Shown here piece after piece: positions 1-32,325 of a DNA stretch of 32,325 bases; the first letter of the stretch is position 1; the number at the start of each line of letters is the position of its first letter. The DNA comes from an uncultured Bacteroidota bacterium. GTDB taxonomy: Bacteria; Bacteroidota; Bacteroidia; Flavobacteriales; Flavobacteriaceae. Below the pieces are notes generated by a model. That model was not told the origin of the DNA and did no database searches. It was given only the letters and a program-made list of their open reading frames with translations. The stretch covers positions 1-32,325 of the forward strand of contig CACLAD010000014.1 of NCBI GenBank assembly GCA_902604715.1, written 5' to 3'. Made by a program: the position numbers and the translations under genes.

Positions 1-1107
1 ATCTATCAAAAAATTTTCTAAAAAATATTTGTCACTAACATGGCGTATGCCTAAATTAATTTTTCCAAAAAAAACAGAATTGTAAACCACTCCAGCATGC
101 AAATTCAGAGAATTGAGCAGTATTTTATCGTTAATTTCCTGAGAAACGAAAGAATTACCAAAAAATTCGTCAGTTGATGATTGTTGAAATTTATATTTTT
201 TTTCTTCAAGAAAAATTACATTAAACAATTCCAAGCTTCTATCACTTATCGAATCTTTCTTGGTCAAAACATAAGATTGATCTATGTAAAACCTTTTTCC
301 CAAAAACTCATTATGAGCATTTTCAAAGTTTGGGTCAAAGACTCCTCTGTCAAGAAATTGACTGTTTCCATTTTCAAAATTTGGAATATCAGAATTATTT
401 ATACCTCCGTTTTGTTCTGAAAAAAGCTTTTGGTTAGTGTAATGAGTTCTTAATCTATATTTCTTGTTTTTTGATAAATAGTTTGTACTTATCTTAAAAT
501 TTGAGCTGCTACTTATAAAATTTTGATAATTACCAAGTGATCTTAGACCTTTTCTTGAAATTGAAAAATTAAATTGACGAGAGGTATTAACAGAATACAC
601 AGCATCAAGTAATTGCCCTTGTTCGAATACCGACCTGTACATTAATTCTGTAAATGGAGTTGGTAGGTCGTAATAAACAACATCGTCGACAGAATCATAC
701 GAATAATATTTATTTGAAGCTCCCATTTTTGGTGTAATTGAATTTATTCCAGAAAATGACAATGTGTTGTAGGCCACACCTGTGTTAGAAAATGAAATCA
801 AATCAAAATTATCTTTTCTTAAAAAATTTATTTTATGATATTTCTCAATCGTTAGAGAAGTGTCAACTGAAATAGTATCATTTGCCCTTGTGATGATTAA
901 ATAATCCTGAATTTTAGCATCAGGATTCTTATTAAGCTTGGTGCTTCTATTACCAAATTTGCTCATCAAAGAATCCGTAATTGGAGAATTTTGTAAATTA
1001 CTTGCACGGTCAAGTTCTTGTGATGGAGCTTTTGGCATCTGAAAATCCTGTCCAAAATTTGGAAAGTAACATGAAATAACCAAAATTAAAAATAAGTAAT
1101 ATTTCAT
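1..1107 (-). CDS. Putative porin (Porin_10-like), 3' end cut by window edge
   Basis: The reading frame is open from an ATG at 1107 to base 1 (369 codons) with no stop, so the C-terminal part lies outside the window. The N-terminus is a signal peptide (MKYYLFLILVISCYF...). About residues 50-100 carry the segment DYLIITRANDTISVDTSLT followed by HKINFLRKDNFDL, which I recognise from Bacteroidota 'putative porin' proteins (Porin_10 family, outer-membrane beta barrel). The rest is rich in alternating polar and aromatic residues, as expected of barrel strands. It is divergent to rnhB, and a TAnnTTTG box lies 18 bases before the ATG. Family knowledge suggests an outer-membrane channel; the substrate is unknown. 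Confidence 0.8.
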   Translation of the reverse strand, partial: MKYYLFLILVISCYFPNFGQDFQMPKAPSQELDRASNLQNSPITDSLMSKFGNRSTKLNKNPDAKIQDYLIITRANDTISVDTSLTIEKYHKINFLRKDNFDLISFSNTGVAYNTLSFSGINSITPKMGASNKYYSYDSVDDVVYYDLPTPFTELMYRSVFEQGQLLDAVYSVNTSRQFNFSISRKGLRSLGNYQNFISSSSNFKISTNYLSKNKKYRLRTHYTNQKLFSEQNGGINNSDIPNFENGNSQFLDRGVFDPNFENAHNEFLGKRFYIDQSYVLTKKDSISDRSLELFNVIFLEEKKYKFQQSSTDEFFGNSFVSQEINDKILLNSLNLHAGVVYNSVFFGKINLGIRHVSDKYFLENFLID

Positions 1108-1124
1108 TTTTTCGAATATCGTTA

Positions 1125-1132
1125 CAAAATTA
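1125..1132 (-). promoter_or_regulatory. Putative -7 box (TAATTTTG) for the porin gene
   Basis: On the minus strand this reads TAATTTTG, an exact match to the Bacteroidota -7 consensus TAnnTTTG, ending 17 bases before the porin ATG. No TTG/TTTG element lies at a usual distance upstream, so only the -7 half is supported. Confidence 0.45.
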
Positions 1133-1171
1133 ATCAGAAACCAATTAACTAATGATAATTAACAAATTTTT

Positions 1172-1771
1172 ATGCTGAAATCTAAATACAGTGCATTCGA
1201 ACTTGAGTGTGGCATAGATGAGGCCGGCAGAGGTTGTTTAGCCGGTCCCGTTACAGCGGCTGCAGTTATTTTAAAACCTGATTTTTATCACAAATTAATT
1301 GATGATTCAAAGAAACTTTCAATGACTGACAGAGAAAAATTATCAGAAATTATTATTCAAAATTCAATTTCATTTAGTGTTCAGAATGTATTCCCAAATA
1401 AAATCGACGAAGTAAATATTCTTAACGCATCAATTTTAGCAATGCACAAATGCATAAAGAATCTAAGTATCAAGCCTGAATTTTTAATTATTGATGGAAA
1501 TAAATTTAAAAATTATGATGGGATTCAACATAAAACAATAGTTAAGGGAGACGCTAAATACCTTAGTATTGCCTCGGCTTCAATTTTAGCTAAACATTCA
1601 AGAGATTCTTATATGAAAAAAATTTCTAAAAAGTTTCCAAACTATCTTTGGTTTAAAAACAAGGGTTATCCAACTAAGGAGCATAAAGAAGCTTTAAAAA
1701 AGTATGGCGTTACAAAATACCACAGAAAAAGTTTCAAGCTTTTTGATGAACAATTAACAATTGATTTTTAA
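1172..1771 (+). CDS. rnhB: Ribonuclease HII
   Basis: RNase HII cleaves the RNA strand of RNA-DNA hybrids and starts removal of ribonucleotides misincorporated in DNA. The 199-residue length is normal. The signature GIDEAGRGCLAGPV sits at residues 14-27 with catalytic D16 and E17; LIIDGN supplies D108; and the ASILAKHSRD segment supplies D145, so all four acidic catalytic residues are present. The GRG loop (19-21) used for recognising the ribonucleotide junction is intact. The gene is divergent from the porin and 23 bases upstream of a lipoprotein gene on the same strand, likely cotranscribed. The ATG start gives the expected short lead before the first motif. Confidence 0.97.
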   Translation: MLKSKYSAFELECGIDEAGRGCLAGPVTAAAVILKPDFYHKLIDDSKKLSMTDREKLSEIIIQNSISFSVQNVFPNKIDEVNILNASILAMHKCIKNLSIKPEFLIIDGNKFKNYDGIQHKTIVKGDAKYLSIASASILAKHSRDSYMKKISKKFPNYLWFKNKGYPTKEHKEALKKYGVTKYHRKSFKLFDEQLTIDF

Positions 1772-1794
1772 TTTAGTAAGTGGTTAATGTATTT

Positions 1795-3294
1795 ATGAGA
1801 AACAAATTATTAATTATTCTGATATTCTTTATTTTTTCTGCGTGTGAAAAAATTATAAAAAAAGAAATTAATTCTTATGACCTAATAACCGAAAATTCAA
1901 AAGTAATCATTTCAATAAAGAACATAGGAAAGTTCAAAAATAGTATAGATAATAACGGCTACTTAAATTCACTTGTAAACTCAAATGTGACATTAAAGAA
2001 TTTAGTCTCACAAATATCTTTGATAAACGATGATAAAGAGATTGTAATTGGACTTTACGAAGTCGATGGTCCTCTTCAGTATGATATCATTGGGTTAGAA
2101 ATTATGAATGATAGCATTACAGATAAAAAATTAAAATATGATGAAATTGATATCATTTCAAGTAATAACAAACTTATACCTGTGATTAATAATAATTATT
2201 TTGGTAAAAAATTTCAAAAAATTAATCAAACAAATATCAATTTTAGTGTAGCACTTGATAGTCTTTATACCGATAAACTATTAGCCAAACTTTTCAATAT
2301 AGAATCGAAGGATTTGAATAGAAATTTAATCTTAAATATTGATGCATCAAACAATCTGATTTCTGTAAATGGAGTGGTTGATAATTATTCTTTTGATATT
2401 CAAAAAAATGATGAAAAATTAGCTATTCAAGAGATGATTAGCTCAGAAAAAGAATTGTATTTTGATTTTAAAAATGATTTAATTGAGGATTATGATCTAA
2501 TCAGCTCAAATCTTGAAAATAACCTAAACATCTTCGACTTTGAGTCTTCAGGTTCAAATTCAGAATACTACAAAATATTCCAATTAAAGAAAGGGGATAA
2601 AATCTTAAATATCAATGGTTATATTTCAGATTTTAAAAATGAACCTTCAAACTCATTGATTGACTTAAAATTTGAATCAGGGATTACTAATGATATTGTT
2701 CTCGGTCCACTTATCGTAAAAAATCACATAAATAATACTAATGAAGTTCTTATTCAAGATTCTAAAAATATTTTGTACCTAATAAATGATCGTGGACAAG
2801 TCGAATGGACAAGAGAAATTGATGGTAAAATTATTAAAGAAATAAATCAAATTGATAGCTATAAAAATGGAAAACTTCAATATGTTTTTGCAACGGAAAA
2901 ATCATTGAACTTATTAGACAGAAAAGGACGAGATGTAGGGAAATTTCCTTTAAAATTTAAGGATAAGATAACAAGTCCAGTCTCAGTATTTGATTATGAC
3001 AAGAATAAAAACTATAGACTATTAATAACACAAAACAATGAGTTATTTATGTTTGATTCAAAGGGAAGCAGGGTAAGAGGATTTGATTACAACAAAAAAA
3101 ATAAAATAGTAACAACGCCAAAACATTTTAGAATCGGCAATAAAGACATAATTGTATTTAAAACAACTGACCAATTAACTATTCTAAATCGAAGAGGTGC
3201 TGTAAGAATTAATGCGAAAACTCTACATAACTATTCTAGTGATGATGTATTTAAATATCAAAATTTTCTTGTCACCAGTACACTAAAAAAATGA
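1795..3294 (+). CDS. Propeller-like lipoprotein, 5' part of a frameshifted gene
   Basis: This is the main part of a gene whose frame breaks at an A7 run (3285-3291), giving TGA at 3292. I chose the ATG at 1795 rather than the in-frame GTG at 1780 because it starts directly at a lipoprotein signal (MRNKLLIILIFFIFSAC, lipid Cys17). The first half has no domain I recognise. The second half carries repeated blade-like units of the form 'N-hydrophobic-x-L-hydrophobic-D-x-K/R-G', e.g. ILYLINDRGQVEW, LNLLDRKGRDVGKFPLKF and LFMFDSKGSRVRGF, suggesting a PQQ-like beta propeller on the outer or inner membrane. The frame continues at 3290 after skipping one base; the joined protein would be 622 residues. 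It follows rnhB, as a lipoprotein of this type does in related genomes as far as I recall. Function unknown. Confidence 0.8.
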   Translation: MRNKLLIILIFFIFSACEKIIKKEINSYDLITENSKVIISIKNIGKFKNSIDNNGYLNSLVNSNVTLKNLVSQISLINDDKEIVIGLYEVDGPLQYDIIGLEIMNDSITDKKLKYDEIDIISSNNKLIPVINNNYFGKKFQKINQTNINFSVALDSLYTDKLLAKLFNIESKDLNRNLILNIDASNNLISVNGVVDNYSFDIQKNDEKLAIQEMISSEKELYFDFKNDLIEDYDLISSNLENNLNIFDFESSGSNSEYYKIFQLKKGDKILNINGYISDFKNEPSNSLIDLKFESGITNDIVLGPLIVKNHINNTNEVLIQDSKNILYLINDRGQVEWTREIDGKIIKEINQIDSYKNGKLQYVFATEKSLNLLDRKGRDVGKFPLKFKDKITSPVSVFDYDKNKNYRLLITQNNELFMFDSKGSRVRGFDYNKKNKIVTTPKHFRIGNKDIIVFKTTDQLTILNRRGAVRINAKTLHNYSSDDVFKYQNFLVTSTLKK

Positions 3295-3298
3295 AATT

Positions 3299-3664
3299 GT
3301 GAAAATAGATATGAAGGGAAATACGAAACTGCAAGAGCCAATGCCTATTAATAGCAAGGTAATAAGTGACAAAGAAACAATGTTTACTTTACAAAAAAAT
3401 ATTTTATCAAATTCAAAAATCAATATTGAAATCCCATTTGGAAAATATGAAGATTTTAAAATTTTCTCTGGAAATGATAAAATTTATGTAAATATATTTG
3501 ATTCACAAAACAATAAAATTTATTTATTTGATAAAGAATTAAACTTGATTAAAGGTTTTCCAATTTCTTCAAAAGATAATGCTCATTTTATGATTGATAA
3601 AAGTAGTATTGAATTTACAACACTCACAGAGAATAAAAATATCCGATACCAAATTGTTAAATAA
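3299..3664 (+). pseudogene. C-terminal fragment of the same lipoprotein, out of frame
   Basis: The 121-codon open frame (possible GTG at 3299) continues the propeller of the upstream gene: NEIVKIDMKGNT (frame read from 3290) and KIYLFDKELNLIKGFP match the blade pattern seen upstream. It has no signal peptide and no start context of its own, so it is best read as the last blades of the upstream gene displaced by a single-base frameshift. Its 3' end overlaps the lipB 3' end by 8 bases on the other strand. Whether the gene is truly broken or the extra A is a sequencing error cannot be settled from one sequence. Confidence 0.8.
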
Positions 3665-4355
3665 ATTGAGAATTAAACGTTTTTGAAAAACAACTTTTTA
3701 ATGCCGCTTTTATCTTTTTAATATCCATTTCAGTCATATTTAATTCTTTATTCATCGATGTTACAATATTATCAGTAAGACCGCAAGGGATAATATTATT
3801 GAAATAATCTAAGTCAACATTTACATTTAGTGCGAAACCATGCATTGTTACCCATCTACTGGCACGAACGCCCATTGCACAAATTTTTTTTGGAAAGGGT
3901 GTGTCAATATCAATCCAAACACCTGTTTTGCCATCATTCCTTTCACCTTTGATTCCAAAATTATCTAAAGTTTGAATAACAGTCTGCTCCAAAAAACGCA
4001 AATACTTATGGATATCAGTGAAAAAATTTTCTAGATCCAAAATCGGATAACCAACAATTTGACCAGGACCATGATAAGTAATATCACCTCCTCTATTAAT
4101 TTTGTAAAAACTCGCATTTTTGTTTTTTAACTGATTTTCATCTATTAATAAATTTGAATAATTACCACTTTTTCCTAAAGTATAAACATGTGGATGTTCA
4201 ACAAATAAAAAATAGTTGGGTGTTTTTATATTTGTATTGTTCTTTCTATTTTTTTTCTTTATTTCAACTATTTCATCAAATAAATTTTGTTGAAAGTCCC
4301 ATGCTTCCTTATAATCCATAGTTCCCAAATCAATAAATTTAATTTGCCTATTCAT
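3657..4355 (-). CDS. lipB: Octanoyltransferase LipB
   Basis: LipB transfers octanoate from acyl carrier protein to the lipoyl domains of 2-oxoacid dehydrogenases and GcvH in the cytoplasm, the first step of lipoate synthesis. The 232-residue protein has the family signature RGGDITYHGPGQ at 88-99, the PKKICAMG segment with conserved Lys157, and the catalytic cysteine in IIPCGL (Cys191). The ATG at 4355 overlaps by one base the stop of the yqaE-like gene upstream (TAATG), so translation is probably coupled to that gene. No lipA is in the window. Confidence 0.95.
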   Translation of the reverse strand: MNRQIKFIDLGTMDYKEAWDFQQNLFDEIVEIKKKNRKNNTNIKTPNYFLFVEHPHVYTLGKSGNYSNLLIDENQLKNKNASFYKINRGGDITYHGPGQIVGYPILDLENFFTDIHKYLRFLEQTVIQTLDNFGIKGERNDGKTGVWIDIDTPFPKKICAMGVRASRWVTMHGFALNVNVDLDYFNNIIPCGLTDNIVTSMNKELNMTEMDIKKIKAALKSCFSKTFNSQFI

Positions 4356-4516
4356 TATTGATTTTTTGGATTATTTAAAATAACAAGTGCAGCAATAACT
4401 CCAGGCACCCAACCACATATCCAGAGAATAAAGACAATTAAGATAGATCCACAACCTTTATCGATTACGGCAAATGGCGGACACAAAATGGATAAAAAGA
4501 CCCTGAATAAACTCAT
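4355..4516 (-). CDS. YqaE/Pmp3-family (UPF0057) small membrane protein
   Basis: A 53-residue frame from ATG at 4516 to TAA at 4355 is too short for many ORF cut-offs but is clearly real. It reads MSLFRVFLSILCPPFAVIDK, then a glycine-cysteine turn, then IVFILWICGWVPGVIAALVI. Two hydrophobic helices with the CPPFAV motif in the first and the WxPGxIHA-like GWVPGVIAAL in the second are the hallmark of the Pmp3/YqaE family, which in yeast and plants affects membrane potential and salt tolerance; the bacterial role is not well known. The usual His after PGxI is Ala here. The stop codon overlaps the lipB start (TAATG). Upstream, TAAATATA at 4532-4539 reads TATATTTA on this strand, a 7-of-8 match to TAnnTTTG. 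Confidence 0.88.
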   Translation of the reverse strand: MSLFRVFLSILCPPFAVIDKGCGSILIVFILWICGWVPGVIAALVILNNPKNQ

Positions 4517-4588
4517 AAAAAAGAATTGATGTAAATATAGTTATCTTTTAAAAATTAATTGGTTATTCATTTTTATTTCAATTAAAAG

Positions 4589-4596
4589 TATATTTG
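4589..4596 (+). promoter_or_regulatory. Putative -7 box (TATATTTG) for lysS
   Basis: Exact TAnnTTTG match, 21 bases before the lysS ATG, in the divergent yqaE/lysS spacer. No TTG lies at 17-23 bases upstream (the nearest is 27 away), so the -33 half is not clear. Confidence 0.5.
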
Positions 4597-4617
4597 TAAA
4601 ATAACAACTTTCAATGG

Positions 4618-6309
4618 ATGGAATTTAGCGAACAGGAATTAGTAAGAAGAGATAAATTAAAAAAAATTAGAGACTTAGGCATCGACCCTTATCCAGCAGA
4701 ATTGTTCCCAGTTTCTGACTACTCTAATGAAATTAAAAATAACTTTCAAATTGATAAAAAAGTTGTTATCTCTGGACGTTTAATGTCAAGAAGAATCCAA
4801 GGAAACGCAAGCTTTGCTGAACTTCAAGACAGTAAAGGTAAGATCCAGCTCTACTTTAACAGAGATGAAATTTGTCCTGGAGAAAATAAAATTTTATATA
4901 ATGAACTATATAAAAAATTACTTGACATAGGTGATATTATCGGGGTTGAAGGAACTTTATTCAAAACTAAAGTTGGAGAAAAAACAGTTTTGGTTAAAAA
5001 CTTCAAATTACTCTCAAAATCTCTGAGACCGTTACCGTTGCCAAAGGAAGATAGTGAAGGAAATTTATATGATGAATTCAATGACCCTGAGCTAAGATAT
5101 CGTCAAAGATATGTTGATTTAATTGTCAATTCTGATGTTAGAGAAACCTTTGTCAAGAGGACCTTAATTACAAATAGTATTCGTGATTTTTTGAATGACA
5201 GAGAATATCTTGAAGTAGAAACACCAATATTACAACCAATTCCAGGTGGAGCTACTGCAAGACCATTTTTAACACATCACAATGCATTAAATATTCCTCT
5301 TTATCTAAGAATTGCAAACGAATTATATCTAAAAAGGCTAATTGTAGGCGGCTTTGACGGAGTTTATGAATTTGCTAAGGATTTTAGAAATGAGGGTATG
5401 GACAGAACTCATAATCCAGAATTTACAATTCTTGAGCTATATGTTTCTTACAAAGATTATCACTGGATGATGGAAATGACCGAGCAATTATTGGAAAAAG
5501 TATCCATTGATTCAACAGGTAATACCAAGGTTAAAGTTGGTGATAACACAATTGATTTTAAGGCTCCCTATGAAAGAATTACAATTTATGATGCCATCAA
5601 AAAATTTACTGGTATTGATATTTCTAAAATGGACGAATCAATGTTAAGAAATACAGCTAAAGATTTAAATATTGAAATTGATGATACTATGGGTAAAGGG
5701 AAGTTAATTGATTCAATATTTGGGGACAAGTGTGAGCCAAATTTTATACAACCAACATTCATTATGGACTACCCAAAAGAGATGAGTCCACTTACAAAAG
5801 TACACAGGGAGAACAATGACTTAACTGAAAGATTTGAGTTGATTGTTAATGGTAAGGAAATCGCAAATGCATATAGTGAGTTAAATGACCCAATAGACCA
5901 AAAAGAAAGATTTGAAAAACAGCTTGAATTATCAAAAAAAGGGGATCAAGAAGCTAGTGAGTTTATAGATTATGATTTTTTAAGAGCTCTTGAGTATGGG
6001 ATGCCTCCTACTTCTGGAATTGGAATCGGAATTGATAGATTAGTAATGCTAATGACAGATAACTTATCGATACAAGAAGTAATATTTTTTCCTCAAATGA
6101 GACCTGAGAAAAAGAAAATTTCAATGAACGAGAGTGAAAAATTAGTTTATGAAAATATTTCCAAGGAAAATCAATTGATTGGAGTGATAAAAGATAAAAT
6201 TGAAATCAGCAATAAAGCATGGGATAAGGCCATTAAGTCACTAAGAAAATTGGAGCTCATTAAAGTTGAAAAAATTGAAAACGATATTTATATATCAAAA
6301 ATTAATTGA
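4618..6309 (+). CDS. lysS: Lysyl-tRNA synthetase, class II
   Basis: The enzyme charges tRNA-Lys in the cytoplasm. At 563 residues it has the N-terminal anticodon-binding OB fold (about 50-150, VVISGRLMSRRIQGNASF...), then the class II catalytic core: motif 1 near 170-200 with the PILQPIPGGATARPF segment, motif 2 FRNEGMDRTHNPEFT, the EIANAYSELNDP segment, and motif 3 GIGIGIDRLVML. About 65 residues extend beyond the core after FPQMRPE, an extension I associate with Bacteroidota LysRS. An overlapping ATG at 4614 is out of frame, so the ATG at 4618 is the start. Confidence 0.97.
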   Translation: MEFSEQELVRRDKLKKIRDLGIDPYPAELFPVSDYSNEIKNNFQIDKKVVISGRLMSRRIQGNASFAELQDSKGKIQLYFNRDEICPGENKILYNELYKKLLDIGDIIGVEGTLFKTKVGEKTVLVKNFKLLSKSLRPLPLPKEDSEGNLYDEFNDPELRYRQRYVDLIVNSDVRETFVKRTLITNSIRDFLNDREYLEVETPILQPIPGGATARPFLTHHNALNIPLYLRIANELYLKRLIVGGFDGVYEFAKDFRNEGMDRTHNPEFTILELYVSYKDYHWMMEMTEQLLEKVSIDSTGNTKVKVGDNTIDFKAPYERITIYDAIKKFTGIDISKMDESMLRNTAKDLNIEIDDTMGKGKLIDSIFGDKCEPNFIQPTFIMDYPKEMSPLTKVHRENNDLTERFELIVNGKEIANAYSELNDPIDQKERFEKQLELSKKGDQEASEFIDYDFLRALEYGMPPTSGIGIGIDRLVMLMTDNLSIQEVIFFPQMRPEKKKISMNESEKLVYENISKENQLIGVIKDKIEISNKAWDKAIKSLRKLELIKVEKIENDIYISKIN

Positions 6310-6332
6310 CTATATTTATTAAAATTCACATC

Positions 6333-6653
6333 ATGAGAAAACTCTTAGTAAGCTTTACATTTTTAATCTTTACTTCGTATTTTTCGTTTAGTTCTAACGA
6401 TTATAAATCAATTGAAGAAGTTAAATCATTAAACTATGAACTCTTTGAAGAGATTGGGCTAGATGAAAATAAAATTAATTTCGTTAGTCGAGTCATTTAC
6501 TCAACATATAAAAAGGCACAGTATATGGCATCTGAAGGTGCTACTTCTCAAAAAGCAGTTTTTCTCGACAAAGAAGCTGAGGAAATGCTCTTAAGGGTTT
6601 TGACTCAAAGTGAACTTAAGGCATTTAATGCTGTAAAGCACAAGTTAAAATAA
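6333..6653 (+). CDS. Small secreted helical protein, function unknown (paralogue of the 11322 gene?)
   Basis: I chose the ATG at 6333 over an upstream in-frame start at 6306 because it begins directly with a signal peptide (MRKLLVSFTFLIFTSYFSFS). The 106-residue product is mostly predicted helix after cleavage, ending in LLRVLTQSELKAFNAVKHKL. That end resembles the 'ILT..Q...Y' pattern of Spy/CpxP-type periplasmic chaperones, but I do not claim membership. Length and sequence pattern match the protein encoded at 11322-11642, with which it aligns end to end with a single one-residue gap over the mature part. It follows lysS by 23 bases and precedes the Smr-like gene by 10 bases, so readthrough from lysS is likely. 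Confidence 0.72.
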   Translation: MRKLLVSFTFLIFTSYFSFSSNDYKSIEEVKSLNYELFEEIGLDENKINFVSRVIYSTYKKAQYMASEGATSQKAVFLDKEAEEMLLRVLTQSELKAFNAVKHKLK

Positions 6654-6663
6654 ACCATCATTC

Positions 6664-6894
6664 TTGCTAAAAATTGATTTGCACGGTATGACCTATGCAA
6701 AGGTCGAAGAGATACTGCCAGAGTGGATAATCACTAATTATAACAACGGACATGATGACTTTGAAATAATAACTGGTAATAGCTATAGAATGAAAAGTTT
6801 AGTGAAAAAAATCTGTTCAGAAAATGGATTCATAGCCATTGAAAATTTCAATGGAAATTCCGGTTCCTTGACTGTTGGCATTGATAAAATTTAA
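6664..6894 (+). CDS. Small Smr-like domain protein
   Basis: This 76-residue protein consists of one domain resembling the Smr (small MutS-related) fold: LKIDLHGMTYAKVEEIL at the N-terminus carries the DLHG motif, and EIITGNSYRMKSLVKKICSE corresponds to the 'xHGKGxGxLR' part, though the usual HGxG is replaced by TGNS. Smr domains bind or nick nucleic acid; a stand-alone domain of this size could be an RNA endonuclease or binding protein, and the altered motif makes catalysis uncertain. The only start available is TTG at 6664, because an in-frame stop lies at 6646 and no ATG comes before the DLHG motif. Confidence 0.68.
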   Translation: MLKIDLHGMTYAKVEEILPEWIITNYNNGHDDFEIITGNSYRMKSLVKKICSENGFIAIENFNGNSGSLTVGIDKI

Positions 6895-6924
6895 TTACCA
6901 TATTATTAATGATATTAAATCGAC

Positions 6925-6952
6925 AATTTTTTCAATTTTTAATGAAAAAATT
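6925..6952. terminator. AT-only hairpin after the Smr-like gene
   Basis: A perfect 10-bp inverted repeat (AATTTTTTCA / TGAAAAAATT) with an 8-base loop lies 31 bases after the Smr-like stop. It has only one G-C pair and is in very AT-rich DNA, so it could be a weak terminator or chance. The remaining spacer 6895-7056 (162 bases) holds no gene; TATATTTT at 7015-7022 is a 7-of-8 match to the -7 consensus in front of the T9SS gene. Confidence 0.25.
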
Positions 6953-7056
6953 TGAAAAAATAATATCAGACATTATAATATCCAATACATTTTGGTTTGA
7001 AAGTTAACAAATTTTATATTTTCACCATTCTAATCTCTTTAAAACATAATATAAAC

Positions 7057-7548
7057 ATGAGAATTAATCTTAGTTTAACCATTATATTAATTTTGTTTTT
7101 TCAAATTTCTAATTCCCAAGAATTAGTTCGTGAAATGATTTCAAGTCAAGGAAATAGTGTCCTGCTAGAATCAGGTCATTATGTTTCTCAAACAATTGGT
7201 CAACAATCAATTACAGGAAATTATGATGGTCAAAATAAAGTTATTCAAGGGTTTCAACAACCATATTGGAAATATTTAATATCCAATTCAGAAGTTCTAG
7301 ACTCAATAGAAATCAGCCATTATCCGAATCCAGTCATTACAAATCTTAACTTTAATTTCTCCAACTACAACGATGGGGTAACTAATGTTTTGGTATTTGA
7401 TTTTTCGGGCAGACTTGTGATGGAAAGATCTCTCAGCGTTGAATCTGGAACAGCACAATTAAATCTTTCTAGTATCCCTAGCGGATCCTACTTGGTATAC
7501 TTAAGAAATAATAAATTAAACTATTACACAAAAATTATAAAGAAATGA
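7057..7548 (+). CDS. Minimal T9SS cargo with type A sorting domain
   Basis: The preferred ATG at 7057 begins a signal peptide (MRINLSLTIILILFFQISNS, cleavage before QELV). The mature part is short: about 60 residues with SGHYVSQTIGQQSITG and IQGFQQPYW, a pattern I recognise in small Bacteroidota T9SS proteins, followed by a type A C-terminal sorting domain at 87-163 (SHYPNPV...VFDFSGRLV...L..IPSGSYLVYL...KIIKK). The sorting domain directs export across the outer membrane by T9SS and often attachment to the cell surface. An in-frame TTG at 6997 would place 20 residues before the signal and is rejected. The stop overlaps the next start (ATGA), so translation of the two is coupled. Confidence 0.85.
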   Translation: MRINLSLTIILILFFQISNSQELVREMISSQGNSVLLESGHYVSQTIGQQSITGNYDGQNKVIQGFQQPYWKYLISNSEVLDSIEISHYPNPVITNLNFNFSNYNDGVTNVLVFDFSGRLVMERSLSVESGTAQLNLSSIPSGSYLVYLRNNKLNYYTKIIKK

Positions 7549-8183
7549 AACAATTACTAAAACTATTTATTCTACTAATTGGAATAAATCTTTATTCCCA
7601 AGAGATCAACTTCTCTGTGGGAAGCAACTTTTCTGACTATTCATTTGAGGTAAACGAAAACTTTAGCGCAAGTGGAATGGGGTCATATGCTGAAATTGGC
7701 TACACAAAGTTACTTGGCAAAAAAACAAGCAAAAGCCTAAGCTACTCTGTAAGTTTAAATCTGAATGAATATAATGCATCAACTGGAAATATGGCAAGCT
7801 ATTATGAATGGCAAACAAGCTTTATTGGTGTTAAGAATTCAATTAATATTCCAGTTGTCACAATTGCTGACGTTATGAAGTTTGAACTTTCAGCTGGGGT
7901 TAATTTAAGCCATATAGTCAAGGGCAAGCAGCTGATTAATTCTATGGTTTATGATATATCAACTAACTCGGAGTTTGACGGACTAAATGCATGGACTGAT
8001 TTGGGAATAAGCTTAAAATTTGATTTAAAAGAAGATGTTAAGTTTGCAATCGGATATTCTATCTCAGATAATAAGCAATTAACCGGATCTAACGATTCTT
8101 TAATTTTTGATGAACAAGCTGTCGATAATGTTGAAATTAATAATGATAACATAAGACTAAGTCTCATTTACATACTAAACTAA
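7545..8183 (+). CDS. Outer-membrane beta-barrel protein, function unknown
   Basis: The 212-residue protein has a signal peptide (MKQLLKLFILLIGINLYSQ) and then alternating amphipathic strands, e.g. INFSVGSNFSDYSFEV, YAEIGYTKLLG, SLSYSVSLNLNEY, KFAIGYSIS, ending in NIRLSLIYIL, consistent with a small 8-10 strand outer-membrane barrel. The final residue is Asn rather than the usual Phe. Its start overlaps the T9SS cargo gene by 4 bases and it ends 5 bases before the fibre gene. It may anchor or insert that surface protein; this is inferred from position only. Confidence 0.75.
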   Translation: MKQLLKLFILLIGINLYSQEINFSVGSNFSDYSFEVNENFSASGMGSYAEIGYTKLLGKKTSKSLSYSVSLNLNEYNASTGNMASYYEWQTSFIGVKNSINIPVVTIADVMKFELSAGVNLSHIVKGKQLINSMVYDISTNSEFDGLNAWTDLGISLKFDLKEDVKFAIGYSISDNKQLTGSNDSLIFDEQAVDNVEINNDNIRLSLIYILN

Positions 8184-8188
8184 TAATT

Positions 8189-11100
8189 ATGAAAAAATAT
8201 ATTACACTATTAATTTTTAGCCTGCTGACTTTTACAGGTCTATCCCAAGACAATGGAATAACCTATCAGGCTGTAATTTACAATCCAAATGGGCAATCAT
8301 TACCTGGTGAAGACGATACACACAGTCCACTTGTAGAGACTGACATTTGCCTAAAGTTTTCAATAATGGGCAACGGACTTGAATATGAAGAAACAGTTCA
8401 AACAACAACTGACAAATTTGGAATGGTAAATTTAAAAATTGGTACAAATACCCAAACCGGGGGTTCTGCCGGTTCTTTACAAGACATAGATTGGGATAGT
8501 GGCCAGAAATCAATGAGAGTTGAACTAAATGCAATTGGTAATTGCAATAGCTTTGTTCAAATTAGCTATCAAACTTTTAGTTATGTCCCTTTTGCGTATT
8601 ATGCAATAAATGAAGGAAATACAACTGATATTTCAGCATTAGAAGAGGCATTAGCTGAAAATACAGCTGCAGATGCAGAAGAGTCTGCTGCTGGTGATGC
8701 CGCCGATCAGGCGCTACAAGAAGCAATTGATGCAAATGCTGCTGCAGATGCTGAAGAATCAGAGGCAGGTGCTGCTGCACTTCAAGCTGCCATAGATGCA
8801 AACGCTGCTGCTGATGCAGAGGAATCAGCAGCAGGTACCGCAGCTGATTTAGCAATACAAGCTATAGTTGAGGGTGCAATTCTTGAGGCAACAGCTGCAA
8901 TAACTGCTAACACTGTAGCTATTGCAACAACACAGGCTGATGTTGATCAAAACGAAGCTGATAGTGATGCAGCTGATGCGGCTATACAAGCAATAATCGA
9001 TGCGGCCATTACTGAGGCAACAGCTGCAATAATTGCCAACACTGTAGCTATTGCAACAACACAGGCTGATGTTGATCAAAATGAAGCTGATGGTGACGCG
9101 GCAGATGCTGCACTTCAAGCTGCAATTGATGCTAACGCTGCTGCAGATGCAGAAGAATCTGCTGCAGGAGATGCTGCAGATGCTGCACTTCAAGCTGCTA
9201 TAGATGCTGTTGAGGATGCCGCAGTAACGCAATTAAGCGAACTATCTGATGTTTTAGTAGAAAATAATTCTTTGTTTGTTGGTAATGATCCATCAGCTAC
9301 AACTAATACAGCACAGGCAAACGTTAGCTTAGGTTTAACAGCTTTAGACGAAATTACGTCAGGTGACAGAAATACTGCTGTTGGACACAATGCATTAACT
9401 GAAGCCAAGGCTGGAATTAATAATGTTGCAATGGGTTATAATACACTTAATAATGTCACTTCAGGAAATTATAACGTTGGTATAGGAAATTCTGCTGGTT
9501 CAAATGTAGTCGGTGGGTCTGGCAATGTTTTTATTGGAAATAATGCAAACACTGGAAGTAATCAGGCTGGTCCAGCAAACAGAATTGCAATTGGTTCTGC
9601 TGCAAACGTTACTCAAAATAATACTGCAGTAATTGGTAATGATCTTGTAACAAGTGTTTACATGAATGAAGAAGGTCAGGCAATGGTTTATGCAAAGGGA
9701 ATTACATTTGGTGATGATACATCAATGGAAACTGCGGCTGCTTCAGCTGCTGATACTCAAGCCGCTGATCAAGCTCTTCAAGATGCAATTGATGCCAATG
9801 CTGCTGCTGATGCGGAAGAATCTGCTGCTGGAGATGCTGCAGATGCTGTACTTCAAGCTGCAATTGATGCTAACGCTGCTGCCGATGCAGAAGAATCTAC
9901 TGCCGGAGATGCTGCAGATGCTGCACTTCAAGATGCAATTGACGCTAATGCTGCTGCTGATGCAGTTGAATCTGCAGATGGAGATGCTGCTGATCAAGCA
10001 ATTGTGGATTCCCTAGATAATTTAGATCTTTCCGTTGCTGGGGACAATGGTGTATTTAATGTCGATGTTTATTCTGGAGATAATTCACCTGAAGAAACTT
10101 TATTAATCATTGGAACTAACAATGAAGTTGAAACAGACGGTTCAACTGATAATCAAATTCAAATAGGTTTACCTGATAATGTAGTAATAACTGGAAACCT
10201 GACGGTTGGTGGTGAAATTAGTTCACCAACAATTGATGACTTACTATCTACAATTTCTGAATTAAGTGAGCAAGTTAGTGCTTTAAGCGAACAGGTTTCA
10301 ACCCTTGAACAATTACATGTTCCTGTAATCTCTGCAAGTGCTGGTTTATCATATAGTTTCAATTTATCGACATTTGATTATTTATGTCCAAATCCGGATG
10401 AAACTTCATTTATTAATGCGGTCATTGCCATGGTAGAGTCACCATCAGCGACAGATTTAGACGATGGAGATTTGACTGGAACTATTGAAACTGAAACTGA
10501 TATTACCAATTTTGCACCTGGTTCCTACACTATATCTTACAATGTTACAGATTCTGATGGAAATGCTGCAGAGGAATTAGTTCAATCTATTGAAATAACC
10601 GATGATGTAGCCCCAGTAATTACAATTAGTGATAATGCTATTACATCTTTAGCGGTTGGTGGTGATTTTGAAGTTGCCGATGCTAGTGCTAATGATTGTG
10701 TTGACGGTGAAGTGGAATTATCTGTTACTAGTGATGTTGATACAAATACTGCCGGATCATATACTGTTACATATCAAGCAACTGATAGCTCAGGAAATAT
10801 CTCGATTGAGTCATATGGCGTTACTGTTACAGCAACTGTTTTAGTTTCAGAATCATATGCAATAAATTCAATGGATCCAAGCGTGTTTACAGATCCATTT
10901 TGGACTTTCAACGAGGGCCCTGGATGTGATCCTGATGAATTCTATTATTGTATGTTTATGGGTAATGATCATGTTGAGGTAACTATTCCATCAGATGCAT
11001 ACACTGCAACTCCATCAAGTATTGAAGTTTCGGTTACATTTGATTACTTGGATTGGTATTATGATTTAGACACTGGAGATTTGGGTCCATCAATGTATCT

Positions 11101-11311
11101 TTCTATTAATGGTCAAGAAAAAGAATTAGCATATAGTGGTATAGAATATTATTGTGAAGGTGCCCCAGGAGCTTGGCTGACTGTAACCTATGAATTAGAA
11201 GTCGATCAGGCTAGTTGGTCTAATTCAAACAAACTATACATATGGAATAGTTGTTTTGTTTTGGCACCAAATGCTGATGGAAATTATATAGAATTGACGT
11301 TTAACTACTAA
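8189..11311 (+). CDS. Large modular surface fibre/adhesin with Ala-rich repeats
   Basis: The 1040-residue protein has a signal peptide (1-20), then modules in this order. Residues 23-140: a Bacteroidota N-terminal domain (GITYQAVIYNPNGQ ... FGMVNLKIG ... FSYVPFAYYA), recurrent before collagen-like or coiled-coil regions. About 149-344: alanine-rich repeats around LQAAIDANAAADAEESAAG. 345-512: YadA-head/tail-fibre-like repeats (NTAVGHNAL, NNVAMGYNTL, NYNVGIGNSAG, GNVFIGNNA). 514-606: a second alanine-rich block. 607-680: a beta segment with VITGNLTVGG. 681-710: a short heptad coiled coil (LSEQVSALSEQVSTLEQL). 711-887: two DUF5011/Ig-like domains (ATDLDDGDLTG, APGSYTISYNVTDSDGN, VTYQATDSSGN). 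888-1040: a cysteine-containing beta domain. The pattern suggests a trimeric stalk-and-head adhesin. No T9SS sorting domain is evident at its C-terminus. It sits in an operon with a T9SS cargo and a barrel protein. Confidence 0.85.
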   Translation: MKKYITLLIFSLLTFTGLSQDNGITYQAVIYNPNGQSLPGEDDTHSPLVETDICLKFSIMGNGLEYEETVQTTTDKFGMVNLKIGTNTQTGGSAGSLQDIDWDSGQKSMRVELNAIGNCNSFVQISYQTFSYVPFAYYAINEGNTTDISALEEALAENTAADAEESAAGDAADQALQEAIDANAAADAEESEAGAAALQAAIDANAAADAEESAAGTAADLAIQAIVEGAILEATAAITANTVAIATTQADVDQNEADSDAADAAIQAIIDAAITEATAAIIANTVAIATTQADVDQNEADGDAADAALQAAIDANAAADAEESAAGDAADAALQAAIDAVEDAAVTQLSELSDVLVENNSLFVGNDPSATTNTAQANVSLGLTALDEITSGDRNTAVGHNALTEAKAGINNVAMGYNTLNNVTSGNYNVGIGNSAGSNVVGGSGNVFIGNNANTGSNQAGPANRIAIGSAANVTQNNTAVIGNDLVTSVYMNEEGQAMVYAKGITFGDDTSMETAAASAADTQAADQALQDAIDANAAADAEESAAGDAADAVLQAAIDANAAADAEESTAGDAADAALQDAIDANAAADAVESADGDAADQAIVDSLDNLDLSVAGDNGVFNVDVYSGDNSPEETLLIIGTNNEVETDGSTDNQIQIGLPDNVVITGNLTVGGEISSPTIDDLLSTISELSEQVSALSEQVSTLEQLHVPVISASAGLSYSFNLSTFDYLCPNPDETSFINAVIAMVESPSATDLDDGDLTGTIETETDITNFAPGSYTISYNVTDSDGNAAEELVQSIEITDDVAPVITISDNAITSLAVGGDFEVADASANDCVDGEVELSVTSDVDTNTAGSYTVTYQATDSSGNISIESYGVTVTATVLVSESYAINSMDPSVFTDPFWTFNEGPGCDPDEFYYCMFMGNDHVEVTIPSDAYTATPSSIEVSVTFDYLDWYYDLDTGDLGPSMYLSINGQEKELAYSGIEYYCEGAPGAWLTVTYELEVDQASWSNSNKLYIWNSCFVLAPNADGNYIELTFNY
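8633..9219 (+). repeat. Coding repeats, first Ala-rich block (75-bp and 129-bp units)
   Basis: Four copies of the AADAEES motif occur here. The full 25-residue unit (75 bp, LQAAIDANAAADAEESAAG plus DAADAA) is interleaved with a 43-residue unit (129 bp) beginning EATAAI at 8885 and 9014. The copies differ at many third positions, so they are not recent duplications, but they could still recombine. Confidence 0.85.
9727..10007 (+). repeat. Coding repeats, second Ala-rich block (75-bp units)
   Basis: Three consecutive 75-bp units carry AADAEES, AADAEES and AADAVES. The second unit here is nearly the same at DNA level as the unit starting near 9114 in the first block, so the two blocks flanking the head domain share an origin. 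Confidence 0.85.
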
Positions 11312-11321
11312 AAATAAAAAA

Positions 11322-11642
11322 ATGAAAAAAACAGTTTTTACACTAATATTTTTATTTTCAATCTTTACTGGATTTTCACAAACCAATGAAGAAATAAATA
11401 ATTTCAAAGAAAATAACAATAATTTATTAAATGAACTAAATGTAGAAAATGATCAGCTTAATGATATTATAGCTTTAACGCTAAAATATAATGAAAGAAA
11501 GCAATCATTAGAATCAAATGGTGCTGATGGTAAATTTATCCAAAAAAACATGAAAGGTTTTGAAATCAGACTAAAATCAATTCTTAACACTGAACAGTAC
11601 AGAAAATATAACGGATTGAAGGATAAGTTTGAGTTTAATTAA
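11322..11642 (+). CDS. Small secreted helical protein, function unknown
   Basis: The 106-residue protein starts 10 bases after the fibre stop and has a signal peptide (MKKTVFTLIFLFSIFTGFSQ). The mature part is Asn/Glu/Lys-rich helix (NNNNLLNELNVENDQLNDII) and ends in LKSILNTEQYRKYNGLKDKF, resembling the 'LT..Q...Y' ends of Spy-like periplasmic proteins. It aligns with the equal-length protein at 6333-6653. As last gene of the fibre operon, followed by a strong hairpin, it may be a periplasmic chaperone or accessory for fibre export; that role is inferred from position only. Confidence 0.75.
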   Translation: MKKTVFTLIFLFSIFTGFSQTNEEINNFKENNNNLLNELNVENDQLNDIIALTLKYNERKQSLESNGADGKFIQKNMKGFEIRLKSILNTEQYRKYNGLKDKFEFN

Positions 11643-11661
11643 AGATTATATTTAGATAATC

Positions 11662-11705
11662 AATAGTAATGGTGAATCTGCAATGGTAGATTCACCATTA
11701 CTATT
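11662..11705 (+). terminator. Perfect 18-bp hairpin terminator of the fibre operon
   Basis: AATAGTAATGGTGAATCT and its exact reverse complement are separated by an 8-base loop, 19 bases after the stop of the last gene. A T-rich stretch (TTTTGTGCTTTT) follows. Stem length and position suit a strong intrinsic terminator; the symmetric stem could also act on the opposite strand. Confidence 0.8.
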
Positions 11706-11720
11706 TTGTGCTTTTCTGAA

Positions 11721-11756
11721 ATAAAAAATATTAACAATAAAATGTTAATTTTTTAT
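11721..11756. terminator. AT-rich inverted repeat with A and T tracts
   Basis: TTAACA (11731-11736) and TGTTAA (11743-11748) pair around a 6-base loop. They are flanked by an A-run on the left and TTTTTTAT on the right that extend the stem imperfectly. This is the form of a bidirectional terminator, second of three hairpins in this convergent spacer. Confidence 0.4.
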
Positions 11757-11763
11757 TGACAAG

Positions 11764-11830
11764 CTATGTTTTTTGATCTTGAATATGATATAATTTTAAT
11801 AATTAATGATATTCAAGATCATCAACATAG
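11764..11830. repeat. Long imperfect inverted repeat in convergent spacer
   Basis: The arm at 11764-11786 pairs with 11809-11830: 13 bp are perfect (TGATCTTGAATAT / ATATTCAAGATCA), then a short mismatch, then CTATGTT / AACATAG. The 22-base loop is AT-rich. It could end transcription of the minus-strand glucosaminidase gene, or be a remnant of an element. In 11831-11907 I see nothing. Confidence 0.5.
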
Positions 11831-11907
11831 TTTTGGTTCAGGCTATAATCAAACAATCCTCACTGGTCCACTACATTGATTACACCAAAACGTTGATGAC
11901 TTGAGTA

Positions 11908-12669
11908 TTATTTTTTTATCATTAATGTTTGACCAACCTCTAGATTCTCGCCCTTTAAATTATTAAGTTTTATTATTGCCCTAATTGGCATGTTGAATTT
12001 TTTAGAAATAGAATATAACGTGTCTCCCTTTCTAACCTTGTAAGATTTATTTTTTTTCTTGAGAACAATATTATCATATTTATAAAGTTCATATCTCTCA
12101 ACTAAATCAATTAATTTTTGAGGATATTTTGGATCCGTGGCATATCCTGCTTTTTTAAGACCTCTTGCCCATTGCTTGTAATTGTCTTTTTTTAAATCAA
12201 ATAAAAAAGAATATCTTCCTCTGTTAGACAGAAAGAGTGAATGATCTCTGTAAGAATACTCTGGGTTATCATATTTTCTAAAACACTCTTGTTCTTCGTC
12301 ATCATCATGAAAGATTTTTTTGCCATTCCAATCATGACACTTAATCCCAAAGTGATTATTAGCCTCAACTGCTAGCCTTCCTTTACCTGCTCCAGATTCT
12401 AAAATTCCTTGAGCTAAAGTGATACTTGCTGGAATACCAAACTGAATCATTTCATCCATAGCAATATCCGAGTAATATTTAACATAATCCTCAGTGTTTA
12501 AAATTTTGGGGACTCTTACAATTTTTTTTGATTTTTTCTTTTTTAGCTTTTCTTTTTTGGCTTTGACCTCTTTTTTGGGTTCTTCTGATTTGTTGTTGTA
12601 GATGATTCTCTTAGTTCCACAACTAAAGGTTAGAAACAAAATGGCTAAGATTAAAGAGACTTTTTTCAT
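11908..12669 (-). CDS. Glucosaminidase (GH73) lipoprotein with LysM domain
   Basis: This is a peptidoglycan hydrolase that cuts beta-N-acetylglucosaminyl bonds in the cell wall. From the ATG at 12669 the product is 253 residues: lipoprotein signal with lipid Cys17 (LTFSC), a Lys/Glu-rich linker (30-52), a GH73/FlgJ-Bax-type catalytic domain (about 58-200) with PASITLAQGILESGAGKGRLA containing the likely catalytic Glu91 and NNHFGIKC, and one LysM peptidoglycan-binding domain at 210-251 (YKVRKGDTLYSISKKFNMP). A longer TTG start at 12681 is less likely because the lipoprotein signal begins at the ATG. TATCTTTA on this strand (12685-12692) is a 7-of-8 -7 box. Confidence 0.92.
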   Translation of the reverse strand: MKKVSLILAILFLTFSCGTKRIIYNNKSEEPKKEVKAKKEKLKKKKSKKIVRVPKILNTEDYVKYYSDIAMDEMIQFGIPASITLAQGILESGAGKGRLAVEANNHFGIKCHDWNGKKIFHDDDEEQECFRKYDNPEYSYRDHSLFLSNRGRYSFLFDLKKDNYKQWARGLKKAGYATDPKYPQKLIDLVERYELYKYDNIVLKKKNKSYKVRKGDTLYSISKKFNMPIRAIIKLNNLKGENLEVGQTLMIKK

Positions 12670-12715
12670 TTTAATAACCAATTGTAAAGATAATCGAAAT
12701 TATTGTGTTTTAATT

Positions 12716-12723
12716 TATCTTTG
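12716..12723 (+). promoter_or_regulatory. Putative -7 box (TATCTTTG) for hutU
   Basis: Exact TAnnTTTG match 42 bases before the hutU ATG, in the divergent spacer with the glucosaminidase gene. No good -33 partner is visible. Confidence 0.45.
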
Positions 12724-12765
12724 GTATTACAATTGTTTGTTATTAATGCATAACCGATATTTTAA

Positions 12766-14748
12766 ATGAACTTTAAAAAACAAATCTTATCAGGTATTCC
12801 CGTAGAACTTCCCGTTAAAAAGGAGTATGACAAAAGTGTAAATCATGCTCCTGTAAGAGAAAGTGTTCTTACGTCTGAAGAAAAAAAGCTTGCTCTAAGA
12901 AATGCACTTAGATACTTTGATAAAAAATTTCATCAAGAATTGATACCTGAATTTAAATCTGAATTAGAAAAGTATGGTAGAATTTACATGTACCGATTCA
13001 GACCTAACTATGAAATGTATGCTCGACCAATTGACGATTATCCTCACAAATCAAAAGAAGCAGCTGCTATTATGTTAATGATTCAAAATAATCTTGACAA
13101 AAGAGTGGCACAGCACCCACACGAACTTATTACCTACGGTGGAAACGGAGCAGTATTTCAGAATTGGGCTCAATATTTATTAACCATGAAGTATCTAGCA
13201 GAGATGACTGATGATCAAACACTTGCTATGTACTCAGGTCACCCTATGGGATTATTTCCTTCGAATATCAATGCTCCCCGAGTCGTTGTGACAAACGGTA
13301 TGGTAATTCCGAATTACTCAAAAAAATTAGACCTTGAAAAATTCAATGCATTAGGAGTTAGTCAATATGGTCAAATGACCGCGGGAAGCTACATGTATAT
13401 TGGACCTCAAGGCATTGTTCACGGAACTACAATCACGGTTCTCAACGCATTTAGAAAAATAAAAAAAGAGCCTAAAGGAAAAATATTTGTGACATCAGGT
13501 TTAGGTGGTATGAGTGGAGCTCAACCAAAGGCTGGAAATATTTCTGAATGCATCACAGTTTGTGCAGAAGTTAATAGAAAAGCTATCGAAACGAGACATT
13601 TACAAAATTGGGTAGATGAAATCATAAACGATACCTCAGAATTAGTTGAAAGAGTAAAAACCGCACAAGAAAATAAGGAGATAGTTTCGATTGCATATCA
13701 TGGTAATATTGTTGATGTTTGGGAATCATTCTATGAGAACAATATTATGGTTGACATTGGCAGTGATCAAACATCCCTTCATAATCCGTGGTCTGGAGGC
13801 TATTATCCTATTGGTTATACTTTTGAAGAAGCTAATAAATTGATATATGAAAATCCAGAAAAATTCAAAAATGAAGTCAAATCAACACTAAAAAAACACG
13901 TTGAAATTATAAATAAACATGTCAAAAAAGGAACTTATTTCTTTGATTACGGAAACGCATTTTTACTTGAAGCATCTAAAGCTGATGCAGATATCGTCAA
14001 AGAAGATGGTAGCTTTAAATATCCTAGCTATGTTCAGGACATTATGGGGCCGATGTGTTTTGATTATGGTTTTGGACCGTTTAGATGGGTGTGCTCGTCA
14101 GGAAAACAAGAAGATTTAGATATAACTGACTCAATTGCATGTGAAGTGTTAGAAAAATTATTAATAAATGCACATGATGATACTAGACAACAAATGAAGG
14201 ATAACATTCAGTGGATTAAAGCAGCAAAAGAAAATGATTTAGTTGTAGGTTCGAAAGCAAGAATCCTTTACGCTGATTCAAACGGAAGAATTGAAATTGC
14301 TAAAGCATTTAATAGGGCCATCAAAGAAGAAAAAATTGGCCCGGTTATATTAGGAAGAGATCACCATGATGTTTCAGGAACAGATTCTCCGTACAGAGAA
14401 ACTTCAAATATTTATGATGGTTCACAGTTTACAGCTGACATGGCAATTCAAAATGTTATTGGAGATAGCTTTAGGGGCGCTACTTGGATTAGCATACACA
14501 ATGGTGGTGGTGTTGGTTGGGGAGAAGTAATTAACGGTGGCTTTGGCATGCTAATTGACGGCTCTAAAAAAAGTGAAAACAATATTAAATCAATGTTATT
14601 TTGGGATGTAAATAATGGTATTGCGAGAAGAAATTGGGCTAGAAATACTGGAGCTATTGATCAAATTTCTAGAGCAATGAAAAAAAATCCAAAACTTAAA
14701 GTAACTTTACCTAACTTAGTGAATGATAACTTATTAAAGAATTTATAG
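12766..14748 (+). CDS. hutU: Urocanate hydratase
   Basis: Urocanase turns urocanate into imidazolonepropionate, the second step of histidine breakdown, using tightly bound NAD+. At 660 residues it is the long form found in Bacteroidota (about 100 residues longer than Pseudomonas HutU). Family segments are clear: ITYGGNGAVFQNWAQY, SGHPMGLFPS, TAGSYMYIGPQGIVHGT, TSGLGGMSGAQPKAG (NAD-binding), DQTSLHNPWSGGYYP and GPFRWVCSSGKQEDL with the conserved Cys443, and the C-terminal NGGGVGWGEVINGGFG. No hutH, hutI or hutG lies in the window. A small lipoprotein gene follows by one base. Confidence 0.96.
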   Translation: MNFKKQILSGIPVELPVKKEYDKSVNHAPVRESVLTSEEKKLALRNALRYFDKKFHQELIPEFKSELEKYGRIYMYRFRPNYEMYARPIDDYPHKSKEAAAIMLMIQNNLDKRVAQHPHELITYGGNGAVFQNWAQYLLTMKYLAEMTDDQTLAMYSGHPMGLFPSNINAPRVVVTNGMVIPNYSKKLDLEKFNALGVSQYGQMTAGSYMYIGPQGIVHGTTITVLNAFRKIKKEPKGKIFVTSGLGGMSGAQPKAGNISECITVCAEVNRKAIETRHLQNWVDEIINDTSELVERVKTAQENKEIVSIAYHGNIVDVWESFYENNIMVDIGSDQTSLHNPWSGGYYPIGYTFEEANKLIYENPEKFKNEVKSTLKKHVEIINKHVKKGTYFFDYGNAFLLEASKADADIVKEDGSFKYPSYVQDIMGPMCFDYGFGPFRWVCSSGKQEDLDITDSIACEVLEKLLINAHDDTRQQMKDNIQWIKAAKENDLVVGSKARILYADSNGRIEIAKAFNRAIKEEKIGPVILGRDHHDVSGTDSPYRETSNIYDGSQFTADMAIQNVIGDSFRGATWISIHNGGGVGWGEVINGGFGMLIDGSKKSENNIKSMLFWDVNNGIARRNWARNTGAIDQISRAMKKNPKLKVTLPNLVNDNLLKNL

Positions 14749-14749
14749 T

Positions 14750-15295
14750 ATGAAGAAGTTTACAATTTTAATTTTATTTATTTCAATTTTCTTGTCATGT
14801 GATTCGATAAGAGTTAGTGCTGATTACAATAAGGATATTGATTTCTCAAATCTTAAGACTTACGCTTTTTCAAAGCAGGGAGTTGACAAGGTAAAAATTA
14901 ATGATATTGACAAAAAAAGAATATTAAAGGCAATTGATGTTGAATTATATAATAAAGGATTCAGAAAAAGTTCAATTGAACCAGACTTCGTCATAAACTT
15001 TTTTACAAAAACAAATCAAAAAGTTAATTATTACCCATCAACCAATTATTATGGTTCAATGGTCCAGAGCCCGTATGCTGGAATAGGACACTATGCTGGT
15101 AGTTGGTACTTAAATTCCTTTAAGTACAACGAAGGGGTTCTATTTATTGATATAGTTGATAATAAAAAAAATGAATTAGTATGGCAAGGGATAGGTAAGG
15201 GCTATATTTATAATGATCTACCTGAAAAAAAGAGTGAAAAAATTAGTGAAATGGTAAGCAAAATTCTACTTCAGTTCCCGCCGTCTAAAAACTAA
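14750..15295 (+). CDS. DUF4136-like lipoprotein
   Basis: The 181-residue protein has a lipoprotein signal (MKKFTILILFISIFLSC, lipid Cys17). The mature part matches the DUF4136 pattern: VSADYNKDIDFSNLKTYAF near the N-terminus, DFVINFF in the middle, GVLFIDIVDNKKNELVWQGIG and IYNDLPEKKSEKISEMVSKIL at the end. Such proteins are envelope lipoproteins of unknown function. The ATG is 1 base after the hutU stop, so they are probably cotranscribed, though no functional link to histidine use is known. The stop overlaps the stop of the convergent permease gene by 4 bases. Confidence 0.85.
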   Translation: MKKFTILILFISIFLSCDSIRVSADYNKDIDFSNLKTYAFSKQGVDKVKINDIDKKRILKAIDVELYNKGFRKSSIEPDFVINFFTKTNQKVNYYPSTNYYGSMVQSPYAGIGHYAGSWYLNSFKYNEGVLFIDIVDNKKNELVWQGIGKGYIYNDLPEKKSEKISEMVSKILLQFPPSKN

Positions 15296-16341
15296 TTTTT
15301 AACATCTAATAAGTCTCTGAATGAATTTCCAAGTAACATAAATGAGCAAACCAGTAGCATTATACAAAGTCCTGGGATTATTGCTAGGAAAGGCTCACCA
15401 AGAATAATATAGTTATAATGATCTTTAATCATTAGCCCCCAGCTAGTCATTGGAGGTTGAGCACCAAGTCCTAAAAAACTAAGCCCACTTTCAATTAATA
15501 TTGAGGCTGCAAAGTTAGCTGCTGATATTACAATCAGTGGGGAAACTATATTTGGTAAAATATGCCTCGTAATAATTCTAAAATCATTAAAACCCATAAC
15601 CTTTGCAGCAACTACAAATTGCCTCTCCTTATATTGTTTTACCTGTCCTCTGACAATTCTTGCAACCTCAACCCACATAGTTAATCCAACTGCTATGAAA
15701 ACCTGCCAAAAACCTTTACCTAGTGCTAGTGTGATTGCAATAACTAATAACAAAGTAGGTATGGACCATGTTACATTTATTAACCACATTATAATTTTAT
15801 CAGCAAAACCAGAATAATAACCAGAAATAGATCCTAAAATAACTCCGATGAATAATGAGATAAAAACAGAAACAAAACCAATATAAAATGAGATTCTTGA
15901 GCCTACTATTATTCTACTAAGTACATCTCTTCCGAACTTGTCGGTTCCAAAATAATATTTTTTATCAATTATTTCAGCATTCTTTGACTCAATTTTTTTA
16001 AACTCTGAATCATTGGATGCATGAGGTAAATAATAGATTAAATCATCCTTAATTTCATATTTGACAATTGGAATTTGATTCATTTGTTCTCTAGAACCAA
16101 AAAAAATTGAATTTAAGGAAAACTTTTTTCTTTCTTCCCCTTTAAGACTAATCATTAGAGTTTCAAAGCCTGGCTTTTTTGAATGAATTGAAAGATTCAT
16201 CGTATTAGCATTTCTAGTCTTGTCAGGGGCAATGACATACGCAAATAAGGAAATAAAAAAAATGAATAAAATAAAACTCAGACTAATTATTCCTAAAAAG
16301 TTCTTGTTGAGATCAAAAAACTTTTTCGAAAAGGTATACAT
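15292..16341 (-). CDS. ABC transporter permease, DppC/OppC type, with long external loop
   Basis: This is the inner-membrane permease of an oligopeptide/dipeptide-type ABC importer. TM1 is at about 17-38; the OppC hallmark FGTDKFGRDVLSRIIVGSR is at 131-149; further helices fill 150-345; the cytoplasmic ATPase-contact (EAA-like) loop is around 244-264 (AAKVMGFNDFRIITRHILPN); and the end is ESGLSFLGLGAQPPMTSWG. Between TM1 and the GTD motif lie about 95 non-membrane residues, much longer than the usual OppC, which makes the protein 349 residues. No ATPase, partner permease or binding protein is adjacent. It starts 10 bases after prc, likely in one operon; I recall this pairing in other Flavobacteriia. 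Confidence 0.9.
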   Translation of the reverse strand: MYTFSKKFFDLNKNFLGIISLSFILFIFFISLFAYVIAPDKTRNANTMNLSIHSKKPGFETLMISLKGEERKKFSLNSIFFGSREQMNQIPIVKYEIKDDLIYYLPHASNDSEFKKIESKNAEIIDKKYYFGTDKFGRDVLSRIIVGSRISFYIGFVSVFISLFIGVILGSISGYYSGFADKIIMWLINVTWSIPTLLLVIAITLALGKGFWQVFIAVGLTMWVEVARIVRGQVKQYKERQFVVAAKVMGFNDFRIITRHILPNIVSPLIVISAANFAASILIESGLSFLGLGAQPPMTSWGLMIKDHYNYIILGEPFLAIIPGLCIMLLVCSFMLLGNSFRDLLDVKN

Positions 16342-16351
16342 AATTTAACTG

Positions 16352-18463
16352 TTAATTCTCAAGATACGAAAATCTTAAATCAGAAAGAACATTTAATGCT
16401 TCATCGATATAAAAGTCCTTATTTAAACTTTTGTGCCATCTTTCTCTTTTTATTCCAAGAGCAGAGTCTTTTTTAATAAGATCAACCTCGTAAGGCAGAG
16501 ACTTGAAAGAGTAATCCATTGAAAAATCATTTAGAGCTTTAAATTTTTTTGTTTCATTGGAATTCTCCTCAAGCTCTTTTTTGAACTTATCATAGTTTAG
16601 ATTGATCAGTTTGTCGTCCCTTACAGATTTTATCCATTTGGCATTTTCATCAACTAATTTCAAATATTCACTATTGGACATTCTATCTTTACTTTTTAGA
16701 ATAGCCTGCTTAAAATCAAAGTTACTTTGCCATGTTGAATACTCAACATCATCAATCTCATCCCACTTTAATGGATTTTCAGAATCTTTCTCTCCAAAAT
16801 CCAAATATTTATATCTGTATGGAACGTTAATATCGCTTTTTACACCCTCTAACTGAACGGATCCACCATTAATCCTATAATACTTTTGGGTTGTGTACCT
16901 TAAAGCACCAAGATCTCCATTAGTATTTCCTCTAACCATTCTGTTTAGGGGAAAGACGTTTTGGACGGTTCCTTTACCCCAAGTTTGGTTGCCTCCGATA
17001 ATTATTGCTCTTTTATAATCCTGCATAGCCGCAGCTAATATTTCAGAAGCCGATGCAGAGCTCTCGTTTACTAATATAACCAATGGTCCAGTCCACAAAA
17101 TAGCCCTGTCTCTATCACTTAGTACCTGCTTTTCTTTGTCAAAATACTTGACCTGAACAACCGGGCCATTTTTTATGAACATACCAGCCATATCAACCAC
17201 CGTTTTAAGGGCACCACCGGTATTATTTCGAAGATCAATTACCAAACCTTTCATTCCCTGCTCCTTTAACCTTTCTATCTCAGTTCTGAGATCTTTCGCA
17301 GCATCTCTATTGTTTTGATTATCAAAATCAATATAAAATTTTGGAATATTAATTATACCATAACTATTGTTGTCTTTTTCAACAATTGAGGATTTAATGT
17401 AGGTTTCCTCTAGTTGAACAATATCTCTTTTTACGGTAACTTCAGAAATTGATCCATCATCTTTTTTTACAGTTAAATGTACTTTGGTTCCTTTTTTACC
17501 TTTAATTAATTTTACAGCCTCACTGAGTCTCATTGTTAAAATACTTACAGGCTCTTGTTGATCATCTTGCCTAACTTTCAATATTGCATCACCTTTCTCT
17601 AAAATATTATCTCTCCATGCAGGACCCCCAGAAATAACTTCAGTTATCTCAACTTTATCAATTTTTTTCTGTAATCTAGCTCCAATACCAGCATAATTAC
17701 CAGACATATCAACATCGAATCTGTCTTTAGACTCAGGATCGAGATATGAAGTATTGGGATCGTATTGGGACAAGAAAGAATTAATATAAACTGAAAGCCA
17801 ATCTGATCTTTGCATTTCTTCTGAAACAAATCTGTAATTCTGGGTCATTGTTTCACTTAAAGATTCTCTGGTTTCTTTTTCAATTAATTCAAGATTTCTA
17901 GTTTGAAATAGACTATCGTTTTGAAGCTTTCTTTTATCGTCCTCAATTTCATTGTGGTAGTTCTCAATTACGTAAATTTTCAGAAGTTTTCTCCACCTAT
18001 CATATAATTCATCATTGGTTTGAACATATTCTAAAACTTCGAAATCACACTCACAAACTTCATTCTTTGAAAAATCAAAAGGAGTTGAAAGAACCTTATT
18101 AAATATTTTTTCGGACTCTGACATCCTCTCAATATATCTTGAATAAACTAAGTCAAAAAAATCGAAATTTGGATTTTTAAAAGCATCATCTATTTTGTAT
18201 TTGTATTTTGAAAACTCTTGAACGTCTGAGGCGTAAAAATATCTTTTATAAGGGTCCAAATTTTCAAGAAATGTGTCATAAACCTTTTCAGAAAAATCGT
18301 CATCAATTTCTTTATCAAGGTAATGGGCCTGATCTAGTACATAAGTGATTAATTGAATAACAAGACTGTCTTTGTCACTTGTATCAAAATCCTTAGACAC
18401 AAAACTGCAAGATGCTAAGCACATTATAAACGCAATTAATGAAGTAAAAAGATTTTTTTTCAT
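16352..18463 (-). CDS. prc: Carboxy-terminal processing protease (Prc/Tsp, S41)
   Basis: This periplasmic tail-specific protease degrades or trims envelope proteins, including cell-wall hydrolases in E. coli. The ATG at 18463 starts a signal with a lipobox (CLASC, Cys19). The 703-residue protein has the N-terminal Tsp domain (YFYASDVQEFSKYKYKIDD), a PDZ domain about 240-330 (GIGARLQKKIDKVEITEVISGGPAW), the S41 core with GLVIDLRNNTGGALKTVVD, and the Ser/Lys dyad: Ser471 in SSASASEILAAAMQDY and Lys497 in TWGKGTVQ. The C-terminal part is the DUF3340-like tail. The alternative TTG two codons earlier adds nothing. It is divergent from surE and upstream of the permease. Confidence 0.95.
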   Translation of the reverse strand: MKKNLFTSLIAFIMCLASCSFVSKDFDTSDKDSLVIQLITYVLDQAHYLDKEIDDDFSEKVYDTFLENLDPYKRYFYASDVQEFSKYKYKIDDAFKNPNFDFFDLVYSRYIERMSESEKIFNKVLSTPFDFSKNEVCECDFEVLEYVQTNDELYDRWRKLLKIYVIENYHNEIEDDKRKLQNDSLFQTRNLELIEKETRESLSETMTQNYRFVSEEMQRSDWLSVYINSFLSQYDPNTSYLDPESKDRFDVDMSGNYAGIGARLQKKIDKVEITEVISGGPAWRDNILEKGDAILKVRQDDQQEPVSILTMRLSEAVKLIKGKKGTKVHLTVKKDDGSISEVTVKRDIVQLEETYIKSSIVEKDNNSYGIINIPKFYIDFDNQNNRDAAKDLRTEIERLKEQGMKGLVIDLRNNTGGALKTVVDMAGMFIKNGPVVQVKYFDKEKQVLSDRDRAILWTGPLVILVNESSASASEILAAAMQDYKRAIIIGGNQTWGKGTVQNVFPLNRMVRGNTNGDLGALRYTTQKYYRINGGSVQLEGVKSDINVPYRYKYLDFGEKDSENPLKWDEIDDVEYSTWQSNFDFKQAILKSKDRMSNSEYLKLVDENAKWIKSVRDDKLINLNYDKFKKELEENSNETKKFKALNDFSMDYSFKSLPYEVDLIKKDSALGIKRERWHKSLNKDFYIDEALNVLSDLRFSYLEN

Positions 18464-18548
18464 GAGCAATAAAAATAATCAAATTCTAAGCCAAAGAATA
18501 TGAGCATATTTATAATTTTTTGTTAAAGTAGTTAAATATTTATTTGTG

Positions 18549-18556
18549 TAATTTTG
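18549..18556 (+). promoter_or_regulatory. Putative -7 box (TAATTTTG) for surE
   Basis: Exact TAnnTTTG match ending 17 bases before the surE ATG. A TTTG occurs at 18519-18522, 26 bases upstream, slightly farther than the usual 17-23. Confidence 0.5.
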
Positions 18557-18573
18557 TGTTCATATATTTAAAT

Positions 18574-19338
18574 ATGAAAAAACCTCTAATACTTGTTACA
18601 AATGATGATGGAATAACAGCTCCTGGCCTTAGAACACTAATTCATGTCATGAATAAACTTGGTGAAGTTGTTGTAGTTGCTCCTGATAGTCCTCAAAGCG
18701 GAATGGGTCATGCCATTACTATTAGTGATACACTTTATTCAAAAAAGGAAAAAATTGACGATGGGCCTCAGACTGAATATAGTATTTCTGGAACTCCTGC
18801 AGATTGCGTAAAGTTTGCAATTCGTGAAATACTAGAAAGAAAACCTGATTTATGTGTCTCAGGAATAAATCACGGAGCTAACTCATCTATCAATGTTATT
18901 TACTCAGGGACAATGAGTGCTGCAATAGAGGCTGGTATTGAAGGTATTAAATCAATAGGTTTTTCTCTGTTGGATTATAGTTGGGATGCGGATTTTGAAG
19001 CATGTAAAGATTACATCAAGAAAATTTCTCAGAATGTTTTAAATCAGAAAAAATCCAGTCTTATATTAAATGTAAATTTCCCGTCAAAAATAAAACAGTT
19101 CAAAGGAATTAAAATTTGTAGACAGGCAAAAGGTTATTGGCAAGACACGTATGACAAAAGAACAAGTCCACTAGGAAAAGAATACTATTGGTTAACTGGA
19201 AATTTTATTAATCAAGATAATAGTGAAGATACTGATGAGTGGGCTCTTGAAAAAGGATATGTTTCTGTTGTTCCAATTAGTTATGATATGACCTCACACG
19301 CTGATTTAGATGAACTTAAAAAATGGAAATTCAATTGA
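18574..19338 (+). CDS. surE: 5'/3'-nucleotidase SurE
   Basis: SurE is a metal-dependent nucleotidase acting on nucleoside monophosphates, linked to stationary-phase survival. From the ATG at 18574 the product is 254 residues. The N-terminal ILVTNDDGITAPG holds the metal-binding Asp11-Asp12; further family segments are VVAPDSPQSGMGHAIT, YSISGTPADCVKFA, PDLCVSGINHGAN (metal-binding Asn) and IYSGTMSAAIEA. A GTG start 30 bases earlier (18544) is rejected since the -7 box overlaps it and the family starts at the ATG. The 3' end overlaps the next gene by 16 bases. Confidence 0.95.
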   Translation: MKKPLILVTNDDGITAPGLRTLIHVMNKLGEVVVVAPDSPQSGMGHAITISDTLYSKKEKIDDGPQTEYSISGTPADCVKFAIREILERKPDLCVSGINHGANSSINVIYSGTMSAAIEAGIEGIKSIGFSLLDYSWDADFEACKDYIKKISQNVLNQKKSSLILNVNFPSKIKQFKGIKICRQAKGYWQDTYDKRTSPLGKEYYWLTGNFINQDNSEDTDEWALEKGYVSVVPISYDMTSHADLDELKKWKFN

Positions 19339-19628
19339 ATAAAAAAGAAGTTTTTTTTGGATTACTTAGTGGTTTCTTAGTAAACTTTTTAGGGTTGATT
19401 ATTATAATAATCATTTTATTCAGGGAAATTAGCTGTTCAAATATTTTTAAAATTATCAATGATTCATTTCTAGATAACTCTATAACTAAATTGATAAGTC
19501 TTGGTGCTATTTTAAACCTTATTATATTTTTTATTTTTTTAAAATATGACTATGATGAAAGAGCTAAAGGTGTTCTATTGGCTACATTTGTAATTGCTAT
19601 ATTAACCGTATATATAAATAATTTTTAG
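19323..19628 (+). CDS. Small inner-membrane protein between surE and lpxB
   Basis: This 101-residue protein has three hydrophobic segments (about 11-35, 58-74, 83-98) and no domain I recognise. Its ATG lies inside the surE 3' end (16-base overlap), and its stop TAG shares its last G with the GTG start of lpxB (TAGTG), so it is translated as a coupled unit with both neighbours. I recall a small hypothetical membrane protein at this place in other flavobacterial surE-lpxB loci. A role linked to LpxB at the membrane is possible but unproven. Confidence 0.75.
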   Translation: MEIQLNKKEVFFGLLSGFLVNFLGLIIIIIILFREISCSNIFKIINDSFLDNSITKLISLGAILNLIIFFIFLKYDYDERAKGVLLATFVIAILTVYINNF

Positions 19629-20734
19629 TGAGATATTATATAATAGCAGGTGAAGCTTCAGGTGATTTACATGGTTCTAATCTGATTAAGGAGATAAAAA
19701 AGTTAGATCCTAATCCAAAATTCAGATGCTGGGGAGGAGATCTTTTAAAAGAACAAAGTAATAATCTTGTAAAACATTACAAGAACTATTCATACATGGG
19801 TTTCTATGAAGTTTTTATGAATTTAGGGAAAATATTAAATAATATTTCAATTTGTAAGAAGGATATTTTGGAGTATAAGCCAGATGCAATTATTTATGTA
19901 GATTTTCCTGGCTTTAATATGAGGATTGCAAAATGGGCAAAATCTAAAAACTTTATTAATCATTTTTATATATCTCCACAACTTTGGGCATGGAAGGAAA
20001 ATAGGATTAAAACTATCAGAAAAGTTATTGATCAAATGTTTGTAATTCTCCCATTTGAAAAAGAATATTATAAAAAATTGAAATACGATGTGGTATATGT
20101 GGGGCACCCATTATTAGATGTTTTGAAACAAAATGTAAAAGAAAATTCAAATAGAGAAAAGTTAATTGCTCTACTACCTGGCAGTAGAGACCAAGAGATT
20201 AATAAAATATTACCAGTAATGCTTAGCGTGACAAAATATTTTAAAAACTATCAATTTACAATCTGCGCTGCTCCATCAAAAAATAAGTCATTTTACGAAA
20301 AGATTATGCAAAGAGGTGATTATAAAAATGTTGATATTGTTATAGATCAAACCTACAATATTCTTGAAAGATCATCAGCTGCCTTAGTAACGTCTGGGAC
20401 AGCAACTTTAGAGGCTGCACTCATTAAAACACCTCAAATTGTTTGCTACAAATCAAGCTGGATTTCAATTCTAATCGGAAAATTTTTACTAAGAAATCTA
20501 AAGTTTATTTCTCTTGTTAATCTCATACTTAATAAAATGGCTGTAAAAGAGCTAATTCAAAATGATTTAAATACTAAAAATATAGTAAAGGAACTTAATG
20601 TTATCCTCAATCAAGAGGGAAAAGACAAAGTGATTGGATATTATAATGAGTTAGAAAATTTGTTGAATAAAAGGGGGGCTAGCAAAGAAACAGCAAAAAA
20701 AATAATTAATTATCACCTAGAGCCAAATTCGTAA
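19628..20734 (+). CDS. lpxB: Lipid-A-disaccharide synthase LpxB
   Basis: LpxB joins UDP-2,3-diacylglucosamine and lipid X to make the lipid A disaccharide at the inner membrane (GT19). The 368-residue protein begins YYIIAGEASGDLHGSNLI, the family N-terminus; other motifs are YVDFPGFNMRIAKWAK, ISPQLWAWKENRIK, FVILPFEKEYY, YVGHPLLD, IALLPGSRDQEI and ALVTSGTATLEAAL. The start is GTG, overlapping the upstream stop by one base; no ATG comes before the GEASGD motif. The 3' end overlaps the thioredoxin gene on the opposite strand by 22 bases. Confidence 0.95.
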   Translation: MRYYIIAGEASGDLHGSNLIKEIKKLDPNPKFRCWGGDLLKEQSNNLVKHYKNYSYMGFYEVFMNLGKILNNISICKKDILEYKPDAIIYVDFPGFNMRIAKWAKSKNFINHFYISPQLWAWKENRIKTIRKVIDQMFVILPFEKEYYKKLKYDVVYVGHPLLDVLKQNVKENSNREKLIALLPGSRDQEINKILPVMLSVTKYFKNYQFTICAAPSKNKSFYEKIMQRGDYKNVDIVIDQTYNILERSSAALVTSGTATLEAALIKTPQIVCYKSSWISILIGKFLLRNLKFISLVNLILNKMAVKELIQNDLNTKNIVKELNVILNQEGKDKVIGYYNELENLLNKRGASKETAKKIINYHLEPNS

Positions 20735-21270
20735 ACAAAAGACTCAAAAAACTTATTAAATTCTTCTTGAGAATTATAATTTTTATAATTCTCATCAGTG
20801 AAAAGTTTTAAATAAACCTCTAACTGTTTCGGGGTTTTGTAACCTCTAAGTTTGTGCAATAAATTAGATGATTTATCCAGAAATACAATTGTAGGAAAAG
20901 CTTGGATTCTAAATGCTTGACTTAATTGATGACTACTATTCCTTCTATTTGCCTTAGCTGGATCATAGTTTGGATTCTCAAATGTGTAACCTTTAAAATT
21001 CACAATATCATTACCTTCTGCGTTAAATTTAACAGCGTAAAAATTGTCATTAATATATCTTGCGACATCTTTATTCGCAAATGTATTTCTGTCAAGCAAT
21101 TTACATGGACCACACCAGTTAGTATACATATCAATAATTATATTTCTAGGAGCAGCTTCTTGAAGGTAAACAGCATCTTCTAGTGATATCCACTTTATTT
21201 CCTGTGATAGAAGAGATTCAACAGAAAAAAAACAAACTAATATGATTTTTATATATAATGCTAATCTCAT
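20713..21270 (-). CDS. Secreted thioredoxin-like protein
   Basis: The 185-residue protein has a signal peptide (MRLALYIKIILVCFFSVESLLSQ) and a thioredoxin fold with the active site WCGPCK (Cys53, Cys56) and cis-proline segment AFPTIVFLD. It resembles the 'thioredoxin-fold, DUF255-like' periplasmic proteins (RNIIIDMYTNWCGPCKLLDRNTF). It should act as a periplasmic disulfide reductase or similar; its partner is unknown. The final 22 bases overlap lpxB in antisense. A TAnnTTTG box directly upstream suggests its own promoter, separate from the transporter genes. Confidence 0.88.
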   Translation of the reverse strand: MRLALYIKIILVCFFSVESLLSQEIKWISLEDAVYLQEAAPRNIIIDMYTNWCGPCKLLDRNTFANKDVARYINDNFYAVKFNAEGNDIVNFKGYTFENPNYDPAKANRRNSSHQLSQAFRIQAFPTIVFLDKSSNLLHKLRGYKTPKQLEVYLKLFTDENYKNYNSQEEFNKFFESFVYEFGSR

Positions 21271-21287
21271 GCAATTTTAATATTTGA

Positions 21288-21295
21288 CAAAAATA
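21288..21295 (-). promoter_or_regulatory. Putative -7 box (TATTTTTG) for the thioredoxin-like gene
   Basis: On the minus strand this is an exact TAnnTTTG match ending 17 bases before the ATG at 21270, within the 36-base gap after the transporter stop. No -33 partner is clear. Confidence 0.45.
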
Positions 21296-21306
21296 AGAAA
21301 AGAAAT

Positions 21307-23052
21307 TTATCTAATTCCGTGCATTGATTTTTTAATCAATGGGTGTAATAATAGAGAAACTACTCCAAGACCTATCGGAATCACAGTAAATATCATAAAG
21401 AAACCAGATAAACTATACTCTTGTGTAATTTTATCAATATCTCCTCCAATATAATGAGCTAACTTATTTCCGATGGCAACTGCTAGGTAATATACCCCAA
21501 ACATAAAAGCGATCATTCTTGCAGGGATTAGTTTACTCAAATAGGAAAGTCCCATTGGAGATAAACATAACTCACCAAGAGTGTGAAATAAATATGCTAA
21601 AACTAACCAAATCATACTTAAACTAGCGCTATCAGCACCTGATGGCACATTTCTGGCACCAAAGGCTAAAAATCCAAATCCAATACCTAATAGTGCTAAG
21701 CCTAAAAAATATTTAACAGATGCTGGGGGATTGTAGCTACTATCCCACCACTTAGCAAATAGCGGTGCAAATACAATTATAAAAAGTGAATTTAAAATTG
21801 CAAACCAAGTAATTGGAACCTCGGTGGATGTAGCTTGTGACTCATTGTATATTTTAAATATTATAATTCCCCAAACAATTATAAAACTTAATCCTAGAAC
21901 TAAGTTTGAAAATAGAATTTCGGTAAAAGTTTTTTTGAATAGGCTTATTAAAACATAGGTGATGATCAAAAGCGGAATAACCGTAACCGAAATGTCCACA
22001 ATTTTAAAAATTATAGCTGAGTTTCCTTCTAGAAAACGGTCAGTAAAGTCCCTTGTATACAGGGGTAAAGAACCTGCCCCTTGCTCAAATGCGGCCCAAA
22101 AGAAAACAGTGAAAATACAAAATATTGTAAACACAATCATTCGATCTCGGACGATAGGTGTATATCTTGGGATCCGCACTAGCAATAAGGCTATAAAAGC
22201 TATAAATGCTACAAGTGCAAAAAACAACGAGTTTTCCATCCCAAAATAAGTGAAACTCAAGATATCAATACCACCAATTTTACTTAGAGGATCATTTATA
22301 ATGAATATAAGTGCGCTGACAACAAAAATTAAAATCAATAAAATATCTATTGGTAGAAAAGGATTTAGTTTCTCTTTTGTATCTTTTTTAATTATGATCT
22401 TTTCATCAGATCTAGAAGGGGGATCACCAATTTTACCAAATAAAGGTTGAGCAAAATAAAACTGGATCATACCCAAAAGCATAAATATTCCAGCCAATCC
22501 AAATCCGAATGACCAACCTACTTTTTCACCAACCCATCCACACAGCATAATTCCTAGAAAAGCTCCAGCGTTAACACCCATGTAAAATATATTGAAAGCC
22601 CCGTCTTTTTTATCATCTCTTCCTTCGTACATTTTAGAAATTATGGAGGTGATATTTGGTTTAAAAAAACCGGTTCCCACAACAAGTAATGATATGCCTA
22701 TGTAAAGAAAAGTAGGAGTTTCAATAGCCATTGATGCATGGCCTAATGTCATAACTAATGCACCAATAACAACAGAATTTCTGTAACCAATTTTTTTATC
22801 TCCTAGCCACCCACCTGCAAGAGGAGCTAAATAAGCAAACATAGCATATGTGCCAAGCAAAGATAATGCAGCTGATGAACTCCAACCCCAACCTGGATTG
22901 TCACCAAGAATAGTGCCCGTAAGAAATATGACAAGAATGGCCCTCATTCCATAATAAGAGAATCTTTCCCACATTTCGGTGAAAAATAAAACAAATAATG
23001 CTGCAGGGTGCCCTATAACTGTTTTACTAAAAAATTGATCATTGTTATTCAT
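21307..23052 (-). CDS. POT-family di/tripeptide transporter, long form
   Basis: This is a proton-coupled oligopeptide importer (MFS, POT/PTR2). The 581-residue protein has the TM1 proton-coupling motif E26xxE29R30F (EMWERFSYYG), the PTR2 signatures (FFKPNITSIISKMY, IFYMGVNAGAFLG), FEQGAGS in TM7 and HTLGELCLSPMGLS in TM10. Compared with its neighbour at 23055 it carries two extra regions: about 65 residues with two helices between TM6 and TM7 (like helices HA/HB of bacterial POTs), and about 60 residues with two more hydrophobic segments after TM7. It starts 2 bases after the other transporter stop; both are one operon. Confidence 0.93.
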   Translation of the reverse strand: MNNNDQFFSKTVIGHPAALFVLFFTEMWERFSYYGMRAILVIFLTGTILGDNPGWGWSSSAALSLLGTYAMFAYLAPLAGGWLGDKKIGYRNSVVIGALVMTLGHASMAIETPTFLYIGISLLVVGTGFFKPNITSIISKMYEGRDDKKDGAFNIFYMGVNAGAFLGIMLCGWVGEKVGWSFGFGLAGIFMLLGMIQFYFAQPLFGKIGDPPSRSDEKIIIKKDTKEKLNPFLPIDILLILIFVVSALIFIINDPLSKIGGIDILSFTYFGMENSLFFALVAFIAFIALLLVRIPRYTPIVRDRMIVFTIFCIFTVFFWAAFEQGAGSLPLYTRDFTDRFLEGNSAIIFKIVDISVTVIPLLIITYVLISLFKKTFTEILFSNLVLGLSFIIVWGIIIFKIYNESQATSTEVPITWFAILNSLFIIVFAPLFAKWWDSSYNPPASVKYFLGLALLGIGFGFLAFGARNVPSGADSASLSMIWLVLAYLFHTLGELCLSPMGLSYLSKLIPARMIAFMFGVYYLAVAIGNKLAHYIGGDIDKITQEYSLSGFFMIFTVIPIGLGVVSLLLHPLIKKSMHGIR

Positions 23053-23054
23053 GA

Positions 23055-24434
23055 TTAACTATCCATTTCTTCTGCCCCATGTGTTAGTCTTTTAAGAGGC
23101 TTTAACAGAAGTAAAACCAGTATTCCAAATAAAGTACAGAATATAGCGATCCCTGTAAATACCTGAAATTCTCCAGCACCTTCAGATAGCTGTCCAACAG
23201 CCCCAGCAACTTTATTACCTAAACCTGTAGCTGCAAAATATGCCCCCATCATAAAGGCAGCATATTTTACTGGTGCTAATTTTGTGATAAATGATAAAGC
23301 AACAGGTGAAGCACATAACTCACCGATTGTATGAAACAAATATGCTAAAACTAGCCATATCATTGCAGATTTTTGAACAACTTCATCACCTTCCATAACA
23401 ACCTCTGTTGAAGCTTTAGTCATAAAGAAAAAACCAAAAGCCATTATAATTAATCCGATAGCCATTTTAAACAAAGAAGAAGATTCCTTACCCTTTTTTG
23501 CCCAATCACTCCAAAACTTTGCAACTATTGTAGCAAATATTATTATAAAAAAGGCGTTAATTGATTGAAATATTGCTGCAGGCACCTCATTTCCAATAAA
23601 TGGTAATGAAACAGAAAGTGTTCTGTCTGTTTTTTGTTCAGTGTAAAGACTCATGAGTCCGCCTGCTTGCTCAAAGGCTCCCCAGAAAACAATTATGATT
23701 AAGAATGACAACAATAACACAATCATTCTGTCCTTTTCAACTCTCGATAAAGGTTTATTCATTAACTCTTTATCTGGAGATTTATCACTTCCAATGAATT
23801 CACCGATACCCTCCAAATACTGAAGACCATAAAAATATACTAGTTGACCAATTGCCATTCCAATACCAGCCAAACCAAATCCATAGTGCCATCCATATTT
23901 TGCAGCAACAGCTCCCACGGTTAATGCACCAAGAAAAGCACCAATATTTATACCCATATAGAAAATATAAAAACCGGTATCCCTTTTATTATCGCCTTTC
24001 TTATACAAACCACCTACCATTGTCGAGATGTTGGGCTTTAAAAATCCAACACCCACTACAATAAGTATTAGTCCAGTAAAAAATGCCCACTCAGTGTCTA
24101 TCGCTAAAACCCCGTGACCAAAGCAAAGTAAAATTCCACCAAGCATTACTGCCTTTTTTTGTCCAATATATTTGTCAGCTACCCATCCACCAGGTATTGA
24201 CATCAAGTAGACAAACATTGTGTATGTGCCATAAAATGAAAGTGTTTCAGCATTTGTCCAACCAAAACCCGATTGAGGATCACCCATTATTACGGGAGCA
24301 GCAAGATATAGAGTTAAAATTGCTCTCATACCATAGTACGAAAATCTTTCCCACATTTCTACGAAGAATAAAATGTATAATCCTGCTGGATGTCCAAAAA
24401 TTGTTTTTTCCTGTGTTAGTGAATTGGTTGTCAT
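23055..24434 (-). CDS. POT-family di/tripeptide transporter, short (about 12-helix) form
   Basis: The 459-residue protein has EMWERFSYYGMRAIL (E26, E29, R30), GFLKPNISTMVGGLY, IFYMGINIGAFLG, GAFEQAGG and HTIGELCASPVALSF, all POT-family marks. Between the TM6 end (about YGLQYL) and the TM7 start there are only about 35 polar residues, so the HA/HB helix pair usual in bacterial POTs is absent. It is first in the two-gene transporter operon and divergent from the HMG-CoA reductase gene. Substrate class (di- or tripeptides) is inferred from family. Confidence 0.93.
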   Translation of the reverse strand: MTTNSLTQEKTIFGHPAGLYILFFVEMWERFSYYGMRAILTLYLAAPVIMGDPQSGFGWTNAETLSFYGTYTMFVYLMSIPGGWVADKYIGQKKAVMLGGILLCFGHGVLAIDTEWAFFTGLILIVVGVGFLKPNISTMVGGLYKKGDNKRDTGFYIFYMGINIGAFLGALTVGAVAAKYGWHYGFGLAGIGMAIGQLVYFYGLQYLEGIGEFIGSDKSPDKELMNKPLSRVEKDRMIVLLLSFLIIIVFWGAFEQAGGLMSLYTEQKTDRTLSVSLPFIGNEVPAAIFQSINAFFIIIFATIVAKFWSDWAKKGKESSSLFKMAIGLIIMAFGFFFMTKASTEVVMEGDEVVQKSAMIWLVLAYLFHTIGELCASPVALSFITKLAPVKYAAFMMGAYFAATGLGNKVAGAVGQLSEGAGEFQVFTGIAIFCTLFGILVLLLLKPLKRLTHGAEEMDS

Positions 24435-24499
24435 AATTTATTTTTTAGATTACACTAAAATATTATATTTTACCTAATTATATTAATTTAATCATTAAT

Positions 24500-24518
24500 A
24501 AATTATTCATAATAATTT
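24500..24518. promoter_or_regulatory. AT-rich palindrome in the transporter/mvaA spacer
   Basis: AAATTATT and AATAATTT form a perfect 8-bp inverted repeat around CAT, centred between the two divergent starts and 14 bases upstream of the mvaA -7 box. It could be an operator, but such AT-only palindromes arise easily by chance here. The spacer (24435-24559) holds no gene. Confidence 0.2.
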
Positions 24519-24532
24519 AAAGTCAAGTGTAT

Positions 24533-24540
24533 TATCTTTG
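24533..24540 (+). promoter_or_regulatory. Putative -7 box (TATCTTTG) for the HMG-CoA reductase gene
   Basis: Exact TAnnTTTG match ending 19 bases before the ATG at 24560. No TTG lies at the right distance upstream. Confidence 0.5.
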
Positions 24541-24559
24541 ATTTGTAAAAAATCCTATA

Positions 24560-25867
24560 ATGTCTGAAGAAATAACAGGTTTTTCAAAACTATCAAAAGA
24601 TGAAAAAATTGAATGGTTAACCAGTACATGCTTTCAAAATAGTGATTCAGCAAAAAACATACTTACCCAATATTGGAACTCTGACAGCAACCTCCAAAAG
24701 TTGCATGATGAATTTTCTGAAAATACAATTTCAAATTATTATTTACCATTCGCAGTTGCCCCTAATTTCCTTATTAATGAAAAAATTTATTCGGTACCAA
24801 TGACTATTGAGGAAAGTTCGGTAGTTGCAGCTTCTAGTAAAGCTGCAAAATTCTGGATGAAGCATGGCGGCTTTAAAGCTGAAGTAATCAATGAAGAAAA
24901 AATTGGTCAGGTACATTTCATTTTTCACGGAGATAAAAAAATAATTAGTGAATACTTTGATTTTGTAAAGCCATTATTATTTAAAAACTCTAAGTATTTA
25001 ACCAAAAAGATGGAATCAAGAGGGGGAGGTATTAATGATATTAAATTAATAGATAAAACATCAGATTTAAGTGGATATTTTCAGATTTTTAGCACATTTA
25101 ATACGGTTGATGCCATGGGTGCAAACTTTATAAATTCGTGCTTAGAAGATTTTTCGAAAACTTTTTGTAATTCAATCACAAAATTTAACAGAAAAGAGTT
25201 AAAAGAGAAAGATGTTGAAATTATTATGAGTATTTTATCAAATTATGTCCCAAACTGTATTGTTAAATCCTCCTTAAGCTGTAGTGTTTCAGAACTGAAC
25301 AAGCTTGAACCTGAAACCAAAAATTTTGCCAGCAGATTCGTTAAAGCAGTAGAAATTGCAAATAATGATATACACAGAGCTGTAACACATAATAAAGGGA
25401 TTATGAATGGGGTTGATGCCGTTGCAATAGCCACTGGAAATGATTTTAGAGCAATTGAAGCAGGTGCACATGCTTATGCATCAATAGGAAAATACAAAAG
25501 CTTGTCAAATGCCTATATTGAAAATGAAATATTCTATTTTGAATTGAAATTGCCATTAGCAGTAGGAACTGTAGGTGGTGTCACTAATTTACATCCTTTA
25601 GTTAAATTAGCCCTAAACATATTAGAAAATCCAAATACTAATGAATTAATGAATATAATTGCCTCCGTTGGACTTGCACAAAATTTTGGTGCATTAAGAT
25701 CCCTGGTTACATCTGGAATACAAAAAGGACATATGAAGATGCATTTGACTAATTTATTGAACAAACATAAAGCATCTGAAAAGGAAAAAGAACAAGCCCT
25801 TGTGTATTTTAAGGATAAACTAGTGAGCAGTTCGAGTGTTGAAAATTTTATAAAAAATATTCGATAA
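24560..25867 (+). CDS. mvaA: Hydroxymethylglutaryl-CoA reductase, class II
   Basis: The enzyme interconverts HMG-CoA and mevalonate, here most likely in the synthetic direction for isoprenoids, since a GHMP kinase gene follows directly. The 435-residue protein is of the bacterial class II type: VPMTIEESSVVAASSKAAK with the catalytic Glu (84/85), DAMGANFINS, NKGIMNGVDAVAIATGND with catalytic Lys and Asp, PLAVGTVGGVTNLHP, and GHMKMH near the C-terminus with the catalytic His. It stops at 25867 and the next gene starts at the following base. Family members of this length are often named 'degradative' by databases; context argues otherwise. Confidence 0.95.
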   Translation: MSEEITGFSKLSKDEKIEWLTSTCFQNSDSAKNILTQYWNSDSNLQKLHDEFSENTISNYYLPFAVAPNFLINEKIYSVPMTIEESSVVAASSKAAKFWMKHGGFKAEVINEEKIGQVHFIFHGDKKIISEYFDFVKPLLFKNSKYLTKKMESRGGGINDIKLIDKTSDLSGYFQIFSTFNTVDAMGANFINSCLEDFSKTFCNSITKFNRKELKEKDVEIIMSILSNYVPNCIVKSSLSCSVSELNKLEPETKNFASRFVKAVEIANNDIHRAVTHNKGIMNGVDAVAIATGNDFRAIEAGAHAYASIGKYKSLSNAYIENEIFYFELKLPLAVGTVGGVTNLHPLVKLALNILENPNTNELMNIIASVGLAQNFGALRSLVTSGIQKGHMKMHLTNLLNKHKASEKEKEQALVYFKDKLVSSSSVENFIKNIR

Positions 25868-26776
25868 ATGTTATTTAAAAGTAACGGCAAAGTCTTGTTG
25901 AGCTCTGAATATTTAGTCATGGACGGAGCAAAATCGATTGCATTACCTGCAAAACTAACCCAAGATTTATCAGTTTCTGAATGTGATAAAAATACGATTG
26001 AATGGCAAAGTTTTGATAAGCATGACAATCTATGGTATGAAGATAGGTTTATAGTAGAGAATAATAATATTGTAAACCTGGGTAAAGAAAATATAATTTC
26101 TGAAAAAATTATATCACTACTTAATCATATTATTAAAAAAAATAATCTAAAAAGTATTTTAGGAAATAAGTTTGTTGCAAAACTCAATTTTGATAAAGAA
26201 TGGGGATTAGGATCGTCTTCAACTTTTGTAAATAATCTTGCTAAATGGGCAAATGTAGATCCTTATAAATTATTGTTCTCTACATTTAAAGGTAGTGGTT
26301 ATGATATTGCATGCTGTGATGTTAATCATCCAATCGTTTATAATAAAATGGGAAATTCTATTTGTATTAATAAAGCGAATTTTAATCCGCCTTTCATAGA
26401 AAACCTGTTTTTGATTTATCTTGGAAAAAAACAAAACACACAAACTTCCATTGAAAATTATTCAAAAAGTCAATTCAATAAATTTGAGTCAATAAAAAAA
26501 ATAAATAAAATTTGTGATGAATTTTTGAAGTGTAATAATTTGATTCACTTTGAAGAACTTATGCAAGAGCACGAGTTTATAATTTCTAAAGCTATCTCAA
26601 AAAACCCCATCCAAAAGTCAACTTTTATGGGATATAAAGACGGTAAAATTAAAAGTCTTGGTTCCTGGGGCGGTGATTTTATTTTAGTAACAACTAAAAA
26701 TAAAGACCTAACTTATTTTAGAAATATGGGTTTAAATACAATAATTCCCCTAAAAGAAATGGTCTATTTAGGTTAG
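25868..26776 (+). CDS. GYDIA-family GHMP kinase
   Basis: This is a GHMP-superfamily small-molecule kinase. The 302-residue protein has the ATP-binding motif WGLGSSST (112-119), the N-terminal GKVLLSSEYLVMDGAKSIALP, and the name-giving GYDIA motif at 144-148 (KGSGYDIACCD). A late LGSWGGDFILV forms the third GHMP motif. The family is typical of Bacteroidota and adjoins mevalonate genes; it may act as mevalonate or phosphomevalonate kinase, but the exact substrate is not shown by sequence. Its ATG directly follows the mvaA stop (TAAATG). The stop TAG overlaps the convergent ppiD stop (TTAG, 4 bases). Confidence 0.9.
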   Translation: MLFKSNGKVLLSSEYLVMDGAKSIALPAKLTQDLSVSECDKNTIEWQSFDKHDNLWYEDRFIVENNNIVNLGKENIISEKIISLLNHIIKKNNLKSILGNKFVAKLNFDKEWGLGSSSTFVNNLAKWANVDPYKLLFSTFKGSGYDIACCDVNHPIVYNKMGNSICINKANFNPPFIENLFLIYLGKKQNTQTSIENYSKSQFNKFESIKKINKICDEFLKCNNLIHFEELMQEHEFIISKAISKNPIQKSTFMGYKDGKIKSLGSWGGDFILVTTKNKDLTYFRNMGLNTIIPLKEMVYLG

Positions 26777-28935
26777 TAAAAAGTTCCCCTAAAGTCTTCA
26801 ATTTCAGCTTTTTCTTTTAATGCATTGTAAGCTTTATTTCTGACATTACTTGATCTGGTAGAACTGATAATATTAATCATGTTCTGATAATTAGCCAAAG
26901 AAGATGCTTTTCTTCTATCAGTTACATATATATAAAAAACTCCACTGTTTCCGATAATTGCTGCTGATGTAATGTCTTTATTTACACCCATTGCATATCC
27001 TACAACAGCTGGTTCATTTCCAACTCCAGAGATAACAGGATTATTAATATTTACAGATAATGCCGTTTGAACTTCAACATTGTTCTGAGTTGCAATTTCG
27101 TCAAGTGTAGTTGATTTTATACTTTGAATGATTTTTTGTGCTTTTTTTTGATTTTTCACTTTAGGCAATGCCGTAATTGAGGATTTATCATATGACATCA
27201 TTCCATTGTCATTTATGGAGGTTAACATAGCAATTACATAACCTCCTTTTTGTAGACTAAATCTTTTAATATCACCTTTGTCAGTAGTTTCATCATAGGC
27301 CCACCTTACGATACTTCTTTGTTGACCTAACATAGGTATATTCTCATCCAACTCACCAATATTATTGACTGGGTTAATTTTAATATTATTTTCTTTAGAA
27401 TATTCTCTAAAATTTTCCTCGTTAACAGCAATTTCAAATTTTGAGGTAATATTATATACGCTGTCTCTTGTTCTTTCCGATGGTTCGACCTTGACTGCAA
27501 GATTTCCCACCTTGACTGCCTTTTGCTTTTTACCCTGAGATAGAATTTCAATTACATGAAATCCAAAGTCAGTCTCCACTACATCAATGGATCCAACTCT
27601 TTTTTCAAAAGAGAAATCCCTAAATTCAGGTGCAAATCCATCAATGTAAGCAAATTCAATAATTCCATCATTTTCATTACTTACCTGATCAGTGGATAAG
27701 CTTAACAAAGAATTAAATTTACCCCTATTTGATTTTAAAACATTAGAAACACTATCAGCTGTCTTTTTTGCCTGTTCTTTTGATTTAGTAACGTCAGGAC
27801 CGCTTCTAAAAGAACCCATGTAAGGAATTAATATGTGTCTTACCTTGGCAGAGTCCGCTATAAATTTTGAATCAATTAACTTAGTTGCTTTAACAAATCC
27901 ATTTTCGTTGTAAGGACCATAAACCTCACCTTTATTGAGATTATAGATATTTTCGGCAAAAGAGGGTGATAAAGATGATTTAAATATATATGCATCAAAA
28001 AATTTGATAGCAGAATTAATATTTAAAAATTCCTCATTATTTTTTATATTTTTAAAACCTTTATAGGTAATATTTTTTTGAGAATTTGGATCATACTCTT
28101 CTCTATCCTCTAAAAGAGAATTGAGACTTGACTTCGCTTCAGATTTATCTAACCCGGATGGGTTTTCTTCAAACCTAACAAAGATTAAATCTCTGGAAGG
28201 ATCGGAAGAATAATTATTTTCGTTTTGGTTAATATAGTCTGTTACCTCAGATTTTGAAACTTTAATATCGTTATCTAAAACTTTTGTAAATGGAATTTTA
28301 ACATATTTAAAGTCCACAACATCATTTGAATTAAAGTAATCTTCTTCGCCCTCAAACAATGCTGTATTAATCCCAGCATCAACCAATCTATAGTACATCT
28401 CCTCTAATCCGATTGCTCCGATATTTTCTTCAAAGTTGTTCCATGACTCGTAATTTACTAAGGAACCTTGTAATTCCATTGTCTCAGGGGATATCTCTTT
28501 AAGATTAGAGATGAATTGATTTAACTTCGATTCATCAAATTCGCCATTACTATCTTGAAAGTCCTGAAAAGCTAGCAGATTAGTCTTTAAAAAATCCCTC
28601 ATCATTTCTCTTTCAATTTGAATACCAATTTTCTGATATTCAGATTGTAAAACAAGTTTTTTTAGCTCCGAATTCCATATTGAATTCATAGCTTGAATTG
28701 ATGAGCTAGAACCCCTATTCTGCTTTTCAAGATTATCAACCTTTTGCATAAAATCAGCCCGATCCATCTCAATTCCGTTGACAACTGCAACACGACTCTG
28801 ATTAAATTCATCTCCTTTGAAAACATCTGTAACGGTACCTGTACCTGTTGAAAATACAAATGCAAATAGAGCTAATCCAATAACACTTATTAATGCTACA
28901 GGTCCAAGAGCTCTAATTTTTCCTAAAACTGCCAT
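26773..28935 (-). CDS. PpiD-like peptidyl-prolyl isomerase / membrane-anchored foldase
   Basis: This foldase is anchored in the inner membrane and works on newly exported envelope proteins. The 720-residue protein has one N-terminal membrane helix (about 11-30), a SurA_N-type chaperone region (about 45-240), and a parvulin-type PPIase domain at 363-467 (AKVRHILIPYMG ... VGSIDVVETDFGFHVIEIL), then a further C-terminal chaperone part. Length and order fit PpiD of Bacteroidota. It is downstream of lptC in the same direction with a 114-base gap that has its own -7 box, so it can be transcribed apart from the envelope operon. The 3' end overlaps the GHMP kinase stop. Confidence 0.9.
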   Translation of the reverse strand: MAVLGKIRALGPVALISVIGLALFAFVFSTGTGTVTDVFKGDEFNQSRVAVVNGIEMDRADFMQKVDNLEKQNRGSSSSIQAMNSIWNSELKKLVLQSEYQKIGIQIEREMMRDFLKTNLLAFQDFQDSNGEFDESKLNQFISNLKEISPETMELQGSLVNYESWNNFEENIGAIGLEEMYYRLVDAGINTALFEGEEDYFNSNDVVDFKYVKIPFTKVLDNDIKVSKSEVTDYINQNENNYSSDPSRDLIFVRFEENPSGLDKSEAKSSLNSLLEDREEYDPNSQKNITYKGFKNIKNNEEFLNINSAIKFFDAYIFKSSLSPSFAENIYNLNKGEVYGPYNENGFVKATKLIDSKFIADSAKVRHILIPYMGSFRSGPDVTKSKEQAKKTADSVSNVLKSNRGKFNSLLSLSTDQVSNENDGIIEFAYIDGFAPEFRDFSFEKRVGSIDVVETDFGFHVIEILSQGKKQKAVKVGNLAVKVEPSERTRDSVYNITSKFEIAVNEENFREYSKENNIKINPVNNIGELDENIPMLGQQRSIVRWAYDETTDKGDIKRFSLQKGGYVIAMLTSINDNGMMSYDKSSITALPKVKNQKKAQKIIQSIKSTTLDEIATQNNVEVQTALSVNINNPVISGVGNEPAVVGYAMGVNKDITSAAIIGNSGVFYIYVTDRRKASSLANYQNMINIISSTRSSNVRNKAYNALKEKAEIEDFRGTFY

Positions 28936-28958
28936 ATTTTTTAAATAAAAGTAGTGGC

Positions 28959-28966
28959 CAAAAGTA
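28959..28966 (-). promoter_or_regulatory. Putative -7 box (TACTTTTG) for the ppiD-like gene
   Basis: Exact TAnnTTTG match on the minus strand ending 23 bases before the ATG at 28935, inside the 28936-29049 gap. A TTGAC lies about 12 bases upstream, closer than the usual -33 distance. Confidence 0.45.
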
Positions 28967-29049
28967 GTATTTTATTGTCAATTAAAAAAAATAATTTTTA
29001 ATCGGATTAAAGAATAGATTTAATTGTAAATCTAAGTTGTTAGTCAAAA

Positions 29050-29574
29050 TTAATCTTCAAGGGATACAAACCCATTAACCTTTAGAAACTTTATTTTGTC
29101 AAAAGACTTGTCCGAATCAAAACCTTTCCCGTAAATGTCTTTGTCTGATGAAACATATCTAAAGTCAAAATTTGTAAATAACCATTCTTCACCTCTATCA
29201 TAGTATAGTTGATCTGAAGTTAATGTATCCATAAGATGTGTTGATACAATAACATTCCCTCTTAAATCTATCAAATCACTATTTGAGTAAGAAATTGCAT
29301 AATCTGCAATAATTTTAGTTTGATTATTATTCTCATCAAATAAAATTACCTCAATCTTAGTCGGAAATTCAAAATACGGAAAATTAGCATTACTAAAATT
29401 TAACATCTTTGGGCTATTTAAGATACTACTAACTATTCCTGAGTCGGTATGAACTGTATTTATTTCCAAAGCTGAGGAAATTGGTATGTCTGCAGCCCTT
29501 AAAAAAGATGTTAGATCCTTTTCTCCATTGCAGGATAAAATTAATACAAGAAAAATCGAAATTAAATATTTCAA
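29050..29574 (-). CDS. lptC: LptC-like LPS export protein
   Basis: LptC is the periplasmic part of the LptBFGC lipopolysaccharide exporter. The 174-residue protein has a lipoprotein-type signal (MKYLISIFLVLILSC, Cys15) in place of a membrane helix, as is common in Bacteroidota. The beta-jellyroll pattern is seen in FPTKIEVILFDENNNQTKIIADYAISY, DLIDLRGNVIVST and LTSDQLYYDRGEEWLFTNFDFRYV, which are typical LptC segments. It starts 3 bases after the TPR gene, in an operon with other envelope genes. Confidence 0.88.
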   Translation of the reverse strand: MKYLISIFLVLILSCNGEKDLTSFLRAADIPISSALEINTVHTDSGIVSSILNSPKMLNFSNANFPYFEFPTKIEVILFDENNNQTKIIADYAISYSNSDLIDLRGNVIVSTHLMDTLTSDQLYYDRGEEWLFTNFDFRYVSSDKDIYGKGFDSDKSFDKIKFLKVNGFVSLED

Positions 29575-29577
29575 GGA

Positions 29578-30954
29578 CTATAGATTAGGTACTTTTACAG
29601 ATCTACCAATCCAACAAGAAATTTCTATTACTTCACCCTCTCTACCTGATGAAAAGATTTCAGATTTTTGAGGTGCTTTTGCTTCATAATTTCTGGAACT
29701 CTTGAGAGCGGCACTTTTTAAAGTACCGTCAACTCTGGATGCCTTCATAGCTTCCTTAGATGCAAGCCAATAAACTGCTCTTTGACTAAAGTTATCTGCA
29801 CCGCAATTTTTTGCACTAGATGCATACATCTGGGCAATTGCTAAATATGACCTTCCCATTGATGGATTAAACCCAAGAGCTTGCATGTAATATGACCTTG
29901 ACCTTGAGTAAAGTCCATTCTTTCTAAAGTTTGTAGCTATTCTAAACAATATCTTAGCTTTTTCATAGGAGTCGGTTTCCAATTCGATTGCTTGATTGTA
30001 GAATACCAATGCTTCTGATGAATTTCCTTGTTTGTCTTTAATAGTCCCTAAATAATAGGCTGTTGATGCATTGGGTTCTAATTCATTTTTTTTCTGAACA
30101 ATTTTGACAAATAGTTGAGATTCATCACATTCCTTGCCATACAATCTATTCATTGCCCTACTTAACCATTTACCATCGTCTTGATTAGCATCAAAATTAT
30201 TTTCATAAAGTGGTATTAAATTTTCACAATTACCTCTATCGCCTAAATCTTTTTCCATTCCCTTAGATATCTGGTCATATGCCTTTAAAAAACTATTGTA
30301 CGATTTGATACGTCTCTGGTCTTTTGCTGAAATAGAAACTTCTTCATCAGATGAGCCAACAAATTTATTAACCTTGTTGGTGTAATTCTTAATTTCTTTT
30401 TCAACTTTTTCAGAAATCTCATCATATTTGGTAAACAAATCCTCCGCACTTTTTAGATTTTCATCATAAAGTTGAACAATTAATTTAAAATAGGTATATA
30501 AATTTTTGGGATTATTAAACGAACTTAAGTCCTCGTTGTAAGCTCTATCAAAATTTGAATAAATTTCAGAATTACTTAGACCAAAATCATTCTTATTATC
30601 ATATTGTAATTGTGCAGATTTAGCTAAAATATCGCCAAGAGGGGTCTTGTTAGGAAAATGTTCTCTTTTCTCGTCCCATAATTTCAATAAGTCATTTAAA
30701 TAATTTACTTTTTCCTCAGAAGTTGAGTTTTTAATTTTATGTTTTAATATCCTCTCTCCGTAAACATAAATGGCACTGTTAAACTTTGGACTTCTTTCCC
30801 TAAGTTCCATCCAGGGTTCAAATGCAGCATCATAATTTTTAGCTTTAACATATTCACTGAAAATTGATAAAGCATTAATATCTTGTTCATTGGCTTGTGA
30901 AAATGCATTAACAGATATCAACAACAATAATAAAAATCCTAAAAATTTCTTCAT
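29578..30954 (-). CDS. Secreted TPR-repeat protein
   Basis: The 458-residue protein has a signal peptide (MKKFLGFLLLLLISVNAFSQ) followed by helical repeats. Early TPR-like units lie around 30-70 (YVKAKNYDAAFEPWMELRERSP) and clear ones at about 295-375 (ASTAYYLGTIKDKQGNSSEALVFYNQAIEL, AKILFRIATNFRKNGLYSRSRSYYMQALGFNP). It is conserved in flavobacterial coaX-lptC loci as I recall. It likely scaffolds protein contacts in the periplasm, perhaps linking the outer-membrane protein upstream and LptC downstream; that is inferred from operon position only. It starts 2 bases after the upstream stop. Confidence 0.85.
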   Translation of the reverse strand: MKKFLGFLLLLLISVNAFSQANEQDINALSIFSEYVKAKNYDAAFEPWMELRERSPKFNSAIYVYGERILKHKIKNSTSEEKVNYLNDLLKLWDEKREHFPNKTPLGDILAKSAQLQYDNKNDFGLSNSEIYSNFDRAYNEDLSSFNNPKNLYTYFKLIVQLYDENLKSAEDLFTKYDEISEKVEKEIKNYTNKVNKFVGSSDEEVSISAKDQRRIKSYNSFLKAYDQISKGMEKDLGDRGNCENLIPLYENNFDANQDDGKWLSRAMNRLYGKECDESQLFVKIVQKKNELEPNASTAYYLGTIKDKQGNSSEALVFYNQAIELETDSYEKAKILFRIATNFRKNGLYSRSRSYYMQALGFNPSMGRSYLAIAQMYASSAKNCGADNFSQRAVYWLASKEAMKASRVDGTLKSAALKSSRNYEAKAPQKSEIFSSGREGEVIEISCWIGRSVKVPNL

Positions 30955-30956
30955 AA

Positions 30957-32267
30957 TTAATTATATTTTCTCTTTATGAACCACCTGTCATTAAGAGATA
31001 AACTAAGCTGAAAATTAACAAAATTTTCTTCAACTAAATTTTCATTTGTGGTTCCTCTTTTACCAAATTCAACTGTTGTGTTAACATTTGAAAATAAACC
31101 ACCAGCTGGGATTCCTAGTCCAAATGATATGCCAAATTCATTTATGGATTCATTGTTAATGACTAATCCAGTTTTTTCAGAATAAAATCCAGCCCTGTAA
31201 ACAACTCTGTTCCAAAATTTACTAAATGATGCATAATCAGGGATGTAAAATCCACCAAAAGATATTTTTGATGAATCTTCAAATTCACTGTTTTCAATGC
31301 TAATTAAATCATTTGAAAAGACACTACTGGTTATAGAAGTGTATTCAGCTCCAATAAACCATTTTTTTGGCTTACTAATTCCAAGTCCAAAACTTGTTAC
31401 AGACGGCATTGATAAATAAGTCTTATCTAACCCCAAAGACTCTAGATCAACATTTATTTCATTAACAGGGAACTCAATCTCTGTATTTGGGTTTATCACA
31501 ACCGAAGCAAATGTTCTACTATTCCTTGAACTTAAATTATAATCAGGGGAATGTGCGAGTGAAGCATGTAATTCAAGATTTTCAGTTATTCCTCCTCTAA
31601 ATATTAAACCAAAATTGAAATTAACTCCACTCAGATCAGACCTATTTTGTTCTCTTGATTGGTAATCAAGAGGTAAAGATTCATCATCATATAAATATTC
31701 AAGTGCTGAATTTTGAATATTACCAAAATTATATTTTGCATCAAAACCAATAGCTAGGTTATTAGAAAGCTGGTATGCAAATCCCAAAAAAGCTTTGTTT
31801 AAACCTCCATTTCCAGAGTATTTATACTGAAGCTGGTTATCTAAATTTGACGATTGTAATTTATAACCAACAGATGAAAAAGGAATTATACCAAAACCAA
31901 ACCCAAATTTACCCATTGGAATATTTAAGCCTAGATATTCAAAACTAGTATTAGTAGTTTCAGAACTATTTGCTGAACTTTTAAGGTCAGTTTCAGAGTG
32001 TCCTAATCCAACAGTAAATTTTACAAGTCTTCCCTCATTATTAAATGAAAACATATTTTTTCCAGTGTATGAAGCAGGGTTTCTGAAATTCATATGAATA
32101 CTATCATTATATACGCTAACGCCTCCCATTGCTCTACTTTCAGATGTACCCTTAAAATCAAGAGAACCGATTCCATAGAAGGAATAAGGTGATGAGGTAT
32201 TATTTTGTGATTTAACAGTTAAACACGCAAAGACAAGTGAAAATAGTATATAAAATGTTTTATTCAA
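30957..32267 (-). CDS. FadL-like outer-membrane protein
   Basis: The 436-residue protein has a signal peptide (MNKTFYILFSLVFACLTVKSQ), then NTSSPYSFYGIGSLDFKGTSESRAMGGV, the N-terminal pattern of FadL/OMPP1-like proteins of Bacteroidota, and many amphipathic strands (LGLNIPMGKFGFGFGIIPFSSVGY, FLGFAYQLSNNLAIGFDAKYNFG). It should be an outer-membrane barrel, possibly for hydrophobic molecules. The start is TTG at 32267, immediately after the coaX stop (TAA TTG); no ATG gives a complete signal peptide. It heads the TPR-lptC part of the operon. Confidence 0.85.
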   Translation of the reverse strand: MNKTFYILFSLVFACLTVKSQNNTSSPYSFYGIGSLDFKGTSESRAMGGVSVYNDSIHMNFRNPASYTGKNMFSFNNEGRLVKFTVGLGHSETDLKSSANSSETTNTSFEYLGLNIPMGKFGFGFGIIPFSSVGYKLQSSNLDNQLQYKYSGNGGLNKAFLGFAYQLSNNLAIGFDAKYNFGNIQNSALEYLYDDESLPLDYQSREQNRSDLSGVNFNFGLIFRGGITENLELHASLAHSPDYNLSSRNSRTFASVVINPNTEIEFPVNEINVDLESLGLDKTYLSMPSVTSFGLGISKPKKWFIGAEYTSITSSVFSNDLISIENSEFEDSSKISFGGFYIPDYASFSKFWNRVVYRAGFYSEKTGLVINNESINEFGISFGLGIPAGGLFSNVNTTVEFGKRGTTNENLVEENFVNFQLSLSLNDRWFIKRKYN

Positions 32268-32325
32268 TTAATTTTTATTTAGGTTTAGAATGCAATTGAG
32301 GCCTTCTAAGATAAAATTTTGATTC
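32268..32325 (-). CDS. coaX: C-terminal end of type III pantothenate kinase (partial)
   Basis: Only 18 codons and the stop are inside the window: NQNFILEGLNCILNLNKN then TAA at 32268-32270. This matches the usual CoaX tail '(N)LVLxGLNxILEYN' in Flavobacteriia, and the position directly before the FadL-like gene agrees with the gene order I recall there. CoaX phosphorylates pantothenate, the first step of coenzyme A synthesis. The evidence is short, so the call rests partly on context. Confidence 0.6.
   Translation of the reverse strand, partial: NQNFILEGLNCILNLNKN

Follow-up and report, generated by a model that had tools for sequence, protein, structure and literature searches.

A linked T9SS mini-cargo, OmpA-like barrel and fibre gene set in Bacteroidota as a candidate surface-adhesin assembly

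The window, the whole 32,325-nucleotide stretch of DNA that was analysed, encodes a mini-cargo, a barrel and a fibre that, judged from their sequences and genomic positions, are a conserved unit, inherited together. The association of the three genes is more than chance: in a sample of 397 family genomes, the barrel occurs in 43 of 237 genera, nearly always with its neighbours. We propose, with a probability of roughly 60%, that the three proteins build one surface-adhesin assembly, in which a fibre resembling mosaic adhesive trimers (MAT) would be seated on the barrel and a T9SS-exported mini-adaptor. The separate parts are of known kinds. Their layout (Table 1) agrees with the first-pass annotation, which had described a 163-residue neighbour made of a signal, about 60 residues and a type A sorting domain, as PF18962 and TIGR04183 matches now confirm, and a barrel protein between cargo and fibre with a 4-base overlap, as the coordinates confirm for the cargo and barrel genes.

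Table 1. Features of the three-gene set, in positions of the window
Feature	Position	Strand	Basis or remark
Mini-cargo gene, 163 aa	7057..7548	+	Signal peptide (by eye), ~60-residue module and T9SS type A sorting domain
Cargo N-terminal module	7120..7281	+	Alignment of 43 sequences; genome search
Cargo type A sorting domain (TIGR04183 / PF18962)	7321..7545	+	Profile matches
Barrel gene, 212 aa	7545..8183	+	Predicted eight-stranded OmpA-like outer-membrane barrel
Fibre gene, 1040 aa	8189..11311	+	Signal peptide (by eye); no sorting domain found; starts 5 bases after barrel
Fibre base, ~123-residue beta domain directly after signal peptide	8249..8617	+	Conserved in relatives; weak MAT-N match
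First Ala/Asp/Glu-rich stalk	8636..9262	+	Limits by eye; tandem repeats 8852-9120 and 9137-9186
Shaft segment resembling phage tail-spike / virion structural proteins	9275..9748	+	PHROG matches within residues 363-520
Second stalk, 75-base (25-residue) tandem repeats	9776..9994	+	Repeat analysis
Ig-like domain PF16403	10619..10813	+	Better of two stretches, residues 811-875
C-terminal beta domain, four cysteines, fast-diverging presumed tip (residues ~887-1040)	10847..11308	+	Limits by eye

How firmly are the three genes linked? The barrel was matched in 4 genomes when 60 relatives were searched, and at 51 places in 48 genomes among the 397 family genomes. Of 53 barrel loci (the 51 plus those of G009 and G018), 51 have a fibre base and 48 a cargo by local profiles. 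The two loci that lack a fibre (L040 and L067) lie on contigs that end just past the genes. Five loci have no cargo profile match; two of them (L081 and L083) start within the barrel, one (L075) has a diverged neighbour that resembles a sorting domain by eye, and the cargo is not detected at L079 and L084. Since the local profiles were trained on the same loci, each part was searched separately in the same 397 genomes. The cargo module lies within 5 kb of a barrel or fibre in 50 of 53 places, the barrel lies near a fibre in 49 of 51 (the other two at contig ends), and the fibre base, at 99 bits or more, lies near a barrel in 56 of 62. On inspection of the six fibre places without a barrel match, five (L117-L121) hold a diverged barrel and a cargo, and L116 has a cargo and no barrel that we could find. 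Two of the three stray cargo matches are at a contig end (L245) or followed by fibre-like frames of another type, as judged by eye (L246). The third (L247, in G356) was not counted as evidence, being a possible deletion or assembly join: in its 812-aa frame (1583-4021, minus strand), an S74-like fibre is joined to the cargo module and to a sorting domain that is cut short; the frame may be a natural fusion, a deletion or an assembly join.

Named genomes were scanned with the fibre base alone, using a narrower alignment after the initial one proved too diverse for contig scanning. The first-pass annotation had raised the question of whether the genes come apart in relatives; all three are found together in 76 of the 79 named loci. 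Of the three incomplete loci, two have a fibre that starts at the end of a contig; in the third, the fibre comes after a fibre-like frame that lies close to the start of its contig. The hosts of the 79 loci are, by record labels, mostly Flavobacteriaceae; others include Flexithrix dorotheae and genomes from metagenomes with the labels Cyclobacteriaceae, Marinilabiliales and Bacteroidales. Among the hosts that can be cultured are Winogradskyella, Psychroserpens and Aureisphaera. The counts from the family sample and the named genomes are not additive because some organisms occur in both sets. Where the order is cargo-barrel-fibre, the median gap between cargo and barrel is 2 bases in both sets (n=36 and n=53), and linkage is kept despite varying gene order and one inverted barrel. 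In a phylum sample, the barrel profile matches 7 of 395 genomes, and two of the loci (L250 and L251) have none of the other genes on inspection; the set is thus uncommon in this sample.

Such linkage could also arise if three independent surface proteins merely shared one promoter. All three resemble envelope proteins, from which common regulation could be imagined, but an association that extends across many genera and survives both order changes and an inversion, together with a cargo module that is rarely found elsewhere (3 of 53 places), makes this explanation improbable.

The loci vary in other respects. At L194, the barrel gene (6609-7271, minus strand) is inverted relative to the cargo and fibre and still adjacent to them, and seven loci (L044, L050, L053, L057, L061, L069 and L071) carry a tandem pair of fibre genes behind a single cargo and barrel. 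In the window, the three genes are flanked by two signal-peptide-like proteins of ~105 aa (6336-6653 and 11322-11642; 23% identity, E 3e-5), and G009 keeps a diverged gene at each of these positions. In 33 of the 79 named loci, a member of one protein family, usually longer than 1000 aa, lies within 2.5 kb; the examples shown contain repeats and end, by eye, in a type A-like tail. Regulators named by eye also occur near the named loci, of TPR-HTH type in 28 of 79 and response regulators in 10 of 79.

The mini-cargo resembles T9SS type A cargo proteins (TIGR04183) in having a signal peptide, called by eye as in the fibre, and a sorting domain, and differs from them in its tiny passenger. The sorting domain spans residues 89-163 (PF18962, E 3.5e-12; TIGR04183, 48 bits against a cut-off of 23), and TIGR04183 matches all 48 cargos scanned (E <= 1; best 2.7e-17). 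No database domain matched residues 21 to 88 or thereabouts; in relatives, an alignment of 43 sequences gives this module the consensus Y...QSIGQ.SVIGT....RQGF.QP, or QSIGQ-SVIG...QGF type. Because the passenger is only about 60 residues long, the mini-cargo is probably an adaptor and not an enzyme. The window genome contains the T9SS translocon (SprA TIGR04189, 2711 bits) and 33 type A signals.

By prediction, the barrel is small and closed to protein-sized traffic. Its AlphaFold model (alignment of 75 sequences; pLDDT 89.2) has eight long strands, and the closest structure by Foldseek is OmpA (E 1.7e-8). Structural alignment of the model gives Z 18.0 for OmpA (167 residues, 3.1 A) and Z 18.4 for NspA (155 residues, 2.9 A). 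A profile search of PDB sequences with the barrel returned nothing useful. OMP_b-brl PF13505 is matched by 33 of the 75 barrels scanned, and only two NCBIfam families match any of the 75 (E 0.01), neither of them PorP/SprF. The window barrel shares the predicted eight strands with OmpA-type barrels but has no Pfam match, PF13505 included, and no periplasmic domain, whereas some relatives have a C-terminal OmpA domain. Among six relatives' barrels scanned, four (L153, L160, L080 and L121) have a C-terminal OmpA domain PF00691, one (L075) has an N-terminal SPOR domain and one (L047) has neither. Peptidoglycan binding is established for the OmpA and SPOR domain families, and the presence of these domains on some barrels thus points to the barrel as an anchor. 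Could the barrel instead be the channel through which the fibre is exported? It is the sole predicted integral outer-membrane protein of the set, yet an OmpA/NspA-type barrel of eight strands (best matches at Z about 18) is predicted to have no protein-sized pore, and the T9SS shuttles PorV and PorP have 14 strands according to excerpts of PMC9143113. A channel function is therefore scarcely credible.

The fibre combines a conserved base with a fast-changing end. The base is modelled as a six-strand beta domain (pLDDT 82.3; 85 sequences). Foldseek finds no match to it in the PDB or viral sets with E < 0.001, a profile search of PDB sequences gives nothing useful, and VIA-align returns middling matches to Ig-like domains (best Z 6.5); given the Foldseek and VIA-align results, we claim no fold relative for the base. 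The YadA-type domain is the C-terminal membrane anchor of trimeric autotransporters (type Vc), and it matches neither the whole fibre nor its last 250 residues.

The far end of the fibre was examined for a sorting signal. The first-pass annotation had described a cysteine-bearing C-terminal beta domain without a recognisable sorting domain, and this description holds: the domain has four cysteines, and Pfam and NCBIfam profile scans of the window fibre give no sorting-domain match. It had also offered the reading that this domain is an unrecognised sorting or attachment domain, and had asked for a confident T9SS match there. None is found in the window fibre or in the last 250 residues of 52 fibres, for which no sorting domain is among all 16 Pfam families matched at E 0.005. 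At E 1, no sorting family is among the NCBIfam matches listed for the same ends (25 of 60 families), so that any sorting match outside these would concern one fibre only, at E above 0.026. Peptidase_G2, an autoproteolytic cleavage domain, is instead found on 18 of the 52 ends at E 0.005 (19 at E 1), and other ends are coiled-coil-like by eye. The ends share two nearly invariant columns in 587 and no common conserved region.

Comparison of near relatives brings out the same contrast. Between the window fibre (G000) and that of its nearest relative, G009, 136 of 145 aligned positions are identical in the base, 528 of 570 in residues 146-715, 68 of 156 in residues 716-886 and 46 of 144 in the last domain. 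Over the 60 closest of 360 fibre pairs, mean identity is 93% in the base and 49% in the last 150 residues, although the same genome recurs in some of these pairs and the end domain is kept in some. The last 154 residues of the G009 fibre contain zero cysteines, so the cysteines are not a conserved feature of the end domain. Because the bases are conserved while the ends diverge, the last domain looks like a variable tip and not a hidden signal, and the fibre looks like a constant base with a variable tip. One might suppose the beta-rich C-terminal part of a presumed surface protein from a T9SS bacterium to be a novel T9SS sorting or attachment domain. However, ends that vary among close relatives over near-identical bases, that include Peptidase_G2 and coiled-coil-like types and that lack a common conserved region disfavour this reading, which we regard as very improbable.

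A constant base below a variable tip recalls the MAT fibres of Bdellovibrio. Excerpts of PMC10769870 describe how this bacterium displays MAT fibres, in which a beta-rich N-terminal domain about 130 residues long follows the signal peptide and the tips vary; the excerpts add that the surface partner held by the N-terminal domain 'awaits further study'. The fibres studied here likewise have a signal peptide followed by a conserved beta-rich base (~130 residues in MAT, ~123 here), a long shaft with phage-spike-like parts and variable C-terminal ends; some MAT ends are S74-type, and Peptidase_G2 ends occur in 18 of 52 relatives here. They thereby show the MAT feature of a variable C-terminal tip on a conserved base, and the position and size of the base fit the MAT N-terminal domain. 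The MAT profile NF053851 (Bdello_MAT_N) is matched by 82 of 85 bases at E <= 0.01 (best 5.5e-10). The window base itself matches weakly, at 18.5 bits (E 0.0014) against a cut-off of 60; its match starts within the signal peptide and takes in the profile's first half. For six more distant bases the scores are 35 to 49 bits, with the same cut-off. A search of the window genome with NF053851 found nothing, and no control scored in that search either. The two systems differ in that a barrel and a T9SS mini-cargo accompany the fibre here and in that the profile scores shown lie below the curated cut-off. From these profile and layout comparisons, the fibre bases are probably related to the MAT base.

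The pairing of base and cargo-type module extends further. We inspected 44 further loci with more distant bases, a non-random set picked from the listed matches. A local profile detects a sorting domain in none of their 81 fibres, eight of which run past the end of the locus sequence used. A profile built for the distant cargo modules drifted into the fibres and was set aside in favour of a fixed pattern. Under this rule, 22 of the 44 loci have a cargo-type module protein within 400 bases on the same strand and the other 22 have none, a count that may be low because the pattern missed module-like neighbours in L126, L237 and L240. By local profile, the 22 module neighbours comprise 13 with a sorting domain, seven without and two that are cut off. 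The two module groups align at 95.4% probability (a single comparison) and the bases at 100%. Base and module thus seem, from these alignments and neighbourhoods, to be partners beyond the barrel-containing set. The module also heads proteins of 287-349 aa with an FLQGP/LLQGP stretch at seven loci (L127, L132, L135, L228, L233, L235 and L239); these proteins adjoin related fibres and have no sorting domain by local profile.

In the assembly that we propose, the barrel in the outer membrane would be the seat of the fibre, and in some lineages a fused OmpA or SPOR domain would tie this seat to peptidoglycan. The T9SS would carry the mini-cargo out, after which the processed cargo module may stay at the surface, bind the fibre base and complete the seat. 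The tip would point outward and bind a glycan, a cell or a surface. We infer for this set the contacts among module, base and barrel, as well as the display, adhesin function and trimeric state of the fibre. The earlier suggestion that cargo and barrel form an export or anchor platform survives in part: a platform for the fibre fits the linkage, the OmpA and SPOR fusions and the related pairing of fibre and module elsewhere, but export through a predicted eight-stranded OmpA/NspA-type barrel without a protein-sized pore does not. Against the assembly stand the loci without a detectable cargo (L079 and L084) or barrel (L116), the presence of the barrel in just 3 of the 21 genomes of the window's own genus (G000, G009 and G018), several of the 21 being incomplete, the weak, half-profile MAT-N match of the window base and the close pairs that keep their end domain.

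Static adhesin anchoring has been proposed in print, in the available parts of PMC9143113 and PMC12618676, and PorE-PorP-PG1035 is a published analogue in which the barrel has 14 strands and peptidoglycan is bound by a separate protein (PMC9143113, in excerpt). Type B systems (PG1035 or SprB-SprF, with PorP/SprF and PorE), as these excerpts present them, share with the present set an adhesin, a cognate barrel and a peptidoglycan link, often co-encoded. In those systems, however, the adhesin bears its own type B signal and has a 14-stranded shuttle as its barrel, whereas in the present set the fibre has no signal that we could find, the barrel has eight predicted strands and a separate mini-protein bears the signal.

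How would the fibre cross the outer membrane? It may leave together with the mini-cargo, or along the same route as the MAT fibres of T9SS-less bacteria. In the former case, the signal would act in trans: the mini-cargo would bind the base of the fibre while still in the periplasm, and the whole complex would then pass through the SprA translocon by virtue of the cargo's type A domain. The division of labour favours this idea, given that 48 of 48 cargos scanned have the signal while no sorting family is listed for the 52 fibre ends, that the distant-base loci repeat the pattern (0 of 81 fibres and 13 of 22 module neighbours with a sorting domain), that the two module groups align at 95.4% probability and that the mature cargo, being so small, can hardly do much by itself. 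However, seven of the 22 module neighbours lack a sorting domain (a further two are cut off), so the module need not be tied to the T9SS. Excerpts of PMC12618676 describe the T9SS as confined to one phylum, and Bdellovibrio, which displays MAT fibres (PMC10769870, in excerpt), lies outside it; the T9SS therefore need not serve such a fibre, and export in trans is possible and not needed. In addition, no precedent for a trans-acting type A signal was found in the excerpted texts of PMC12618676, PMC9143113, PMC10994853, PMC10202324 and PMC5445135. We therefore treat export in trans as a tentative idea that is on balance unlikely. Its fuller form is more doubtful by a shade: a docking module with a sorting domain would export a MAT-like trimeric fibre that has no signal, and would afterwards form the seat of this fibre together with an OmpA-like barrel that can be linked to peptidoglycan, as one case of a wider pairing of fibre base and docking module in Bacteroidota.

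A literature search over titles and abstract openings found no description of the three-gene set, and none was found that combines 'mosaic adhesive trimer' with a word beginning 'bacteroid'. The seated assembly, if true, would describe an adhesin anchor built on an eight-stranded barrel and not on a PorP/SprF shuttle, and it would widen the rules of the T9SS to cover an adhesin that has no signal of its own and is served by a neighbouring protein consisting of little else. Two genetically linked partners accompany the present fibres, whose base is probably related to that of MAT, which makes the question of the MAT surface partner approachable. That the tips vary while the bases stay constant suggests that marine bacteria have here an adaptable means of recognition, and the three-gene set offers a route to learning how such fibres stay held on cells.
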